NCBI RefSeq assembly: GCF_030499515.1
Contig: NZ_JASTWJ010000001.1
Location: 6,366,001 to 6,430,000 of the forward strand
DNA length: 64,000 nt
Direction: 5' to 3'
Origin: Streptomyces sp. DT2A-34
Lineage (GTDB): Bacteria > Actinomycetota > Actinomycetes > Streptomycetales > Streptomycetaceae
Below are positions 1 to 64,000 of the stretch, one piece after another (position 1 is the stretch's first letter; each line of letters begins with the position of its first letter). A model generated the notes under the pieces. It worked only from the letters and a program-made list of their open reading frames with translations, was not told the origin of the DNA and ran no database searches. Made by a program: the position numbers and the translations under genes.

Positions 1-609
1 CGACCGTCTCGTCGAACTCCTCGATCTGTCCGCCCTGTTGGACGTCCCGGTGCGCCAGCTCTCCCTTGGCCAGCGGATGCGCGGCGACATCGCTGCGGCG
101 CTGCTGCACGACCCGGAGGTGCTGTACCTGGACGAGCCGACGATCGGGCTCGACGTCATCTCCAAGGCGAAGGTCCGGGAGTTCCTGCGCGAGTTGAACA
201 GCGAGCGCGGCACGACGGTGCTGCTGACCACGCACGACCTCCAGGACATCGAGCAGCTGTGCTCGCGGGTGATGGTGATCGACCACGGGCGGTTGATGTA
301 CGACGGTCCGCTCGCCGGCCTGCACGAGGTGGGGAGAGCGAGCGCACCCTGGTGGTCGACCTGGAGCGCGAGCTCCCGCCGATCGAGGCGCCGCCCGCGC
401 GGGTGGTGAAGGTGGAGGGGCCGCGGCAGTGGCTGGCGTTTCCGGCGGCCGAGTCGGCGGCGGTGCTGGTGGCGCGGATCGCGGCGGAGTATCCGCTGGT
501 GGATCTGTCGGTGCGGGAGCCGGACATCGAGGCCGTGATCGCGAAGATGTACGCCGAGCAGGCGGCGAAGGCGGCGAACGCGGGGAACTCGGGCAAGGCG
601 GTCTCGTAG
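1..609 (+). pseudogene. ABC transporter ATP-binding protein, 5' truncated by window edge and frameshifted
   Basis: This is the C-terminal part of an ABC-2 type export ATPase. Reading from base 2, the frame gives the ABC signature LSLGQRMR, Walker B (EVLYLDEPTIGLD), and the switch region (LLTTHDLQDIEQLC), ending in GLHEVG near base 331. The protein then continues naturally in another frame from base 334 (ESERTLVVDLERELPP) to the stop at 607-609. The break lies in a GGGG run at 331-334; one missing base restores a single frame. The Walker A half lies upstream of the window. The usual partner is a membrane permease, not seen here. It is either a real pseudogene or a homopolymer sequencing error; I favour the latter because the codons on both sides look intact. 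Confidence 0.85.
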
Positions 610-629
610 CCCCGGGGCGGGGTTGCTCG

Positions 630-642
630 TAGGCTGCTGTGC
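630..642 (+). promoter_or_regulatory. -10 element for a leaderless DUF1707 transcript
   Basis: TAGGCT at 630-635 fits the actinobacterial -10 pattern TAnnnT. It ends 7 bases before ATG 643, where the transcript would be expected to start. No Shine-Dalgarno sequence precedes the ATG, so a leaderless mRNA is inferred. Confidence 0.5.
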
Positions 643-1335
643 ATGACCGACGATGCCCCGGAGCTTCGCGCCTCCGACGCCGATCGTGAACGAGTCGCCG
701 AGATCCTGCGGGACGCCCTCGCGGAGGGGCGGCTCGACATGGAGGAGTTCGGGGAACGTCTGGACGCCACGTACAAGGCGCGCACGTACGGGGAACTGGC
801 GCCGATCACCCGGGATCTGCCCGTCGGCGCGGTCGCCGTTCCGAAGGTCGACATGGTGAAGAAGGCCGAGCTCTCGGAGGGGAGTTGGGCGGATCGGATC
901 GTCGGCGGTGAGGGGTCGTCGACGTGGGGTGTCGCCGTGATGTCCGGGTTCCAGCGCAAGGGGCGGTGGACGGCGCCGAGGCGGTTCAACTGCCTCGCCT
1001 TCTGGGGTGGCGGGGAGATCGATCTGCGGGAGGCGAACTTCGCGGACCGGGAGATCGAGATCAACTGCGTCGCGATCATGGGCGGGGTCCAGGTCGTGGT
1101 GCCGCCCGGGGTCGAGGTCGTGGTGCGCGGGTTCGGGATCATGGGGGGCTTCGACCACCGTGAGGAGGGCGTGCCGGGGGATCCGGGCGCGCCGCGCGTG
1201 ATCGTGACCGGGTTCGCCTTCTGGGGTGGGGTCGGGGTCGAGCGGAAGCTGACGCGGGCGCAGCGGCAGGAGGTTCGGGAGGCGCGGCGGCGGGAGAAGT
1301 TGGAGCGGAAGGCTGGGCGGCGGGAGCTGGACTGA
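643..1335 (+). CDS. DUF1707 and LiaF-like domain protein
   Basis: A 230-residue protein. Residues 5-60 (RASDADRERVAEILRDALAEG...LDMEEFGERLDATYKA) are a textbook DUF1707 domain, a short helical module common in actinobacterial envelope-associated proteins. Residues 90-200 resemble the cell-wall-active-antibiotic response (LiaF/DUF2154-like) beta repeat, with NCLAFWGGGEIDLR and NCVAIMGGVQVVVPPG. The C terminus is a basic, highly charged helix. There is no signal peptide or membrane span, so it is probably cytoplasmic or peripheral. A role in envelope stress sensing is inferred from the LiaF-like repeat. The ATG is chosen because the domain starts right after it and a -10 element sits 7 bases upstream. 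Confidence 0.88.
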   Translation: MTDDAPELRASDADRERVAEILRDALAEGRLDMEEFGERLDATYKARTYGELAPITRDLPVGAVAVPKVDMVKKAELSEGSWADRIVGGEGSSTWGVAVMSGFQRKGRWTAPRRFNCLAFWGGGEIDLREANFADREIEINCVAIMGGVQVVVPPGVEVVVRGFGIMGGFDHREEGVPGDPGAPRVIVTGFAFWGGVGVERKLTRAQRQEVREARRREKLERKAGRRELD

Positions 1336-1449
1336 GCTGCCGTTTGCCGTGTGCTGCCCGGCGTTGTGGCTGGGCGGGGTGGGTCGCGCGGCCCGGCGCT
1401 GGCGGGGTGCCGCCTTTCCTTGGGACGGGCGCCGCCCCAGCGGCACGAC

Positions 1450-1516
1450 TGCCCGCAGGCTGAGCAGGCTGCGACGGCCCGCGGGCTGAGCAGGCCGCGA
1501 CGGCCCGCAGGCTGGC
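1450..1516. repeat. Short imperfect tandem repeat in the DUF1707-GDSL gap
   Basis: The 187-base gap between the convergent DUF1707 and GDSL genes holds two to three imperfect copies of a roughly 25-base unit (cgcaggctgagcaggctgcg and variants). No coding potential was recognised. It may act as a transcription barrier. Confidence 0.5.
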
Positions 1517-1522
1517 CGGCCC

Positions 1523-2860
1523 CTACAGCTCCGCCGGTGCCGCGCCCTTCAGGTCCTGGAGGTTGAAGGCCTCCGCCATCCGCTCGTAGCCCTTGTCGCT
1601 CGGGTGGAGGTGGTCGCCCGAGTCGTAGTCGGGGCGGAACTTGCGGGGGTTGTACGGATCGCGGACGGCCTTGTCGAAGTCCGCCACCGCGTCGAAGACC
1701 CGGCCCGCGCGGATCTCGGCGTTGATCTGCTGGCGTACGCCTTCGCGGGCGTCGGTGTAGCCGCGGTGGCCCTGGAAGGGCATCAGGGTCGCGCCGATGA
1801 CCTTCAGGCCGCGGGCGTGGGCCTGGCGGACCAGGGTGCGCAGGCCGTCGAGGATGCGGTCGGGGTCGGCGAGGTTCGGGTTGCGCAGGATGTCGTTGAC
1901 GCCGAGGTCGATGACGACCACCTTGACGTTGGTACGGGAGAGGACGTCGCGGTTGAACCGGCCGATGCCGGCCTGGTTGTCCGCGGGGCGCCCGGAGCCG
2001 CTGGCGAGGATCTGGTTGCCGCTGATGCCCTGGTTGACGACGCTGTAGCGCGGCACGTTCTCGCCGGCCGCGATCGCCGTGCGCAGCCGGCGCGACAGGG
2101 CGTCCGTCCAGCGGCGGTTGGCGTTCTCGGTGGACGTGATGCCGTCGGTCAGCGAGTCGCCGAAGACCACGACGGTGCCGTCGGACTCGTTGCTGAGGAC
2201 GTCCAGCGCGGTCAGGTACCGCCAGGCCTCGACCCGCCCGGTGTACGCCACGCCGGTCGTGTCCTCGGTGAGGTCGCCCTGGGCGACGTAACTGGTCTGG
2301 CGTGCGTGGGGGTGGAAGGTGACCGGGCCGGACGGGGTGGGGGAGTAGGTGGTGACCAGGACGTCGCTGTCCGCGGCGATCGCCAGGCGCACGGCGTCGC
2401 TCAGCACCTGCTGCCCCGGCGGGATGACGACCGTGGGGTTGCCGCCGAAGGTCAGCCTGCGCATGGTGTCCGCGACGGCCGCCGCGGTCCCGGTGCCGGC
2501 GGAGACGGCGATCGACGCGTGCGTGATCGTCAGTGCCGACTGGCCGTAGAGGTTGGACAGGGTGATCCGGGCGCTCTTGCCGCCGACACTGGTGTGCACG
2601 ACGTTGCGGACCGAGTTGCCCGCCAGGCCCGCGACCTCGGTGCCGGGCTCGGCGCCGACGGGGGAGGCGGACCAGGCGCCGACCCAGATGCCGGTGGAGG
2701 CGGGGGCGGCGGGGCCCCGCGCGGCGCCTTCCTGGGCGGGGGCGCTCTTGCCGGTGGCGCTGCCCTCGTCGGAGGCGAATCCGATGTATATGGCGGCCGA
2801 AAGCGTGACGATCAGAGCGACCATCGCGGCGAGCAAGGCATAACCGTTACGCCTGGTCAT
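1523..2860 (-). CDS. Secreted SGNH/GDSL hydrolase
   Basis: A 445-residue esterase-type hydrolase. It has an N-terminal membrane anchor or signal (NGYALLAAMVALIVTLSAAIYIG), then a Ser/Ala-rich linker. The beta-rich domain (about 55-215) is followed by the SGNH core. Block I is VVVFGDSLTDG with the nucleophilic Ser, block II is NQGISGNQIL, block III is DLGVNDI, and block V is DHLHPSDKGY with the catalytic Asp and His. All four catalytic blocks are intact. The architecture matches Streptomyces extracellular GDSL lipases/esterases; the substrate cannot be told from sequence. It is divergent from the DUF445 gene across a gap with an 8-bp inverted repeat. The start ATG at 2860 directly precedes the basic n-region. 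Confidence 0.92.
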   Translation of the reverse strand: MTRRNGYALLAAMVALIVTLSAAIYIGFASDEGSATGKSAPAQEGAARGPAAPASTGIWVGAWSASPVGAEPGTEVAGLAGNSVRNVVHTSVGGKSARITLSNLYGQSALTITHASIAVSAGTGTAAAVADTMRRLTFGGNPTVVIPPGQQVLSDAVRLAIAADSDVLVTTYSPTPSGPVTFHPHARQTSYVAQGDLTEDTTGVAYTGRVEAWRYLTALDVLSNESDGTVVVFGDSLTDGITSTENANRRWTDALSRRLRTAIAAGENVPRYSVVNQGISGNQILASGSGRPADNQAGIGRFNRDVLSRTNVKVVVIDLGVNDILRNPNLADPDRILDGLRTLVRQAHARGLKVIGATLMPFQGHRGYTDAREGVRQQINAEIRAGRVFDAVADFDKAVRDPYNPRKFRPDYDSGDHLHPSDKGYERMAEAFNLQDLKGAAPAEL

Positions 2861-2911
2861 GCGGTGCGTGTCTCCTCGGGCGGATGGGAGCCCGAGGCTC
2901 CGATGTGATCA

Positions 2912-2931
2912 CCTCATGATGCGTCATGAGG
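2912..2931. promoter_or_regulatory. Perfect 8-bp inverted repeat, putative operator
   Basis: CCTCATGA and TCATGAGG are separated by TGCG, between the divergent GDSL and DUF445 genes. The perfect dyad and its position suggest a regulator site. The regulator is unknown. Confidence 0.45.
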
Positions 2932-3020
2932 CAGAGGGGAGTTGCACGGACCCCCCATTGGGCCGCCGGAGTTCATCCGGAGTTCGCCATCGACCTCCCC
3001 CCATCCGACAGACGCCGGGA

Positions 3021-3042
3021 ACTCCTGATTCGTTCCAGGAGT
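3021..3042. repeat. Inverted repeat upstream of the DUF445 ribosome binding site
   Basis: ACTCCTG and CAGGAGT flank an 8-base spacer immediately upstream of an AGGAAGG Shine-Dalgarno-like run. It could be a second operator or a leader hairpin for the DUF445 gene. Confidence 0.35.
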
Positions 3043-3092
3043 CGGTCAGGAAGGGACAATGTGTGCGGGGGATCACTGGACGGGTGGAGCGG

Positions 3093-4460
3093 ATGGAACG
3101 TACGAATCCGGATGTAATGGGAACATCTGACATAGAGGAGCATGCCCGGCCGGATGCCGCCGATAACCGGCGCGTCCCCGTATCGGCCGTACGTGCGATG
3201 ACCACGTTCACCGCCGCCGACGAGGAGAAACAGCGCGGCGTACGGCGGATGAAGATCACCGCGACCGGGATGCTGTTGTTCGTGGCGCTGGTGTACGTCC
3301 TCGCCAAGTGGGCCGCGAACGCGGGTGCGGGGGACTGGGCGAACTATGTCGCCGCGGCCGCCGAGGCCGGCATGGTCGGCGCGCTGGCCGACTGGTTCGC
3401 GGTCACGGCCCTGTTCCGTCACCCGCTGGGCATCCCCATCCCGCACACCGCGATCATCCCCAACAAGAAGGACCAGCTGGGGGTCTCGCTGGGTGAGTTC
3501 GTCGGGGAGAACTTCCTCTCCGAGGACGTCGTACGGCAGCGGCTGCGCGCCGTCGGCATCGGCAGCCGGCTGGGCGGATGGCTGGCCGATCCCGAGCACG
3601 CGGACCGGGTGACGGCGGAGCTGTCGGCGGCGCTGAGAGGTGCCCTGACGGTCATGCGCGACTCGGACGTCCAGGCGGTGGTGGGCGAGGCGATCACCCG
3701 TCGTGCCGACGCCCAGGACATCGCGCCCGGCATAGGGAAGATGCTGGAGAAGATCGTCGCGGACGGCGGCCACAAGCGGGCCGTCGACCTGATCGTCGCG
3801 CGGGCGCAGCACTGGCTGATCCTGCACGACGAGGAGATCATGGACGCCGTCCAGGGCGGCGCCCCCGGCTGGACCCCGAAGTTCGTCGACAAGAGGGTCG
3901 GCGAGCGCGTCTACAAGGAGCTGCTCCGCTTCGTCACCGAGATGCGCGACATGCCCTCCCACCCGGCCCGCGGCGCCCTCGACCGCTTCCTCACCGACTT
4001 CGCCTCCGACCTGCAGTCCGACACGGACACCCGCACGCGTGTCGAGCGGCTCAAGGGCGAGGTGCTGGGGCGCGGCGAGGTCCAGGACCTGATCGCGTCC
4101 GCGTGGACCGCCGTACGGTCGATGATCGTCTCGGCCGCGGAGGACGAGCGCAGTGAGCTGCGCCTGCGCGTGCGTGCCTCGCTGCTGTCGCTGGGATCGC
4201 GGATGGCGGTCGAGCCGCGGCTCCAGGCCAAGGTCGACAGCTGGGTGGAGGGCGCGGCGGTGTACGTCGTCACCACCTACCGCAAGGAGATCACGTCCCT
4301 GATCACGGACACCGTGGCGAGCTGGGACGCCGAGCACACGACGAAGAAGATCGAGGCGCACATCGGTCGCGACCTGCAGTTCATCCGGATCAACGGCACT
4401 GTGGTGGGGTCGCTGGCCGGGTTGGTGATCTACACGGTGTCGCGGGCGTTGGGGGCGTAG
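3093..4460 (+). CDS. DUF445 (YjiN-like) membrane protein
   Basis: About 455 residues. After a short hydrophilic N terminus come the family hallmarks: MKITATGMLLFVALVYVLA (membrane span), then WANYVAAAAEAGMVGALADW and FAVTALFRHPLGIPIPHTAI. A long helical region follows with LGVSLGEFVGENFLSEDVV, and a C-terminal span (VGSLAGLVIYTVSRALG). The family is widespread and of unproven function. Start choice is uncertain: ATG 3093 has GTGGAG very close upstream, while GTG 3063 in the same frame lies 8 bases after AGGAAGG and would add 10 residues. An open frame extends back to 2859 but lacks coding character and overlaps the divergent gene's start, so it is not used. Confidence 0.88.
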   Translation: MERTNPDVMGTSDIEEHARPDAADNRRVPVSAVRAMTTFTAADEEKQRGVRRMKITATGMLLFVALVYVLAKWAANAGAGDWANYVAAAAEAGMVGALADWFAVTALFRHPLGIPIPHTAIIPNKKDQLGVSLGEFVGENFLSEDVVRQRLRAVGIGSRLGGWLADPEHADRVTAELSAALRGALTVMRDSDVQAVVGEAITRRADAQDIAPGIGKMLEKIVADGGHKRAVDLIVARAQHWLILHDEEIMDAVQGGAPGWTPKFVDKRVGERVYKELLRFVTEMRDMPSHPARGALDRFLTDFASDLQSDTDTRTRVERLKGEVLGRGEVQDLIASAWTAVRSMIVSAAEDERSELRLRVRASLLSLGSRMAVEPRLQAKVDSWVEGAAVYVVTTYRKEITSLITDTVASWDAEHTTKKIEAHIGRDLQFIRINGTVVGSLAGLVIYTVSRALGA

Positions 4461-4546
4461 ACGGAGCCGTAGTGGTGGCGTAGTGGGGCGTAGGACACCC
4501 CCCTTCGGGCACCCGACCCGGGTTCCGCTCGACGAGGAGGGAGCCC

Positions 4547-6022
4547 ATGACCACCGCGCAGGCCGAGACCGGCCGTACCGTGACGACCGACATCCCCGCC
4601 CGCCTCGACCGCCTCCCGTGGTCGCGCTGGCACTGGACGATCGTGATCGGTCTCGGCACCGTGTGGATCCTCGACGGACTGGAGGTCACGGTCGTCGGCA
4701 ACATCGCGCCCCGGCTCTCCGAGCCCGGCAGCGGACTGCCGATCACCTCCGGTCAGGTCACCGGCCTGGCCGCCGCGCTGTATGTGGCCGGTGCCTGCCT
4801 GGGCGCCCTGTTCTGGGGCCGCCTGACCGACTTATGGGGCCGCAAGAAGCTCTTCATGGTCACGCTGGCGGTCTACCTGGCGGCGACGGCCCTGACCGCG
4901 CTCTCCTTCGAGACCTGGTGGTTCTTCCTGTTCCGCTTCCTGACCGGCTTCGGCATCGGCGGCGAGTACGCGGCGATCAACTCCGCGATCGACGAGCTGA
5001 TCCCGGCCCAGTACCGCGGCCGCGTCGACCTGATGATCAACGGCAGCTTCTGGCTGGGCGCGGTCGGCGGCTCGCTGCTGTCGATCGTCGCGCTGAACAC
5101 GGCGGTCCTGCCCGCGAACCTCGGCTGGCGGCTGACGTTCGCGCTCGGCGCCGTCCTCGCCCTGGTCATCCTCCTTGTCCGGCGGCACGTCCCGGAAAGC
5201 CCACGCTGGCTGCTGATCCACGGCCGCGACGACGAGGCGGAACGGATCGTGACGTCCATCGAGCGGAAGGTCGAGGCCGAGCGGAACGAGCCGCTGCCGC
5301 GCGCCGAGGGCGAGATCACCATCCACCAGCGCAGGAGCGTGACGTTCCTGGAGATCGGGCGCACGGTCTTCTCGAAGTACCGCAGGCGGGCGATCCTCGG
5401 CTTCGCCCTGTTCATCGGCCAGGCGTTCCTCTACAACGCCATCACCTTCGGCTTCGGCGCGATCCTGACCACGTTCTTCGACGTCCCGAGCGGCAACACC
5501 GGCTACTACTTCGCCGTCATCGCGGTCGGCAACTTCCTGGGCCCGCTGCTGCTCGGCAAGCTGTTCGACACGGTCGGCCGACGGGTCATGATCTCGTCGA
5601 CGTACCTGCTCTCGGGCCTGCTGCTCTTCGGCACCGCCTGGCTGTTCGACCGGGGCGCGCTCAGCGCGGCCACGCTGACGGCCTGCTGGTGCGCGGTCCT
5701 GTTCTTCGCCTCGGCGGGCGCGTCGAGCGCCTACCTCACGGTCTCCGAGGTCTTCCCGATGGAGACCCGCGCGATGTCCATCGCCTTCTTCTACGCCCTG
5801 GGCACGGCGGCCGGCGGCATCAGCGGGCCGCTGCTGTTCGCCGACCTCACCGAAACCGGCAGGGTCGGCGACACGGTCCTCGCCTTCCAGATCGGCGCGG
5901 CCCTGATGTGCCTGGCGGGCCTGGCCGCGGCGTTCCTCGCGGTACGCGCGGAACGCCGGTCGCTGGAGGACGTCGCCCGCCCGCTCACGGCGGTGGCCAG
6001 GCCGGCTCGGGCGGGGGCGTAG
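4547..6022 (+). CDS. MFS transporter, sugar/metabolite porter type
   Basis: A 491-residue, 12-span major facilitator protein. The conserved loop 2-3 motif is GRLTDLWGRKKLF. The sugar-porter type features are RFLTGFGIGGEYAAINSAIDEL and VPESPRWLLIHGRDDEAERI. The second-half repeat GKLFDTVGRR is also present. These resemble the NiaP/YceI-like and metabolite:H+ symporter branch; the substrate is not evident. GAGGAGGGAGCCC just before ATG 4547 is a strong ribosome binding site and fixes the start. It stands alone, with convergent neighbours downstream. Confidence 0.92.
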   Translation: MTTAQAETGRTVTTDIPARLDRLPWSRWHWTIVIGLGTVWILDGLEVTVVGNIAPRLSEPGSGLPITSGQVTGLAAALYVAGACLGALFWGRLTDLWGRKKLFMVTLAVYLAATALTALSFETWWFFLFRFLTGFGIGGEYAAINSAIDELIPAQYRGRVDLMINGSFWLGAVGGSLLSIVALNTAVLPANLGWRLTFALGAVLALVILLVRRHVPESPRWLLIHGRDDEAERIVTSIERKVEAERNEPLPRAEGEITIHQRRSVTFLEIGRTVFSKYRRRAILGFALFIGQAFLYNAITFGFGAILTTFFDVPSGNTGYYFAVIAVGNFLGPLLLGKLFDTVGRRVMISSTYLLSGLLLFGTAWLFDRGALSAATLTACWCAVLFFASAGASSAYLTVSEVFPMETRAMSIAFFYALGTAAGGISGPLLFADLTETGRVGDTVLAFQIGAALMCLAGLAAAFLAVRAERRSLEDVARPLTAVARPARAGA

Positions 6023-6088
6023 GGGACCTGGCACCGGCCCCGGCTCTCCCCCGGTGTAGAGCCGGGACCGGAGTCCTTCGCTCGCCCC

Positions 6089-7576
6089 TTACTGCGAGGC
6101 GCGCCGGGCCCGGTCGCGGCGGCGCAGCAGGAGCACGCCGCCGGCGAGGGCGGTGATGCCCGTGGCGGCGGTCCAGCCGATGACGTCGTTCGAGCCGGTG
6201 GCGGCGAGGTCACCGCCGGACGCGGAGGAGGCGGACGCGGAGGGCGATGCCGTGGAGCCGCCGGTCTGCGGTCGGGGGTCCGACCCCGAACCGGCAGCGG
6301 GGGACGCGGACGCTGACGCCGCCGGACCGGTCGAACCGCCGGTTGACGTCCCCGTGGCCTTGTCCCGGGTGAACGCCAGTGTGCCGAAGCCCAGTTGGTC
6401 GTAGCCGCCGCTGTTGGGACCGTAGTCCCCGCCGCCGCCCTCCGGCGCGGACTTCGCGGCGACCTGCGTGAGGTACGACGCCGACAGGCCCCGGCGCTTG
6501 GTGTAGTGGTTGGCGATCATCGCCCAGATGGGGCGGGCCATCGCCGGGTCCACGGGCGCGGCCGAGGTCACGGTCTCCGATCCCGACCAGCCGTTGATCG
6601 CGCCCTTCCTGCGGGTGTTCGCGGTGAACGACACCTCACCGCCCATGGCCCACTTGGCGACGTACTGGGCACCCTTGAGGAAGCGGCTGTCGTCGTAGCC
6701 GTACAGGTCGATGCCCTGGTTCCAGGCCATCTCGCAGAAGGTGCCCATCAGGCCGACGCCGAGCAGGGCGTGCCCCTGGTCGCGGCCGGCCTCCAGCCAC
6801 TCGGCGAGTCCGTCGTCGTGCACGACGGGGATGGCGTGCTTGATCGAGCCGAGGCCCTCGCCGTTCTTGAAGTAGTCGACGGCGCGGGCGACCTGGGCCT
6901 TGTCGTCGCAGAAGATGCCGGTCGCCAGGACGCAGCACATTGCGGCGAGGTCCCAGTTCGTCCAGTAGTTGGAGACGACGGCGCCGTTGTGCCTGAGCAG
7001 GAAGTCGTCGCTGAGCGGCGCGAAGACGCCGGTCAGCATCTCCTGGAAACGGTCGAGCTCGAAGTCGGGGTGGTCGCGGACGAGTTCGGCGGCGTTGGCG
7101 ATCTGGTAGCCGTACAGACCGGCGGCCAGGAAGCGGTCGGCGCTGCCGTGCAGCGCGGTCAGTTTGGCCGACCAGGCGTTGAGGATCGCGACGGCGGTGT
7201 CGGCGTGGGCGCTGTCGCCGCTGACGTGGTGGCGCAGGGCGTTCTGGTAGGCGGCGTGCACGTCGTTGTAGAGGGTCGCGTAGTTCTGGGGCGTGCCGGC
7301 CCCCCGGTACACGATCTCCTGCGGGTTGGCCGCCCAGCCACTCCGGGAGTGCCGGTTGGCGGTCAGCTTGGCGAACCCGGCCGTGTAGGGAGTGGCGCCG
7401 GCCTTCACCTTGGCGGCCATACGGCCGAGGTCGGCGCGGGTGTGCAGGAGGCCGGGGTGGGCGTAGGCGCCGGCCGCCGCGGCAGGGGTGGGCAGCACGG
7501 CCGTACCGATACCGACGGCTCCGGCTGCCGCGCCCGCGGCCTTGAGCATGCTCCGGCGGCTGATCTGTCGTGTCAC
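6089..7576 (-). CDS. Sortase-anchored, Tat-exported alginate lyase family protein
   Basis: About 495 residues. The N terminus is a twin-arginine signal (RQISRRSMLKAAG followed by a hydrophobic Ala-rich segment and an AAAAG cleavage zone). The body is the alpha/alpha-toroid alginate lyase type, with HPGLLHTRADLGRMAAKV, NYWTNWDLAAM, WLEAGRDQGHALLGVGLM and EMAWNQGIDLYGYDD (residues about 45-400). A Ser/Ala/Pro linker then leads to LAATG, a hydrophobic segment and RRRDRARR, which is the LAxTG sorting signal of class E sortases. A class E sortase gene lies at 36.2 kb. GTG 7576 is chosen because GAGGAAT sits about 8 bases upstream and the Tat motif follows; a longer frame reaching 7708 overlaps the divergent VOC gene. 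A polysaccharide-lyase role on the cell surface is inferred. Confidence 0.88.
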   Translation of the reverse strand: MTRQISRRSMLKAAGAAAGAVGIGTAVLPTPAAAAGAYAHPGLLHTRADLGRMAAKVKAGATPYTAGFAKLTANRHSRSGWAANPQEIVYRGAGTPQNYATLYNDVHAAYQNALRHHVSGDSAHADTAVAILNAWSAKLTALHGSADRFLAAGLYGYQIANAAELVRDHPDFELDRFQEMLTGVFAPLSDDFLLRHNGAVVSNYWTNWDLAAMCCVLATGIFCDDKAQVARAVDYFKNGEGLGSIKHAIPVVHDDGLAEWLEAGRDQGHALLGVGLMGTFCEMAWNQGIDLYGYDDSRFLKGAQYVAKWAMGGEVSFTANTRRKGAINGWSGSETVTSAAPVDPAMARPIWAMIANHYTKRRGLSASYLTQVAAKSAPEGGGGDYGPNSGGYDQLGFGTLAFTRDKATGTSTGGSTGPAASASASPAAGSGSDPRPQTGGSTASPSASASSASGGDLAATGSNDVIGWTAATGITALAGGVLLLRRRDRARRASQ

Positions 7577-7676
7577 GTCGTCAATTCCTCGCGTGCCTGC
7601 GGCTGGGGACGGTGAGGAGACGGGGGAGACTGCGGGGGATAACAGAAACTCCGGACGCCGATCAGGAGCCGCAGCG

Positions 7677-8078
7677 ATGACCATCCGCCGGATCATGCCC
7701 GACATCAAGGTCGACGCCGAGGAACAGATGGCGACAAGCCGGGACTTCTACGGCCTGCTCGGCTTCGAGGAGGTGATGCACATGGGCTGGATGATGACGA
7801 TGGCCTCCCCCGCCAACCCCACCGCCCAGATCAGCTTCTTCACCGAGGAACGCACCGCGCCCGTCGTCCCCGACCTGAGTGTGGAGGTCGAGGACGTCGA
7901 CGCCGTGTACGCGCAGGTGGTGGCGTCGGGCGCCGAGGTCGTACGGGAGCTTCGGGACGAGGAATGGGGCGTACGGCGGTTCTTCGTACGGGATCCGAAC
8001 GGACGGGTGGTGAATGTGCTGACGCACCTGCCCGCCGGACGGACGTCAGTCCGGGACGACGTGGGTGACCAGCCGTGA
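7677..8078 (+). CDS. VOC family (glyoxalase/bleomycin resistance fold) protein
   Basis: 133 residues. It has paired beta-alpha-beta-beta-beta modules: RDFYGLLGFEEVMHMGWMMT and ISFFTEERTAPVVPDLSVEV in the first half, and VDAVYAQVVASGAEVVRELR and RRFFVRDPNGRVVNVLTH in the second. The last motif is the usual VOC C-terminal signature with a metal-ligand-like position. The enzyme function is not predictable. ATG 7677 follows AGGAG by 9 bases. It is divergent from the alginate lyase and its 3' end overlaps a barstar-like remnant on the other strand. Confidence 0.88.
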   Translation: MTIRRIMPDIKVDAEEQMATSRDFYGLLGFEEVMHMGWMMTMASPANPTAQISFFTEERTAPVVPDLSVEVEDVDAVYAQVVASGAEVVRELRDEEWGVRRFFVRDPNGRVVNVLTHLPAGRTSVRDDVGDQP

Positions 8079-8275
8079 CCGCGGGCCCGCGAACGCACGT
8101 CGTAGCTGTCGACGACCTCGGAGATGTCCCCGACCTGGAGGGTGTCCCGCAGGGCCGCTGTGTTCCGGCCGAACCCCTCCGGCAGCCCGAGCGGGCCGGC
8201 GAGGGCGTCCCAGAAGTCGTCGAGCGCGTCGAACGACCGTCCCCGCAGGTCCACCACCAGCTCGGAGGGGGGCAA
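8046..8275 (-). pseudogene. Barstar-like gene remnant
   Basis: From a likely TTG start at 8275, with GAGG 8 bases upstream and just after the stop of the 8286-8612 gene, the frame reads SELVVDLRGRSFDALDDFWD and then GLPEGFGRNTAALRDTL. This is the barstar (ribonuclease inhibitor) N-terminal pattern. After SYDV the frame loses similarity. A plausible barstar-type C terminus (RRAFAGPRSRLVTHVVPD, stop at 8046-8048) lies in a different frame. I read this as an internal deletion plus frameshift. No barnase-like partner is visible nearby. Small protein, so moderate confidence. Confidence 0.5.
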
Positions 8276-8285
8276 GCCCGTCGCC

Positions 8286-8612
8286 TCAGCCCTTGCGGTC
8301 CGCCACCGCCCAGGACGCCAGGGCGACCGCCCCCGCCACCCCGAAGACAGCGGGCCAGGCACCCACCTTCTTGGCCAGCGGATGCGACCCGGCGAAGGCG
8401 GCCACATACGCGGCGGTCAGCGCCCCCGCGGCCTTGCCGCCCGCCTGCTGCCGCCACTGCCGCGCGGCCGTGGCCCCCGCGACGGCCAGTACGGCCCCGC
8501 CCAGCTGACGCTTCCTGGTCCAGCGGGCCACCTCGCTGCATCCGACAGCCGCTGCGCGGCGGGCACCTACGAGCCCGCCCCCGGCGACCACCGCGCTGGG
8601 GATCTTCGCCAT
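8286..8612 (-). CDS. Small hypothetical membrane protein
   Basis: 108 residues, unrecognised. Two or three hydrophobic stretches (LGGAVLAVAGATAAR, AAGALTAAYVAAFAG, AVFGVAGAVALASWAVA) are separated by basic loops, suggesting a small integral membrane protein. ATG 8612 follows a moderately purine-rich region. It immediately precedes the barstar-like remnant and may once have been co-transcribed with it. No function can be assigned. Confidence 0.6.
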   Translation of the reverse strand: MAKIPSAVVAGGGLVGARRAAAVGCSEVARWTRKRQLGGAVLAVAGATAARQWRQQAGGKAAGALTAAYVAAFAGSHPLAKKVGAWPAVFGVAGAVALASWAVADRKG

Positions 8613-8675
8613 GTCTGCCTCCCACCACCTTCTGCCGGGCCCCGACCGTTTCTGCCGGTCCCTGGAGAACCGAGG

Positions 8676-9173
8676 CTAACCGGCCCCGCCCCTCCGCAAC
8701 TCCGCCCGGGCGCGCAGCTCCGAGACGTACCCCGAGCCGATCGCGCCCCCGGCGGCGGTGAGGGCCAGGCCCAGGACGGCGGGGTTGACGTACCCGGGCA
8801 CGTCACCGTTGTCGTACCTTCCGCCGTCGCTCGTCTCGCAGACGAAGCCGAGCGGGACGTACGGGATCTTGTAGTCGACGATCTCGATGCCCTGTTGGTG
8901 CCGCTCCGACCAGCCCGCCGTACGGCAGGACCGGGGCGGCGACGAGTCGGTGCCGCCGTCCTCGGCCGTCATGACGGCGCCGCAGACGGCGAGCAGCCCC
9001 CATGCGCACAGGGCGCAGGCGCCCGCACCCGCGAGGGCGGCGACGCCGCGCAGCGCGGCGGGAGCGCTCGCGCGCCGCAGGCCGTGGTCGGCCAGCGTGC
9101 GGCCGCCGTATCCGCACAGACCCACGGCGACGATCACCGCGACCACGGCGAACAGCAGGATCAGCAGGAACAC
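8676..9173 (-). CDS. Hypothetical membrane protein
   Basis: 165 residues. The N-terminal span is FLLILLFAVVAVIVAVGLCG. A second Ala/Leu-rich pair of spans (VAALAGAGACALCAWGLLAV) follows, then an extracytoplasmic-looking loop with several Cys (RSCRTAGW, GFVCETSDGG), and a last span (AVLGLALTAAGGAIGSGYV). GTG 9173 is chosen because GGAGG lies 4-5 bases upstream and the hydrophobic N terminus begins there; the open frame upstream of it has no membrane or domain character. No family recognised. Confidence 0.68.
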   Translation of the reverse strand: MFLLILLFAVVAVIVAVGLCGYGGRTLADHGLRRASAPAALRGVAALAGAGACALCAWGLLAVCGAVMTAEDGGTDSSPPRSCRTAGWSERHQQGIEIVDYKIPYVPLGFVCETSDGGRYDNGDVPGYVNPAVLGLALTAAGGAIGSGYVSELRARAELRRGGAG

Positions 9174-9273
9174 GTGGCCTCCGGGCCGGGCGGACGACGG
9201 ACGGGTGAGCCGAGTCCAACAGGGCCCGGCGCACCCGGCTGTGGTGGAGCCCACAGTTCCGGCAACAGGGGCG

Positions 9274-9453
9274 TTACAGCACGTCGGCGAGGCGGTCGAC
9301 CTGGTCCGGGTCGAGGCCGTAGCAGTAGAGCATGACCTCGTCCGCGCCCAGGTCGGCGAAGGCGGTGAGCGCGGCGCGGATCTCGGCCGGGGTGGTGAGC
9401 AGGCCGGCGACCATGCGGTCGGCCACGCCGGTGAAGGCGTAGTACGCGTGCAT
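9274..9453 (-). pseudogene. C-terminal remnant of an LLM-class flavin-dependent oxidoreductase
   Basis: A 59-codon frame reads YYAFTGVADRMVAGLLTTPA, then EIRAALTAFADLGADEVMLY and DPDQVDRLADVL. This matches the C-terminal helix region of luciferase-like F420/FMN oxidoreductases, normally about 280-350 residues long. The remaining N-terminal domain is absent upstream. It is a truncated relic, consistent with gene loss in this stretch. Confidence 0.6.
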
Positions 9454-9579
9454 GCGGGGTTGGGCCGCCGGCGCGTCCGGTCGGACGCTAGGAGCGGGCG
9501 GTGAAATCGCCGTGAAACGAGGGGCGTACGTGCGAGGCGTCGTACGGCAAAGGGGCTGTACGTCAAAGGGGGTTGTACG

Positions 9580-10293
9580 TCAGTCGTCGTCCCGGTCAGC
9601 GGAGGTCAGGTGCTCGGCGAGGGCGTGGAGGACGCAGAGGTTCGGGATCCCGGAGGTGACGGTTCCCCACACCTGCCACCGGCCGGCGGCGCGTACGGCG
9701 ACGGAGCCGTTGAGGATCTCGATCCGCTGGATCTGCGCCCAACGCAGGGAGGTCCCTCGGGAGCCGACCTTGTCCCGGGTGATCCACACGGGGCCGAAGA
9801 CGAGTCGCGCCCCCTCGGCCAGCGCGGCCAGAGCCCGCGGTACCTGGGCTGCGGTGACGGCCCGGCGGATCTCCGGTTCCCACGCCTCCGGGTGGCCGAA
9901 GTCGCCGGAGCGCAGCACGATCCGCTCACCGTCGACGTCGACGAGCAGATGGGCGCGGGCGAGGCCCTGCGGGGACAGCACCCTGCGTCGACGCACCACG
10001 GTGGTGTCGTAGCGGACGACACGGATCCGCCCGTCGACGGTCACCGTCAGCCCGTGCTCGTACAAGTCCAGCCGCGCGCCCGCGCCCGCCCTCGCCTCCG
10101 TCCTGCCGCCGGCCCACAGCAGGCGACGCAGTCCCCCGGCGGCGGCCCACCAGAGGCCGGGTTCGGCGAGCGGCGCCCGATAGGTGGCCCGCCGCCTGCC
10201 GAGCCGTGCCCGGCCCGCGGCCTCGGAAACCCTCGCCAGCAGCAACTTGTCGGCGCGGTCGCCGGCACGGCCCGGGGGAGTCTGCTCACTCAT
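9580..10293 (-). CDS. DUF6585-like protein
   Basis: 237 residues, no signal peptide. Features are an N-terminal helix (LLLARVSEAAGRARLGRRRATYRAP), then a beta-rich domain with LDLYEHGLTVTVDGRIRVVR and VVRRRRVLSPQG. The second half repeats this kind of fold (RLVFGPVWITRDKVG, LRWAQIQRIEILNGSVAV, GIPNLCVLHALAEHL). It looks like a DUF6585 protein with tandem PH-like beta domains. That family name is from memory, with moderate certainty, and its function is unknown. The ATG (10291-10293) overlaps the stop of the SARP gene (ATGA), so the two are translationally coupled. Confidence 0.68.
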   Translation of the reverse strand: MSEQTPPGRAGDRADKLLLARVSEAAGRARLGRRRATYRAPLAEPGLWWAAAGGLRRLLWAGGRTEARAGAGARLDLYEHGLTVTVDGRIRVVRYDTTVVRRRRVLSPQGLARAHLLVDVDGERIVLRSGDFGHPEAWEPEIRRAVTAAQVPRALAALAEGARLVFGPVWITRDKVGSRGTSLRWAQIQRIEILNGSVAVRAAGRWQVWGTVTSGIPNLCVLHALAEHLTSADRDDD

Positions 10294-12146
10294 GCGGCAC
10301 CGGCCTGCCTACGGAGGTGAGCCGCGCTGTCTCGGCTGGGGGTGGCGCTGTCCCGGCTGGGGGTGGCGCTGTCCCGGCTGGGGGTCGTGCCGGTTCGGTC
10401 GGGAGTTGAGCTGTTCCCACGGTGGGTTGCGCCGGTCCGGTCGGGAGTCGCGCTGCCTCGGCTGGTGGCCGAGGTGTCCCGGCTGTGGGGCGTGCTGTCC
10501 CGGCTGTGGGGCGTGCTGTCCCGACCGGGAGCCGGGCTGTCCCGAGTGTGGGTCGTGCCGGTCCGGCCGGGAGTTGAGCCGTGCCCATGGTGGGTTGTGC
10601 CGGTCTGGCTGGAAGTCGCGCTGTCTCGGCTCTGAGTCGAGCCGTGCCCATGGTGGGTTGTGCCGGTCTGGTTGGAAGTCGCGCTGTCTCGGCTCTGAGT
10701 CGAGCCGTGCCCATGGTGGGTTGTGCCGGTCCGGCTGGAAGTCGCGCTGTCTCGGCTCTGAGCCGAGCCGTCCCCACGGTGAGTCCCGCCAGCCCGGCCG
10801 GAAGCCGCGCTGCCCCGACCGTGAGTCGCGCTGCCCTGACCGTGAGTCGCGCCGCCCCGGCCGTAAGGCGAGCCCTCCCGGCCGTAAGGCGAGCCCTCCC
10901 GGCCGTAAGGCGAGCCCTCCCGGCCGGAACCCGAGCCGCCCCGGCCGGAACCCGAGCCCTCCCGGCCAGGACCCGCCCCACCCCGCCCCGGACCCGCCCC
11001 ACCCCCACGAAGGACCGACCACCGCGCCCGCACCAGCAGTTCCCCCGGAGCCACCCCCAGGTCCTCCCTGAGCCGCCGGGTCGTGCGGTCGAAGGTGGAC
11101 AAGGCCTCGGCGCGTCGGCCGCCGCGTTGCAGCGCGTGCATCAGCAGTGCCGCGACCGGTTCGTTCAGCGGCTCTTCCAGGGCCAGCGCGGACAGTTCGG
11201 CGATCGCCTCGGCGTTCTGGCCGAGCCGCAGCAGCCACTCCGCCTTCCGCTGTGCCAGCGCGACCCTGCGCTCGGTGAGCCGCAGCCGCTCCAACTCCGC
11301 CAAGGGGCCGGGCAGTCCGGCGAGCGGTTCGCCCCGGAACAGTTCCAGTGCCCGGGCGCACAGCCGTACCGCCTCGGACAGGTCACCGGCTCGCTCGGCC
11401 GCCCCGGCCTCGGTGACGAGTTCCTCCACGCACGCCACGTCCACCTCGGCGACACCGCGCACCAGCCCGTAGCCGTACCGGTCGCTCCGGATCACCGAGT
11501 CCGGGCTCTCCCCGAGACGCAGGCTCTTGCGCAGCCGGTACACATAGACCGGTACGACGTTCCCGCCCGGCGACTCCATCCCCCAGACGCCGTCCAGCAG
11601 TTCCCGTCGGCTGACCGACCGGTCCGGGCTCAGCGCCAACGCCGCCAGGACGGCCTGCTGCCGCAGCGGGCCGACGTCCACGGGCTGCCCGGCGAGCCAC
11701 GCCCGCAACGGACCGAGCACGGAGACCCGAAGCCAAGGCCCGGACGCGGGGCCTGTCCGCTGCCGGCCCCCGGCCAGGGCCCGCGTCGCCGCCTGCCGAC
11801 GCGGGCCCTGGCCGGGCCGGACCGGACCGCAGTCGAAGGCGTACACGATGGCGGCGGCCCGGTCCCGCAGCCCCAACTTCACCAGCACGCGGCCCAGTTG
11901 TCCGGCCACCACATGTTCGGGCAGCGCGAGGGCGTCGGCGATCTCGGCGTCCCCCAGGCCGCATCCGAGCGCATAGAGCACCTCGCGCTCCCGAGCGGTG
12001 AGGGCCGTGGGGCTCGGGCGGCTTGGGTGGCTCGGGTGGTTCCGCTGGTTCGGGTGGCTCGGGTGGCTCGGGTGGCTCGGGTGGTTCGGATGGCTCGGGT
12101 GGTTCGGATGGCTCGGGCGCCCCTGGCGTGAGGTCGTCGAAGGCAT
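10290..12146 (-). CDS. LuxR-HTH plus SARP (BTAD) regulator with long repetitive tail
   Basis: About 618 residues. Order: a His/Pro/Ser repeat (HPNHPSHPNHPSHPS, residues 12-45); a LuxR/NarL helix-turn-helix (ALTAREREVLYALGCGLGDA, then VLVKLGLRDRAAAIVYAF, about 48-108); an OmpR/SARP winged helix (VSVLGPLRAWLAGQPVDVG to RSDRYGYGLV, about 140-230); a BTAD TPR domain (VACVEELVTEAGAAERAGDL to LREDLGVAPGELL, about 235-390). The final 220 residues are a low-complexity Ser/Gly/Arg/His/Thr tail built partly from 21-residue repeats. Two DNA-binding domains in one SARP is uncommon. ATG 12146 follows GGAGAACGGGGAA. The gene is coupled to the DUF6585 gene. Targets unknown. Confidence 0.85.
   Translation of the reverse strand: MPSTTSRQGRPSHPNHPSHPNHPSHPSHPSHPNQRNHPSHPSRPSPTALTAREREVLYALGCGLGDAEIADALALPEHVVAGQLGRVLVKLGLRDRAAAIVYAFDCGPVRPGQGPRRQAATRALAGGRQRTGPASGPWLRVSVLGPLRAWLAGQPVDVGPLRQQAVLAALALSPDRSVSRRELLDGVWGMESPGGNVVPVYVYRLRKSLRLGESPDSVIRSDRYGYGLVRGVAEVDVACVEELVTEAGAAERAGDLSEAVRLCARALELFRGEPLAGLPGPLAELERLRLTERRVALAQRKAEWLLRLGQNAEAIAELSALALEEPLNEPVAALLMHALQRGGRRAEALSTFDRTTRRLREDLGVAPGELLVRARWSVLRGGGAGPGRGGAGPGREGSGSGRGGSGSGREGSPYGREGSPYGREGSPYGRGGATHGQGSATHGRGSAASGRAGGTHRGDGSAQSRDSATSSRTGTTHHGHGSTQSRDSATSNQTGTTHHGHGSTQSRDSATSSQTGTTHHGHGSTPGRTGTTHTRDSPAPGRDSTPHSRDSTPHSRDTSATSRGSATPDRTGATHRGNSSTPDRTGTTPSRDSATPSRDSATPSRDSAAHLRRQAGAA
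10579..10767 (-). repeat. Three tandem 63-bp repeats coding 21 residues each
   Basis: Copies start 63 bases apart (a gtgcccatgg landmark at 10581, 10644 and 10707) and differ at only a few bases. They encode the SRDSATS...TGTTHHGHGSTQ unit of the SARP tail. Degenerate copies flank them (about 10,320-10,575 and 10,770-10,960). The 63-bp period keeps frame, so copy number may vary without breaking the protein. Confidence 0.9.
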
Positions 12147-12349
12147 GGTGGTTCCCCGTTCTCCGGACCGGTCGATGCACTCGACCCGGTCGATCCATGT
12201 CGATCCATGTCGATCCCGTCGATGCCATCGAAGGTCGCGGAGGTGGAGGAAGCGTGGACAGGCCATCGAACCGTTCATATGTGACCGGTAGCCGCGCTAC
12301 TGTCCCCCACCTGCGGAAATCGACTTCTGAGGGGGAAGGGCCGTGAACT

Positions 12350-14669
12350 GTGGCCAATGAGTTCGGCGATGAGTTACGGCGGCTGCGGCGCGAGAAGGGG
12401 ATGACCCAGGAGCAGCTGGCGGAGCGCTCCAGGTTGAGTGTGAGCACGATCCGGGGCCTGGAAACCGGCAAGCGCTCCAACCCCCGTATGAACACGGTGG
12501 AGCAACTGGCCGGCGCCATGAATTTGGGCCCCGAGGACCGAGAGACCTTACTGATCGCCGCCGGCCTGCTCGACCCGGGACAGCCCGCACCACCTGATCC
12601 GGATTCCGGTCCCGAGCCCGAGCCCGAGCCCGATCCCAAGCCCGAGCCGGCAGCCCCCGCCTCGCCCCCCGACCCGGCCGAGCAACTCGCAAGACTGGTG
12701 GCCGCCCGCTGGCAGCGCGAGGAAGAACAGCGGCAGGTCCAGGACCCCTCCCCCCTCCCGGTCCGCTGGCGGACGGCCCCCGAGACCCTGACCGACCACT
12801 GGGACATCATCCTCCGGCGCCGCCCCGGGGACACGGCCCCGGCCGACCCCGTCGACCTGGACGGCCAACTGGACGAGATCACCGAGACGTTCCGGCGCAT
12901 CCCGTCCGGACGACTGGTGGTGCTGGGGCCGATCGGGCTCGGGAAAGACGATCCTGGCCCTGCGCTTCGTCCTCGACTGCCTGGCCGCACGCAGCCCCAC
13001 GGACCCCGTCCCGGTGATCTTCAGCATCGGCGCCTGGAACCCCACCAAGATCACCTTGCGGGACTGGCTGACCGCTCGGCTGACGCGCGATCACCCCGGT
13101 TACGCCGCACAGGGCCCCGGCGGGGAGAGCCTGGCCTCCGCGCTGGTCGAGTCCGGTCGTATCCTCCCCGTACTGGACGGCTTCGACGAGATGGCCGACG
13201 GCCTGCACCGCCCCGCCCTGGAGGCCCTCAACGCCACCACCCTCCCCCTCCTGCTCACCAGCCGCCCCGACGAATACGCCGCCGCGGTCGCCGAAACCGA
13301 CGTCCTGACCGCCGCTGCCGCGATCGAACTCACCGACCTGACCCTCGACGACCTGGCCGACTACCTGCCCCTCACCACCCGCAAGACCGGCCGCGCGGAC
13401 CCGGACACGAACGCCTGGAAGCACGTCCTGACCGAACTGGGCGAGGAGTCACAGGACGGGGCCGCGTCCCCCCTCGCCACGGTCCTGACGACCCCACTGA
13501 TGGTCACGCTCGCCCGCACCATCTACAGCGACACCCCCGACCACGATCCGGCCTCGCTGCTGGACACCGAACGGTTCCGCAGCGCCGAGGAGCTGGAGGA
13601 CCACCTCCTCGAAAACTTCCTCCCCACCGTCTACCGCCACCAGCTCCCGCAACCCCCCGGCGCCGAACCACGCCCCGCCTTCGACCCCGACCGCGCCCGC
13701 CACTGGCTCGGCTACCTCGCCCATCACCTGACCCGACTCGACACCCCCGACCTGGCCTGGTGGCGGCTCGGCAGCGGACTGCGCCCCGCCGCGCGCACAC
13801 TGGTCACCGCGGTGATGACCGGGTTGGTCATCGCGCTCGTCGACTGTGCCGTCTCCTTCGCCATCGGCAACCCGTTGCCGTTCCCGATCGTGGACGCGAC
13901 GGCCGTAGGGCTCCTTTCCGGACTCATGTTCGGGTTCGCGTACTGGCTCATGTTCGCGGTCAAGGACAGGGCGGTGTTGCCGTCCGCCATGCGCCTGCGC
14001 ATCCGCGGCAGGCCCGCGACCGTCCAGTGGAAGTCCGGGCACCGCCACCTCATCGGGGGACTGGGCGGGTTGGCCTTCGGCTTCGGCTACGGGTTCGTGG
14101 TCGGCATGGTCAACACGTTCCACTGGCAGGCCGGACTCTCGGTCGGCCTGGATCTCGCGCTGGTCGACGGGGTCGTCTACGGCCTGGTCTTCTGCGGCGG
14201 CGCCGCGATCACCTTCTGCCTCCTCGACCACCTGGAAACTCCTCTCGACCTCAAGTCCGCCGTCAACCCGCGCCGCCTCCTGCACACGAACCGCCGCACC
14301 GTCCTCACCCAACTGCTGATCGGGGCGCCCCTCTTCGGCGTGGTGGTCGGAGTCGGCGCCGGATTCGTGGTCGACCTCCTCCAGGGCCACCTGGGCCAGC
14401 TCGTCTGGAGCCCCACGGCCGGCCTCGTACTCGGCACCATCAGCGGCCTCGGCGGCGCCCTCGGCTTCGCCCTCACCCTGACCGCCTGGGGCCAGTGGCT
14501 GGTCCTCACCCGCATCTGGCTGCCGTTGACCGGCCGCCTGCCCTGGAACGTGGTCGCGTTCCTGGAGGACGCCTACCAGCGCGGCGTACTGCGCCAGGCC
14601 GGCGCGGTCTACCAGTTCCGCCACGCCCGCCTGCAAGATCACCTCGCCCAGGCCCACCAACAGCGTTAG
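12350..14669 (+). pseudogene. XRE-HTH/NACHT NTPase with membrane domain, frameshifted in Walker A
   Basis: Frame 1 from GTG 12350 gives an XRE HTH (LRRLREKGMTQEQLAERSR-like, then STIRGLETGKRSNPR), a Pro/Glu linker, and RLVVLGPIGLGK up to base 12,946. Dropping one A from the AAA at 12,944-12,946 yields GLGKTILALRFVLDCL and joins the frame that runs to 14,669. That part has VLDGFDEMADG (Walker B) and LPLLLTSRPDEY (sensor) of a NACHT domain, about eight predicted membrane spans (for example LVTAVMTGLVIALVDCAV, FGVVVGVGAGFVVDLL), and a soluble C terminus (GAVYQFRHARLQDHL). The full product would be about 773 residues. NACHT proteins are signal-transduction ATPases, several with anti-phage roles. 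The frameshift is real decay or a homopolymer error. Confidence 0.85.
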
Positions 14670-14766
14670 CGACGAACGACCAACGGCCAACGGCCAACGA
14701 TCAGCGATCAGCGACCAACGACCAACGACCAACGCCCAGTGCCGGGCGTCCAGTGCCCAGTGCCCA
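14668..14766. repeat. Short tandem repeats downstream of the NACHT gene
   Basis: Runs of 7-8 base units (ccaacga, cagcgat, then cccagtg) fill the gap between the NACHT gene stop and the leader of the next gene. No hairpin terminator is obvious. Probably slippage-derived. Confidence 0.65.
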
Positions 14767-14891
14767 GCCCCCGGCGTCTCGCGCCTCCGCCGGATCGAGG
14801 TTCACGACGATTTCATCGCCCGTTCCTAACGTCTGGCGCCGTCCCACCAACCACCTGCACCCGCACGCCATCGGAACCGGGGGAACACCCA

Positions 14892-15659
14892 ATGCGGAAG
14901 ACCAACCGACTCACGCGACGCGTCAAGGCCGTCGCCGTCACGGCGGCGATGACCGCAGCCGCCGCCCTCACACCCACCGTCGCCCAGGCCGACGACGCCC
15001 CTCGCCACTACTACATCGAGCTCGGCGGCACCGGCTCCGCGCTGCCCGCGCCCGACTGCACCCGCACGTACGGCTTCGCCAACCAGCACCTGGAGGCGGG
15101 CGCCGAGGTCGTCCCCGTCTGCTACCCGGCCAGCGCCGGCCCCTGGCTCAACGGCCAGAACACGCCGGACATCACCGCGCAGAGCTACGACAGCAGCGTC
15201 GCCCAGGGCTACGAGAACCTCCTGGCCGCCGCCGTGGAGACCCACCGCAAGGACCCGACCGCACGTCTCACGATCGTCGGCTACTCGCAGGGCGCGCAGG
15301 CCGCGGACGCGGTCCTGGAGACGATCGCGAACGGCGCCACGGACATCCCCCGGGACCAGGTCAACGGCATGCTGTACGCCGACCCGAAGCAGCCCGAAAC
15401 CGGCATGTGGGCCAAGGTCCCCAAGGGCCTGGGCGCCTTCGGCTTCACCTCCGCCGGCCCCGGCCCCAAGGAGTTCCCGGGCGTCCCGGTCGCCCGCTTC
15501 TGCATCCGCGGCGACCTGGCCTGCGACGCCACGACGCCCGTGGCCGCGTTCGACTTCTTCCTCACCGACAAGCACGGGCGCTACGTCCAGGACGGCAACG
15601 TCATGGCCCGGACCATCGCCGAGGACGGCCTCGACGGGGTGTTCTGGTACGAGTCCTGA
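14892..15659 (+). CDS. Secreted PE-PPE/cutinase-like alpha/beta hydrolase
   Basis: 255 residues. A signal peptide (MRKTNRLTRRVKAVAVTAAM, then Ala-rich to TVAQA-DDAP) is followed by HYYIELGGTGSALPAPDC and VVPVCYPASAGPW. The nucleophile elbow is LTIVGYSQGAQAADAVLE, with Ser as the predicted nucleophile, and a late GRYVQDG region would carry the His. It matches the PE-PPE (PF08237)/cutinase-like esterases of actinobacteria. Substrate unknown; secreted. GGGGGAACACCCA precedes ATG 14892. It ends at a strong bidirectional hairpin. Confidence 0.85.
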   Translation: MRKTNRLTRRVKAVAVTAAMTAAAALTPTVAQADDAPRHYYIELGGTGSALPAPDCTRTYGFANQHLEAGAEVVPVCYPASAGPWLNGQNTPDITAQSYDSSVAQGYENLLAAAVETHRKDPTARLTIVGYSQGAQAADAVLETIANGATDIPRDQVNGMLYADPKQPETGMWAKVPKGLGAFGFTSAGPGPKEFPGVPVARFCIRGDLACDATTPVAAFDFFLTDKHGRYVQDGNVMARTIAEDGLDGVFWYES

Positions 15660-15685
15660 CGTACGCCGGGACCCGCCCCGGACAT

Positions 15686-15732
15686 GAACGCCCAGGTCAG
15701 GCAGGCTCAGGCAGGCCCTGACCTGGGCGTTC
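15686..15732. terminator. Bidirectional terminator hairpin
   Basis: A perfect 16-bp stem (GAACGCCCAGGTCAGG against its complement at 15717-15732) with a 15-base loop lies between the convergent hydrolase and methyltransferase genes. It overlaps the last codons of the latter. Confidence 0.85.
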
Positions 15733-16597
15733 CCACGCCCCGCGTCCCACGCTCGAGTACGACCGTCCGCATGCCCCCCGGCCCGCTCTCCTCGTGCCTG
15801 ACGCGCAGCCCGGCCGTGCGGAGCTGTTCCACCACCCACGTGTGGGAGAGCCGCAGTTTGCGGTAACTGCGGGCGGTGAGAGTCCAGTTGGCGTCAGGGG
15901 TGTCGCGGGTGTGGATCAGGTCGTGCACGACGACCGTGTAGTCGTCGTAGTCGTCCGGGTACTCCAGAAAGCAGGTCATGATCCGGTCCTCGGTGGCCCG
16001 GACCGGCAGGAAACGGTCGGTGCCGGTGAGCGGGACCGTCAGGTCCCGGTAGGCGAACACGGCCGTCCCTCCGGGCGCGAGCGCGGCGGCGACGTCGGCG
16101 AAGAGGGCGGCCACATCCCCTCGGGTCGGCAGATGGGTCAGCGTGTCACCGAGGCATACGACGGCCCCCGCCGACCCCGGCCGCACCAGTTCCCGCAACG
16201 CGGTCCGCACATCCGCCCGCATCACCCGCACTGCCGGCACCTGGGCGGCGTGTGCGGCGAGTTCGCCCAGCAACGGCCGGCTCAGATCGACCGCGAGGAC
16301 GGAGTCGAAGCCGAGCCCGGCCAGCGCGAGGCTCGCCTGCCCCGGCCCGCACCCCAGATCCACGGCGAGCGACCCGGCTGCCGGACAGGCAGCCGCATCG
16401 GGAGTCACACCCCACCCCGAGAGGGAGGCGCGCTGCACCGCCGCGAGCGCGTCGAGATCGCCGCCGAGCATCCAGGTGTAGTGCTCGGCGAGAAACCGGT
16501 CGTAGTGGTCGACGGCCTGATCGACGGGTCGGCCCTCAGGTGGGGCGACGGCTTGAGCGGCGGCGGTCGTCACTGAGGTTGGCACAGCGATCGTCAT
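15707..16597 (-). CDS. Class I SAM-dependent methyltransferase
   Basis: 296 residues. Motif I is SLAVDLGCGPGQASLALAGL, motif II is SVLAVDLSRPLLGEL, an acidic motif is RVMRADVRTALREL, and a post-motif is AAALAPGGTAVFAYRDL. The C-terminal third is a beta-rich substrate-side domain (YTVVVHDLIHTRDTPDANWT, LSHTWVVEQLRTAGLRVRHE). The acceptor is unknown. ATG 16597 follows GAAGGGAG. It is divergent from an Lrp-type regulator across a 107-base gap with a dyad, so it is the likely regulatory target. Confidence 0.88.
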   Translation of the reverse strand: MTIAVPTSVTTAAAQAVAPPEGRPVDQAVDHYDRFLAEHYTWMLGGDLDALAAVQRASLSGWGVTPDAAACPAAGSLAVDLGCGPGQASLALAGLGFDSVLAVDLSRPLLGELAAHAAQVPAVRVMRADVRTALRELVRPGSAGAVVCLGDTLTHLPTRGDVAALFADVAAALAPGGTAVFAYRDLTVPLTGTDRFLPVRATEDRIMTCFLEYPDDYDDYTVVVHDLIHTRDTPDANWTLTARSYRKLRLSHTWVVEQLRTAGLRVRHEESGPGGMRTVVLERGTRGVGTPRSGPA

Positions 16598-16667
16598 GGA
16601 CGAGGGCTCCCTTCGGTCCGACAGGCGAGGGAAATCTAGGGCGCAATACGGGAGTTGGGCGGCTCGA

Positions 16668-16682
16668 CCGAACCAAATTCGG
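16668..16682. promoter_or_regulatory. Dyad in the methyltransferase-Lrp intergenic region
   Basis: CCGAA-ccaaa-TTCGG is a 5-bp inverted repeat with an AT-containing centre, as in many Lrp/AsnC sites. It lies 23 bases before the Lrp-type start, suggesting autoregulation. Confidence 0.45.
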
Positions 16683-16704
16683 AACCCCGGGAAGAATGAC
16701 GGCC

Positions 16705-17166
16705 ATGGACGACACTGATTCGGCGATCCTCACCCATCTCCAGCGCGATGCACGGCTCACCAACCGCGAACTCGCCCGCAGGGTCGGCATCGCCCCCTCC
16801 ACCTGCCTGGAACGGGTCCGCGCCCTGCGCGCCCGCGGTGTGATCACCGGCTACCACGCGGCCGTACAGCCACGCCTGTTGGGCCGCTCGCTCCAGGCCC
16901 TGGTCTTCGCCCGGCTGCGCCCCCTGAGCCGCGAGGTGATCCATGACTTCGAGAGCTACCTCACCCAACTCCCCGAGGTCGTCTCGGTCTTCGTGGTCTC
17001 CGGCGACGACGACTTCGTCGTCCACGTGGCCGTCCCGGACATCGAGCACCTGCACGCCTTCCTCATGGACCGCTTCAGCGCCCGCCGCGAGGTGGTGAGC
17101 TTTCGCAGCTCGGTGATCTACCACCAGACCGGCACGCGCGTACTGACGCCCATCGAGACCCACTGA
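16705..17166 (+). CDS. Lrp/AsnC family transcriptional regulator
   Basis: 153 residues. The N-terminal HTH (LTHLQRDARLTNRELARRVG, then IAPSTCLERVRALRARGVIT) is followed by an AsnC/RAM ligand domain (ALVFARLRPLSREVIHDFES, LPEVVSVFVVSGDDDFVVHV, MDRFSARREVVSFRSSVIY). The domain order and length fit the family. The start is ATG 16705 or ATG 16696 in the same frame; GGGAAG is 10 or 1 bases upstream respectively, so 16705 is preferred. Its amino-acid-type ligand is unknown. The divergent methyltransferase is the obvious candidate target. Confidence 0.9.
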   Translation: MDDTDSAILTHLQRDARLTNRELARRVGIAPSTCLERVRALRARGVITGYHAAVQPRLLGRSLQALVFARLRPLSREVIHDFESYLTQLPEVVSVFVVSGDDDFVVHVAVPDIEHLHAFLMDRFSARREVVSFRSSVIYHQTGTRVLTPIETH

Positions 17167-17168
17167 GC

Positions 17169-17582
17169 TCAGACCCCGTCGAGCAGGGACATCAGGCCAT
17201 GGTCGAGTTCCGGCCCGAGATCCTCTCTTCCCGGCTCGACGACGGCGTACGACCGCTGCAGAAACCGTCGCAGAGAAGCCGTACCGAACCGGATCGCGGC
17301 CATGCCGTGCGGCGCGTGGAACTCCACGACCGTGCGGGACCGGCCGCACGGCTGTATCCGTACGTCCCCGAGCCCGGCCGCCCCGTCGAGTCCCTCCTCC
17401 AGCAGCGAGCGGGCGAACGTCCAGGTGACCCCGTCCTCGTCGGCCGAGACATGGGCCGGGAAGTCGATGTGCACGGCGAAGGGTTCGGCGGCGCGGTAGC
17501 GCAGCGTGGGGCGGATCGGAAGCTCCGGGAACTCGGGGGTGACGAGGCGGGCGCGGACGGGCTGTTCGAGGGCGAGGCGCAT
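17169..17582 (-). CDS. SsgA-like (SALP) sporulation/cell division regulator
   Basis: 137 residues with the full SALP pattern: IRPTLRYRAAEPFAVHIDFP, GVTWTFARSLLEEGLDGAAG, GDVRIQPCGRSRTVVEFHAP, and LRRFLQRSYAVVEPGRE. SALPs occur only in morphologically complex actinomycetes and steer septum localisation and peptidoglycan remodelling during sporulation. The subtype (SsgA-G) cannot be fixed by eye. ATG 17582 begins directly at the conserved N terminus. The region upstream has a TG-rich tandem repeat. Confidence 0.92.
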   Translation of the reverse strand: MRLALEQPVRARLVTPEFPELPIRPTLRYRAAEPFAVHIDFPAHVSADEDGVTWTFARSLLEEGLDGAAGLGDVRIQPCGRSRTVVEFHAPHGMAAIRFGTASLRRFLQRSYAVVEPGREDLGPELDHGLMSLLDGV

Positions 17583-17604
17583 GGTCGGTCGTCTCCGTTA
17601 CCGA

Positions 17605-17664
17605 TGTCTGTTGTCGGGTGTCTGTTGTTGATGCCTGCTGTTGATGTCTGCTGTTGATGTCTGT
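17605..17664. repeat. TG-rich 15-base tandem repeat upstream of the SsgA-like gene
   Basis: About three copies of ctgctgttgatgtct-like units lie 25-80 bases upstream of the SsgA-like start, within its presumed promoter/leader. The composition contrasts with flanking DNA. Confidence 0.7.
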
Positions 17665-17824
17665 GCGCCTTCTCGACCGCGTCGCAGGCCCGTTGATTAC
17701 GCGGAACCGCAACCCCGCCCCTGTGATCTAACTCACGTGAACCATTTAGTTGAGTTTTAAGTCATCTACGCTGACAAACTCGTCCGCGCCCACCAGCCCG
17801 CAGGCAACCCGGAGCGTTCCAGCC

Positions 17825-19546
17825 ATGTCCGACGGTTCCCCGAAGGTGCCCGCCCAGGCGTCACCGCCCGCGTCCGCCACCGCCTCGTACGCCCGTATCT
17901 ACGAGGAACAGCAGCCGCGCCTGGTCGCCTACGCCCGCTCGCTCACCCGCAACAACTCCTGGGCCGCCGAGGACCTGGTCGCCGAGGCGCACTTCCGTGT
18001 CTGGCGCCGGCTGTCGGCGGGCCACGAGATCGAGAACGTGCCGGCGTACCTGATGACGACGGTCCGGCACCTGGCGGCGACGGCCGTCGTAGGCGAGACG
18101 CGCGAGACCCCGCACGACCCGCGGACCGCCGAGCGCACGGAGATCGCCGTTCACGCGGGGGACACGGCGGACCCGGCCGAACAGATCTCCTCCGTGGACC
18201 TGTTGGTACGGGTACTGGGCCAACTGCCCGAGCGCTGGGTGCAGGCGTTGTGGCTGGCGGAGGCGGAGGGCCAGCCGCTGGAGACGGTCGGGCAGCGCAT
18301 CGGCGCCAAGCAGGGCGCGACGGCCGTACTCCTGCACCGTGCCCGCGAGGGCATGCGTCAGGCCTTCCTCCGCTCCCAGACCGGCGCCCCCGACGACCCC
18401 GCGTGCGAGGTCCACTGGGTGCGCATGCCGGCGTACGTCCGCGGCAACGCGACGCCCCGCCAGTCCGAACGCCTGCTCGCCCACGTGGACGCCTGCGCCG
18501 ACTGCCGCGGCCGGCTCGCGGTACTCATGCGCGCCAACGACCGCCTGCCCGCCCTGGTCGGCCCGGCCCTGCTGGTCTTCGCCATGGGCGGCGCGGGCAA
18601 GTTCCTGCTGCCGTTCATCGCCGGGTCCGCCGGCGCCACGGCCGCCCTGAGCGGCCAGGCCGGCACCGCACTGCACGCGGCCCGCCAGGCGGTGACCGGC
18701 GGCACGGGCGGCGCGAAGGTGCCGACGGCGATCGCGGCGGGGGCGACGGTCGCGGGCGCGGCCCTCGCGATGATGCTCGCCCTGGGGACGGGCAACCCGT
18801 CGTCTCCGACGCCGCTCCCGGACCGGGTACCGCGCGCGGACGCGCCGGTCGTCGCCCGGCCGTCGGAGGGGCCGGTCGCCGGGGCGGAGAGGCCGGTGAC
18901 GAAGCAGGCCGAGCAGCGCGGGACGGACGGCGGGGTTGGGGTTCTGGCCGCCGATGTCGCTGTTGACGCTGGTTCTGATACGGCGGTGAGTGGCGGGGTG
19001 GCTGAGGCGGAGCCGGACGCCGAACTGCCGGGCGGGGATGTGCCCGCGCCGCCGCCTGCCGATGTGCCCGCACCGCCGCCGCCTGCCGACGTACCCGCGC
19101 CACCGCCGCCTGCCGATGTGCCCGCACCGCCTCCTGCCGGTGCACCTGCATCGCCCCCTGCCGGGCCGGTGATTGACCCCCCGGCGGACCCCGCACCCCC
19201 GCAGAACGACACGCCTCCGCAGAACGACACGCCTCCGCAGAACGAGCCGACGCCGGGAATCGAAGACCCGGCCGCTCCCGCACCGGCCGCCCCCGCACCG
19301 GCCGCCCCCGCACCGGCCGCCCCCGCACCGGCCGCCCCCGCACCGGCCGCCCCCGCACCGGCCGCCCCGGTGGACGAGCAGCCGGAGGCGCCGGCCCCCT
19401 CACCCTCACCCACGCCCACGCCGGCGCCCCCGGCGCCCCCGGCGCCCCCCACCCCGCCGGAGACGGCCGACCCCATACCCACACCCGCCCCGGCTCCCGC
19501 CCCGCAACCAACACCCGAGGACCCCGGAAACGGCTGCGCGAACTGA
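17825..19546 (+). CDS. ECF-type sigma factor fused to zinc-finger, membrane and Pro/Ala repeat domains
   Basis: 573 residues. Sigma region 2 (YARIYEEQQPRLVAYARSLT, AAEDLVAEAHFRVWRRL, NVPAYLMTTVRHLA) and region 4 (LGQLPERWVQALWLAEAEGQ, IGAKQGATAVLLHRAREGMR) are followed by a zinc-finger anti-sigma-like motif (LLAHVDACADCRGRLAVLM), hydrophobic segments at about 245-350 (LLVFAMGGAGKFLLPFIAGS, AIAAGATVAGAALAMMLALG) and a 210-residue Pro/Ala-rich tail. This is a sigma factor with its own membrane-bound regulatory module and an exterior repeat domain. ATG 17825 is preceded by GGAGC; an in-frame upstream start at 17750 lacks coding character. Regulon unknown. Confidence 0.88.
   Translation: MSDGSPKVPAQASPPASATASYARIYEEQQPRLVAYARSLTRNNSWAAEDLVAEAHFRVWRRLSAGHEIENVPAYLMTTVRHLAATAVVGETRETPHDPRTAERTEIAVHAGDTADPAEQISSVDLLVRVLGQLPERWVQALWLAEAEGQPLETVGQRIGAKQGATAVLLHRAREGMRQAFLRSQTGAPDDPACEVHWVRMPAYVRGNATPRQSERLLAHVDACADCRGRLAVLMRANDRLPALVGPALLVFAMGGAGKFLLPFIAGSAGATAALSGQAGTALHAARQAVTGGTGGAKVPTAIAAGATVAGAALAMMLALGTGNPSSPTPLPDRVPRADAPVVARPSEGPVAGAERPVTKQAEQRGTDGGVGVLAADVAVDAGSDTAVSGGVAEAEPDAELPGGDVPAPPPADVPAPPPPADVPAPPPPADVPAPPPAGAPASPPAGPVIDPPADPAPPQNDTPPQNDTPPQNEPTPGIEDPAAPAPAAPAPAAPAPAAPAPAAPAPAAPAPAAPVDEQPEAPAPSPSPTPTPAPPAPPAPPTPPETADPIPTPAPAPAPQPTPEDPGNGCAN
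19040..19370 (+). repeat. Three families of in-frame tandem repeats in the sigma factor tail
   Basis: About four 24-27-base units coding PADVPAPPP (19,040-19,140), three 18-base units coding NDTPPQ (19,200-19,250) and six 15-base units coding APAAP (19,275-19,370). All preserve frame. They give a stiff Pro/Ala stalk typical of wall-spanning segments. Confidence 0.88.
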
Positions 19547-19639
19547 CCTGAGTTGCACGCGGGCTGCGCCGACCGGTTCCACTTCCTGTCGGCGCGGCCC
19601 GCTTTCCTGCGCCGTGGCCCGGTGATCGGCGGGACGCCT

Positions 19640-19846
19640 TCAGTCGTCCGAACTCGAACTCGAACTCGATCCCGATCTCCCACTGGAACGCCCCAACCAG
19701 CGCACCAACCGGCTCAACCCCAGGGTCACAGCGGCCACCCCACGCACCCAGCGCGGCCCGCCCCGCTCCGCCCACACGACGCAGACGTACCCTCCGACGA
19801 CGAGCGCGAGCACGCCGGACAAGACGACGATCTCGAACATGCTCAT
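19640..19846 (-). CDS. Small single-span membrane protein
   Basis: 68 residues. One hydrophobic segment (FEIVVLSGVLALVVGGYVCVVW) is followed by a basic amphipathic stretch and a poly-Ser/Asp C terminus (GRSGSSSSSSSDD). No family recognised. ATG 19846 has GGGGATG upstream. It is the last gene on the strand of the ABC operon, 96 bases after the permease stop, so it may be co-transcribed with it. Confidence 0.55.
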   Translation of the reverse strand: MSMFEIVVLSGVLALVVGGYVCVVWAERGGPRWVRGVAAVTLGLSRLVRWLGRSSGRSGSSSSSSSDD

Positions 19847-19942
19847 CCCCGTTCTTCCTTCACGGTCCGCGCAATCCTCTCAGCAGGCACAGCAGTCCCT
19901 CGAACCGCAGTCGGCACTCGACGCCGAACCTGCACGCCCTCC

Positions 19943-21691
19943 TCACGCGCGCCCGCGCCCCGACGCCGTACCCGACACGGCGAGCACGGAGAGCAGGACG
20001 AGCGCGCACGCCGGCCCGAGTACGGTCCACGGCGCCAGCTCGAAGTACGGCTGGTTCTCCGACAGCAGCCGCCCCCACTCCGGCGTGGGCGGCTGCTCGC
20101 CCAGCCCCAGGAAGCCGAGGGAGGCCAGCACCAGGACCGTGGTGGGCAGCCGCAACAGGGCGTTGCGCAGGACGGCGGGCAGGACCGCGGGCAGGTAGTG
20201 GTGGCGCAGCAGGTACAGCGGCCCGGCGCCGAACGACAGCGACGCGAGCATGTGGCCACTGGCCCGTTCCTCTTCGATCAGCGCCGCGGCCTGGGCGGCG
20301 TACGGCGTCCAGCCGACCAGGCACACCGCGAGCGCGGCACCCCACACCGACGGCCCGGTCACCGCCGTGGTCAACAGTCCGGCGAGAACGGCCGGGAGCG
20401 TCGACGTGACCTCCACCAGTCCCGCGCTCGCCCGTGCCACGCTGCCGAGCAGCAACCCCACGAGGACGCCGACCGCCGTCACCGCGAGGGCCACGCCCGC
20501 CGTGCGCAGCGCCCCGTGGCCCAGCCGGGCCAGCAGATCACGGCCGAGCGAGTCCGTGCCCAACGGGTGTGCGGCGGAAGGCGACAGGAGTCGGGCGGCC
20601 GTGTCCACCCGCAAGGGGTCGCGCAACAGCCCCGCCACGACCAGGGCGAGCAGTGCGACGGCACAGAACCCGGCGATCCAGCGCGTGGAGCGCCGTCGCG
20701 TGAGGGCCGCCGGGGGCGGGGCGGTCAGGGCGCCGTCCCGCAGGGCGGGGCCGAGGAGCGCGCGCCGCAGGGCCTGGATGAGCAGGCCGGCGACGACGCC
20801 GAGCAGGACGAGGGCCAGCGTCGCCGTCTGCAGCGGTGGCAGATCCTGGGCGATGGCGGCGTCCAGGGCGAGTCGGCCGAGCCCCGGAATGTTGAAGATC
20901 TTCTCCACCGCGACCGCGCCACCGACCAGCGCCACGACGGTCGGCAGAAGCTGCGGAAGCACACCGGCGAGGGCGCGGCGCAGGGCGTTGCGGGCGATGG
21001 CGTCGGACGAGAAGCCGAAGGCGTACCAGGTCCGCGCCCAGGGCTCCCGGAAGGCGCCGGGCAGCGACTGGTCGAGGAGACCGCCGATCATCGCCCCCGA
21101 CGGCACGCCGAGGGCGAGCGCGGGCAGCACCATCGACGACGGCCCCTCCCACCCGCTGGACGGGAACCAGCCCAGCCACACCCCGCACACCGTCGCGAGC
21201 AGCGACGCGAGCAGGAACTTGGGCAGCGCGGCGAGAACGGCCGCCCCGGTGCCCGCCCGCGCCCGCCGCAGCCGCCGCCGGGAGCCGAGGTACAGGGTGC
21301 GGCCGCAGACCAGCGCGGCCACCGCCACCGTGACCACGAACGCGCCGAGCATCAGCGTCACGGAGACCGCGAAGGCGGTCGTCACCTGCGGCAGAACCGG
21401 TTCGCCCGACACCCAGGAGCTGCCCGCGTCACCGCGCGGCAGCCCGCCCAGCCAGTGCGCGAGATGCGTGAACGGCCCTTGGTCCAGACCCAGTTGCTCC
21501 CGTACGGCGGCCAGTTGCGCCGGCGTCGGGTCCTGGTCGGCGGAGCGGGCCCGCAGGACCGTCAGCGCGGGATCGGTCCCGGACAGCCAGGGCAGCAGGG
21601 CGACGGCCGCCAGCAGCGCGGCCCCGGCCACGACGCGGCCGGCGACCGTACGCCACGGAGCGGGATGGGTGTCGGCACCAGCCGTCGCCAT
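19943..21691 (-). CDS. Fused DppB-DppC type ABC transporter permease
   Basis: 582 residues that contain two complete oligopeptide/nickel-family permeases. The N-terminal half is DppB-like: RVVAGAALLAAVALLPWLSG, REQLGLDQGPFTHLAHWLGG, and an EAA-like loop (RTWYAFGFSSDAIARNALRR). The C-terminal half is DppC-like (AHPLGTDSLGRDLLARLGHG, and the loop IEEERASGHMLASLSFGAGP). The two subunits are normally separate polypeptides. The gene starts 6 bases after the binding-protein stop, so they form one operon. No ATPase gene is present on either side, so the motor must be supplied from elsewhere or has been lost. Confidence 0.88.
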   Translation of the reverse strand: MATAGADTHPAPWRTVAGRVVAGAALLAAVALLPWLSGTDPALTVLRARSADQDPTPAQLAAVREQLGLDQGPFTHLAHWLGGLPRGDAGSSWVSGEPVLPQVTTAFAVSVTLMLGAFVVTVAVAALVCGRTLYLGSRRRLRRARAGTGAAVLAALPKFLLASLLATVCGVWLGWFPSSGWEGPSSMVLPALALGVPSGAMIGGLLDQSLPGAFREPWARTWYAFGFSSDAIARNALRRALAGVLPQLLPTVVALVGGAVAVEKIFNIPGLGRLALDAAIAQDLPPLQTATLALVLLGVVAGLLIQALRRALLGPALRDGALTAPPPAALTRRRSTRWIAGFCAVALLALVVAGLLRDPLRVDTAARLLSPSAAHPLGTDSLGRDLLARLGHGALRTAGVALAVTAVGVLVGLLLGSVARASAGLVEVTSTLPAVLAGLLTTAVTGPSVWGAALAVCLVGWTPYAAQAAALIEEERASGHMLASLSFGAGPLYLLRHHYLPAVLPAVLRNALLRLPTTVLVLASLGFLGLGEQPPTPEWGRLLSENQPYFELAPWTVLGPACALVLLSVLAVSGTASGRGRA

Positions 21692-21697
21692 GCCCGC

Positions 21698-23296
21698 CTA
21701 CTTCAGGTGCGTGTCGGCATCGACCAGGGACCGCTCACGCGGGTCGAGGAGCACGCCCTCGACATCGGTGCCGATGCCCTGCACGACCTTCTCGTGGACC
21801 AGCGGCACGACGGCGTCCGTGCGCAGGATCTCCGCCTCGGCCCGCATGATCTTCGCCCGGCGCTGCTCGGTGTCGCCTTCCTCGCCCGCCGCCTCGACGG
21901 CCTTGTCGACAGCCGCGTCCTTCAGTCCCGCGATGTTGTAGACGCCGTCGCTCATGTAGTCGCTGGCGAGGTAGGCGACCGCGTCGCCGGTGTCGAGGAG
22001 CGTCACCCGGGAGAAGACGAGCGCGTCGTACTTGCCCGCGAGGAGGTCGGCCTCCATCTGCGTGTACTCGCGTACGTCCTGCTTCACCGTGAACCCGGCC
22101 TTCTCCAGCTGCTGTTGCAGGACGGTCGCGGCCTCGGGCAGTTCGGCGCGGTTGGTGTAGGTGGCCAGCCGCAGCGTCTTCCCCTTGGTCTTCGCCTTGA
22201 CGTCGGCGGAGGCCGCGGCCGAGGCCCTCCCGCTCACCGCCACCCGGTTCTCGGCCGCCCAGGAGACGGCAGGCCCGAAGAGCCCCTGCGCGGGATCGGC
22301 GTACCCACCGAAGACAGACTTGACGAGCGCGGAACCGTCCACGGCCGCACGGGCGGCCGCGCGCAGGGACGCGTCGGTGAAGATGCCGCTGCCGGTGTTG
22401 AGAACGAGACTGTCGGTCCGCACGGAGGGCACCTCATGCCGGGTGTCCGCGTCCAGCAACCCCGCCTGGGCGGTGGGGATCCACTCCGCGATGTCGACGT
22501 CGCCGCCGCGCAGGGCGTTGGCGCGGGCGGTGCCGTCGGCGATCCAGGTCACGTCGATGCCGGGCGCCTTGGCCTTGCCGCCCCAGTACCCGTCGAAGCG
22601 GTCGAGCGTGGCCTTGCTCTTCCCGGTGAGCTTCGTGATCTCGAAGGGACCGCTACCGGTACCGACCGGGCTGACGGTGCCGTCCTTCGCGTACGCCTCG
22701 GGGGACAGGATGCCCAGCGCGGGACTGGCGAGCCGCAGCGGCAGCACGGGGTCGGCGGCCTTGGTACTGATGGTGACGGTGTCGGCGTCCTCGGCCTTGG
22801 CGGTCAGCGTCACGTCGCTGAGGACACGGGGCTTGGTCTCGGCGGCGCCCGCCTTGCCGAGCGCGTTGACCACGGACTCGGCGGTGACGTCCGTGCCGTC
22901 CTGGAAGGTGGCCTTTCGCAGCTCGAAGGTCCAGGTGGTGGCATTCTCCCGCTTCCAGGACTTCGCCAGCGCGGGCGCGGCGGCCCCGTCCTCGTCCAGC
23001 GCGGTGAGACCTTCGGCCACGGAGAGCTTGCTCAGCACGGTGGCGTCGTTGCTGTACGGCGACAGCGCCTGCACGGGCGGCACGGCGAGAGCGACCCGCA
23101 GCCGCCCGCTCGATCCTGCGGCGCCTTCCGCGTCCGAGCCGCCTTCGCTCGAAGATACGAAGCAGCCGGTGAGCAGGGGGGTGAGCGCGAGCGCCGCGAT
23201 GAGCCTTCGGGGGGTGGTGCGGGGGGCGCCGCTGGCTGAGCGGTTGGTTCCGATGGTGGCGCGGGTGGTGCCGGTGGTGGTGCGGATGGTTCGCAT
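21698..23296 (-). CDS. ABC transporter substrate-binding lipoprotein, family 5
   Basis: About 532 residues. A lipoprotein signal (LIAALALTPLLTGCFVSS, lipobox LLTGC) is followed by the SBP_bac_5 pattern: LSVAEGLTALDEDGAAAPAL, SWKRENATTWTFELRKATFQ, SPVGTGSGPFEITKL, and DVDIAEWIPTAQ. The family binds peptides, nickel-chelates, opines or siderophore-like ligands. The upstream palindrome resembles a DtxR/DmdR iron box, so a metal- or siderophore-linked substrate is inferred, not shown. The start at ATG 23296 is uncertain; an in-frame ATG at 23353 would place coding sequence over the palindrome. Confidence 0.85.
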   Translation of the reverse strand: MRTIRTTTGTTRATIGTNRSASGAPRTTPRRLIAALALTPLLTGCFVSSSEGGSDAEGAAGSSGRLRVALAVPPVQALSPYSNDATVLSKLSVAEGLTALDEDGAAAPALAKSWKRENATTWTFELRKATFQDGTDVTAESVVNALGKAGAAETKPRVLSDVTLTAKAEDADTVTISTKAADPVLPLRLASPALGILSPEAYAKDGTVSPVGTGSGPFEITKLTGKSKATLDRFDGYWGGKAKAPGIDVTWIADGTARANALRGGDVDIAEWIPTAQAGLLDADTRHEVPSVRTDSLVLNTGSGIFTDASLRAAARAAVDGSALVKSVFGGYADPAQGLFGPAVSWAAENRVAVSGRASAAASADVKAKTKGKTLRLATYTNRAELPEAATVLQQQLEKAGFTVKQDVREYTQMEADLLAGKYDALVFSRVTLLDTGDAVAYLASDYMSDGVYNIAGLKDAAVDKAVEAAGEEGDTEQRRAKIMRAEAEILRTDAVVPLVHEKVVQGIGTDVEGVLLDPRERSLVDADTHLK

Positions 23297-23345
23297 GGTG
23301 GCAGGGTCCTGTTTCGTGCTGCGTCGGCGGGGCCGCGTCAGCCTA

Positions 23346-23359
23346 TAAGGCAAGCCTTA
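23346..23359. promoter_or_regulatory. Iron-box-like palindrome in the binding-protein promoter
   Basis: TAAGGC-AA-GCCTTA is a perfect 6-bp dyad. It overlaps a TATAGG -10-like element on the minus strand, 50 bases before the start. It shares the AGGC...CCTTA core with DtxR/DmdR boxes, but the match is partial (about 10 of 15 positions by eye). Confidence 0.4.
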
Positions 23360-23465
23360 CCAACTCTTCACCGGGTTGATGAATCCTCAACCACTGAGAC
23401 GAGACCCCACTCAAGCCCCACACCACACCGCACCACAGCGCACCACAGCGCACGTGACGGCGGGG

Positions 23466-23745
23466 CTAAGGCCGGCAGTGGCCGTACTCGTTCAGAGCGT
23501 GGATACGACTGCCGAACCTGTCGTCGGCCTTGCAGGCCGCGGAGTAGTCACCGATGGCGACCTTGCCGAATTCCGCCGGGTTTCAGTAGATGGAAGAGGC
23601 AGATCTCCCCGGCGTTGCACGGCGGCGCGGCGGCGCGGCGGACGCGGAGTGCGCTCCGGCAGGACGCCGCCGAGAACGAGCGTTGCCAGGGCGCCGAGGG
23701 CGCGGGCGCGGTGTGTGCGGGCGCGGTGTGTGCGTAGGGAAAGCG
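23466..23745 (-). pseudogene. Secreted peptidase inhibitor I36-like gene, multiply frameshifted
   Basis: Pieces of one small secreted protein lie in order but in different frames: a signal peptide (RALGALATLVLGGVLP), AGAHSASAAPP, then PCNAGEICLFHL, then EFGKVAIGDYSAACKADDRF and GSRIHALNEYGHCRP with stop at 23466-23468. The Cys pattern and CLFH motif fit the I36 (SMI-type) inhibitor/spore-associated family. A 16-base tandem duplication (cgcacacaccgcgccc) lies at the 5' end. At least three indels are needed, so it is a true pseudogene. Confidence 0.62.
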
Positions 23746-23916
23746 TGTCGGTCCTTCCGGTTGGTTCCGGTGAACGCGGATCCGGGAGATGCCTCGGTGG
23801 GCTGCTCCCGTCCGGCCCCACCGGAGTGGGGCGGCACGGAAAGACCTGGCCATTGCGTTCGACTTGGGGCGAATCGACCGGACCGATCGCCGCCACCGGC
23901 TGAGAGAGTCCCGACG

Positions 23917-24636
23917 TCAGGGCAGTTGAGGCATACGCCAGTACTGCCTCTTCTTCTCGTCCCGTACGACAACCCCCAGCCTCAGCAGCTCCCTACGCAG
24001 CTCCCGGGCGTCATCGGCATCTTCCTCCCCCTTCTTCCGCGCCGCGGCACGAGCCTGCAACAGCGCGTCCGCTCCCTCGGGCAGACCGGGCGTCCCGGGA
24101 ACCCAGCGCCGGAACTCCTCCCGGTACGGATCCTCATCAGCCCAGCGATAACCGTGCTCGGTGAAGGCACCGGCAAGCCGCTGCCAGGGCAGCCGGCAAT
24201 CCTCCCGAGCAAGCTCCATGCCGTCCGCCCCGAGCAACACGAGCTGCTTGCCGTCCCGCGCCACCAGCCCGATCTCATCGCCCTCGAACTCCTGCGACGC
24301 ATCCCTGATGCCAAGAGCGACGCGACTGCGAGAGACGCTGACCGCCAGCGACTCATGCACCGCGACAAACCCGACCACCAGCCCCAGCAGCGCCCCCACC
24401 GCGACGCCTCCCACGCTCAGCCACGGCTCCGGAACAGAGGTCAGCAACTCGGCCGGCCCCTTGAACGGCGCCCAGCGCAACGTCACGAGCCACCTCGCGA
24501 GAACGGTCACCAGCCAGCCGATCCCGGCCCCGCACCCCACACAGAAGAGCGCGAGAAGCCAGGCCGACTCAGCGATCACGGTGACGTCGCCGTCCACCGC
24601 CCCGCCCTTCTTCGAAAGATCCCCCGTGTCCCTCAT
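23917..24636 (-). CDS. YqeB family membrane protein
   Basis: 239 residues. Two N-terminal spans (WLLALFCVGCGAGIGWLVTV and VGGVAVGALLGLVVGFVAV) surround RWAPFKGPAELLTSVPEPW. They are followed by a cytoplasmic domain (GLVARDGKQLVLLGADGMEL, FRRWVPGTPGLPEGADALL, LRLGVVVRDEKKRQYWRMP). This order matches the actinobacterial YqeB family, whose function is unknown. ATG 24636 follows GGGGGAC. No operon partner. Confidence 0.82.
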   Translation of the reverse strand: MRDTGDLSKKGGAVDGDVTVIAESAWLLALFCVGCGAGIGWLVTVLARWLVTLRWAPFKGPAELLTSVPEPWLSVGGVAVGALLGLVVGFVAVHESLAVSVSRSRVALGIRDASQEFEGDEIGLVARDGKQLVLLGADGMELAREDCRLPWQRLAGAFTEHGYRWADEDPYREEFRRWVPGTPGLPEGADALLQARAAARKKGEEDADDARELRRELLRLGVVVRDEKKRQYWRMPQLP

Positions 24637-24774
24637 GTCCCCCGCCCCTACGCGTCTGATCTCCGGCTCCACACCGCCGAGTCTGAAGGGCAGCCGCACG
24701 TGCTGTCGTCGGCCGATGGTCTACGGCGGCTGCGACTTTGGTCGCCTTCGGTGGCGGCTGCCCCTACGACGCCG

Positions 24775-25128
24775 TCATGCGGTGCTCCAGAAGGCCAGGG
24801 CCTTGCTGATCAGCTCTTTCGCGGCGTCCCCATAACGCGCGGCATTACTCAGGGCGTTGAACGCCTTGTCGTAGAGGGCAAGTTCGTCCGGGTCGGTGAT
24901 GTCCACCCCGGTGGAGACGAGTTCGTAGTGGGCCCGGTCGTCGCCGTGCATGTTGAAGCCGGGCATGGGGACCACGCCTACCTCGGCGGTGGTGGGAAGC
25001 CCGCCGAGCGTGAGAGAGGACAGGTCGATGCCGCGGAGGAGACGCTCCATCTGTCCACGCATCACGACCGGCCCGCCGATGTTCGTGTACAGGGCCTGTT
25101 CGCCGAGGATCACGTCGTAGTGATGCTC
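24775..25128 (-). pseudogene. C-terminal fragment of an XRE/DUF5753 regulator
   Basis: The frame reads HHYDVILGEQALYTNIGGPV, MRGQMERLLRGIDLSSLTLG, and EVGVVPMPGFNMHGDDRAHY, to the stop at 24775. This is the C-terminal half of the DUF5753 ligand-type domain. The N-terminal HTH and first half of DUF5753 are absent. Sequence upstream of 25128 belongs to an aldo/keto reductase fragment on the other strand, so a recombination junction separates them. Confidence 0.75.
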
Positions 25129-25163
25129 ACCGACGTAGCCGAGATCTTGGTGAGGGAGGAGAT

Positions 25164-25406
25164 ATGCGCGGCGCTGACCCCCGAGTTGTCCTCGGGCTAC
25201 ACCGGTCTCGTCACGAACGCCGTCTCCTGACCGGAGCACTGGACGTCGGCGTCACAGCGATCGACACCAGCACCAACTATCTCGGCTTCCGCTCCCATGA
25301 GGTGCTGGCGCGGACAGCCGGCAATCTGTTGCCGGAGTTCACGCTCTCCACAAAGGTGGGCTTACCCGACCGTAACAGCGGGGGACTTCAGCCAGGCTCA
25401 GCTTGA
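25164..25406 (+). pseudogene. N-terminal fragment of an aldo/keto reductase
   Basis: GAGGGAGGAG lies just before ATG 25164. The frame reads VVLGLHRSRHERRLLTGALD, VGVTAIDTSTNYLGFRSHEV, and LLPEFTLSTKVG, the start of an AKR TIM barrel with the conserved D-T-S-T-N-Y segment. Similarity stops near 25364 and the frame ends at 25406, leaving about 80 of an expected 300 residues. Bases 25365-25500 hold no recognisable gene. Confidence 0.7.
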
Positions 25407-25500
25407 TGAGCTGCACGGGCGTTATGGAGGCCATGGACGCCTTCCGTGCCGGGCTCTCGCTGGCGTGGAGGCCATTGGGATCGGTAGACGAGGGGAGGAA

Positions 25501-25788
25501 TTACTCAGCGGGAAGGCCGTCGTCAGGTGTAACCGCGACGATGGCCACAGTGGGAGGCGGCGGTGCCGGTGTATACACGTACGCCACTGCCAGCCCTGGC
25601 ACTCCGCCCCGGGGCTCGATCTTCGTCTTGCGGACTTCGGTGCCGTCCTGACGGGGAGGCCCGAGCAGGACCCCGAGCCTGGGCACCTGTTCCAGTTCCT
25701 GCCGGAGTGTCTCCAGCGCCTGCTCGGCTCCGAGAGCTTTCGCTCGATCTGCCGCCCGCACCGTCACGGCCGCGATCACGCCGCTCAC
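25501..25788 (-). CDS. RelE/ParE-like putative toxin
   Basis: 95 residues. A helical N terminus (AADRAKALGAEQALETLRQE) is followed by VPRLGVLLGPPRQDGTEVRK, GVPGLAVAYVYTPAPPPP and TVAIVAVTPDD. The order resembles small RelE-fold mRNA interferases, but no catalytic residue set can be confirmed. GTG 25788 overlaps the TGA of the upstream gene (GTGA), so the pair is translationally coupled, as in toxin-antitoxin operons with the antitoxin first. Confidence 0.55.
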   Translation of the reverse strand: MSGVIAAVTVRAADRAKALGAEQALETLRQELEQVPRLGVLLGPPRQDGTEVRKTKIEPRGGVPGLAVAYVYTPAPPPPTVAIVAVTPDDGLPAE

Positions 25789-26081
25789 CGGCCCTGTGCC
25801 TCCTGCTTCAACCGTGCCCCGAGGTCGATACCCTCCTGCACGGCGATGTCGAAGTCGGGATCCTGGTAGAGCCGGATCCTGCCTCGGTAGTCGACGATCA
25901 CCGTGGCGACAGCGTTGAGGTCCGTCTCCGACGAAGCCTCCAGTGCACGCTGCAGATCTGCTTCAAAGGACTCCCGGTCGCCCGGAAAGCCGTGTCCGGA
26001 CCGAAGAGCCGCTCGAATGTCGCCGATGGTCTTCAACGGCAGTGCCGCTGGCCGGGGCGTCTCCTCGTACTGTGCGCTCAC
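25785..26081 (-). CDS. DUF6247-like putative antitoxin
   Basis: 98 residues, acidic and helical: LPLKTIGDIRAALRSGHGFP, GDRESFEADLQRALEASSET, VATVIVDYRGRIRLYQDPDF, and VQEGIDLGARLKQEAQG. It resembles small DUF6247-type actinobacterial proteins often found beside RelE-like genes (family recalled with moderate certainty). GTG 26081 lies 9 bases after AAGGAG. The first gene of a two-gene coupled unit; an antitoxin role is inferred from context. Confidence 0.6.
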   Translation of the reverse strand: MSAQYEETPRPAALPLKTIGDIRAALRSGHGFPGDRESFEADLQRALEASSETDLNAVATVIVDYRGRIRLYQDPDFDIAVQEGIDLGARLKQEAQGR

Positions 26082-26161
26082 GATCGTCAGCTCCTTGCTC
26101 TCCGCTGTCCTATGGACGAGTGTCCTACAGCGGAACGAGTGCCGCGGTAGAAACTCCCTCG

Positions 26162-26380
26162 TCACTGTGCCAAGCGTCCGTGCTCCAGAACACCACCCAG
26201 GAAGGCGCGCCACGCGCCGCTACTAAGAGTGATGACGGGCCCCGTCTCACACTTCGAATCGCGCACGAAGGCGTCGTTCGCGGCCAGCGCGCACTCGACG
26301 CACTCTCCTCCGGCACCGTTGCTGTACGACGACCTGAACCACACCGGAGCGTGGCTGACATCGGCGGCTGCAATGCTCAA
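26162..26380 (-). CDS. DUF397 domain protein
   Basis: 72 residues with the DUF397 signature WFRSSYSNGAGGECVECALA, VRDSKCETGPVITLSSGAWR and AFLGGVL. DUF397 proteins are nearly always encoded just after an XRE/DUF5753 regulator, as here. The ATG at 26380 overlaps the regulator's TGA (ATGA). The pair is thought to act as a regulatory or TA-like module affecting development. Confidence 0.9.
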   Translation of the reverse strand: MSIAAADVSHAPVWFRSSYSNGAGGECVECALAANDAFVRDSKCETGPVITLSSGAWRAFLGGVLEHGRLAQ

Positions 26381-27225
26381 CTTGCGTATTCCTTCAGCAC
26401 TGTCTTGATCAATTGGATGGAGCGTTGAGGACTCAGGGCTGCGGCTCGCAGGCCGTCGAACGCCTTGGTGTACTCACGAACATGATGTTCGCCTTCCAGG
26501 TACACGGCGTCGGTGATGCCGTCCCGGTACACGATGTCCGGGTCTTCCTGGGCAGGGAAGCCCAACATGGTGAATGAGCCTGTGACCGGATACGTGCCTG
26601 CATCGAAGGGCAGGACCTGGAGGATCACGGTGGGCAAAGCGGCGGCTTCCAGGACACGTTCGAGCTGCTCTCGCATGATCGCCCGGTCTCCGATCACGTG
26701 GCGAAGAGCGCCTTCGTTCACGACGAACCAGGCATCCGGCGCGTCAGATCGCGTCAGCATGGTTTGGCGTTCCATGCGTACACGTACGGCCCTGTCGATG
26801 TCCTCGGCAGACATGTGTGCGCCGGTCGTGTGGAGCTCGCGCGCATAAGCGTCGATCTGCATGAGGCCGGGAATCAACTCGCACTGGTACTGGCGGATGG
26901 TCGAGGCGTCCTGCTCCAGCCCGATGTAGATGTTGAACCACTCGGGCACGCCGGCCCCGTGCACCTGCCACCAACCGCGTGTCTTGGCCTGCCGGGCAAG
27001 TGACTTGAGAAACTCACGCAGTTCGTCGCTGGTTCCGTAGAACCGGCACAGGGCGTCGATGTCGGACGGCTGTACGCGGCCGCTGCCGGTCTCCATGCGG
27101 TTGACCTTGGATCCGCTCCAGTCCAGAGCCTCGCCGACCTGGGCGCAGGTGAGCGCGCTCTTCTCGCGGAGCTTCTTCAGCTCGATCGAGAGACGACGAC
27201 GTCTTGCCGTCGGTGAACCGGCCAT
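26377..27225 (-). CDS. XRE family regulator with DUF5753 domain
   Basis: 282 residues. HTH: LKKLREKSALTCAQVGEALD, then WSGSKVNRMETGSGRVQPSD. The DUF5753 domain follows (YQCELIPGLMQIDAYARELH, MERQTMLTRSDAPDAWFVVN, EGALRHVIGDRAIMREQLER, DAVYLEGEHHVREYTKAFDG). Full length for the family, unlike the fragment at 24.8 kb. Coupled to DUF397; divergent from an HATPase gene. This trio is the standard Streptomyces arrangement (abaA/whiJ-like). Confidence 0.92.
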   Translation of the reverse strand: MAGSPTARRRRLSIELKKLREKSALTCAQVGEALDWSGSKVNRMETGSGRVQPSDIDALCRFYGTSDELREFLKSLARQAKTRGWWQVHGAGVPEWFNIYIGLEQDASTIRQYQCELIPGLMQIDAYARELHTTGAHMSAEDIDRAVRVRMERQTMLTRSDAPDAWFVVNEGALRHVIGDRAIMREQLERVLEAAALPTVILQVLPFDAGTYPVTGSFTMLGFPAQEDPDIVYRDGITDAVYLEGEHHVREYTKAFDGLRAAALSPQRSIQLIKTVLKEYAS

Positions 27226-27449
27226 CCCAACCCTCTTCCTGGTAGCGGGAGTTCAGTCTCGCGCCAAGGGGCGTGCTTGCCAATCACTCAGAAGTGGGAA
27301 TCCCGTTGTGCACATTGCACGACGGGATGCGCTCCGGCACGCTTGCCAGCAACGCGACTCACCGTGAGCGCTTGTGGCCCTCCGCTGACCATCCGGGACT
27401 GGCGGAATCGGCACGCTATGAGAGGGGTCTTGTGATTCAGGAAGCGTGT

Positions 27450-28094
27450 ATGTCACGAAAGTCGTGGGGCCTGGACTTCACGGCTGAACCCGAGGAAGTA
27501 GCCGCCCTGCGCCGCATCATGCGGCTGCACCTGGGGCTCTGGGGATTGCACGATGTCACCGACGGGGCCCAACTCTGCGTGAGCGAACTCGTGTCCAACG
27601 TCATCACGCATGTCGGCTACGGCACTCCGGCCATGCTCGCGGTCTCCATGAACGGCACATACCTGCGTATCGAAGTCCACGACCCCGACACCCGTGCCCT
27701 CCCCACCCTCATCGACGCAACTCTCGACTCCGAGGGTGGGCGCGGCATGGCTCTCGTCGACGCCCTCGCCGATCGCTGGGGTGTCCAGCTCTACCCCGAC
27801 CGGAAGGTCACCTGGTGCGAGCTGGCGACCGGGCTGACCTCCACGAACGGCCATGTCAGAACGCCGGGCGTGATGCGGGCCGAGGCGTTGCTTGACCTCT
27901 ACTTGGAGGCGAAGCTGCCCCGCGCGTCGAGTCCGAACAGGCTAAGTGCCGCCATGGCCGTGGAGGCGGTGATCGACGTAATCACAGACTTTCTTCACTG
28001 GCTTCGGGCGCATGGCTGCGACCCGGATGAAGTGCTCGACCGCGCTCAGACCCACTACGAGGCTGAAGTAAGCGTCACGGCCGACGTCATGTGA
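27450..28094 (+). CDS. HATPase (anti-sigma/RsbW-like) protein
   Basis: 214 residues. The GHKL-type ATPase N box is LCVSELVSNVITHVGYGTP, the G1 box region is VHDPDTRALPTLID, and G2 is EGGRGMALVDALADRWGVQL. The C-terminal 75 residues are a helical extension (LLDLYLEAKLPRASSPNRLS, HYEAEVSVTAD). Such stand-alone ATPases accompany XRE/DUF397 pairs in Streptomyces. ATG 27450 follows AGGAAG by 5 bases. Its end lies 4 bases from the convergent helicase stop. Confidence 0.88.
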   Translation: MSRKSWGLDFTAEPEEVAALRRIMRLHLGLWGLHDVTDGAQLCVSELVSNVITHVGYGTPAMLAVSMNGTYLRIEVHDPDTRALPTLIDATLDSEGGRGMALVDALADRWGVQLYPDRKVTWCELATGLTSTNGHVRTPGVMRAEALLDLYLEAKLPRASSPNRLSAAMAVEAVIDVITDFLHWLRAHGCDPDEVLDRAQTHYEAEVSVTADVM

Positions 28095-28098
28095 GACG

Positions 28099-31000
28099 TC
28101 ACCCGGCTGTGATGGCCGAGTACGTCCAGACATCCGCTGGGATCTCGTGCTTCAGCTCCCAGGTGATCGCCATTGGCTTACTGCCCGTGTGTCCTTTGTA
28201 CTCGGCCGGGCCGAGCAACATCCACGGCTGGGCTCCGCCGATATCCGTGGATTTGTAGCGGCGTACGAACAGCAGGACGTGGCTTCCTTCGCCGGCGTGA
28301 TGCTGGTAGCGCAGGCCGGTGGGGGAAGTGGCTGAGGTCTGGTTCTGGGACTCCCAGTGGAAGATGGTCTCGCTCTGAGCGTAGTCGTGATAGCGGGTCT
28401 GTGGGGAGAAGTCCTTCTCGTCCTTCTCGAGCGTGATGAGGAGAGCATCGGTTTTGATTGACGCACACCATTTCACGCCCTCGCGGAAGTCCCCCGGCAT
28501 GAAGCCGCCGATGGAGGACTGGCCAAGGGCGGGGAGGATTTCCTCGCGGCTGTACGAGGCGTGCACCGTCAGAGGGAGGCCGCTGGGACCACCGATTCCT
28601 CGCAGTGGGATCGGAACATGCTCGGTGTGGGCGAGGTTGTACGCCAGCACCTGGCGCAGCTCGCTGCGGAAGGCGTGCTGCTTGCGGAGAATCGCGAACC
28701 CAGCGTTATATGTCGCGAAGCCCTTGCGGGTGATGCCACCCAGGGGCCACAGCTGGAAGAAGAGCATGCGGGCGTAGGCCTGATCCTGCTCGTCGAGCTC
28801 GCTGTAGGGAGGTGCGTCGTCTTCCAGCATGCGCGTGTACGCCGCTACCCGCAGAGGGTCATCTACGTGGAGGAAGGCGGGGACGCGCTTGAGTAGCGCA
28901 GCTTCACCTTCCGGCGCCCCACCCTTCAACAGGCCAGAACGGCGAAGCAGCCCAGTCCATGAGTTGCCACTGCCTTTGTAGAGCTCCCTGACGTCACGCC
29001 CACTCTCATGGAGATAGCGGTCGAGCTGGGGCTCTGCGTAATCGGCTACCTCGCGCGCCAATGCCGTGACGTTGACCCCGATTTGTTCCTTGACATTGGC
29101 GATAATGATTTTCTTGGCCTTTTCCTCAAGGATGATCTCGCAGCCGGACGGAAGCTGCGGAAAGTCATGCTCAATGTGGTCCAGGAGCCTCTTGCGGGTC
29201 AGGTTCGTCAGAGCGCGGAACTGGTTCTCGAAGCGGAACTCCTTACGGTGTTGGCCGATGAAGTCCAGCACGGTCAGCACGGCCTTGTCCTCGGTACGGC
29301 GGAGACCACGGCCAAGCTGCTGAAGGAATACGGTCGCGCTGGAGGTGGGGCGCAGCAGGAGCAAGGTGTCGACGTCTGGGATGTCTAGGCCCTCGTTGAA
29401 GAGGTCGACCGAGAAGATGACCTGTAGCGCTCCCGACTTGAGGTCAGCGAGTGCCTGCTTACGTTGGTCGGCTGGCGTCTTGCCAGACAGAGCAACGGCG
29501 TTGAGGCCGGCTGTGCGGAAGGTATCCGCCATGAAGTGGGCGTGACTCACCGAGACGCAAAAGCCCAGCGCCCGCATGCTGTCCGGCTCGGCGATCTTCT
29601 CCTTGACAGCCTTCACCACCAACAGCGCACGCGTCGTGTTCCCGGACAACGCATCGCTCAGGGCGTTTGCATCGTACGTTCCTCGCTTCCACTCCACAGT
29701 GCTCAGGTCGGTGTTGTCGCTGATGCCGAAGTAGTGGAATGGGCTGAGGAGTTCGTTCTCCAGGGCCTCCCACAGTCGCATTTCAGCCGCGATCCGACCA
29801 CCGAAGAACTCGTCCTGGATGTTCTTGCCGTCCATACGCTCGGGCGTGGCGGTCAGGCCCACTAGTTCCAACGGCTCGAAGTGGTCGAGGATCTTCCGAT
29901 ACGTCGGTGAGGTTCCGTGGTGGAACTCGTCGATCACAATCACATCGAAGTGATCAGGGGCGAGTCGATCCAACGCCCGCGCGTTCAGCGACTGGACACT
30001 GGCGAAGACATGCGTCCAGCGTTCCGGGATCTCTCCGCTGTGGAGCGATTCGCCGAAGTTCGGGTCTACCAAGACGTCTTGGTACGTCCGCAGGGACTGC
30101 TGCAAGATCTCCTTGCGGTGGGCCACGAACAGCAGCCGCAGGTCTCGGCCATGCTTCTTACGCAACTGCTTGTAGTCGAGCGCAGCCATCACCGTCTTGC
30201 CGGTTCCCGTTGCTGCCACCAGCAGATTCCGGTGCCGGTCATGAACCTCACGCTCGACTTCCAGCCGCTCCAGCATGTCGCGCTGATGCGGATACGGTCG
30301 TACCTCAAGACCGGACAGCGTGATTCTGCGCTCTGCCGCGGCGGTTGAGGAGGTGCCTCCCGCGATCGCCAGCGCTTCCTGCAGGCGGCTGCCGTCAGCC
30401 TCCGGGTCGTACAACTCGAAAGACGGGTCACTCCAGTACGCCTCGAAGGTTGCCTCGAACTTCCGCAGCACGTCGGGCGTCGCGATGGAGGACAGCCGGA
30501 CGTTCCACTCCAAGCCATCGAGTAGTGCAGCCTTAGAAAGGTTGGAACTACCGACGTACGCCGTGTCGTAGCCGCTCTCACGACGGAACAGCCACGCCTT
30601 TGCGTGCAGTCGCGTTGACCGAGTCTCGTAGTTGACCTTGACCTCGGCGTTGAACTCCTGCACCAACCGATCTAGCGCGCGCCGTTCGGTTGCGCCGATA
30701 TATGTAGTGGTGATGACACGTATCGGCACGTGGCGTTCACGAGCTGCTGTCAAGGACTGCTCGATGATGCGCAGTCCGTGCCACTTCACAAAGGCGCAGA
30801 GCAGATCGACACGGTCAGCGGTGGCGAGTTCGGCACGCAACTCGAAGCCCAGGCTGGGGTCTTCCGGTGAGTTGGTGATGAGAGCTGTGTCGGAGAGCGG
30901 GATACCTGGGCGTACGGCGAAGACTCCGGGAGCCTCCTGCCGTGTCAGCGCAAGGAGTTGGCGAGGGCCGTCGGCCACCAGGTCCACCCACTCCTGGGCA

Positions 31001-31293
31001 CCTTCGAGGGTGCTGACGGACTCCAGGATGTGGTTGGCCGCGTATACCCGCTCGTCGGTTGGGAGGCCCAACAGCACGCGCCTTACTGTCCGTGCGACGT
31101 GCCTCGCCAGGACGTGAGGAACTGATTCAGCTCCAACCGAGTCACTGATGGGATGCCAACCGAGGTCTGAGAGCTCCTTCAACTTCTGCTCACATCGCAG
31201 TGTGATGAGCTCCTCATACACGCCCGCGACAGGCTGTGACAGATCCCCTGGCTGGGTCACGCTGGGCCACCTCGATCGCTCTCTTGCCACCAC
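28099..31293 (-). CDS. PLD nuclease-SF2 helicase-DUF3427 protein
   Basis: 1,064 residues. Order: an N-terminal helical region; a phospholipase-D-type nuclease domain (about 150-290) with STRLHAKAWLFRRES and AYVGSSNLSKAAL, giving H-x-K...G-S-x-N; an SF2 helicase with motif I LLVAATGTGKT (about 357-367), motif II VIVIDEFHHG (about 453) and motif III GLTATPERMDG; a second RecA lobe with VIFSVDLFNEGLDIPDVDTL and FLQQLGRGLRR; then a long C-terminal DUF3427 region. All helicase motifs look intact. The family sits near restriction and defence genes in many bacteria. It is divergent from an SRA-HNH nuclease gene here. GTG 31293 is the likely start. DNA processing in defence is inferred. Confidence 0.9.
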   Translation of the reverse strand: MVARERSRWPSVTQPGDLSQPVAGVYEELITLRCEQKLKELSDLGWHPISDSVGAESVPHVLARHVARTVRRVLLGLPTDERVYAANHILESVSTLEGAQEWVDLVADGPRQLLALTRQEAPGVFAVRPGIPLSDTALITNSPEDPSLGFELRAELATADRVDLLCAFVKWHGLRIIEQSLTAARERHVPIRVITTTYIGATERRALDRLVQEFNAEVKVNYETRSTRLHAKAWLFRRESGYDTAYVGSSNLSKAALLDGLEWNVRLSSIATPDVLRKFEATFEAYWSDPSFELYDPEADGSRLQEALAIAGGTSSTAAAERRITLSGLEVRPYPHQRDMLERLEVEREVHDRHRNLLVAATGTGKTVMAALDYKQLRKKHGRDLRLLFVAHRKEILQQSLRTYQDVLVDPNFGESLHSGEIPERWTHVFASVQSLNARALDRLAPDHFDVIVIDEFHHGTSPTYRKILDHFEPLELVGLTATPERMDGKNIQDEFFGGRIAAEMRLWEALENELLSPFHYFGISDNTDLSTVEWKRGTYDANALSDALSGNTTRALLVVKAVKEKIAEPDSMRALGFCVSVSHAHFMADTFRTAGLNAVALSGKTPADQRKQALADLKSGALQVIFSVDLFNEGLDIPDVDTLLLLRPTSSATVFLQQLGRGLRRTEDKAVLTVLDFIGQHRKEFRFENQFRALTNLTRKRLLDHIEHDFPQLPSGCEIILEEKAKKIIIANVKEQIGVNVTALAREVADYAEPQLDRYLHESGRDVRELYKGSGNSWTGLLRRSGLLKGGAPEGEAALLKRVPAFLHVDDPLRVAAYTRMLEDDAPPYSELDEQDQAYARMLFFQLWPLGGITRKGFATYNAGFAILRKQHAFRSELRQVLAYNLAHTEHVPIPLRGIGGPSGLPLTVHASYSREEILPALGQSSIGGFMPGDFREGVKWCASIKTDALLITLEKDEKDFSPQTRYHDYAQSETIFHWESQNQTSATSPTGLRYQHHAGEGSHVLLFVRRYKSTDIGGAQPWMLLGPAEYKGHTGSKPMAITWELKHEIPADVWTYSAITAG

Positions 31294-31395
31294 GCCCAGT
31301 TGTAACAGACGTCACTGGCAAGTCCTCTGGGTTGGAGGCGATCAGAGGTGGGTGAGTCGATCAACTATCGATTCTGAAGTGACAGAAGTGATCAA

Positions 31396-31401
31396 TAGGA
31401 T
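31396..31401 (+). promoter_or_regulatory. -10 element of the SRA-HNH gene
   Basis: TAGGAT fits TAnnnT and lies 13 bases before ATG 31415, which has no good Shine-Dalgarno sequence. The transcript would have a leader of only a few bases. Confidence 0.4.
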
Positions 31402-31414
31402 CCAGTATGCCGCT

Positions 31415-32455
31415 ATGGGAGAGCGAAGGATCGGTCACATAGAAGGCATCGCCCCAGGTGCGGAGTACCACCGCCGGATACCCCTGCAGCGGGCCAAGCT
31501 GCATGGAGACAATCAGAGGGGGATCTCTTGGCTTGCGGACCCGGACGACGGTAGCGATGTCGCTGACGCCATCGTCCTGCACGGCGGATACGAAGACGAT
31601 GAGGACCACTGGACCTGGGTTCGGTACACGGGCGCCTCGCGCGATGCCGACAAGTACAAGGCGAATGGGGTTACAAAGCTCCTAGCCAGTCAATCATGGT
31701 CATACCAAGACAATGCAGCTCTGAAGCGGAGCTATGAGAGAGGGCACCCTATTCGGATCATTCGTGGTTGGAAGGGTGACCCGCGGTACTCTCCAATTGA
31801 TTGCTACAGGTACGACGGTCTGTACGAGATCACGGAGATCCGTACGGCGATATCGAAGTCGCCCGCACCAGATGGCACGCCTATCGAGATCTGCCAGTTT
31901 GACCTGAAGCGTCTCCCTGACAAACTCCAAGATCCGACCTCGGTGGAACGTCAGATCTCTGACCTGCTGGAGCGGCAGGAAGAGTTGCAGCCAGAAGAGC
32001 TGGAGCCCCTGGAGGATGAGCTCGAAGAGGGGGCGGAGGAAGAGCTCCTACGGGAGGAGAAATTCCCTGAGACGCGTTCTGCGCGAGTGCAGCGTCTGGT
32101 GCGCGACGCTGCAGTGATAAGGAACGTGAAGGCGCTCTACGACGGAGAATGTCAGGTGTGTAGCCTGCGTCTGCTGGGTCCGGATGAGAAGCCCTACAGC
32201 GAGGGTGCACACATCCGTCCACTCGGTAAGCCGCATCGAGGCCCGGATGTGGAACCGAACGTCCTGTGCCTGTGCCCGAACTGCCATGTGCGGCTCGATA
32301 TTGGGGCCATCGTCATTGAGGACGATTGGTCGATCGTGGTGCGCGCGGGAGCGCTTGGCGGAAACGTTCGGCCAAAACTCAAGAGGCATCGGAAGCACAA
32401 GATCCACCTGGACTACATCCGCTATCACCGCCAGCGGTGGCAAGGGAAAGCTTGA
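31415..32455 (+). CDS. SRA (YDG) domain-HNH endonuclease, likely modification-dependent
   Basis: 346 residues. An N-terminal SRA/YDG domain (RRIGHIEGIAPGAEYHRRIP, ADAIVLHGGYEDDEDHW, TGASRDADKYKANGV, LKRSYERGHPIRIIRGWK, YRYDGLYEIT) reads modified cytosine in its family. An acidic linker (ELQPEELEPLEDELEEGAEE) joins a C-terminal HNH with CQVCSLRLLGPDEKPYSEGA, HIRPLGKPHRGPDVEPNVLC and PNCHVRLD, i.e. paired CxxC zinc ligands and His. The plan matches Streptomyces 5-methylcytosine-dependent SRA-HNH nucleases (Sco5333 type). Codon use is clearly less GC-rich than its neighbours, suggesting recent transfer. Restriction of methylated incoming DNA is inferred. Confidence 0.9.
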   Translation: MGERRIGHIEGIAPGAEYHRRIPLQRAKLHGDNQRGISWLADPDDGSDVADAIVLHGGYEDDEDHWTWVRYTGASRDADKYKANGVTKLLASQSWSYQDNAALKRSYERGHPIRIIRGWKGDPRYSPIDCYRYDGLYEITEIRTAISKSPAPDGTPIEICQFDLKRLPDKLQDPTSVERQISDLLERQEELQPEELEPLEDELEEGAEEELLREEKFPETRSARVQRLVRDAAVIRNVKALYDGECQVCSLRLLGPDEKPYSEGAHIRPLGKPHRGPDVEPNVLCLCPNCHVRLDIGAIVIEDDWSIVVRAGALGGNVRPKLKRHRKHKIHLDYIRYHRQRWQGKA

Positions 32456-32953
32456 CCCCAGCATGGAGTGAGGCCGCAGCCGCGGCCGCTGCAAGGCGGC
32501 CAAGTCACAGCCCGCCTCCGTTCAGCGTGCCGGACGGAGTTCCCCCGTACCGTTGGGGCCGCCCGCTTCTCTGGGCAGTGTCGTGCTTCCGCGGGTCGCG
32601 TCAAGGGCGCTTCACTCCGCTGCGCTGCGTTCCGCGTCGGCTGCACCGATGGCCCTCCGGGCCACCCTTGACCCGGCCCGCTCCAGCACGGGGGAGAAGC
32701 GAGCGGGCGCCCGGAAAGGTGGGTGGCCCAGGTTGGTTGCGGTGGGGTTGGCTGCATGGCCTGCCAGCCAACGCCCCACCCGTCTATCGCGAGTGAGGAC
32801 CGCGCGGCCTACGCGCGACAGCCCCAGCGCGTGCATCGGGGGGCGGCGTCGAGCCGCCTCCGCTCAGCGGTATGCGCAGGGGGCCCAGGGGTGTGAGAGG
32901 GGTGTGAGTCCAGGCCGCGGCGGCGTTGAGTCATCAGGAGGCCGGTTGGGGCG
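32456..32953. other. 498-base stretch without a recognisable gene
   Basis: No frame shows a known domain or convincing codon bias. It is rich in short inverted and direct repeats. A segment at about 32,492-32,514 (gcggccaagtcacagcccgc) nearly repeats the 3' coding end of the next gene at 33,031-33,052 (gcggccaagccacggcccgc). It may be the scar of an insertion or deletion at the edge of the accessory region. Confidence 0.5.
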
Positions 32954-33975
32954 TCAGACCTGCGACTCCGCCCCGTGGCATCCTCCGTAAGCCTGTCCCG
33001 ACCCACACCAACACCCAGCCCCCCGCTGCGGCGGCCAAGCCACGGCCCGCCCGCGCGCCGCCAGCGTCGTCGCGTACTGCGGCAGCAGGGTCGTGTCCTC
33101 CGGTGAGGCGCCCTCCGAGGCGGCGAAGGCCTCGTACGAAGGAACCGTCCCTGTCACGATCCCCAGGTTCGGGGTGCCGGAGGAGGACAGCTCCCGGAGC
33201 GAGGCCTCTATCGTCGTCAGGTGCTCCCCGTGAGAGGGGTACTCCACCGCCAGCGACGGATACGCGGCCACCAGCTCCGCCAGCTCATCCGCCGTCCAGT
33301 GCAGTACCGCTACAGGGAAGGGGCGGGACAGCGCCTCCCGGTACGCGCCCAGTTCCGCTCGTAGCCGGGAGATCTCCGCCTCCAGTTCCGCCGGGTTCTC
33401 CGAGCCGAGGGACCAGACGCGCTTCGGGTCGTGGAGTTCGTCCAGGGAGATCGGCATCGAGTGGAGGGTGTCCGCCAGGGTGTCCCACTCGTCGTGGGCC
33501 AGGCCCAGCATGCGGCGTACGCGATGGCGGCCGAACATCAGCGGATGCGTGGAGTACGGGGGCTCCGGTACGTCCGTGAGGAGCAGGCGGGCTCCCTCCG
33601 TGAACGTCTCCTGCGCCTGCTCCAGCTCGTCGTGCGACTCCAGGGCCTCCGCGACGATCACCCACGGGGCCGGGTCCCGGGGGAGGCCGCTCGGACGCCC
33701 TCGATGATCGCTCTCGCCTCCGCCTCGTGGCCGTACTCCCAGAGGTTCGATGCCTTGAGGGCTCGTACCAGGTGGGGGTTCTCCAGGCCGGTCGGCGAGG
33801 ACAGCAGGCGGTCGTAGAGCGCGGTCGCGGCGGGGCGGTCGCCGGACAGTTCCAGGTGGGCCGCGGCCTGGAGGAGCAGGGCTTCGGCGTCCTCGGGGTA
33901 GAGGCCGGCGGTTCGTTCCAGGCGTGCCGCTTCGGCGGTGTGGTCGACGTTTTCGGCAGGCGTGTCGGGGCGCAT
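32954..33975 (-). pseudogene. SEC-C motif protein with TPR-like region, single-base frameshift
   Basis: The N-terminal part (ENVDHTAEAARLERTAGLYP, YDRLLSSPTGLENPHLVRAL, EARAIIEGVRAASP) is TPR-like. After a CCCCCGGG run near 33,680 it resumes in another frame (DPAPWVIVAEALESHDELEQ) and runs on through LAHDEWDTLADTLHSMPISL and HWTADELAELVAAYPSLAVE. It ends with WPPQRGAGCWCGSGQAYGGC-HG, a SEC-C zinc motif. Restoring one base gives about 340 residues. ATG 33975 is chosen because a TACCGT -10 lies 7 bases upstream, fitting a leaderless message. Role unknown. Either a sequencing error or a young pseudogene. Confidence 0.78.
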
Positions 33976-34068
33976 GGGGGACACGGTACTGCCCAGGGAT
34001 GGCGGTGCGGAGAACGGAGGGGGGAACAGGGTGCAGATATTGCCTGGTCGAGGCGGCGCCGACCTCGG

Positions 34069-34482
34069 TCACGCTTTCGCCAGGCACAGCAGCACCAGGA
34101 ACGGGACCGGGATCAGCGTCGCCATGGCCAGCCATCTGCCCGGACGGGCGTCGCCGCGGGCGCGGGGGCCCAGGACGTCCACCGCCAGCAGCAGGATCAG
34201 CAGCAGGGCCCCGGTCAGTGCGAGCAGGAACATCATCACGGGTGCGTGATCGAGCGTGTGGTAGTCGCAGTTCGACATGTCCGGCCGGGTCGCGAAGGCG
34301 TCGCAGCTCAGCGGCGCGTACTCGGTCCACAGCCAGTACGTCAGGTAGAGCGGGAGGATCGCGGGCACGCCGAGGGCCAGGTTCGCCAGGGCGGGCGCCA
34401 GCAGGCCGTGCCGGAGCAGGCCGTGCCGGCGCCCGCGCTCGTCCTCGTCGTCGGCGTTCACTTCTACGACCGGTCGCGTCAC
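34069..34482 (-). CDS. Hypothetical membrane protein
   Basis: 137 residues with three hydrophobic spans (ALGVPAILPLYLTYWLW, PVMMFLLALTGALLLILLLA, WLAMATLIPVPFLVLLCLA). An extracytoplasmic loop has two Cys (PLSCDAFATRPDMSNCDYHT). The N terminus is hydrophilic and acidic. GTG 34482 is assumed; it lies 10 bases downstream of the GH30 stop on the same strand, so co-transcription is possible. No family recognised. Confidence 0.68.
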   Translation of the reverse strand: MTRPVVEVNADDEDERGRRHGLLRHGLLAPALANLALGVPAILPLYLTYWLWTEYAPLSCDAFATRPDMSNCDYHTLDHAPVMMFLLALTGALLLILLLAVDVLGPRARGDARPGRWLAMATLIPVPFLVLLCLAKA

Positions 34483-34492
34483 ACCCGTCGCG

Positions 34493-35965
34493 TCAGATGA
34501 CCACCCCGTCGATCTGCAACGTCTGCACCGCCTTCGCCGCGAACGGCACCGCCACCGACTTCCCGCTCAGAGTCGTGTTCGAGTACGCCCGGTACTGGTC
34601 TCCGCCCGTCGTCACCGTGTTCCAGCGCGGGACCAGGCCGCCCGAGCCGCCGGAGACCGTCGTGAAGCGGGACAGGTCGAAAGTGAGAGTCTGGGCCGCC
34701 GTCGACGTGTTCACCGCGACGATCACCAGGCGGCGCGCCGACGCGTCGTACGCCGCCGCCGCGTAGCTCACGCCCGTGTCGAGGATGCGCATCCCGGGGC
34801 GGATGTGGCGGCTGAACTGGGCCATCACGTAGTACTTCGTCTGGATGGTCGTCGGCTGCAAGGTGTTCGCGTCGTACGCGATCGTCGCCCAGCCCGTCGA
34901 CGGGTCCATGACCTGCCAGTAGCACCACGCGGTCGGGTGCAGCCAGCGGAAGTCGTAGCAGAGGTTGGAGGCCAGGGTCAGGCCCGTGCCGTCGCTGTCG
35001 CCTGTTTCCGAGTTCCAGAGTTTCTTGCCGGAGGTCGTGACGACGTCCGTGTAGAGCAGGTCGCGGCGGCCGCCCGAGCCCTGGTAGCCGTGCGCGTTGA
35101 CCTGGCTGACCAGGGCCTTGGTGGCGGAGTTGAAGGACGACCACGTCGAGCGGGCCGTGTCGTAGTTCGTCTCGTCCGACGCCGCGATGCGGATGCCCGT
35201 CAGGCCTCGCTTGTCCAACTCGCTGCGCATGTACGGGAGTACGGCCGCCTGGACCGCCGGGTCCATGTGGCAGCCCTCCTGGGTGCCGGTGGCGGTCCAC
35301 CAGGTGGAGGCCGGCTCGTTGAAGGGGTCGACCGTCGCGAAGTTCACGCCCCAGTTGTTCTTGGCGTACAGCGCGGTCGCCGCCAGGTGGGAGGCGTGCT
35401 GGCGGTAGTTCCAGGTCTGGAGGTTGTTGCCGCCGCCCGCCGCGCCGGAGGGGTTGTGGTTGGAACACATCCACCACATCGGGGAGTTGGCGAAGAGCTC
35501 GGTCGTCGCGCCGCGCTGCGTCGCCTTCTGCAGCATCGCGCGCTGGTTGGCGTCGGCCGTCCAGTCCCAGGCGGAGGAGGTGGGGTCCTCGTTGTTCCAG
35601 TCCTGCCAGAAGCCCTCGATCTGCTTGAAGCCGGGGATGTTGGGCGACTCGACCATCGCCTCGCCGTTCACGGTGTTCCAGCTGCACGCGCCGAGGTTGT
35701 AGCGGGCGATGTTGAGGCCGAGGCCGGGCAGTGTCGTGCCGTTGTACGTCACCGAGTTGGTGGTGAAGAAGAGGTCGGCGAAGTCGTTCCGGCCGCCGAA
35801 GACGTTGGCCCACCAGGCCAGGGACGTGCCCCAGCCCTCCCAGGTGCCGTACGACGTGCCGGGGTTGACGGCGATCGTCGCGTCCGCGTGTGCGGTGCCC
35901 GTCGCCAGGGCGCTCCCGAGGAATGCGCCGCCTGTCGCCGCCAGCAGAGTTCTGCGTCGGATCAT
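34493..35965 (-). CDS. Secreted GH30 family glycosidase (endo-beta-1,6-galactanase-like)
   Basis: 490 residues. A signal peptide with an RRR n-region (MIRRRTLLAATGGAFLGSAL, ending AHADA) is followed by TYEGWGTSLAWWANVFGG-like sequence, LPGLGLNIARYNLGACSWN, and FANSPMWWMCSNHNPSGAAG. The acid/base Glu is in TVDPFNEPAS and the nucleophile Glu in LWNSETGDSDG. The C terminus is the beta-domain of GH30 (FDLSRFTTVSGGSGGLVPRW). The sequence type is that of Streptomyces exo/endo-beta-1,6-galactanases acting on arabinogalactan; substrate is inferred. GGAGAAG lies 3 bases before ATG 35965. Confidence 0.9.
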   Translation of the reverse strand: MIRRRTLLAATGGAFLGSALATGTAHADATIAVNPGTSYGTWEGWGTSLAWWANVFGGRNDFADLFFTTNSVTYNGTTLPGLGLNIARYNLGACSWNTVNGEAMVESPNIPGFKQIEGFWQDWNNEDPTSSAWDWTADANQRAMLQKATQRGATTELFANSPMWWMCSNHNPSGAAGGGNNLQTWNYRQHASHLAATALYAKNNWGVNFATVDPFNEPASTWWTATGTQEGCHMDPAVQAAVLPYMRSELDKRGLTGIRIAASDETNYDTARSTWSSFNSATKALVSQVNAHGYQGSGGRRDLLYTDVVTTSGKKLWNSETGDSDGTGLTLASNLCYDFRWLHPTAWCYWQVMDPSTGWATIAYDANTLQPTTIQTKYYVMAQFSRHIRPGMRILDTGVSYAAAAYDASARRLVIVAVNTSTAAQTLTFDLSRFTTVSGGSGGLVPRWNTVTTGGDQYRAYSNTTLSGKSVAVPFAAKAVQTLQIDGVVI

Positions 35966-36216
35966 GACTTCTCCGCTTTCGCTCAACGGCCGGTCGTCGT
36001 CGAACCGGCGTCGTGGCCTGTCCCGCTGATGCCGACAGGAAGCATCGGGTGTGACGGGTGAGGTTGTCGAGGGTTCCAACAGCCCTTTCTCAAACCTGTG
36101 GAGGAAGTGTTCGGGGTACCGGACACCCACCTTGCGCGAACCGGCCGCGCACGGGTCTGGAGACCTTTCGCCCCAGCCCCTATCGTGCGGGCGGCCCCGG
36201 TGGAGGAGGCTCTCGG

Positions 36217-37080
36217 ATGGTGCGGGTTCGCGTCGTGCGGCACAGCGGTCTTCGGCGGCGTGCGCGTCGGCGGCGCGTGGTGTGGGGCGGTGGGGAGGTT
36301 CTCGTCACCGTCGGGGTGGTGCTCCTGCTGCTGGTCGTCCATCAGGTGTGGTGGACCAACCGGGAGGCCAGGGCGGGCGCCGAGCGGGAGGTCAGGGCAC
36401 TGGAGCGGGCCTGGGACGGGGGAGGCGGCGACTCCGGTGCGGCGGCCGTACCGTCGGCTACGACCCCGCCCGCGCCGGCGTCCACCGGCTCGCCCGAGCA
36501 GTCCGGCGGCAGCCGACACTGGTCCGCCGCCGACCCCGCCCCGGCGCCCGACTGGTCCCAGGCCTACGCCATCCTCACCATCCCCCGCCTCCACCTCCGC
36601 GTCCCCGTCGCCGAGGGCGTCGGCAAGAGCGGCGTCCTCAACAAGGGCTACGTCGGCCACTACCCCGGCACCCAACAGCCGGGCCAGGCCGGCAACTTCG
36701 CCCTCGCCGGGCACCGCAACACCCACGGCGAGCCCTTCCGGTACATCAACCGGCTCGCGCCCAAGGACACCGTGCGGGTCGAGACGAGCAGCGCGACGTA
36801 CACGTACGCCGTCGACAAGACGCTGCCGTGGACCGCCGCCCATGACGGCAGCGTGATCCGGCCGATCCCGCGCTCCACCGTCCGGCCCGGCCACGGCTAC
36901 GACGACCCCGGCTACTACCTCACCCTCACCACCTGCACACCGGAGTACACGTCGAAGTACCGGCTGGTGGTGTGGGGAAGCTCGTCTCCATGCGGCCCCG
37001 GTAACATCAGGACGAGCACCGTGCGCGCGGAACCAGTCGTGCGCGATGAACGAGCCGTACGAGGGGAGGGGCACCGATGA
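36217..37080 (+). CDS. Class E sortase
   Basis: 287 residues. An N-terminal basic stretch and membrane anchor (VLVTVGVVLLLLVVHQVWW), then a Pro/Ser linker, then the sortase barrel: YAILTIPRLHLRVPVAEGV, KGYVGHYPGTQQPGQAGNFA, LAGHRNTHG with catalytic His, YLTLTTCTPEYTSKYR with catalytic Cys and Arg. All three catalytic residues are present. Class E enzymes cleave LAxTG; two such substrates are in this window (alginate lyase at 6.1 kb, surface protein at 42.3 kb). GGAGGAGG precedes ATG 36217. The stop overlaps the next gene's ATG. Confidence 0.92.
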   Translation: MVRVRVVRHSGLRRRARRRRVVWGGGEVLVTVGVVLLLLVVHQVWWTNREARAGAEREVRALERAWDGGGGDSGAAAVPSATTPPAPASTGSPEQSGGSRHWSAADPAPAPDWSQAYAILTIPRLHLRVPVAEGVGKSGVLNKGYVGHYPGTQQPGQAGNFALAGHRNTHGEPFRYINRLAPKDTVRVETSSATYTYAVDKTLPWTAAHDGSVIRPIPRSTVRPGHGYDDPGYYLTLTTCTPEYTSKYRLVVWGSSSPCGPGNIRTSTVRAEPVVRDERAVRGEGHR

Positions 37081-37388
37081 CGCGGAAGTGCGCGAATCCG
37101 CGTCCCGCCGCCGTGCTGCTGCTCCTCTTCCTCGAGATCGTGCTGCTCGACACCGGCAGCCTCTCCGCGACCGTCGCGCTCGCCGCGACCGCCGCCGCCG
37201 GTTCCGCGTTCGCCGTCTGCTCCCTCCTCGCCTCGCGCGCCGCGCCCGCCGTGCCGCCCACCCGGGTGCGTACGGCCATCCGCGACCGGGCCCGCCGTAC
37301 GGCGTTCCTGCCGCAACGCGACCCCGACGCCTCGGGTCGGCCACGGCCCCGGGCGCCCGGGCACGCCCTCCCGGCGACCGTCGCGTAG
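37077..37388 (+). CDS. DUF6412-like small membrane protein
   Basis: 103 residues. Two spans (PAAVLLLLFLEIVLLDTG and SATVALAATAAAGSAFAVCS) are followed by a basic cytoplasmic tail (RTAIRDRARRTAFLPQRDPD). It lies between a sortase and a YidC paralogue, an arrangement seen in other streptomycetes. Family name by recall, moderate certainty. The ATG overlaps the sortase TGA, with GAGGGGAGGGG upstream. Confidence 0.72.
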   Translation: MTRKCANPRPAAVLLLLFLEIVLLDTGSLSATVALAATAAAGSAFAVCSLLASRAAPAVPPTRVRTAIRDRARRTAFLPQRDPDASGRPRPRAPGHALPATVA

Positions 37389-37496
37389 GGCCCACCGACA
37401 CCACGGGTGACCCCACGCGGGTCGTCATGCCGCCATGCCGTATCCCGGCATTTCGCTCATCACTCCGGCACGACGAGACCCTCGGAGGGCTCACCC

Positions 37497-38210
37497 ATGT
37501 CCGTTTTCGCCGACCTTGTTCAGCAACTCGCCGACCTGCTCCACCCGCTGTTCGGCGCGACCGCGGCCGCCGCCGCGATCGTCCTGTTCACCGCGTTCGT
37601 ACGGCTCCTCGTCCACCCCCTGTCCCGTGCGGCGGCGCGCGGGCAGCAGGCCCGTACCGAACTGCAGCCGAAGATCGCCGAGCTGCGGAAGAAGCACGCG
37701 AAGAACCCCGAGAAACTGCAGAAGGCCGTACTCGAACTGCACGCCGAGGAAAAGGTGTCGCCGCTGTCCGGCTGCCTGCCGAGCCTGTTCCAGCTGCCCG
37801 CGTTCTTCCTGCTCTACCACCTGTTCTCGAACACGACGATCGGCGGGCAGGCGAACGAACTGCTCACGCACCAGCTGTTCGCCGCGCCCCTCGGCGGCCA
37901 CTGGAAGGACGCGCTCGGCGACGGCGGGGCGTTCGGGGGAGCGGGGCTCGTGTACGTCGGGTTGTTCGTGGTCGTCGCCTGCGTCGCCGCGTTCAACTAC
38001 CGCCGTACGAAGCGGATGATGGCCGTGAATCCGGCGGTGCCGGTGGTCGACGGTGAGCCGGTGCCGGGGATGGGGGCCGTGAGCAAGGTCATGCCGTTCA
38101 TGTCCTTCTTCACGCTCTTCACCGTGGCGGTGGTGCCGCTGGCGGCCGCGCTGTACGTGGTGACCAGCACGACCTGGAGCGCGGTGGAGCGGGCTGTGCT
38201 CTATCGCTGA
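37497..38210 (+). CDS. YidC/Oxa1/Alb3-type membrane protein insertase, second paralogue
   Basis: 237 residues. First span with FVRLLVHPLSRAAARGQQAR, a coiled-coil cytoplasmic loop (LQPKIAELRKKHAKNPEKLQ, AVLELHAEEKVSPLSGCLPS), then LFQLPAFFLLYHLFSNTTIG and C-terminal spans (MPFMSFFTLFTVAVVPLAAA, LYVVTSTTWSAVERAVLYR). It is shorter than the rnpA-linked housekeeping YidC. Strict linkage to a sortase suggests a role in inserting envelope proteins; this is inference. GGAGGG lies upstream of ATG 37497. Confidence 0.88.
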   Translation: MSVFADLVQQLADLLHPLFGATAAAAAIVLFTAFVRLLVHPLSRAAARGQQARTELQPKIAELRKKHAKNPEKLQKAVLELHAEEKVSPLSGCLPSLFQLPAFFLLYHLFSNTTIGGQANELLTHQLFAAPLGGHWKDALGDGGAFGGAGLVYVGLFVVVACVAAFNYRRTKRMMAVNPAVPVVDGEPVPGMGAVSKVMPFMSFFTLFTVAVVPLAAALYVVTSTTWSAVERAVLYR

Positions 38211-38352
38211 CCCGGTTCACGGTCCCGAGGGCACCTACGGTCCAGTACGTGAACCAGGTATTGCGGGATGGCCGTCGACCTTGGAGGATCGACCAGTCCT
38301 CCGATGGCTGCACACATCGGCGGGCGGCCCGCGATCGAGGGAGATTGTGATC

Positions 38353-39210
38353 ATGAAGCTGCTGCGAGTCGGTACGGCTGGAGCGGAGCGCCCTGCGCTG
38401 CTCGACGCCGAGGGGACCCTGCGGGACCTGTCGGGCGTCGTGCCGGACGTCGACGGACCGCTGCTCGCCGACGACGCCGCGCTCGGCCGGATCCGCGCCG
38501 CCGCGGACGCCGGTGAGCTGCCCGCGCTGGACGCGACCGGGCTGCGGGTCGGACCGCCGCTGGCCCGTATCGGCAAGATCGTGTGCATCGGCCTGAACTA
38601 CCACGACCACGCCCGCGAGACCGGCGCCGAGCCGCCCGCCGAGCCGGTCATCTTCTTCAAGGCCGCGGACACGGTCGTGGGCCCGAACGACACCGTGCTG
38701 GTGCCTCGCCGGTCGACGAAGACCGACTGGGAGGTCGAGCTCGCGGTCGTCATCGGGCGTACGGCCCGGTATCTGGAGTCGGCCGAGGAGGCGCTCGCGC
38801 ATGTCGCCGGGTACGCGGTGGCGCACGACGTGTCCGAGCGGGAGTTCCAGATCGAGCGGGGCGGGACCTGGGACAAGGGGAAGAACTGCGAGACGTTCAA
38901 CCCGCTGGGGCCGTGGCTGGTGACCTCGGACGAGGTGCCGGACCCGCAGAACCTCTCGCTGAAGCTGTGGGTCAACGGTGAGCTGAAGCAGGACGGGACG
39001 ACGGCCGAGCAGATCTTCCCGGTGGCGGAAGTCGTGCGGTATGTCAGCCAGTTCATGACCCTCTACCCCGGTGACGTCATCAACACGGGTACGCCGGCGG
39101 GGGTTGCCCTGGGGGAGCCCGAGCCGAAGCCGTTCCTGCGGGCCGGGGACGTTGTCGAGCTGGAGATCGAGGGGCTCGGTCGGCAGCGGCAGGAATTCAA
39201 GGATGCCTGA
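38353..39210 (+). CDS. Fumarylacetoacetate hydrolase (FAH) family protein
   Basis: 285 residues. The FAH core is IGKIVCIGLNYHDHARETGA, PVIFFKAADTVVGPNDTVLV, and DWEVELAVVIGRTARYL with the E-x-E metal site. It continues with AHDVSEREFQ, WDKGKNCETFNPLGPWLVTS, and PGDVINTGTPAGVALGE. It fits the 2-hydroxyhepta-2,4-diene-1,7-dioate isomerase/acylpyruvase-type members used in aromatic or sugar acid catabolism. The exact substrate is open. GAGGGAG lies 9 bases before ATG 38353; a GTG six bases earlier is an alternative. Confidence 0.9.
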   Translation: MKLLRVGTAGAERPALLDAEGTLRDLSGVVPDVDGPLLADDAALGRIRAAADAGELPALDATGLRVGPPLARIGKIVCIGLNYHDHARETGAEPPAEPVIFFKAADTVVGPNDTVLVPRRSTKTDWEVELAVVIGRTARYLESAEEALAHVAGYAVAHDVSEREFQIERGGTWDKGKNCETFNPLGPWLVTSDEVPDPQNLSLKLWVNGELKQDGTTAEQIFPVAEVVRYVSQFMTLYPGDVINTGTPAGVALGEPEPKPFLRAGDVVELEIEGLGRQRQEFKDA

Positions 39211-39281
39211 GGGGCGGGGAGCTGCGGTGATGGGGCGGCCGCGGCTTCGTCGTGGCTTGTCGCGCAGTTCCCCGCGCCCCT
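39210..39281. repeat. Streptomyces intergenic palindromic repeat
   Basis: AGGGGCGGGGAGCTGCG and CGCAGTTCCCCGCGCCCCT form imperfect inverted arms around a 34-base centre (ggcttcgtcgtggcttgtcg). This type of element recurs between Streptomyces genes. Here it separates the convergent FAH and heme-domain genes and probably serves as a terminator. Confidence 0.7.
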
Positions 39282-39308
39282 GAAAGACGAAAGACGAGGG
39301 CGTTGCCC

Positions 39309-39827
39309 TTACTGCTTGCTCAGGAACTCCTCCAGCGCCTCCACCGCGAACCGGTGGTCCTCCAGCTGCGGCAGTCCGCTCACCGTCACCGACCCGATCA
39401 CGCCGACCCCCTCGACGTTGATCGGGAACGAGCCCCCATGGGCCGCGTACGTGTCCGGGTCCAGGCGGGAGGACTCCTCGAACGTCGTGCCCTTGGCCCG
39501 GAAGCGGGCGCCGACGACGTACGACGAGGCGCCGTAGCGCTCCACCACTCGGCGTTTGCGGGCGATCCACGCGTCGTTGTCGGGGGTGGAGCCGGGGAGG
39601 GCCGCGTGGAAGAGCTGCTGGCCGGCGCGGTGGATGTCGATGGCGACCGGGGCCTGGCGCTCGCGGGCCATCTCGACCAGGAGGGAGCCGAGGGCCCAGG
39701 CGTCGTCGTAGGTGAACTGCCGGAAGACCAGACGGCGTTCCTGGGCTTCCAGCTCCTCCAGGGGCGGGGTGAGCTCCGGGTGGAACTTCGGGGTGATCTC
39801 CGGGTTGTGCGTCTTGTGCGTCGTCAC
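39309..39827 (-). CDS. Heme-degrading domain (UPF0303/HbpS-like) protein
   Basis: 172 residues. FTYDDAWALGSLLVEMARER, VAIDIHRAGQQLFHAALPGS, DAWIARKRRVVERYGASSYV, GGSFPINVEGVGVIGSVTVS and LPQLEDHRFAVEALEEFL are the hallmarks of the UPF0303/heme-degrading-domain family. No signal peptide. The start is a GTG (39825-39827) overlapping the TGA of the Gfo/Idh gene, so the two are translationally coupled and probably serve one pathway; the heme link is by family only. Confidence 0.85.
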   Translation of the reverse strand: MTTHKTHNPEITPKFHPELTPPLEELEAQERRLVFRQFTYDDAWALGSLLVEMARERQAPVAIDIHRAGQQLFHAALPGSTPDNDAWIARKRRVVERYGASSYVVGARFRAKGTTFEESSRLDPDTYAAHGGSFPINVEGVGVIGSVTVSGLPQLEDHRFAVEALEEFLSKQ

Positions 39828-40897
39828 AGTGCCACCGCCACTCCGTCACGGGCCGAACGGCGGGCCGCTTCCAGTACGTCGAGGGCGGCGGCCGCTTCCA
39901 GGGCCGTCACCGGGTTGGGGCCGCCGTCCAGCAGAGCCTTTGCCACGGCCGCATAGTAGGCGGGGTAGTCGCCGGGGAGGGTGGGTTCGACGCGGCCGCC
40001 GCCCGTCAGGGGGGAATCGCCGGAGCCCACTCGGCCCCACATCGACTCGGGTTCCGTGCCCCACTCGGCGGCGGTGTCCGGGCGCTGCCCTTCCCGCAGT
40101 GCCGCCTCCTGCGGGTCCAGGCCGTACTTCACATAGCCCGCCTTCGAGCCCAGCACCCGGAAGCGGGGGCCGAGCTGGGCGGTCGTCGCGGAGGCGTAGA
40201 GGTGGGAGCGGACGCCGCTCGCGTGCGTGAGGGCGATGAACGTGTCGTCGTCCGTCTCGGCGCCCAGGCGGCGGACGTCGGACTCCGCGTAGACCCGCGT
40301 GACGGGGCCGAAGAGGACCAGTGCCTGGTCGACGACATGGCTGCCGAGGTCGTACAGCAGACCTCCGATCTCTGCCGGGTCGCCGGACTCCCGCCAGCCG
40401 CCCTTGAGTTGCGGCCGCCAGCGCTCGAAGCGGGACTCGAAGCGCCATACGTCGCCCAGCTCGCCCTCGGCCAGCAGCCGGCGCAGGGTCAGGAAGTCGT
40501 TGTCCCAGCGGCGGTTCTGGAAGACGGAGAGGAGCAGGCCGCGCTCCTCGGCCAGCGCCGCCAGCTCGCGTGCCTCGGCCGCGGTGCCGGCGATCGGCTT
40601 GTCCACGACGACCGGGAGGCCCGCCTCCAGGGCGGCGGTCGCGAGCGGGACGTGCGTCTTGTTCGGGGACGCGATGACGACCAGGTCGAGGTCGGCGGAG
40701 CGGGCGAGCAGCTCGTCGGGGTCGGCGGCGACCCGTACGCCCGGGTGCTCGGCGCGGGCCTGCTGCTGCCGCTCGGGGTTCGACGTGACCACCGTGTCCA
40801 GGGCGAGCCCCTCGGTGGTGGCGATCAGCGGCGCGTGGAAGACGGAGCCTGCGAGGCCGTAGCCGACCAGGCCGACGCGGAGGGGAGTAGCACTCAT
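39824..40897 (-). CDS. Gfo/Idh/MocA family oxidoreductase
   Basis: 357 residues. The Rossmann start is RVGLVGYGLAGSVFHAPLIA. The EKP-type motif is VVVDKPIAGTAAEARELAAL (here DKP). The C-terminal domain has QNRRWDNDFLTLRRLLAEGE, GGLLYDLGSHVVDQALVLFG and DYPAYYAAVAKALLDGGPNP. It is an NAD(P)-dependent sugar or inositol-type dehydrogenase; substrate unknown. It is divergent from a ROK-family regulator, with a shared 25-bp palindrome, so sugar-linked control is likely. Confidence 0.9.
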   Translation of the reverse strand: MSATPLRVGLVGYGLAGSVFHAPLIATTEGLALDTVVTSNPERQQQARAEHPGVRVAADPDELLARSADLDLVVIASPNKTHVPLATAALEAGLPVVVDKPIAGTAAEARELAALAEERGLLLSVFQNRRWDNDFLTLRRLLAEGELGDVWRFESRFERWRPQLKGGWRESGDPAEIGGLLYDLGSHVVDQALVLFGPVTRVYAESDVRRLGAETDDDTFIALTHASGVRSHLYASATTAQLGPRFRVLGSKAGYVKYGLDPQEAALREGQRPDTAAEWGTEPESMWGRVGSGDSPLTGGGRVEPTLPGDYPAYYAAVAKALLDGGPNPVTALEAAAALDVLEAARRSARDGVAVAL

Positions 40898-40904
40898 GCC
40901 GCCC

Positions 40905-40929
40905 ACTTTCGCAACGCTGTTGCCAAAGT
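40905..40929. promoter_or_regulatory. Operator of the ROK/Gfo divergent promoter
   Basis: ACTTTcGCAAC-gct-GTTGCcAAAGT is a 25-bp dyad with one central-arm mismatch. It lies 8 bases upstream of the Gfo/Idh start and 26 bases upstream of the ROK start, over both expected promoters. It is a strong candidate ROK-protein site. Confidence 0.7.
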
Positions 40930-40941
40930 GCAAGCGCCGGG

Positions 40942-40954
40942 GACAATGGGCGGC
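40942..40954 (+). promoter_or_regulatory. -10 element for a leaderless ROK transcript
   Basis: GACAAT at 40942-40947 is a near-consensus -10, followed by 7 bases and then GTG 40955. There is no Shine-Dalgarno sequence. Confidence 0.5.
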
Positions 40955-42160
40955 GTGAACAGGACGAAGGGCGGTTCCGGCGGTGAGGTGGCGGGCGCCA
41001 TGAAGGGCGGCACGGGCGGCGGCACCGTCGGCGGCGCCGCGCGGCGGAGCCGCGATTCGATGCAGCTGGGCGCCTTGCGCAGCCACAACGCCGCCCTCGT
41101 GCTCGACCTGCTGCGCACGGCAGGCCCCGAGGGCATCAGCCGGCTCGAACTCGCCGAGCGCACCGGCCTCACCCCGCAGGCGGTCAGCAAGATCACCGCC
41201 CGGCTGCGGGAGGACGGGCTCGCGGCGGAGGCGGGGCGCCGGGCGTCGACGGGCGGCAAGCCGCGTACGGTGCTGCGGCTGGTGCCGGGGGCCGGGCATG
41301 CGGTGGGGCTGCATCTGGACCGGGACGAGCTGACGGCCGTGCTCTGTGATCTGACGGGAGCCGTGGTCGCTCAGCGCCGGGCCCCGCTGGATCTGGGGGC
41401 CGGTGCGGAGACGGTCGTCGAGCGGGCGGTGCGTGAGGTGGAGGAGCTGGCGGACGGGGCGGACAGGGCGGCCGGGAGCGGCCGTCGACCGGATGCCGTG
41501 CTCGGGGTCGGCGTCGCGCTGCCCGGGCCCCTCGACCATCGGCGCGGTGTGCTGCACCGGGTCACCGGGTTCCCCGAGTGGAACGGCTTCCCGTTGCGGG
41601 ACGTGCTCGCGCGGCGCCTCTCCCTGCCGGTCGTCGTCGACAAGGACACCAACGCCGCCGCCCTCGGGCTGGCGGTCGGCGGAGAGGCCGGGGCCTTCGC
41701 GTCCTTCGCCTATCTGCACTTCGGCGCGGGGCTCGGCGGCGGGCTCGTCATCGGGGGAGCGGTGCACCGGGGCACCCGTACGGGAGCCGGGGAGTTCGGG
41801 CACCAGGTCGTCCAGCTGGACGGGCCGCCCTGCGGGTGCGGCAACCGCGGCTGCGTCGAGGCGCTGTGCCTGGCCGCCGTGGCGCGGGGCGAGACGGCGG
41901 AGGCGGCCCGTGTGCTCGGCACCGCGGCCGGCAACCTGGTCGCCCTGCTCGACGTCGACCTCGTCCTGTTGGGCGGCCGCACCGTCGCCGCCGCGCCCGA
42001 GACCTTCGTACGCGGAGTCGCCGCCGTCCTCGACGAACGCGCCCGGCGCGCGGGCGGGGACGCGGTACCGGTGCGGGTCGCCTCCGGCGGGGGGCGGGGG
42101 GTCGCCGAGGGGGCGGCTCAGCTGCTGCTGGCGCCGCTGTTCGGGCGGGCCGAGGGGTGA
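40955..42160 (+). CDS. ROK family transcriptional regulator
   Basis: About 401 residues. A Gly-rich N terminus is followed by a MarR-like winged helix (ALRSHNAALVLDLLRTAGPE, ISRLELAERTGLTPQAVSKI) and a ROK sugar-kinase fold: GVGVALPGPLDHRRGVLHRV, LPVVVDKDTNAAALGLAVGG, and YLHFGAGLGGGLVIGGAVHR. The zinc motif is CGCGNRGCVEALC. Such proteins repress sugar catabolic genes and respond to a sugar ligand. GTG 40955 is chosen on the leaderless promoter; ATG 40946 in the same frame is possible. Target: the divergent Gfo/Idh-heme-domain operon. Confidence 0.9.
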   Translation: MNRTKGGSGGEVAGAMKGGTGGGTVGGAARRSRDSMQLGALRSHNAALVLDLLRTAGPEGISRLELAERTGLTPQAVSKITARLREDGLAAEAGRRASTGGKPRTVLRLVPGAGHAVGLHLDRDELTAVLCDLTGAVVAQRRAPLDLGAGAETVVERAVREVEELADGADRAAGSGRRPDAVLGVGVALPGPLDHRRGVLHRVTGFPEWNGFPLRDVLARRLSLPVVVDKDTNAAALGLAVGGEAGAFASFAYLHFGAGLGGGLVIGGAVHRGTRTGAGEFGHQVVQLDGPPCGCGNRGCVEALCLAAVARGETAEAARVLGTAAGNLVALLDVDLVLLGGRTVAAAPETFVRGVAAVLDERARRAGGDAVPVRVASGGGRGVAEGAAQLLLAPLFGRAEG

Positions 42161-42273
42161 GGGGGTGCCGGTGCTGATCGGCGTGCCCTGATCCCCGTGC
42201 GCTGATCGAGGGGACTTGCGGGGGCCGTACGGAATGGCACCCTCCGGAAGCCGCCCCCGCCCGGCATGGTCAT

Positions 42274-43113
42274 GTGTTTATGCGACTGCACTCACCCGTT
42301 CCCTTCTGCCTCGCAGCAGCCGCCCTCCTCGCCGCAGCGCCCCCGGTGCGCGCGGAACCCCTCGCCGCGCTCCCCAGCTGCGCCACCGACGACGGGGCCT
42401 TCCCCCTCACCACCCGCCTCCACGGCGGCCCCGCCTCCTACGCCGCCGGCGGCGGATTCGGCATCTGGTACCTGGACCTCACCAACACGACCGGCCGCAC
42501 CTGCACCGGCATCCACCCCGTAGTCGTCCTCGTCGACGGCGAGCGTGCCCTCAAGCCGTCCCAGCCCCGCCTGGAGTTCTACGGCAGCCCGGACGGCAGC
42601 CCGGACGGCACCCGCCCCCACCCCGTCCGCTTCGAGACCACCGACGAGGACGAACTCGTCGGCGCCTTCGGCGGCCCGCGCGGCTTCCCCGGATTCACCG
42701 TCGGTCCCGGCAGGACCGTCTCCGTGAAGGTCCGCCTCGCCATCACCTCGGACGCCGTACCGAACGAGGTCATCGCCAACGCGGCCGTCGTGCAACGCCA
42801 CGACAGCGACGGCGACTGGGTCGGCCAGTCCAACGACTACCGCTTCACCATCGAAGCCGACCCGGCCGATGCGGCCGATGACGCGGCCGACGCGACCGAC
42901 CCGGCAGCCCGGGACGCCTCGGCCGACCCCGCGCCCTCCGCCTCTCCGGGCCCCTCGGCCACCCCCGGCCCCGGCACCGCCCGCAACCAGCTCACCCTCG
43001 CCGACGAACTCGCCCGCACCGGCCTCGCGTCACCCAACGGCGCCACCCTCACCGCCACCGTGGCCATGCTCCTGGCCGGCGCCGCGCTGCTGGTCGCCCG
43101 GAGGCGCCGCTGA
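42274..43113 (+). CDS. Secreted surface protein with LARTG sortase signal
   Basis: 279 residues from GTG 42274, or 277 from ATG 42280. Signal peptide SPVPFCLAAAALLAAAPPVR ending in RAEP. The ectodomain is a beta-sandwich-like domain (FGIWYLDLTNTTGRTCTGIH, VKVRLAITSDAVPNEVIANA) with two Cys. A Pro/Ala/Asp/Ser linker leads to LARTG, a hydrophobic segment (LTATVAMLLAGAALLVA) and RRRR. This is a class E sortase-anchored wall protein. Ligand unknown; the domain resembles those of cell-wall-displayed Streptomyces proteins of unknown role. Confidence 0.85.
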   Translation: MFMRLHSPVPFCLAAAALLAAAPPVRAEPLAALPSCATDDGAFPLTTRLHGGPASYAAGGGFGIWYLDLTNTTGRTCTGIHPVVVLVDGERALKPSQPRLEFYGSPDGSPDGTRPHPVRFETTDEDELVGAFGGPRGFPGFTVGPGRTVSVKVRLAITSDAVPNEVIANAAVVQRHDSDGDWVGQSNDYRFTIEADPADAADDAADATDPAARDASADPAPSASPGPSATPGPGTARNQLTLADELARTGLASPNGATLTATVAMLLAGAALLVARRRR

Positions 43114-43225
43114 GCCGGACTTCCCGGTGAACGGAAGGAAGCCACTGGAAACTGACCGTTCCCTGAAGATCGGGCCTGTGCTTAGGGTGGGGCTCACGCA
43201 GCACGCACGGCAGGAGAGCGCGAAC

Positions 43226-44005
43226 ATGCCAGACCGCAAGCCCATCGAGTCATGGCTCACCGACATGGACGGTGTGCTCATCCACGAGGGCGTACCGATC
43301 CCCGGCGCCGACGCCTTCATCAAGAAGCTGCGTGAGTCCGGCAAGCCCTTCCTCGTCCTCACCAACAACTCGATCTACACCCCGCGCGACCTGCACGCCC
43401 GGCTGAACCGCATGGGCCTGGAAGTGCCGATCGAGAACATCTGGACCTCGGCACTGGCCACCGCCCAGTTCCTCGACGACCAGCGTCCGGGCGGCTCGGC
43501 GTACGTCCTCGGCGAGGCGGGCCTGACCACCGCGCTGCACGACATCGGCTACATCCTCACCGACCACGAGCCGGACTACGTCGTCCTCGGCGAGACCCGC
43601 ACCTACTCCTTCGAGGCCATGACCAAGGCGGTCCGCCTCATCAACGACGGCGCCCGTTTCATCTGCACCAACCCCGACGAGACCGGCCCCTCCGCCGAGG
43701 GACCGCTCCCGGCGACCGGTGCGGTGGCCGCGCTGATCACCAAGGCGACCGGCAAGAGCCCGTACTTCGCGGGCAAGCCGAACCCGCTGATGATGCGCAC
43801 CGGCCTGAACGCCATCGGCGCCCACTCGGAGACCAGCGCCATGATCGGCGACCGTATGGACACCGACGTACTGGCCGGCATGGAGGCAGGGATGCAGACG
43901 TTCCTGGTGCTCACCGGCCTGACCCGGCCCGCGCAGATCGAGAACTTCCCGTACCGGCCGTCCAAGGTCGTGGACTCGATCGCGGACCTCGTCGACCGGA
44001 TATGA
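43226..44005 (+). CDS. NagD-like HAD-IIA hydrolase
   Basis: 259 residues. HAD motif I is WLTDMDGVLIHEG (D-x-D), motif II FLVLTNNSIYT, motif III includes YFAGKPNPLMMRTGLNAIG, and motif IV is IGDRMDTDVLAGMEAGMQTF. The cap between motifs II and III is the type C2 (NagD) cap. The substrate is probably a nucleotide or sugar phosphate. AGGAGA lies 8 bases before ATG 43226. A hairpin terminator follows. Confidence 0.92.
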   Translation: MPDRKPIESWLTDMDGVLIHEGVPIPGADAFIKKLRESGKPFLVLTNNSIYTPRDLHARLNRMGLEVPIENIWTSALATAQFLDDQRPGGSAYVLGEAGLTTALHDIGYILTDHEPDYVVLGETRTYSFEAMTKAVRLINDGARFICTNPDETGPSAEGPLPATGAVAALITKATGKSPYFAGKPNPLMMRTGLNAIGAHSETSAMIGDRMDTDVLAGMEAGMQTFLVLTGLTRPAQIENFPYRPSKVVDSIADLVDRI

Positions 44006-44071
44006 CTGCGGCCGAAAGCGGCTCCGCCGCGTGGCGGCCGGCCCGGAACACGACCCGTACGGAGCAGTAAA

Positions 44072-44094
44072 GGCCCCGCTGAGGATGCGGGGCC
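44072..44094 (+). terminator. Hairpin after the HAD gene
   Basis: GGCCCCGC-tgaggat-GCGGGGCC, an 8-bp perfect stem 67 bases after the stop. Confidence 0.6.
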
Positions 44095-44111
44095 GGTGCC
44101 CCGGGGGGAGT

Positions 44112-44127
44112 CTCCAGATATCTGGAG
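44112..44127 (+). promoter_or_regulatory. Perfect 16-bp palindrome covering the ribosome binding site of the next gene
   Basis: CTCCAGATATCTGGAG is perfectly palindromic. Its right end contains the GGAG of the GGAGG Shine-Dalgarno that serves ATG 44135. It could be an operator or an mRNA hairpin that masks the ribosome binding site. Confidence 0.55.
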
Positions 44128-44134
44128 GTTCACG

Positions 44135-44683
44135 ATGGGATCACTGCGGGTCTCTCTCTGTGCGGTCGCCGCCCTTGGTGCGGTCGCCGCCGTCCCGGCG
44201 GCCTACGCGGCGGACGGGGGTGTCTCGGTCAGTCCGTCGTCCCCCCGCCCCGGCGGCGACATCGCGCTGCGGATGAGCGGCTGCGCGCAGAAGACGGCCA
44301 CCGCCGCCTCCACCGCGTTCGTCGCCGACGCACGCCTCACCGCCGGAGCGGACGGCACGCTCGTCGGCGACAGCCGCATCCGTTCCACGCTCACGGCGGG
44401 CACGTACGACGTGAAGGTCGCCTGCGGGGACACCTCCCGCACGGGCGCCGTCACCGTCGTACGGCAGGGGGCGCGGCCCTCGGCCCCCGCCTCTCCCTCG
44501 GGCCCCGCCTCTCCCGTGGCCCCCGTCCCCGCCGGCGGCGGTGGCACCGCACACGCCGCCGCCGTGGACGCCCGCGCGGCCGGCCCCGGCACGGCGCACA
44601 CCGTGACCGGGCTGGTCCTCGCGGGCGTCGCCGCCACCGCCGTGGCGCTGCGCAGCGCCCGCCGCAGACGCGAGCCCCGCTGA
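44135..44683 (+). CDS. Secreted protein with C-terminal membrane anchor
   Basis: 182 residues. Signal peptide SLRVSLCAVAALGAVAAVPA ending AYAAD. The ectodomain is a beta-type domain with SVSPSSPRPGGDIALRMSGC and TLTAGTYDVKVACGDTSRTG (two Cys). A Pro/Ser linker is followed by a hydrophobic C terminus (VTGLVLAGVAATAVALR) and RRRREPR. There is no LAxTG; the nearest is TVTG. The gene is 2 bases upstream of a class F sortase, so they form an operon. Whether it is a sortase substrate is unclear. Confidence 0.78.
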   Translation: MGSLRVSLCAVAALGAVAAVPAAYAADGGVSVSPSSPRPGGDIALRMSGCAQKTATAASTAFVADARLTAGADGTLVGDSRIRSTLTAGTYDVKVACGDTSRTGAVTVVRQGARPSAPASPSGPASPVAPVPAGGGGTAHAAAVDARAAGPGTAHTVTGLVLAGVAATAVALRSARRRREPR

Positions 44684-44685
44684 CC

Positions 44686-45351
44686 ATGGCCGACCACGAA
44701 CGCCCCGCCTACGGCGGCCGCCTCCTCATGGGCGTGGCCTGGGTCGTGCTGCTGCTCGGGCTGTGGCTGTGGGGGCGGGAGGCCGGCGACGTACAGCAGG
44801 GTCTGTCCGCGCCGGTGTCGGGCGACGTCGCCGCCGTCGGACGGCCACCACAGGTGGAACTGCCGCCCGCCGCACGGCCGTTGGGGGCAGCGCTGCCGCA
44901 GCGCCTCGACCTGCCGGGCCTCGATGTGCGGGCCCCGGTCGTCGCCCGGGGACTCGACCGGCAGGGCGCCGTCGATCCGCCGCCCTACGACCAGGCCGAC
45001 GTCGTCGGGTGGTACGCGGCCGGGGTGAAGCCGGGAGCCGCCGGGGCCGCGCTGATGGTGGGGTATGCCGGTACCGATACCCGGCCCGCCGTCTTCCGCC
45101 GGATCGGCGCGCTGAAGCCGGGCGCGACGGTGCGGGTGCTCCGCGACGACGGCAGGCTCGCCGAGTTCACCGTGGACGACGTCCAGGTCGTCGCCCGCGA
45201 CCGCTTCGACGCCCGGCAGGCCTACGGCGCCCACCGCTCCGGGCGGGCCGAACTGCGCCTGATCACCTGCGGCGGCCCCTTCGACCGGGCGACCCGCGGC
45301 TGCTCGGCGAACGTGATCGTCTCGGCGTACCTCACGGGCACGGGGCTGTGA
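44686..45351 (+). CDS. Class F sortase homologue lacking the catalytic His
   Basis: 221 residues. Anchor: LLMGVAWVVLLLGLWLWG. Sortase fold: ADVVGWYAAGVKPGAAGAAL, then MVGYAGTDTRPAVFRRIGAL, where the family normally has GH at the GY position. Then VARDRFDARQAYGAHRSGRA and LRLITCGGPFDRATRGC, which keep the Cys and Arg. The His codon is TAT here. The protein is otherwise full length and in frame, so it may be inactive, use another base, or have a new role. It follows the secreted protein gene with a 2-base gap. Confidence 0.85.
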   Translation: MADHERPAYGGRLLMGVAWVVLLLGLWLWGREAGDVQQGLSAPVSGDVAAVGRPPQVELPPAARPLGAALPQRLDLPGLDVRAPVVARGLDRQGAVDPPPYDQADVVGWYAAGVKPGAAGAALMVGYAGTDTRPAVFRRIGALKPGATVRVLRDDGRLAEFTVDDVQVVARDRFDARQAYGAHRSGRAELRLITCGGPFDRATRGCSANVIVSAYLTGTGL

Positions 45352-45369
45352 GCGACCCGGGGCGCACCT

Positions 45370-45413
45370 GGCCCGGTCGGCGACCCGCTCCCCCCGAAGT
45401 CGCCGACCGGGCC
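45370..45413. terminator. Strong hairpin terminator
   Basis: GGCCCGGTCGGCGAC pairs perfectly with GTCGCCGACCGGGCC (45399-45413) across a 14-base loop, after the class F sortase. Confidence 0.85.
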
Positions 45414-45572
45414 GGTCCTCGACCGCGCACGCACGGGCTGCGGGAGTAACCCGGCGACCGGCGCGGGAGGCTTGTGACCAGAGTGGGGACTCGTCCGACC
45501 GGGGGCTGGGGTCGTCCGGAGAAGACTGTAGAACGGATGACGGGCGGGGCCCAGAGGAAGGTGAAGGGCGTA

Positions 45573-46241
45573 CTACGCGCGTCCCTCGCCGTCCGCCTCC
45601 TCCGCCCCCTCCGCCTCCCGGCGCAGCGCGGCGTCGTCCGCGACCCGGTCGATGACCGCCTGCGCGACCCGGTCCAGGGGCAGCCGATGGCGGCGCGCGT
45701 ACTGCCGCATCCCCGCGAAGGCGCGGTCGGCCGCGGTGTTCCAGCGCTCGTCGAGCATGCCTTTGGCCTGCTCGACGCGCACCCTGCTCGACAGCGCCTG
45801 CTGCAACTGGTCGGCGACGGTGCGGCATGGGACGTACGACGTGTTGTTCCGCAGTCCGAGGGCCGCGCAGTCGGCGACGATCTGGGCCAGCCGCAGCGCC
45901 GTACCGTCGTCGCCCTCGGCGGGGAGGCCGGGGACGAAGACGTTGAGGGCGCCGAGGAGTTGTCGCCGGTGGCGCAGGGGGACCGCGTAGGTGGCGGCGA
46001 TGTCGTGGACGAGTGCCCGCTCGGTGAACTCCGGCCGGCGGGCGGCTTCCCGGGCCGCCCTGATCGAGACCGGCGGCACCGGCCGGCCGGAGCCGTAGCT
46101 GTCCAGACAGGGCCCGCCGTCGCGCTGCGCCTGAAGCAGTTCCGTCGCGACCTCCCGGTGCGCGCCGCGCACCGCCAGCGACACCGTCCGGCCCTCGCCG
46201 ATCAGCATGAACCCGGCGGCCCGCGCGGCCAGCAACCGCAC
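45573..46241 (-). CDS. GAF-ANTAR regulator with shortened N terminus
   Basis: 222 residues. A GAF-type domain (GFMLIGEGRTVSLAVRGAHR, LLQAQRDGGPCLDSYGSGRP, ATYAVPLRHRRQLLGALNVF) is followed by ANTAR (LQQALSSRVRVEQAKGMLDE, RAFAGMRQYARRHRLPLDRV). ANTAR binds dual-hairpin RNA antiterminators. The GAF lacks the first 40 or so residues typical of the family, so the N terminus is trimmed or the start is further upstream. GTG 46241 follows AAGGGGAG. An open frame reaches 46511 but has no domain character. Confidence 0.82.
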   Translation of the reverse strand: MRLLAARAAGFMLIGEGRTVSLAVRGAHREVATELLQAQRDGGPCLDSYGSGRPVPPVSIRAAREAARRPEFTERALVHDIAATYAVPLRHRRQLLGALNVFVPGLPAEGDDGTALRLAQIVADCAALGLRNNTSYVPCRTVADQLQQALSSRVRVEQAKGMLDERWNTAADRAFAGMRQYARRHRLPLDRVAQAVIDRVADDAALRREAEGAEEADGEGRA

Positions 46242-46318
46242 ACTCCCCTTCGCCTGGGCCCCTGTTGACGCCGCCCTCCGCGGGCGCGCCCCACCCCGCT
46301 CATCGGAACCGCCGCAGC

Positions 46319-46361
46319 GGCTGTAACAGCTCCCCGAACCGTGGCTGTAACAGCTCCCCGA
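46319..46361. promoter_or_regulatory. 19-bp direct repeat in the ANTAR-GH6 intergenic region
   Basis: GGCTGTAACAGCTCCCCGA occurs twice, starting at 46319 and 46343. Each copy contains the dyad CTGT-A-ACAG. Two turns of helix apart (24 bases) between divergent genes, this looks like tandem regulator sites for the GH6 gene. Confidence 0.65.
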
Positions 46362-46441
46362 CAAGGCTCGGCGACCTCGTGTGCCCCACGACAGGTATGT
46401 CAGGATTGAGACTTGGAACAGTGCACCCGAGGGGGAGCTGG

Positions 46442-47473
46442 ATGTACCTGAAGAGGGGGGCCTGGAGGGTCGCTCGCGCGCGGACGTCCGCGGTGGTGCT
46501 GGGGGCCGCACTGCTGATCGCGGGCTGTTCGTCCTCCGGGGACGGCGACGAGCCGGAGGACAACGCCGACGCCGGGATCAGCCAACAGCCCAAGGAGACC
46601 GATCCGTTCTGGGTGAACCCGGACGGCAACGCGGCAGAGCAACTGGCGGCCTTCGAGAAGGCCGGCAAGAAGGAGGACGCCGAGCAGATCCGCAAGATAG
46701 CGGAACAGCCGACGGGCGAGTGGATCAGCCCGGAGAGCCCGGAAGAGCAGGCGCGCGGCTTCACCGAGGCAGCCGACAAGGCGGACCGTACGGCGCTGCT
46801 CGTCCTCTACAACATCCCGCACCGCGACTGCGGCCAGTTCTCGGAGGGCGGCGCCGCCGACGGCAACGCCTACCGGGCGTTCGTCGACAGCGTCGCCAAG
46901 GGCATCGGCGACCGTGCGGCGACGGTGATCCTGGAGCCGGACGCGGTGCTGCACATGGTGGACAACTGCACGGCGCAGGAGTACCACGAGGAGCGCTACG
47001 ACCTCCTCAGCGGCGCCGTCGCCAAGCTCAAGGCGCTGAAGAACACCAAGGTCTACCTGGACGCGGGCAACGCCGGCTGGGGCCACCCCGACCAGATCTT
47101 CGAGCCCCTGAAGCGGGCCGGCATCGACCAGGCCGACGGCTTCTCGGTCAACGTCTCCAACTTCTACACGACCCAGGACTCGATCGCGTACGGCAAGGAA
47201 CTCTCCGCCAAGGTGGGCAACAAGCCCTTCGTGATCGACACCAGCCGCAACGGCAACGGCCCCTACACCGGGGGCAACCCGGACGAGCGCTGGTGCAACC
47301 CGCCGGGCCGCGCGCTGGGGGAGACGCCGACGACCAAGACGGCGGACCCGCTGGTCGACGCGTACGTGTGGGTCAAGCGGCCGGGCGAGTCGGACGGCGA
47401 GTGCAAGGGCGGTCCGAAGGCGGGCGAGTGGTGGGCGGAGTACGCCCTGAGCCTCGCGAAAGCCTCTGAGTAA
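46442..47473 (+). CDS. cslZ: GH6 endoglucanase-type lipoprotein, likely cslZ
   Basis: 343 residues. Lipoprotein signal (SAVVLGAALLIAGCSSSG, lipobox LIAGC). GH6 core: LLVLYNIPHRDCGQFSEGGA, ATVILEPDAVLHMVDNC with catalytic Asp, VYLDAGNAGWGHPDQIFEPL, FSVNVSNFYTTQDSIAYGKE, VIDTSRNGNGPYTGGNPDER, and WCNPPGRALGETP. It lies convergent to glxA-cslA as in S. coelicolor SCO2838, where it trims the tip beta-glucan. Name given by synteny. ATG 46442 follows GGGGGAGC. Confidence 0.88.
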   Translation: MYLKRGAWRVARARTSAVVLGAALLIAGCSSSGDGDEPEDNADAGISQQPKETDPFWVNPDGNAAEQLAAFEKAGKKEDAEQIRKIAEQPTGEWISPESPEEQARGFTEAADKADRTALLVLYNIPHRDCGQFSEGGAADGNAYRAFVDSVAKGIGDRAATVILEPDAVLHMVDNCTAQEYHEERYDLLSGAVAKLKALKNTKVYLDAGNAGWGHPDQIFEPLKRAGIDQADGFSVNVSNFYTTQDSIAYGKELSAKVGNKPFVIDTSRNGNGPYTGGNPDERWCNPPGRALGETPTTKTADPLVDAYVWVKRPGESDGECKGGPKAGEWWAEYALSLAKASE

Positions 47474-47475
47474 CG

Positions 47476-47510
47476 GCAGCCCCGCGCCCCCGAAAGGGGC
47501 GCGGGGCTGC
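47476..47510. terminator. Bidirectional terminator between cslZ and glxA
   Basis: GCAGCCCCGCGCCCC-cgaaa-GGGGCGCGGGGCTGC, a perfect 15-bp stem with a 5-base loop right after the cslZ stop. Confidence 0.92.
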
Positions 47511-47525
47511 GAACCCGCGGGAGTG

Positions 47526-49463
47526 CTACGGCACCCGAACCCACTGCGCCTTCGACGGCGTCCCCTGATCGTCCGTCACGAACACCATGTACCACCCCGA
47601 CGGAACCAGGTTCCGATTCTTCGGCACGGTCACCGTGATCTTGTCCCCGGACTTCTTGAAGTCCAGCGCCACCGACCGCTGATCCACGTCCGTGACGTGC
47701 GTCGACGCGCTCGGCCGGATCAGCCGTACGTTCTGGATGGACGAGGCGTGCTGCGAGGTGAACGTGCCCGTCCCGCCGCGCTGGATGGTCTGCGGGCCGC
47801 CCGACAGCGACGGCTGCGCGTCCCGGTACAGATACGGCGGCGTGTAGATCTCGATCCGCTGCTCGAACTTGCCCGGCTTGGTGTTGGCCGCGTCGGCGTA
47901 CAGCGAGTCCGAGCCGAAGAACATCACGCGGCCGTCGGGCAGCAGGATCGACCCCGAGTGGTAGTTGCGGCCCACCAGCGGGTCGGCGACCTGGTCGAGG
48001 GTGTTCGTGTCCGGGTGGTAGATCCGCGCCTGGAGGATGTTGGAGTCCCCGCGCCCCCGGTAGTCCTCGGAACCGCCCGACACCAGCACGGTGTCGTCGG
48101 GCAGCACCGACGCCTGCGGATACCGCGTGCCCTTCTCCAGCGACGGCCCGTCCACGAACTTCGGGCTGTCGTCCTTCAGATCGATGAGCCGCGTCTTCTC
48201 GCTGGACTCCTTGGACTCGCCGACGCCACCGCCGCCGATCACCATGTACTTCTCGTCCTGCGCCGGCGGCAGCAGCACCGTGCCCGACGTCTCCAGCAGC
48301 TTGGGGTCGCTCAGCCCGGGCAGCTTGGTGAACTTGTTGGTGTCGACGTCCCAGATGCCCGGGTCGCGGCCCACGTCGTCAGGACCGTAGCCCGCGTTCG
48401 AACCCGAGTAGAAGATCTTGCCGTTCTCCAGCGGGAACAGCGCCGGGTACGTCGGGAACTGGCGCACCTTCGGCGTGTACGTCCACTTCTTGGTCTTCGG
48501 GTCGTACACCTCGTTCTTGCCCGGCACCAGCTGCCCGATGTCGTCGAGGCCGGAGACGCTGAGGATCTTGCCGTCGCTCAGGGTGGTGAGCGTCGGGTAC
48601 CAGCGGGCCTCGTGCATCGGGTCGACCTTGATGTACTTCTCGGCGACCGGGTCGAACTCGTAGGCGTCCCGGATGCCCTGGAAGTCCTTCTTGTCGAGGG
48701 CGAGCTTCTGCGCGATGCCGTACGTGTTACGCGCGTCGGCGCCGCTCAGACCCTGGATCCGGTAGTTGTCCTGGGTGCCGGTCTCGTACTTGGCGCCCTT
48801 CTTCTGCGCCTCGACGTAGATCCGGCCGAGACCGGGGTCGTTGCGCAGGAACCTGCCGGTCGCCTTGTCGAAGACCTTCTTCGCGCGCGGCACCAGCACC
48901 GGGTCCTTGGAGACGAACGTCCTGCCGTTCTCCTTGCCCGTGAACTTGGTGCCCGCGGGCAGCGTGATCGGCTTGTCCGGGTTCTCGTTGTGGACGATCA
49001 TCAGGCCGCCGGCCTTGGTGACGTCACCCTTGAGCTTCTCGTACCGCTTCGTCCCGCCCGCGATCAGCAGGTTGCCGTTGGACAGCTGGGTGTGGCCGGT
49101 GCAGAACAGGTCGTTCGGCGTCGGGACCTTCTTGATCGTGCCCTTGACCGGGTCCCAGATCCGGGTGTCGTACTTCTTCGCGTCGAAGTTGTCCTGATCG
49201 TTGCCCGAGCCCGCGATCAGCAGCACCTTGCCGGTGTGCAGGAGCGCCGCGTGGATGGTGTTCTGGCGGTACTCCTCCGGGAAATCGACGATCTCCCACT
49301 TGCCGTTCTCGGCTTTGTACTCGGGCTTGTTGATTTGGTACTGGTGGTATTTCTCGGTGCCGACGCGATAGAGCCACGGCCCGTTCATTCCGGCCAGCGC
49401 GAGTACCACCGCCGTACCTATCGCGAGTCGACGGGCGCGGCGGCGGCCTGCACGGTCGTTCAT
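47526..49463 (-). CDS. glxA: Copper radical oxidase GlxA
   Basis: 645 residues. N-terminal membrane anchor (RRLAIGTAVVLALAGMNG), Kelch-like repeats (HTGKVLLIAGSGNDQDNFDA, LSNGNLLIAGGTKRYEKL, GKILSVSGLDDIGQLVPG) and a C-terminal immunoglobulin-like domain (FVTDDQGTPSKAQWVRVP). The Cys of the Tyr-Cys cofactor is in DLFCTGHTQL, and the axial Tyr and His ligands in LVGRNYHSGSILLPDGRVMF. It matches GlxA (SCO2837), which oxidises tip glycan and is needed for hyphal morphology. Its ATG overlaps the cslA TGA. Confidence 0.95.
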   Translation of the reverse strand: MNDRAGRRRARRLAIGTAVVLALAGMNGPWLYRVGTEKYHQYQINKPEYKAENGKWEIVDFPEEYRQNTIHAALLHTGKVLLIAGSGNDQDNFDAKKYDTRIWDPVKGTIKKVPTPNDLFCTGHTQLSNGNLLIAGGTKRYEKLKGDVTKAGGLMIVHNENPDKPITLPAGTKFTGKENGRTFVSKDPVLVPRAKKVFDKATGRFLRNDPGLGRIYVEAQKKGAKYETGTQDNYRIQGLSGADARNTYGIAQKLALDKKDFQGIRDAYEFDPVAEKYIKVDPMHEARWYPTLTTLSDGKILSVSGLDDIGQLVPGKNEVYDPKTKKWTYTPKVRQFPTYPALFPLENGKIFYSGSNAGYGPDDVGRDPGIWDVDTNKFTKLPGLSDPKLLETSGTVLLPPAQDEKYMVIGGGGVGESKESSEKTRLIDLKDDSPKFVDGPSLEKGTRYPQASVLPDDTVLVSGGSEDYRGRGDSNILQARIYHPDTNTLDQVADPLVGRNYHSGSILLPDGRVMFFGSDSLYADAANTKPGKFEQRIEIYTPPYLYRDAQPSLSGGPQTIQRGGTGTFTSQHASSIQNVRLIRPSASTHVTDVDQRSVALDFKKSGDKITVTVPKNRNLVPSGWYMVFVTDDQGTPSKAQWVRVP

Positions 49464-51460
49464 TCCTTACGTCCCCCAAGTCCACCAAGGGCGATCTGCA
49501 TCGTCTGATCGTTACCACTACTGCCAGAGGCGGCCCAACTCGGCTTGTGCTGCGGCGCGTGCGCCGCGTGCGGGGCGTGGGAAGCGTGCTGCGCGGGCAG
49601 CGGTTGCGGCTCCGGCTGGTACGCCGCGGGCTGAGCCGGCGTCGGCTGAGCCGGAACGGTCGCCGCGGGCTTCTTCTTCTCCTGCCGCAGCATGTACCGC
49701 CAGGCGAAGATCGGCGTCGCGGTGATCAGCATGGCGAACGTCGCCCAGGTGATCATCGCGGGGTGCGCGTGCCCGTACACGAACCCGGCGGTGATGGACG
49801 CGCCGAAGATCGCGATGAAGTACCAGTGGTACCGGAAGGTCCCGAACCACCGGTCGGGGCTGGCCGAATCGCCCTTCGGGGTCACCACGAACTTGCTCTT
49901 GCGGCGCAGCGCGGAGTCGATCAGCGCCTTCGCGTACAGCGGCGCCGACAGCGCGGACATCACCATGCCGGCCACACCGCCGGAGCCCTCGGGCTCGTGC
50001 GGCGAGACGTTGTGGCGGCGGTTCCAGACGTACAGGCCGATCTGGAGCGCGGAGGCGTTGCCGTAGAGCATCAGCCAGATCGTCGGGTCGATGTTCACAC
50101 CCGAGGCGCCCAGGCCCAGGAACAGCGCACAGCTCAGCGCGGCCAGGATCCAGTTGAGGGCCGACATCGGGTAGAAGATGATCATCATCGTGTAGTTGAA
50201 GAGCTTGCTCGGCGGCAGCGAGTACCAGCCCTTCCAGTACTGCTTGAGGATCGTCTCGTACGTCCCTCGCGACCAGCGCATCTGCTGGGTGAAGAAGTCG
50301 GTCCAGGCGCTCGGGCCCTCACCTACGGCGAGCACGTCCGGCGTGTACACGGACCGCCACTTCTTGCCCGTCGCCGGGTTCTTGTGGCGGTGGATCTCGA
50401 AGCCGGTCGCCATGTCCTCGGTGATCGAGTCGTACAGGCCGCCGATCTGCTTGAGCGCCTTGATGCGTACGGCGTTCGACGTACCCACGAACATCGGGGA
50501 GCCGTACTTGTTGCCGGCGCGCTGGATGAGGGCGTGGAAGAGGAACTGCTGCGACTCGGCGGCCTTGGTGACGAAGTTGTCGTAGTTGCCGTAGACCTGC
50601 GGGCCGATGACGAAGCCGACGTTCGGGTCGCGGAAGAAGCCGAGCATCCGCTCCAGGTAGTTGGGCAGCGGCACGTGGTCGGTGTCGACCGAGGCGAAGA
50701 AGTCGTAGTCGTCGCCGTGGGCGTCGAGCCAGGCGTTGTAGTTGCCGTGCTTGGTCTTGGCGCGGTGCGGGCCCTTGACCTGGTTCCACTTCGCGATGCC
50801 CTTGCGGGAGAAGTGGTGCACGCCGAGCCGGGCGCAGACCTCCTTGACCTCCGGGTCGTCGCCCTCGTCGAGCAGCCAGACGTGCATCAGACCCCGGTGG
50901 CGCAGCTTGACGGCCGCCTCCAGGGTCTTCGTCACCATCTCCAGCGGCTCCTTGCCGGGCACGAAGGAGGTGAGGAAGGCCACTCTCGTGCCGGTCTCCG
51001 GCACCACCGGGATCGGGTCGCGGGCGACCAGCGTGGCGTGCGCGTTGGACAGTACGTTCATGCAGCGGAAGAACTCGATCAGGCCGATCGAGACGAGCAT
51101 CACGATGTCGAGCGCCGGCAGGAAGTCGAAGGCGGGATAGTCACGTTCGGTCCAGTGCTCGGGCTGCAGCAGCCAGAACAGCAGGACCAGCGAGAGCAGC
51201 GGAGCGGCCGCCAGCATCAGGGCGACCCTGATCCGGTGCGGCTCCTGCGATATCAGCGAGCGGTACTGGACCCGGTACGGCTTGTTCGGGTCGGGCTGGG
51301 TGAGGGGACCTGCCAGTCGGCTGTAGTGCTCGTAGTCGTACTTCGGCAGCGTCTTCTTGATCCGGCGGAACGCGCCGGTCCGAGTCTGCGAAGGCACCCT
51401 GAGCTGAGTTGTCTGAGACGGGTCGTAGTTGTGCCGGGCGCCCGTCGGCGTCGACGTCAT
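49460..51460 (-). CDS. cslA: Cellulose synthase-like glycosyltransferase CslA
   Basis: 666 residues. N-terminal spans (VALMLAAAPLLSLVLLFWLL, LDIVMLVSIGLIEFFRCMN) lead to a GT2 domain: HVWLLDEGDDPEVKEVC, DFFASVDTDHVPLPNYLERM (DxD), GGLYDSITEDMATGFEIH (TED), FFTQQMRWSRGTYE (QxxRW). C-terminal spans and a Pro/His-rich tail follow. This is CslA (SCO2836), making the beta-glucan at hyphal tips. It heads the cslA-glxA operon; GGGGGGATGACTC precedes ATG 51460. Confidence 0.96.
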   Translation of the reverse strand: MTSTPTGARHNYDPSQTTQLRVPSQTRTGAFRRIKKTLPKYDYEHYSRLAGPLTQPDPNKPYRVQYRSLISQEPHRIRVALMLAAAPLLSLVLLFWLLQPEHWTERDYPAFDFLPALDIVMLVSIGLIEFFRCMNVLSNAHATLVARDPIPVVPETGTRVAFLTSFVPGKEPLEMVTKTLEAAVKLRHRGLMHVWLLDEGDDPEVKEVCARLGVHHFSRKGIAKWNQVKGPHRAKTKHGNYNAWLDAHGDDYDFFASVDTDHVPLPNYLERMLGFFRDPNVGFVIGPQVYGNYDNFVTKAAESQQFLFHALIQRAGNKYGSPMFVGTSNAVRIKALKQIGGLYDSITEDMATGFEIHRHKNPATGKKWRSVYTPDVLAVGEGPSAWTDFFTQQMRWSRGTYETILKQYWKGWYSLPPSKLFNYTMMIIFYPMSALNWILAALSCALFLGLGASGVNIDPTIWLMLYGNASALQIGLYVWNRRHNVSPHEPEGSGGVAGMVMSALSAPLYAKALIDSALRRKSKFVVTPKGDSASPDRWFGTFRYHWYFIAIFGASITAGFVYGHAHPAMITWATFAMLITATPIFAWRYMLRQEKKKPAATVPAQPTPAQPAAYQPEPQPLPAQHASHAPHAAHAPQHKPSWAASGSSGNDQTMQIALGGLGGRKE

Positions 51461-51785
51461 GAGTCATCCCCCCACACGCAGGTCACCGCGTGTCTGTCGG
51501 TTCCTTTACGACTGCTCCGGTCCCCCTCGACCGTTCACAGGCGTATCAGTGGTGGGCCGCAGTCACCACATCTTCTCCACCATAGACATGGAACAGCGAC
51601 CTTCCGGTTGCATCATGCCCCCCTCGGCATGCGGTCATGAACCGGGTCCCCTACCTCCCGGAAAAAACCGGCAACCGGCTCCTTGCCCCCCAACTGCCGC
51701 GTATCCGCAGCATCTTGAAAAACCAATCACCAGGGTTCTACGTCGTTCCACATGATCGCAAGATGCGAAACGAGGTGTTTACCGG
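51461..51785. other. 325-base upstream region of cslA
   Basis: No gene recognised. It holds the cslA promoter/leader and the 3' flank of the GntR gene, and is less GC-rich (51,700-51,800) than the surroundings. No clear operator or hairpin was found. Confidence 0.5.
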
Positions 51786-52502
51786 TCATACGCGCTCATT
51801 GTGGCACCTGTGGGGGTGTTGTGTACCCGTTGTGGATACGCGGGCGCGGATGTTGCCGAAGTGGTCTCTTATGGCCTCCTCCGCCCGTATCGCATCGCCC
51901 GACCGCACCGCGTCCACGATCTCCCGGTGCTGCCGGCAGGTGACCCGCGGATCCTGTGGCGCACCCCCGAGGTCGGTGTGGACGCGGTGGAAGGCGTCCC
52001 AGAACGCCTCCATGACCTCGCCCAGCAGCGCGTTGTCCAGCCCTCGGTAGAGAGTGGCGTGAAACGCCCGGTCGGTCTCGGCGATGCCGTCACCGCCGTG
52101 CGCCGCCTGCTCTTCCATACGGTCGACCAGCGCGTCCAGTTCAACGAGATCGGCTTCCGGCACCCGCCCCGCGAGCCGCGACACCAGCCCCGTCTCCACG
52201 GCCTCCCGCAGCTGCACCAGCTGGAGCAGGGTGTCCTCGCCCCGGTAGTGCCCGGCGACCGTACGGAAGGCGAGGCCCTCGATCATCGGGGCCAGCGACA
52301 TCGTGCCGACGTAGGTCCCGAACCCGTGCCGGATCTCCACGATGCCCATCGCCTGCAGCCCCTTGAGCGCCTCGCGCACGGAGTTCCGGCTGGCACCGAG
52401 ATGCGCCATCAGCTCGGGCTCCGTCGGCAGCGGTGCCCCGGAGGCCAGCCGGCGGTCGATGATGAGCTTCTTGATCCGCTCCTGGAGGTCTCGCGCTGCC
52501 AT
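51786..52502 (-). CDS. FadR-type GntR transcriptional regulator
   Basis: 238 residues. Winged helix: LQERIKKLIIDRRLASGAPL, PTEPELMAHLGASRNSVREA, LKGLQAMGIVEIRHGFGTYV. FCD ligand domain: LLQLVQLREAVETGLVSRLA, DRAFHATLYRGLDNALLGEV, CRQHREIVDAVRSGDAIRAE (metal-ligand D/H positions visible). ATG 52502 has no Shine-Dalgarno; TACCCT lies 6 bases upstream, so a leaderless mRNA is likely. Ligand unknown. It sits between cslA and the tRNA array; a longer frame into the array is spurious. Confidence 0.9.
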   Translation of the reverse strand: MAARDLQERIKKLIIDRRLASGAPLPTEPELMAHLGASRNSVREALKGLQAMGIVEIRHGFGTYVGTMSLAPMIEGLAFRTVAGHYRGEDTLLQLVQLREAVETGLVSRLAGRVPEADLVELDALVDRMEEQAAHGGDGIAETDRAFHATLYRGLDNALLGEVMEAFWDAFHRVHTDLGGAPQDPRVTCRQHREIVDAVRSGDAIRAEEAIRDHFGNIRARVSTTGTQHPHRCHNERV

Positions 52503-52530
52503 GGCCAGAGGGTATCCGGCCAAACACGAG

Positions 52531-52560
52531 AACGGCCCCTCGCTTGCACGAGGGGCCGTT
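52531..52560. terminator. Hairpin at the distal end of tRNA-Lys array A
   Basis: AACGGCCCCTCG and CGAGGGGCCGTT form a 12-bp perfect stem with a six-base loop, just past the last partial tRNA copy. Confidence 0.85.
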
Positions 52561-52856
52561 CTGTCGGTGCGCCGCCAGGGATTCGAGCCCCGGACCCGCT
52601 GATGCTGCATTCCCCGGGGGGTAACCCCCGGACCCCCAGCCGCCCCTGCAATGCCGGGGAAACCTCGTCCCAAAGGCGAAGGCCCCCCGCGGTTGCGAGA
52701 GGCCTTCACTGTCGGTGCGCCGCCAGGGATTCGAGCCCCGGACCCGCTGATGCTGCATTCCCCGGGGGGTAACCCCCGGACCCCCAGCCGCCCCTGCAAT
52801 GCCGGGGAAACCTCGTCCCAAAGGCGAAGGCCCCCCGCGGTTGCGAGAGGCCTTCA
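52561..52856 (-). repeat. Two identical 148-bp units with the 3' half of tRNA-Lys (array A)
   Basis: Units start at 52561 and 52709 and are identical over 148 bases. In tRNA sense each has: a GC-rich hairpin segment ending tgcagc, the tRNA-Lys 3' half from the anticodon 3' stem (ATCAGCGGGTC) through T arm and acceptor, then a terminator-like stem (GAAGGCC/GGCCTTC) followed by TTT. The T loop is altered in both copies (GGGGCTCGAATCCC versus GGGGTTCGAGTCCC). They lie directly downstream of an intact tRNA-Lys with the same terminator. They look like relic integration sites or tandem duplications. Confidence 0.92.
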
Positions 52857-52863
52857 CTGTCGG

Positions 52864-52937
52864 TGCGCCGCCAGGGACTCGAACCCCGGACCCGCTGATT
52901 AAGAGTCAGCTGCTCTAACCAACTGAGCTAGCGGCGC
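52864..52937 (-). tRNA. tRNA-Lys (anticodon CTT)
   Basis: A complete cloverleaf: acceptor GCGCCGC/GCGGCGC, D arm GCTCAGTTGGTTAGAGC, anticodon loop CTCTTAA with CTT, T arm with GGTTCGAGTCC, discriminator A. CCA is not encoded (CCG follows). Identical to the tRNA at 59163-59236. A GAAGGCC/GGCCTTC hairpin downstream acts as terminator. Confidence 0.97.
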
Positions 52938-53122
52938 GCGCTGACGGCGTTAACTCTACATGACCTCCGGGCGTGCTCCGGACCGGCGGGCGGGGGCGGT
53001 GGAGGGTGGCCGGGGCGGCCGTAAACCATTCGGACCGTCAACATGCGAGTCCGGAAGACAGTTGTGAAACTGACGGTGTGTACAGCCGCGGACATTTCCA
53101 ACTGGAGTGTGAGGGGAATCGC

Positions 53123-54574
53123 ATGGAGGCTCGGACTCCGGTATTCGAGGAATTCGATCCGGCGAGTGACTGCGACTGCCCCGGATGCGTTCACTGGCGA
53201 CGTGTTCTGCCGCATTCCACGACCGGCCGCCACCCTGCGGCGCACCGGGCGCTGATTCTCGCCGCAGCCGCCTCCGCCACCCTCGCCGTCGGTCACACCG
53301 CCCCGGCCCTCGCCGCCCCCCACGCCCCCGACCGTCCGGGCGTTCCCGCAGGTGACGAGCCCGCGACGCCCCAGGGCGGCAAGGCTCCGCTGCACGGCCC
53401 GGGCGGCAAGCCGGCCAAGCCGGGCGGCGTGGTCGAGACGCCCGCGACGAGCCGCGCGGAGATCATCAGGCGGGCCAAGAAATGGGTCGCCGCGCGGGTG
53501 CCGTACAGCATGTCCAAGTACTGGTCGGACGGCTACCGGCAGGACTGCTCCGGCTTCGTCTCGATGGCCTGGAAGCTGCCCGGGAACGAATGGACCGGCA
53601 GCCTCGACCAGTACGGCGTACGCATCTCGAAGGAGGACCTTCAGCCCGGTGACATTCTGCTGTTCCACAATCCGGCGGACCCCGAGAAAGGGTCGCACGT
53701 CGTTATTTTCGGCGGCTGGACGGACTACACGCACAGCTACTACATCGCCTACGAGGCGACCCGCCCGCAGGTCCGCCGGCAGGCCACCCCGTACGCCTAC
53801 TGGAGTCACTCCGACCGCTATCTGGCCTACCGGTACAAGGGACTCGTGGGCGGCGCGACCGGTGGAAAACCGGACACCGGGCGGCCGGAGGGCGGGCGGC
53901 CGGAGGGCGGGCGACCGGGCGGTGGGCAGCCGGACACCGCCGAACCGGAGGGCCCCAAGCGCGGGGCGCCCTACCCGGGACGGGCGTATTTCGGCCCCGG
54001 GGCCAACAACAAGTACGTCACCCAGCTGGGCCGCATGCTCGTCGAGCGCGGCGCCGGCCGGTACTACACGGCGGGGCCGGGGCCGCGTTGGTCGGACACG
54101 GACCGCAGGGCCACGCAGGCCTTCCAGCTGGCGCAGGGCTGGCGGGGCCGGGACGCGGACGGGTTCCCGGGGCCGCGGACCTGGGCGCTGCTGGTGACGG
54201 GCAAGGGCAAGAACATCCAGGCGACGTGGCCGGGCGGGCACGGTGCCCCCGCGTCGCCGGCATCGCACGCGTCGCCGGCATCGCACGCGTCGACGGCATC
54301 GCACGCGTCGACGGCGTCACCCGCGTCGCACGGGGTGCCGGGCTATCCGGGTCGGGCGATGTTCCGGCCGGGCGTCAGCAACAAGTACGTCACCCGGCTC
54401 GGAGAGCAGCTGGTGAAGAAGGGGTTCGGCAGGCACTACAAGACCGGGCCGGGACCGCGCTGGGGCGAGGCGGACCGGCGCGGCGTCGAGGCGTTCCAGC
54501 GTGCCCAGGGCTGGCGGGGCGGCGCGGCGGACGGCTATCCGGGGCCGGAGACCTGGCGGCGGCTCTTCTCGTAA
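53123..54574 (+). CDS. Secreted NlpC/P60-type peptidase with two C-terminal peptidoglycan-binding-like repeats
   Basis: 483 residues. A Cys-containing N terminus (DCDCPGCVHWRRVLPH), then a late signal segment (ALILAAAASATLAVGHTAPA). The NlpC/P60-like domain has YRQDCSGFVSMAW with catalytic Cys and GSHVVIFGGW with His. A Gly/Arg/Pro repeat (GRPEGGRPEGG) leads to two copies of a roughly 70-residue module (PGRAYFGPGANNKYVTQLGR / PGRAMFRPGVSNKYVTRLGE, each ending PGP..W) separated by an Ala/Ser/His repeat. A cell-wall hydrolase for tip or division remodelling is inferred. GAGGGGAATCGC precedes ATG 53123. Confidence 0.87.
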   Translation: MEARTPVFEEFDPASDCDCPGCVHWRRVLPHSTTGRHPAAHRALILAAAASATLAVGHTAPALAAPHAPDRPGVPAGDEPATPQGGKAPLHGPGGKPAKPGGVVETPATSRAEIIRRAKKWVAARVPYSMSKYWSDGYRQDCSGFVSMAWKLPGNEWTGSLDQYGVRISKEDLQPGDILLFHNPADPEKGSHVVIFGGWTDYTHSYYIAYEATRPQVRRQATPYAYWSHSDRYLAYRYKGLVGGATGGKPDTGRPEGGRPEGGRPGGGQPDTAEPEGPKRGAPYPGRAYFGPGANNKYVTQLGRMLVERGAGRYYTAGPGPRWSDTDRRATQAFQLAQGWRGRDADGFPGPRTWALLVTGKGKNIQATWPGGHGAPASPASHASPASHASTASHASTASPASHGVPGYPGRAMFRPGVSNKYVTRLGEQLVKKGFGRHYKTGPGPRWGEADRRGVEAFQRAQGWRGGAADGYPGPETWRRLFS

Positions 54575-54631
54575 CCCGACATCGCGACGCTCACCGTTGT
54601 GACGCATCTGGCGCGGAGGCTGGAGGCACGC

Positions 54632-55759
54632 ATGACCACGACCACTTCACCCACACCCGAGCCCGAGGGGCTCGCGGGGCCGGCCGAGGGGCCTGCCCGG
54701 CCCACCCGGCTGATCCAGAACGAGGGGACCACTGAGATCCCCGTCCATCTGCTGTTCCGTGACGGCCCCGACCCGGTGTCCGTGCCGCTCCGGCCGACGG
54801 TCGTGGCGCGTCGGCAGGGCACGGGGGAGCAGCCGCGCCTGCGCCGCCCGGTGCAGCCGAAGCCGCCCCCCGCGCCGGAGGTCGACCCCGAGCTGGTGGA
54901 GCGGCCGGGGCGGGTGCTGCCCGGGGTGGCCGGGGTGTTCGCCGGGGCCTGCGGGGCGGGGGGATGCCTGGCCACCTCGTGGTGGGCCGGGGTGCTGCCG
55001 CCGCTGGTGGTGGAGGCGCTGCGGCTGCCGGCGTCCGCGGCTGGGCTGGGGCCCGCGCAGTGGGCGGCGTACACGGGGGCCGGGGCCCTCGGGCTCGTCG
55101 GCCTCGGCGGGCTGGCGCGGGGGCGGACCGGGCGGGCCTGGGTGCTCGGGCTCTTCGGCGGCTACCGGGGGACGGTCCGGCGCACTGGTCTGCTGTGGGT
55201 CAACCCGCTGCTGCTGCGCCGCCGGGTCGACGTACGGCTGCGGCACTGGCGGAGCGAGCCGATGCCGGCGGCCGACGGCAACGGGGTCGCGCTGCGGGTG
55301 GTCGTACTGGTGGTGTGGCGGGTGCGGGACACCGCGCGGGCGGCGCTCGGGGTGGACGACCACGAGACATATCTGCGTGAGTGCGTCGAGGCGGCGCTGG
55401 CCCGGGTGCCGGTGGAGATGCCGGGTGCCTCGCGGGGGTCCGTCGAGATGGCCGGGGATGCGTTGACCCGGCTGGTGACGCGGGACGCGGAGGCGGTCGG
55501 GGTCGAGGTGTTCTCGGTACGGCCGGTGCGGGTGGAGTACGCCCCCGAGGTCGCCGCCGCCATGCACCGCCGCCGTATCGCCGCGCTGGACGCGCAGCAC
55601 CGGGCGACCGTGCTCACCTCGGTCGTCGACTCGGTGGAGGACACGGTGACCCGGCTGACCGTGCGGGGCCTGGTCGAGCTCGACGACTACGAACGCAAGG
55701 CGCTGGTCAAGGACTTGACGGTGGCGTTCTGCGCGGGACGGGGAGAGGCGACCCCCTGA
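54632..55759 (+). CDS. SPFH/band 7 domain membrane protein
   Basis: 375 residues. A Pro-rich cytoplasmic N terminus with LIQNEGTTEIPVHLLFRDG, two membrane segments (VFAGACGAGGCLATSWWAGV and AAYTGAGALGLVGLGGLA), then a band 7 domain: LFGGYRGTVRRTGLLWVNPL, RVDVRLRHWRSEPMPAADGN, VALRVVVLVVWRVRDTARAA, and YLRECVEAALARVP. It is the type found beside lpmP/cslA in streptomycetes. A scaffold role in membrane microdomains is the family function. GGAGG lies upstream of ATG 54632. Confidence 0.85.
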   Translation: MTTTTSPTPEPEGLAGPAEGPARPTRLIQNEGTTEIPVHLLFRDGPDPVSVPLRPTVVARRQGTGEQPRLRRPVQPKPPPAPEVDPELVERPGRVLPGVAGVFAGACGAGGCLATSWWAGVLPPLVVEALRLPASAAGLGPAQWAAYTGAGALGLVGLGGLARGRTGRAWVLGLFGGYRGTVRRTGLLWVNPLLLRRRVDVRLRHWRSEPMPAADGNGVALRVVVLVVWRVRDTARAALGVDDHETYLRECVEAALARVPVEMPGASRGSVEMAGDALTRLVTRDAEAVGVEVFSVRPVRVEYAPEVAAAMHRRRIAALDAQHRATVLTSVVDSVEDTVTRLTVRGLVELDDYERKALVKDLTVAFCAGRGEATP

Positions 55760-55874
55760 CGGAGCCCCTGGCGGACCCCATGACGGGCCCCTGGCGACCC
55801 GTCGAACAAGCCCCTTGATTGGTATGGACATGTCTTTGATATGGACACTGTCAACGATCAGCAATAATCTGGCA

Positions 55875-55890
55875 CTTGGTCTAAACCTGC
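55875..55890. promoter_or_regulatory. DasR-box-like sequence upstream of the LPMO gene
   Basis: CTTGGTCTAAACCTGC resembles the DasR dre consensus (ACTGGTCTAGACCACT), sharing the GGTCTA-ACC core. It lies 41 bases before the LPMO start. Two TATGGACA direct repeats lie 40-60 bases further upstream. Confidence 0.5.
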
Positions 55891-55930
55891 AAGCTCACCG
55901 AACTTCCCCCACGTTCCCAGGAGCCGCAGC

Positions 55931-56536
55931 ATGCGCAGAAAGACCAAGCTGTACGCCGCCGCACTCGGACTCACCACGGCCGGGGCCCTCGTGCTCTCCG
56001 CCGGAGGCGCGAGCAGCCACGGCTACACCGACCTCCCCATCAGCCGGCAGAAGCTCTGTCAGAACGGCACCGTGACCAACTGCGGCTCGATCCAGTGGGA
56101 GCCGCAGAGCGTCGAGGGCCCGAAGGGCTTCCCGGGCTCAGGACCGTCCGACGGTCAGATATGCAACGCGGGACTGGGTCAGTTCGCCCAGCTCAGCGCC
56201 CCGAGGACGCCGTCCGGCGGTGCCTGGCCCGCCACCAAGGTGACCGGCGGTCAGAGCTACACGTTCCGCTGGCAGTTCACGGCCATGCATGCCACGACCG
56301 ACTTCAAGTACTACGTCACCAAGCCGGGCTGGAACCAGAACCACAACCTGGCCCGCTCCGACCTCAACCTCACCCCGTTCCTGACCGTCCCGTACGGCGG
56401 CCAGCGACCCCCGTCCACGCTCTCCCACAGCGGCACCCTGCCGTCCGGGCTGAGCGGCCGTCACGTCATCCTCGCGGTGTGGACGGTCCACGACACCGGC
56501 AACGCGTTCTACGCGTGCTCGGACGTCACGTTCTGA
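55931..56536 (+). CDS. lpmP: AA10 lytic polysaccharide monooxygenase, LpmP-like
   Basis: 201 residues. Signal KLYAAALGLTTAGALVLSAG; cleavage before HGYTDLPISR exposes the copper-binding N-terminal His. The core is the AA10 pattern: NCGSIQWEPQSVEGPKGFPG, FRWQFTAMHATTDFKYYVTK (second His), and GRHVILAVWTVHDTGNAFYA. A single domain without a carbohydrate-binding module. By synteny and size it corresponds to SCO2833 (LpmP), which aids tip glycan deposition. Confidence 0.9.
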   Translation: MRRKTKLYAAALGLTTAGALVLSAGGASSHGYTDLPISRQKLCQNGTVTNCGSIQWEPQSVEGPKGFPGSGPSDGQICNAGLGQFAQLSAPRTPSGGAWPATKVTGGQSYTFRWQFTAMHATTDFKYYVTKPGWNQNHNLARSDLNLTPFLTVPYGGQRPPSTLSHSGTLPSGLSGRHVILAVWTVHDTGNAFYACSDVTF

Positions 56537-56669
56537 GCGTTCTGGGCGTTCCGAGCGGCCTGAACGCTCTGATCCGGCTCCGGATCTCTGAGCGTTACTT
56601 GAGACAAGTGTGCTTCCCCCGAGGGTAGGTTCCCCACGACCAGCAGTACCTGACCTCGGGGGAAGCGCC

Positions 56670-57185
56670 ATGGATTTCTTCTTCTACGCCGTGCCCGGCC
56701 TCATCCTGGCCGTCGTCCTCTTCGGCGGGTACCGCGTGGTGCGCCGCTCGCTGCAGATCCGCCGGGCCTGGAACAGCGGGCTGACGGCTGAGGCGCGCTG
56801 TCTGCGGATGTTCACGACGACCCATGGGGGCGGCAACGACACGTCCGTGAGCACCACGCTGCACCACGTCTACGAGTTCACCGCGCGCGACGGCCGCCTC
56901 GTCCGCTTCGAGGAGGAGGGTGGCCCGGCGACGACGATCGAGGGCGACATCGTCACCGTCCACTACGCCGAGGGGCACGAGGTCGTCGCCACGGCCAAGT
57001 CCCCGGGCCGCGCCGGGCTGGCGGCGTCCACCATCGCCATCCTGGCGTTCCTCGGGGTGATCGCGGTGTTCTGCGTCGGCTTCATGGTCACGTACAGCCA
57101 GGTGTTCGACGGCTTCGGCTTCGGCGAGGACGGGGTCGACACCACCGACACCGTCGTCGTCGACGGGGTCACGATCACCCCGTGA
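56670..57185 (+). CDS. DUF3592-type membrane protein
   Basis: 171 residues. First span FFFYAVPGLILAVVLFGGYR, then a beta domain (GLTAEARCLRMFTTTHGGGN, HHVYEFTARDGRLVRFEEEG, GDIVTVHYAEGHEV), a second span (AASTIAILAFLGVIAVFCVG) and an acidic C terminus. This is the DUF3592 layout; function unknown. GGGGGAAGC precedes ATG 56670. Confidence 0.8.
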   Translation: MDFFFYAVPGLILAVVLFGGYRVVRRSLQIRRAWNSGLTAEARCLRMFTTTHGGGNDTSVSTTLHHVYEFTARDGRLVRFEEEGGPATTIEGDIVTVHYAEGHEVVATAKSPGRAGLAASTIAILAFLGVIAVFCVGFMVTYSQVFDGFGFGEDGVDTTDTVVVDGVTITP

Positions 57186-57225
57186 CCCTCCCCATCTGAC
57201 GCTCCATCAACTACCGTGCGCCGCC

Positions 57226-58946
57226 ATGGAGTCCAACAGGCGTACGGTCGCGGAACTCGTCGCCGGCCGGTGGGACGACCACCGGCCCGGGCTGTGGTTT
57301 CGAGGGCAGACGCTCACCCATCACCAGGTGGCGGCGGGTGCCGCGGCCCGGGCCGCACTGCTGGCCGACCTGGCGCCGCCCCGCTCGCACGTCGGGGTGC
57401 TGCTCGACAACACGCCCGAGTACCCCCTGTGGCTGAGCGCGGCGGCCCTCGCCCGCGCCGCCGTCGCCGGTACCAATCCGACCCGCCGCGGCCCCGAACT
57501 GGCCCGCGACATCCTGCACACCGAGTGCCGGATCCTGGTCACCGAGCGGGCCCACCTGCCTCTCCTGACCGGCCTCGACCTGCCCGGCGTGCGCCTGCTG
57601 CTGACCGGCACGGCGGAGTACGACGCCCTGCTCGCGCCGTACGCCGACGCCCGGCCCGATGCCGACCGTGCCACCCCGCACGACCGGCTCCTGCTCTACT
57701 TCACCTCCGGCTCGACCGGCGCCCCCAAGGCCGCGATCTGCACCCAGGGGCGGCTGGCGGCGGCCGGGCGTTCACTGGCCGGGCAGTTCGGTGTCCGCCC
57801 CGATGACGTGCACTACATCTGCATGCCGATGTTCCACGGCAACGCGGTGATCGCCGACTGGGCACCCGCCCTGGCGGCCGGCGCGGGCGTGGCGCTGCGG
57901 CGGCGGTTCTCGGCGTCGGGGTTCCTGGCCGACGTACGGCGATATCGGGCGACGTACTTCACCTACGTGGGCCGGGCGATCCAGTACCTCCTCGCCACCG
58001 AGCCGCGCCCCGACGACGGGCCCACACTCCCCCACTCTCGGCTTCGCTCGAGCGGGGGGACCCCCAGCGGCTCGGCTTCGGCACCGAGGCGGGCGCCGTG
58101 GACGCCGCCGCCTTCGAGCGGCGGTTCGGGGTGCGGCTGGTGGAGGGGTACGGCTCGTCGGAGGGCGGGGCGGCCGTGCAGTGGTCGCCGGGGACGCCCG
58201 CGGGGGCCGTGGGGCGGGCGGCGCCCGGGCTCGTCGTACTCGATCCGGAGACCGGTGCGGAGTGTCCGTCGGCCGTCTTCGACGCGGGCGGGCGGCTGGT
58301 CAACGGGGACGAGGCCATCGGGGAGCTGGTCAACCGGGGGCCGAACCCCTTCGAGGGCTACTGGCGCAATCCGGAGGCGGAGGCGGCGCGGCGGCGGGAG
58401 GGCTGGTACTGGACGGGGGATCTGTTCTGCCGGGACGCCGACGGCTATCTGTACTTCGCGGGGCGCGGCGACGACCGGCTCCGGGTCGACGGGGAGAACC
58501 TGTCCGCCGCGATGATCGAGAACATCCTCGACCGGTACGAGGGAGCGGCGGCCGTCGCCGTGTACGCGGTGCCGGATCCGGTGACCGGGGACCAGGTCAT
58601 GGCGACGGTCGCGGGGGACTTCGATCCGGACGGCTTCGCCGGGTTCCTGCAGGCCCAGCCCGATCTGGGGACGAAGATGGCGCCCCGGTTCGTGCGGGTG
58701 GTGGAGCGGATGCCGGTGACCGCCACGAACAAGATCCAGCGGGCGGCGCTGAGGCGGGAGGGGCTGCGGTGCGCCGATCCGGTGTGGTGGCGGCCGGCCG
58801 GGGAGCGGGCGTACCGGAGGCTGACCGAGGCGGACGTCCTGGCATACGTCGAAGGGCCTCTCGCTCCCACGAGAGGCCTTCACTGTCTGTGCGCCGCCAG
58901 GGACTCGAACCCCGGACCCGCTGATGCTGCGTTTCCCGGGGGATGA
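57226..58946 (+). pseudogene. Acyl-CoA synthetase (FadD17-like) broken by a palindromic element, 3' end replaced
   Basis: The first part (57226 to about 58020) has RTVAELVAGRWDDHRPGLWF, LLDNTPEYPLWLSAAALARA, the AMP motif LLLYFTSGSTGAPKAAICTQ, and MFHGNAVIADWAPALAAG. About 45 inserted or replaced bases then shift the frame. The second part resumes as RLGFGTEAGAVDAAAFERRF, LVEGYGSSEGGAAVQWSPGT, WYWTGDLFCRDADGYLYFAG, RVDGENLSAAMIENILDRYE and TATNKIQRAALRREGL. After LTEADVLAYVE the frame runs into the tRNA-Lys array, so the native C terminus is lost. Two independent lesions make it a firm pseudogene. Confidence 0.88.
58026..58066. mobile_element. MITE/REP-like palindromic element inside the fadD-like gene
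   Basis: ACTCCCCCACTCTCGG and CTCGAGCGGGGGGACCCCCA surround cttcg; CTCCCCC and GGGGGGA form the outer arms. I recognise it as a common Streptomyces intergenic palindrome. It sits between the DDG and RLGFG codons of the synthetase and causes the frameshift. Confidence 0.72.
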
Positions 58947-59155
58947 CCCCGGACCCCCAGCCGCCTTGCCGGGCCCGTCTCAAACGCGAAGGCCCCTCGC
59001 TCCCACGAGAGGCCTTCACTGTCTGTGCGCCGCCAGGGACTCGAACCCCGGACCCGCTGATGCTGCGTTTCCCGGGGGATGACCCCCGGACCCCCAGCCG
59101 CCTTGCCGGGCCCGTCTCAAAGGCGAAGGCCCCTCGCTCCCACGAGAGGCCTTCA
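58883..59155 (-). repeat. Two tandem 136/137-bp units with the 3' half of tRNA-Lys (array B)
   Basis: Units start at 58883 and 59019, differing by one C and a few bases. The plan is the same as array A: a hairpin segment (gggggtccggggg...ccgggaaacgcagc in tRNA sense), the tRNA-Lys 3' half from ATCAGCGGGTC on, then a terminator stem GAAGGCC/GGCCTTC. Here the T loop is identical to the tRNA. The linker differs from array A, but the gcagcATCAGC junction is shared. The distal end (58,851) abuts the truncated fadD-like gene. Confidence 0.92.
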
Positions 59156-59162
59156 CTGTCTG

Positions 59163-59236
59163 TGCGCCGCCAGGGACTCGAACCCCGGACCCGCTGATTA
59201 AGAGTCAGCTGCTCTAACCAACTGAGCTAGCGGCGC
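59163..59236 (-). tRNA. tRNA-Lys (anticodon CTT), second copy
   Basis: Identical over 74 bases to the tRNA at 52864-52937: acceptor GCGCCGC/GCGGCGC, anticodon loop CTCTTAA, GGTTCGAGTCC T arm, discriminator A, no encoded CCA. Confidence 0.97.
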
Positions 59237-59364
59237 ATGACTCCCGCCGACCGCGTTCCCAGGGGGTTCGCGGCTGGCGACGAAGAAAATACTACCTGGT
59301 CCACGAGGGTGCTTCCGACCACCCCGGACCAGGCCCGGGAAGCGCCGACAGCACCCCTAGGGCC

Positions 59365-60123
59365 CTAGATCGCCAGCGACAGCAGCACCGGTGCCGCGTT
59401 CCGGTTCAGGGCGTCCGCCGCCTGGCGCAGCCGGTGGGCGTGCTCTACCGGGAGCGACAGGGCCAGGCAGCCGACCGACGATCCGGCCGTGATCGGGACC
59501 GCCGCGCACACCGTGCCCACCGCGTACTCCTGGAGGTCGAGGTGCGGGACCGTCGGCGGCTGGGACTCCAGTCGGGAGAGCAGGACCTTGTCGTTGGTGA
59601 TCGTGCGCGAGGTGAGCCGGGCCATCTTGTGGCGGGAGAGATGGTCGCGCCGGCCTTTGTGGTCGAGCTGCCCGAGCAGGCTCTTGCCGATCGCGGTGGC
59701 GTGGGCGGAGAAGCGGAAGTCGACCCACTCGTTGACCACGGGGGTGCCCGGGCCGGCGGCGTACTGGTCGATCTTGACCTCCCCGTCGATGTACCGGCTG
59801 ATGTAGACGGCGGCACCGACCGAGTCGCGCAGCCGGTCCAGGGTGCGCTGGAGGTTCTCGCGCAGGGCCTGGTCGCGGCCCTGCGCGGAACCGAGGCGGT
59901 TCAGGGCGTCGCCGGTGACGTACGCCCCGTCGGCGACCTGCTCGACGTAGCCCTCGCGGCGCAGCATCCGCAGGAGGCTGGTCAGGCGCTCCATGCCGAT
60001 GCGGGTGCGCCGGGCGAGCTCGGTGTCGGTGACTCCGGTGGTGTGCCGCGCCACGGTCTCCAGGACGCGTAGGGCGTCCTGGGCCGAGTGGTACGGCGTC
60101 GTCGGCTCGTGCTGCAGCGCCAC
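59365..60123 (-). CDS. IclR family transcriptional regulator
   Basis: 252 residues. HTH: AQDALRVLETVARHTTGVTD, TELARRTRIGMERLTSLLRM, LRREGYVEQVADGAYVTGDA. The IclR effector domain has VGAAVYISRYIDGEVKIDQY, FRFSAHATAIGKSLLGQLDH, AVGTVCAAVPITAGSSVGCL and ALSLPVEHAHRL. GTG start (60121-60123). It lies just downstream of the ehu-type operon on the same strand (174-base gap) and is a candidate regulator of it. Confidence 0.9.
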   Translation of the reverse strand: MALQHEPTTPYHSAQDALRVLETVARHTTGVTDTELARRTRIGMERLTSLLRMLRREGYVEQVADGAYVTGDALNRLGSAQGRDQALRENLQRTLDRLRDSVGAAVYISRYIDGEVKIDQYAAGPGTPVVNEWVDFRFSAHATAIGKSLLGQLDHKGRRDHLSRHKMARLTSRTITNDKVLLSRLESQPPTVPHLDLQEYAVGTVCAAVPITAGSSVGCLALSLPVEHAHRLRQAADALNRNAAPVLLSLAI

Positions 60124-60297
60124 GGTTCCCCCTGCGGTCGCACGTCGCTTCTCAATGGGGCAGGTTCGAGTCAGCCAATCCCCTTCACGATAACGGGCAA
60201 GAGGCCTGTAGTGAGCGGTTGTTGTCGAGATTGCGACGCCCTCAACTGCGGTACCAGCCCATTGGCATATGCCGCAGTCATGAGCCGCCTTCCCAAG

Positions 60298-61095
60298 TCA
60301 CAGCACAGCGCTGAGAAACTCCCGTGTGCGGTCGTTCTCGGGGTCGTTGAAGATCTTCTCCGGTGAGCCGGACTCGATGACCCGGCCGGAGTCGAACATC
60401 AGGACCTGGTCCGAGATGTCCCGGGCGAAATTCATCTCGTGGGTCACACAGAGCATCGTGATGTCGGTGGTGCGGGCGATGTCCCGCAGCACGTCCAGGA
60501 CGCCCGCGACCAGCTCCGGGTCCAGCGCCGAGGTCACCTCGTCCAGCAGCAGCACCTGCGGCCGCATCGCCAGCGCCCGCGCGATCGCCACCCGCTGCTG
60601 CTGGCCGCCGGACAGCTGGGTCGGGCGGGCGTCGCACTTGTCGGCGAGGCCCACCAGGTCCAGCAGCTCACGGGCGCGTGCCTCCGCCTCGTCCTTGGAC
60701 ATGCCGAGGACGGTGACCGGGGCCTCGGTGATGTTGCGCAGCACCGACATGTTCGGGAACAGGTTGAACTGCTGGAAGACCATGCCGATCTTCTTGCGGA
60801 CCTCGCGGATCCGCTTCTCCGGCGCCGGGAAGAGCTGGTCCCCGGCGACGGTGATCGTGCCCTCGTCCGGCTTGAGCAGGGTCATCAGCATGCGCAGGAT
60901 CGTCGTCTTGCCGGAGCCGGACGGGCCGATCAGGGTGACGTGCTTGCCGGACTCGACGGAGAAGTCGAGCCGGTCGAGGACCGTGTTGGACCCGAAGCGC
61001 TTGGTGACGTTCTCGAAGCGGATCAGTTCGCTGCCGTCCACCGGCGGGTTGGCGCTCGCGTCGGGTTCTTTCATCAAAGGCGTGTCAGCGGACAA
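60298..61095 (-). CDS. ehuA: Polar amino acid/ectoine-type ABC transporter ATPase (EhuA-like)
   Basis: 265 residues. Walker A GPSGSGKTT, Q-loop MVFQQFNLFPNMSVLRNI, signature LSGGQQQRVAIARALA, Walker B QVLLLDEVTSALDPE, switch LCVTHEMNFARDI. It belongs to the HisP/GlnQ class. The start is most likely TTG 61095, which has GGAG 7 bases upstream and overlaps the EhuD gene end; ATG 61074 in frame lacks a ribosome binding site. The last gene of the operon. Confidence 0.9.
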   Translation of the reverse strand: MSADTPLMKEPDASANPPVDGSELIRFENVTKRFGSNTVLDRLDFSVESGKHVTLIGPSGSGKTTILRMLMTLLKPDEGTITVAGDQLFPAPEKRIREVRKKIGMVFQQFNLFPNMSVLRNITEAPVTVLGMSKDEAEARARELLDLVGLADKCDARPTQLSGGQQQRVAIARALAMRPQVLLLDEVTSALDPELVAGVLDVLRDIARTTDITMLCVTHEMNFARDISDQVLMFDSGRVIESGSPEKIFNDPENDRTREFLSAVL

Positions 61096-61735
61096 GGCGT
61101 CGCTCCAGGGCTCGTACGAGAAGGGAGGCCGGGTAGGCGATGAAGACGAAGGCCACCCCGATGACCGTCAGGGGCTCGGTGAACTGGAAGTTCTCCTGTG
61201 CGAACAGCCGCGCCTCGCCGAGCATCTCCATGACCGTGATCGTCATCAGGATCGGGGTGTCCTTGAGCATCGCGATGACGTAGTTGCCGAGCGCCGGGAC
61301 GACCCGGCGGATCGCCTGCGGCAGGATCACCACGGTCCAGGTGCGCCGCACCGGCAGGTTCAGCGCGGTCGCCGCCTCCCACTGGCCGGCGGGGACCGCG
61401 TCGATGCCGGCCCGGTAGACCTGCATCGTGTACGTCGAGTAGTGCAGCCCGATCGCGCAGATGCCCGTGGTCAGCGCCGACCACGTCAGGCCCCACTCGG
61501 GCAGCACGTAGAAGAAGAAGAAAAGCTGCACCAGCAGCGGGGTGTTGCGGATGAACTCCGTGACCACCCCGACCGGCCAGCGCACCCAGCGGGTCGGCGT
61601 GCGCATCAGCAGCGCCCACACCAGGCCCAGCGCGAAGGAGATCAGCGAGCCGAGGGCCAGGATCTGCAGCGTGAGCAGCAGTCCGTCCCAAAAGCGCGGC
61701 ATGAAGTCGGCGACAGCGCCCCAGTCCCAGGTCAT
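61085..61735 (-). CDS. ehuD: ABC transporter permease, EhuD-like
   Basis: 216 residues. HisM-type permease with about five spans: FWDGLLLTLQILALGSLISF, PVGVVTEFIRNTPLLVQLFF, YTMQVYRAGIDAVPAGQWEA (EAA region GQWEAATALNL), and ALGNYVIAMLKDTPILMTIT. The ATG at 61735 overlaps the EhuC stop (ATGA). It partners EhuC to form the channel. Confidence 0.9.
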   Translation of the reverse strand: MTWDWGAVADFMPRFWDGLLLTLQILALGSLISFALGLVWALLMRTPTRWVRWPVGVVTEFIRNTPLLVQLFFFFYVLPEWGLTWSALTTGICAIGLHYSTYTMQVYRAGIDAVPAGQWEAATALNLPVRRTWTVVILPQAIRRVVPALGNYVIAMLKDTPILMTITVMEMLGEARLFAQENFQFTEPLTVIGVAFVFIAYPASLLVRALERRLVR

Positions 61736-62454
61736 CCGAGAGCACCTCCCGCGCCCACACCGGTCGTCTCCGGACGGCGCAGCTCCTGCTCGGGCGTCCG
61801 CCCGACCGGCTTGCCCAGCCCTGCCTTGAGTTTGCGTTCCAGTCCGCGCATCCCCCGCGTGAGCAGGAAGGCGATGACGAAGTAGATCAGCAGGACGTAC
61901 GTGTAGATCTCCGTGCTCTCCTGCAGCGCGAGCCGCACCAGGTTGGCGCTGAAGGCCAGGTCGCCCATGCCCATGACGGACACCAGCGCGGTGCCCTTGA
62001 GCAGCTCGATCAGCAGGTTGGAGAACGGCGGGATCATCTCCGGCACCGCCTGCGGCAGCAGGACCAGCCGCATCCGCTGCCAGGGCGTGAAGCTGAGCGC
62101 GATCCCGCCCTCCTTCTGCGCCGGGTCGACCGAGTTCAGCGCGCCGCGCACGATCTCGGCGCCGTACGCCCCGTAGGTCAGTCCGAGCGCGAGGGTGCCG
62201 GCCCACAGCGGGACCAGCTGCCAGCCGAACGCGACCGGCAGCACGAAGAACACCCAGAAGATCATGATCAGGGCGGAGGTCCCGCGGAACACCTCGGTGT
62301 AGAAGCCCGCGAGGAAGCGGACGATCCACAGCCGGTGCGTGCGGGCCATGCCGACCCCGAAGGCGACCGCCGCGGCCACCAGTGCGCTCAGTACCAGCAG
62401 CTGGACGGTGACCCAGATGCCTTGAAGTACGAGTTCCCAGAGTCCCGAGGTCAT
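61732..62454 (-). CDS. ehuC: ABC transporter permease, EhuC-like
   Basis: 240 residues. LVLQGIWVTVQLLVLSALVA, FLAGFYTEVFRGTSALIMIF, YGAYGAEIVRGALNSVDPAQ with the EAA loop, MIPPFSNLLIELLKGTALVS. The charged C-terminal tail is GKPVGRTPEQELRRPETTG. ATG 62454 overlaps the EhuB stop (ATGA), so ehuB-C-D are translationally coupled. Confidence 0.9.
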   Translation of the reverse strand: MTSGLWELVLQGIWVTVQLLVLSALVAAAVAFGVGMARTHRLWIVRFLAGFYTEVFRGTSALIMIFWVFFVLPVAFGWQLVPLWAGTLALGLTYGAYGAEIVRGALNSVDPAQKEGGIALSFTPWQRMRLVLLPQAVPEMIPPFSNLLIELLKGTALVSVMGMGDLAFSANLVRLALQESTEIYTYVLLIYFVIAFLLTRGMRGLERKLKAGLGKPVGRTPEQELRRPETTGVGAGGALG

Positions 62455-63383
62455 CCGCCCGTCCCCCCTGCGCACAGCTCCTTCGCGGTGAGGTCGGTCA
62501 TCTCGGCCTTGGTGAAGCCGAAGGGCCGAAGGATGCGGAACAACTCGCCGCTCTTCTTGAGCTTGTGCAGCTCGACGTTGAAGGCGTCCCGCAATGTGGT
62601 CTCGGTCGGCCGGAAGGCGAAAGCGCCGCCGTCGACATGCGGTTTGCCGTCGACGAGGGGCGCGAAGGCCTTGGTGGCCTCCGCCTTGGCCGACTTCTTG
62701 ACGACCTCGCGGGCGGTCAGCGCCGTACCGGCGAAGACGTCCACGCGCCCCGCCTCGACGGCGTTCAGCCCCGCGACCTGATCCGGGACGATGAGGATGT
62801 CGCTCTCCGTGTACCCCGCCTCGACGGCGTACTGGATCTCGGCATAGCCGGTCCCGGTGGCGAACTTGGCCTTCTTCTCGACGACGTCCTTGTAGTCGTG
62901 CAGGCCCTTCGGATTGCCCTTGCGCACGATGAAGGCATCGAGCATCTGATAGTCGGGGTCGGAGAAGATGACCTGCTCACAGCGCTCGGGATTGACGTAC
63001 ATCCCGGCGGCGACGACGTCGAACTGCTGCGAGTTCAGCCCGGGTATCAGCGACCCGAACTCGGTGGGCACCGGCTGCACCCGGTCCACGCCGAGCCGTT
63101 TGAAGATGACCTTCGCCAGCTCCGGCGCCTCACCGGTGAGTTCACCGTTCTTGTCGATGTACCCGAAGGGAATCTCACCCGCGATCCCGAGCCGCACCAC
63201 GCCGGCGGCGCGCAGCCGGTCGAGCAGCTCGCCACCCTCCTTCGTGGAGGCCGTGGCCACGCGTGAGCAGCCTGCCGCGCCCAGCGCGCCGAGCGCCGCC
63301 ACCCCCGCGAGCAGCGACCGGCGTGTAGGGGTGCCCGATCTGTGTCCGACATGTGTTTCGACATGTTCCAGTGGTGGAGCCAT
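62451..63383 (-). CDS. ehuB: ABC substrate-binding lipoprotein, EhuB-like
   Basis: 310 residues from ATG 63383 (318 from ATG 63407). Signal with twin Arg and lipobox: TRRSLLAGVAALGALGAAGC. SBP_bac_3 fold: VVRLGIAGEIPFGYIDKNGE, GLNSQQFDVVAAGMYVNPER, FSDPDYQMLDAFIVRKGNPK, and AGLNAVEAGRVDVFAGTALT. The pattern is that of ectoine/hydroxyectoine-binding EhuB proteins, though the aromatic cage was not verified. No strong ribosome binding site at either start. First gene of ehuBCDA, divergent from DUF3830. Confidence 0.88.
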   Translation of the reverse strand: MAPPLEHVETHVGHRSGTPTRRSLLAGVAALGALGAAGCSRVATASTKEGGELLDRLRAAGVVRLGIAGEIPFGYIDKNGELTGEAPELAKVIFKRLGVDRVQPVPTEFGSLIPGLNSQQFDVVAAGMYVNPERCEQVIFSDPDYQMLDAFIVRKGNPKGLHDYKDVVEKKAKFATGTGYAEIQYAVEAGYTESDILIVPDQVAGLNAVEAGRVDVFAGTALTAREVVKKSAKAEATKAFAPLVDGKPHVDGGAFAFRPTETTLRDAFNVELHKLKKSGELFRILRPFGFTKAEMTDLTAKELCAGGTGG

Positions 63384-63430
63384 GGCGGCGCGGCTACCCG
63401 AGACCATGCGATGTATGCACCCTGGAATGC

Positions 63431-63925
63431 ATGACTGAACGGTTCATCGAGGTGTCACTGGTCAAGCGGGGAATCCACTGCACGGCCAAACTCCTGGACG
63501 ACCGCGCCCCGCTCACCTGCGCGGCCGTCTGGGACGCCCTGCCCCTGACCAGCGACGTCTACCACGCCAAATACGCCCGCAACGAGATCTACGCCCTCTT
63601 CCCGCCCTTCGCGGAAACGGAGCCGCCCCTGGAAAACCCGACCGTCACCCCCATCCCCGGAGATCTCTGCTATTTCGCCTTCGCGGGCACGGAGCTGGGC
63701 ACCAAGTCCTACGGCTACGACCGTGAGGTCCGCCCCGGCACGACGGTGGTCGACCTGGCCCTGTTCTACGAGCGCAACAACCTGCTCCTGAACGGCGACG
63801 TGGGCTGGGTGCCCGGCATCGTCTGGGGCCAGGTCGTGGCGGGGCTGGAGGAGATGGCCCAGGGCTGCAACGACCTGTGGCGGTCGGGGGCGCTGGGGGA
63901 GTCGCTCAGCTTCCGGAGGGTGTGA
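63431..63925 (+). CDS. DUF3830 (cyclophilin-like) protein
   Basis: 164 residues. RFIEVSLVKRGIHCTAKLLD, LTCAAVWDALPLTSDVYHAK, YARNEIYALFPPFAETEPPL, PTVTPIPGDLCYFAFAGTEL, LFYERNNLLLNGDVGWVPGI. This is the DUF3830 pattern, a cyclophilin-like beta barrel often beside amino-acid-type ABC transporters and amidohydrolases; function unproven. It may act on the compound imported by the divergent ehu system. The spacer has an ATGCA...TGCAT dyad (63,415-63,432). Confidence 0.85.
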   Translation: MTERFIEVSLVKRGIHCTAKLLDDRAPLTCAAVWDALPLTSDVYHAKYARNEIYALFPPFAETEPPLENPTVTPIPGDLCYFAFAGTELGTKSYGYDREVRPGTTVVDLALFYERNNLLLNGDVGWVPGIVWGQVVAGLEEMAQGCNDLWRSGALGESLSFRRV

Positions 63926-64000
63926 GCCCGGCGATTCCGGCCTCGTAGAGCGCGTGCGCCGCCCGCAGCACCAGATCGTCCCGGTGCCGGGCGGCCACGA
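63906..64000 (-). CDS. C-terminal end of a gene entering from the right edge
   Basis: On the minus strand, the frame AARHRDDLVLRAAHALYEAG then IAGLTPSGS ends at a stop at 63906-63908, overlapping the DUF3830 3' end. It could be the tail of an amidase-type or other catabolic enzyme, but too little is visible to name it. Confidence 0.4.
   Translation of the reverse strand, partial: VAARHRDDLVLRAAHALYEAGIAGLTPSGS

Follow-up and report, generated by a model that had tools for sequence, protein, structure and literature searches.

The partial copies of tRNA-Lys(CTT) that stand behind tRNA-Lys genes of Streptomyces are one case of a wider pattern in this genus, in which a short hairpin behind a gene is followed by a second copy of the tail of that gene. 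With a probability of roughly two in three, we attribute this pattern to a short hairpin element whose insertion brings about a long duplication of the gene's tail, and to recombination that then multiplies, homogenises and spreads the resulting units. What looked like a local tRNA oddity thereby becomes a process that can be counted, since its edge is exact and it has both a target motif and a folded element. Should the insertion step be confirmed, the hairpin would represent mobile DNA that leaves its target unharmed because the tail of the gene is doubled, and it would open a route by which the 3′ ends and terminators of genes can be swapped between species.

Partial copies behind tRNA-Lys genes

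The window, by which we mean the whole stretch of 64,000 nucleotides that was analysed, harbors two complete tRNA-Lys(CTT) genes on the minus strand, one at 59162..59236 (locus B; ARAGORN, Rfam tRNA score of 68.4 bits) and one at 52862..52937 (locus A; ARAGORN). The gene body is the same in both, in agreement with an earlier note on this DNA that had called the two genes identical. On the minus strand, the gene of locus B is followed by two units, each made up of a terminator, a spacer, a hairpin ending in GCAGC and the 3′ half of the tRNA. Specifically, a terminator hairpin behind the gene (GAAGGCCTCTCGTGGGAGCGAGGGGCCTTC, 59125..59154, seen in the sequence and in folds) is followed by a hairpin element of 40 nt (GCGG-CTGGGGGTCCGGGGGTCATCCCCCGG-GAAACGCAGC, 59062..59101, recognised from the sequence and the family pattern) and, flush with its CAGC, by the first partial copy (59026..59061). 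Then come the terminator hairpin of unit 1 (58988..59017, from the sequence), a second hairpin element of 39 nt, one G shorter than the first (58926..58964), the second partial copy, again flush with CAGC (58890..58925), and a distal terminator (58851..58881). Each partial copy thus consists of the last 36 nt of the tRNA (ATCAGC...GGCGCA) with a terminator hairpin, and is preceded by the hairpin ending in GCAGC. The spacings were measured as 137 and 136 nt, so that the array of two downstream copies with a period of 136/137, as described in the earlier note, is real. Array A, also on the minus strand, repeats the arrangement of array B at a spacing of 148/148, and the common plan claimed for the two arrays therefore holds: its hairpin elements lie at 52752..52791 (unit 1) and 52604..52643 (unit 2), and the partial copies that follow them at 52716..52751 (A1) and 52568..52603 (A2). 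A1 and A2 have two T-arm changes in common, which the complete tRNA does not carry.

Two additions can be made to this description. Outside the window there is a third tRNA-Lys locus (C) with one partial copy, such that the source genome (two contigs, 10.3 Mb) carries three tRNA-Lys loci with two, two and one partial copies. A 25-nt pattern from the 3′ half (ATCAGCGGGTCCGGGGYTCGARTCC, at most three mismatches) found 8 matches in this 10.3-Mb genome, all of them at the three tRNA-Lys loci, and none when the pattern was read backward across the same genome, which excludes a chance origin of the partial copies. The second addition is that the hairpin with the "gcagc" end is dispersed. The reading of the junction "gcagc" as tRNA sequence was rejected, since it is the end of this dispersed hairpin.

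A pattern for complete tRNA-Lys(CTT) together with partial copies had matches in 293 of 295 genomes of the genus, mostly three each. For the partial copies, we searched 392 genomes of the genus, our own included, with any base but A permitted before ATCAGC, a search that is blind to edges with A at this place and to shorter common blocks. It gave 77 matches in 33 genomes, 76 of them with C before ATCAGC; the 77th (G278) is a different tRNA, which leaves tRNA-Lys partial copies in 32 of the 392 genomes, i.e., in 31 besides our own. At the 30 loci that were read, the hairpin is flush at ATCAGC in all matches but two, namely G278 and a fragment in G063 that is inverted; in L017 and L027 the flush hairpin has a longer loop. 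The G063 fragment (L033) is an additional, inverted partial copy that lies beside an array and has no hairpin. The presence of CAGC-edged partial copies at three loci of our own genome and in 31 others of the 392 supports the earlier suggestion of a repeated process, as opposed to one accident.

A scan of named genomes returned 86 stretches with 113 junctions in total. Eighty of the stretches were listed by name, 78 of these from Streptomyces, and the species with arrays include S. canus, S. cyaneus, S. lincolnensis, S. pseudovenezuelae, S. longispororuber and S. alboflavus. The stretches from the two other organisms, a Miltoncostaeales MAG and Rhizobacter, contain no hairpin, and their matches look like chance. 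At 102 of the remaining 111 junctions the hairpin was recognised by pattern; at the other nine, the hairpin is degenerate or has a longer loop, or the contig ends there. Fusions of the hairpin to a T-loop gave 20 matches in 150 genomes, namely 17 at tRNA-Lys and 3 that are not tRNA, and no other tRNA gene with such a fusion was among them.

When the flanks of tRNA-Lys loci are compared across Streptomyces, as the earlier note had proposed, the number of units is seen to vary, with 0 to 5 partial copies. Among 195 distinct loci that were read, 75 have one partial copy, 20 have two, 2 have three, and 98 have none by pattern. These 97 array loci and 98 loci without a partial copy do not represent a frequency, because many loci were fetched on account of a match, and the pattern misses a changed partial copy with its hairpin in at least three loci of the 98 (L057, L126, L201); the set moreover omits some loci, with L160 and arrays cut by contig ends lying partly outside it. 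All 121 partial copies in the loci read directly follow CAGC, and 111 of them match the tRNA 3′ half exactly, though the search patterns favour exact, well-kept copies. In the 97 array loci, partial copies lie 121–297 bp apart; in a few further arrays at contig ends the spacing could not be judged.

In this context, the idea that the partial copies are attachment sites has to be considered. According to it, elements of the AICE or prophage type entered tRNA-Lys, duplicated its 3′ half and shrank to mini-units. A 3′ half that starts in the anticodon arm is a usual identity block of tRNA-targeting integrases. A 3′ end that is re-supplied keeps the gene intact in both situations, empty sites exist, and a Frankia tRNA-Lys gene is reported to hold tandem AICEs (PMC3218068). 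However, we regard this explanation as quite unlikely. No integrase-bearing element was seen, either at the tRNA-Lys edges searched for in the 392 genomes or upstream of 12 hairpins, and the 121–297 bp between partial copies are too short for an element body and contain neither such a body nor an integrase gene. Furthermore, C precedes ATCAGC at all 76 edges from a search that covers neither A-edges nor shorter blocks, and the hairpin forms the edge in those that were read, with the exception of the inverted fragment in G063. The same hairpin is also found at many unrelated genes, and one integrase would not explain the same edge at many unrelated protein genes. The arrays also warn against taking every tRNA 3′ half downstream of a tRNA gene for an attachment site.

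Empty counterparts of the arrays are found in relatives. Past the last partial copy of array B, 260 nt are approximately 95% alike to locus B of an array-free relative, Streptomyces sp. cf386 (L145), where no partial copy is present, and the distal terminator of array B aligns with the terminator of L145. For locus C of our genome, the comparison with the array-free L066 gave 184/200 (score only). The distal terminator of array B is crossed by a convergent fadD-like frame, which in the window as well as in L145 and L058 goes on into antisense tRNA-Lys sequence. What it reads there in the window is a partial copy, and it does so in a different frame owing to the unequal lengths of the terminators, so that only the last residues, past the terminator, differ. 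The earlier proposal that the distal edge of array B replaces the end of the fadD-like gene is not upheld by this comparison, as the gene up to the terminator has not been replaced and the array-free L145 has an equivalent read-through. The fadD-like gene of the window (57226-58946) is itself split over two frames, and between them, around 58030-58066, lies a palindrome-like sequence, CCCCCACTCTCGGCTTCGCTCGAGCGGGGGGACCCCCA, which is perhaps another dispersed hairpin.

A dispersed hairpin with a doubled gene tail

The assumption that the process is tied to tRNA-Lys did not survive the inspection of other loci, since the hairpin and its flush edge are also present at the ends of many protein genes. 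The element can be written as YCKG-CYGGGGGTCYGGGGGTYRTCCCCCRG-GNANRCAGC, measures about 40 nt and is loose at several places. Without its foot, the pattern has 15 copies in our own genome, 5 of them inside arrays; the 10 copies outside arrays have the CAGC end at the expected place in seven cases, CAG in two and neither in L043. The strict hairpin is found in 99 of 246 and in 58 of 132 genomes of the genus (two partly overlapping draws), and in 0 of 15 genomes from other genera of the order. No hairpin was found on phages, and on plasmids there was one Streptomyces record, with 66% of the query covered. Three spellings of the hairpin core had no match, and no description of it was found, in a body of literature without preprints and most subscription papers.

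From 247 hairpins, 213 fit a fixed pattern and 191 of these are unique (117 dispersed, 74 at tRNA-Lys). In this set, the stem pair Y10-R covaries (C-G 168, T-A 20, C-A 2, T-G 1), and so do Y2 and the third loop base, L3, which cross the stem (T-A 88, C-G 82, T-G 20, C-A 1). Pairing of the A-T, G-C or G-T kind between Y2 and L3 is obeyed in 190 of the 191 hairpins. Their mutual information is 0.565, compared with at most 0.013 in 30 shuffles, a comparison that ignores relatedness, such that there are fewer independent changes than the cells suggest. That two pairs covary, one of them across the stem, suggests that the hairpin has a form as folded RNA or single-stranded DNA with a loop contact, and the pairing strand is probably the sense strand of the upstream gene, because T-G is tolerated and C-A is not. 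Folding energies, calculated with a tool that cannot draw the crossing Y2-L3 pair, were no better than those of shuffled sequences for one dispersed copy (z -0.54), and better than these for two array copies (z -3.14 and -1.99).

The covariation could also mean that the units are kept for a function, be it as extra terminators or as a stable decoy RNA composed of the hairpin and the tRNA 3′ half, and the exactness of 111 of the 121 partial copies, albeit favoured by the search patterns, would agree with this. Nonetheless, we find such a function very unlikely: the partial copies of our own array A have two T-arm changes, a tRNA-Lys partial copy is present in 32 of 392 genomes by the pattern used, the same arrangement also occurs at protein genes, and the mismatch rate is flat along the duplicated stretch at these protein-gene sites.

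Direct repeats surround the dispersed copies of the hairpin. A second copy (X′) of the upstream sequence X, starting flush at CAGC, is present at 84 of 134 distinct hairpins away from tRNA-Lys, a set that leaves aside hairpins at tRNA-Lys itself, those whose flanks are short and those that repeat another one almost identically. The corresponding figure for unrelated flank pairs is 3 of 2000 when same-gene pairs across species are left out, and 24 of 800 in a first swapped-flank control that still contains such pairs. A second sample, consisting of 20 sites in listing order from genomes new to the second draw, with array repeats counted once, showed a flush X′ at 13 of its 20 loci, or 15 of 22 elements; its control with swapped flanks, in which same-gene pairs are again present, gave 26 of 458. 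By the same test, X′ was not detected at 50 of the 134 hairpins and at 7 of the 20 loci. The edge is exact, in that 0 or 1 further bases match to its left in 81 of the 84 cases.

In many cases X corresponds to the 3′ end of a protein gene. An open frame stops between the start of X and the hairpin in 69 of 82 unique cases (one frame in 59, several in 10, none in the other 13), as compared to 116 of 820 random windows of equal lengths. For 56 of the 82, the stop falls within the duplication or closes it, and in 53 of the 59 single-frame cases the first base of X is also the first base of a codon. To the left of X, TTC or TTT is found in 60 of 81 non-array cases, which are not independent because they represent 31 distinct sites, some common to several species; counted by distinct site, the figure is 19 of 31, the other 12 having no TTY at the edge, and the TTY background is 663/39932. 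At tRNA-Lys, the sequence left of X is CTCTTA. A guide-RNA mechanism, with TTC as a PAM-like motif, was considered and rejected, since mismatches are flat along X and show no seed.

Judging from the encoded tails, the recurrent sites are presumably murA, an ABC-transporter ATPase (LEDVFLELTGKELRS), an ABC permease and GTPase Der. For murA, which matched in 60 of 61 genomes, tails were taken from the best 30 matches, and 28 tails of 250 nt each were read: 25, our own included, have a plain gene end, and three (G024, G014, G060) carry the hairpin with X′. In L263, a stretch resembling the native terminator lies behind X′, hence X′ is probably the original end of the gene and X with the hairpin the later arrival, or else the two have recombined since then. 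L242 has an apparent murA tail followed by the hairpin without X′. The sequence N between X and the hairpin is often not repeated behind X′, such that a clean target duplication is present at some sites only. Hairpins without X′ were also noted in L203, L271, L279, L303 and L313, where they seem to occupy one conserved place before GATGGTACCCCC-like sequence.

Proposed insertion of the element and its relation to known systems

From these arrangements we infer that the hairpin is the mobile part and inserts, in which order the events followed one another and what recombination contributed, as follows. A non-coding, dispersed hairpin of about 40 nt would insert at the 3′ end of a gene and give rise to the order gene tail X, in some cases N, hairpin, CAGC and, flush with the latter, X′. 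X′ would begin where the target usually has TTC or TTT just before it (TTA at the tRNA), and the gene would be left intact because its tail is then present twice. At tRNA-Lys, X would be the 3′ half, together with the terminator in many of the B loci.

The element has a fixed 3′ end at CAGC, a variable 5′ side and a long duplication of variable length at a short motif, which is what one looks for in a target-primed retro-element. Target-primed copying of an RNA would leave these marks, and so would a staggered double nick with insertion of the hairpin. In a rather doubtful elaboration, the hairpin would form the 3′ terminus of a short RNA, and a nick behind TTY near the end of a transcription unit would be the place where this RNA is copied into DNA. 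The enzyme would then switch to the end of the gene's own transcript, making the element a bacterial counterpart of a SINE that rewrites the tails of genes and thereby spares the gene it enters. Reverse transcriptases (RVT_1) show no association with the element, being present in 6 of 12 carriers and in 4 of 12 genomes without strict hairpins, and these copies could be relics. Y1 transposases (PF01797) are found in 2 of 8 genomes (G000, G161), where they could likewise be relics, and are absent from the hairpin carriers G104, G060 and G144, so that no link to the element is apparent among the 8 genomes. Upstream of 12 elements (ten over 18–19 kb, two over 1.7 and 2.7 kb), no distant X′ scored above shuffled sequence, and neither a mobilising enzyme nor a long partner element was found around these 12.

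Several known systems resemble the proposed element in part. REP elements, with their RAYT (IS200-IS605 Y1) transposases, are short dispersed non-coding palindromes with a short foot beside the stem; they insert without target duplication, and the foot is a conserved tetranucleotide of the GTAG type. The Streptomyces element is likewise a short dispersed palindrome outside coding sequence with a foot, but this foot is CAGC (GCTG on the other strand), which was part of the search pattern, and a long flush duplication of the gene tail accompanies it. MITEs are short, non-coding and dispersed and are flanked by a duplication, with terminal inverted repeats from an autonomous transposon. The hairpin has the former properties in common with them; its duplication, however, is long and variable, whereas that of MITEs is a short target duplication of fixed length, and no parent transposon was seen upstream of the 12 hairpins (ten over 18–19 kb). 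In CRISPR arrays, palindromic repeats alternate with other sequence, as does the palindromic repeat of the tRNA-Lys arrays, but the "spacer" of the latter is the neighbouring gene's own tail, repeated.

Probable recombination and exchange between copies

Once X is present twice, recombination between the copies could add or remove units, within the range of 0 to 5 partial copies, and keep the copies of an array alike. Unit identity within arrays ranges from 0.74 to 1.00 and is at least 0.90 in 25 of 26 pairs (the exception is L016, 0.743), and between loci it has a median of 0.70 (400 sampled pairs). In L160 (S. plumbidurans), five partial copies are found in which the unit types alternate, with spacings of 169/173/169/173. 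A T-arm change of its tRNA is common to the first and the third partial copy only, and this recurrence points to exchange between the tRNA and the partial copies.

Variable copy number and the likeness of units inside an array, L160 included, could also result from a tandem duplication by slippage at the tRNA terminator, with the hairpin as a bystander terminator, followed by concerted evolution. There is a precedent in E. coli tyrT/tyrV (the rttR/tpr region), where tandem 178-bp units of variable copy number lie behind the tRNA and the tRNA 3′ end is contained in every unit. It comprises the last 19 nt there, as opposed to 36 nt in the Streptomyces arrays, no common dispersed hairpin was noticed at the joint, and to our knowledge repeats of the tyrT type are limited to that locus. 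For Salmonella Paratyphi A, a 175-bp VNTR at the rtT RNA is reported to differ between two strains (PMC2658671). Slippage alone is an unlikely explanation of the Streptomyces arrays, however, because the joint falls exactly at CAGC in genes that are unrelated to one another. Moreover, if the hairpin were part of the duplicated block, it would be expected behind the last partial copy, and this is the case at few loci: a hairpin-like stretch lies within the next 400 nt at 8 loci, and there it is mostly followed by a further or degenerate partial copy.

Returning to insertion followed by recombination, the block of X, hairpin and X′ could be transferred from one paralogous locus to another and from species to species, X′ serving as the second homology arm. 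In the 59 single-frame cases, X and X′ are distinguished by 62 nucleotides at synonymous and 18 at non-synonymous positions. This bias led us to reject simple decay of X′, since one would expect the opposite of a dead copy. Because the differences are mostly synonymous, it rather seems that tails have been exchanged with functional ones, either within the genome or with relatives.

In 27 type-B arrays, the stretch that the last internal unit and the distal copy have in common, counted from ATCAGC, measures 70–86 nt in 17, where it stops at or near the end of the terminator, at most 54 nt in 7 and at least 96 nt in 3. At A and C loci, the internal terminator is often unlike the distal, locus-like terminator, and this difference suggests that units have moved between tRNA-Lys loci.

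A second exchangeable module (CGATGGCGATGGCGAGG...CTCGCCATCG, followed by GCGCGGCTTCGCCGCGCG-like sequence) was observed behind tRNA-Lys in several species, and the loci that carry it are not all of one type. It lies directly behind tRNA-Lys in L092, L093, L098 and L113, and behind the last partial copy in L011, L020, L077 and L083. Finally, L024 has the promoter side of locus C and a downstream side of the locus A type, as if two tRNA-Lys loci had recombined.
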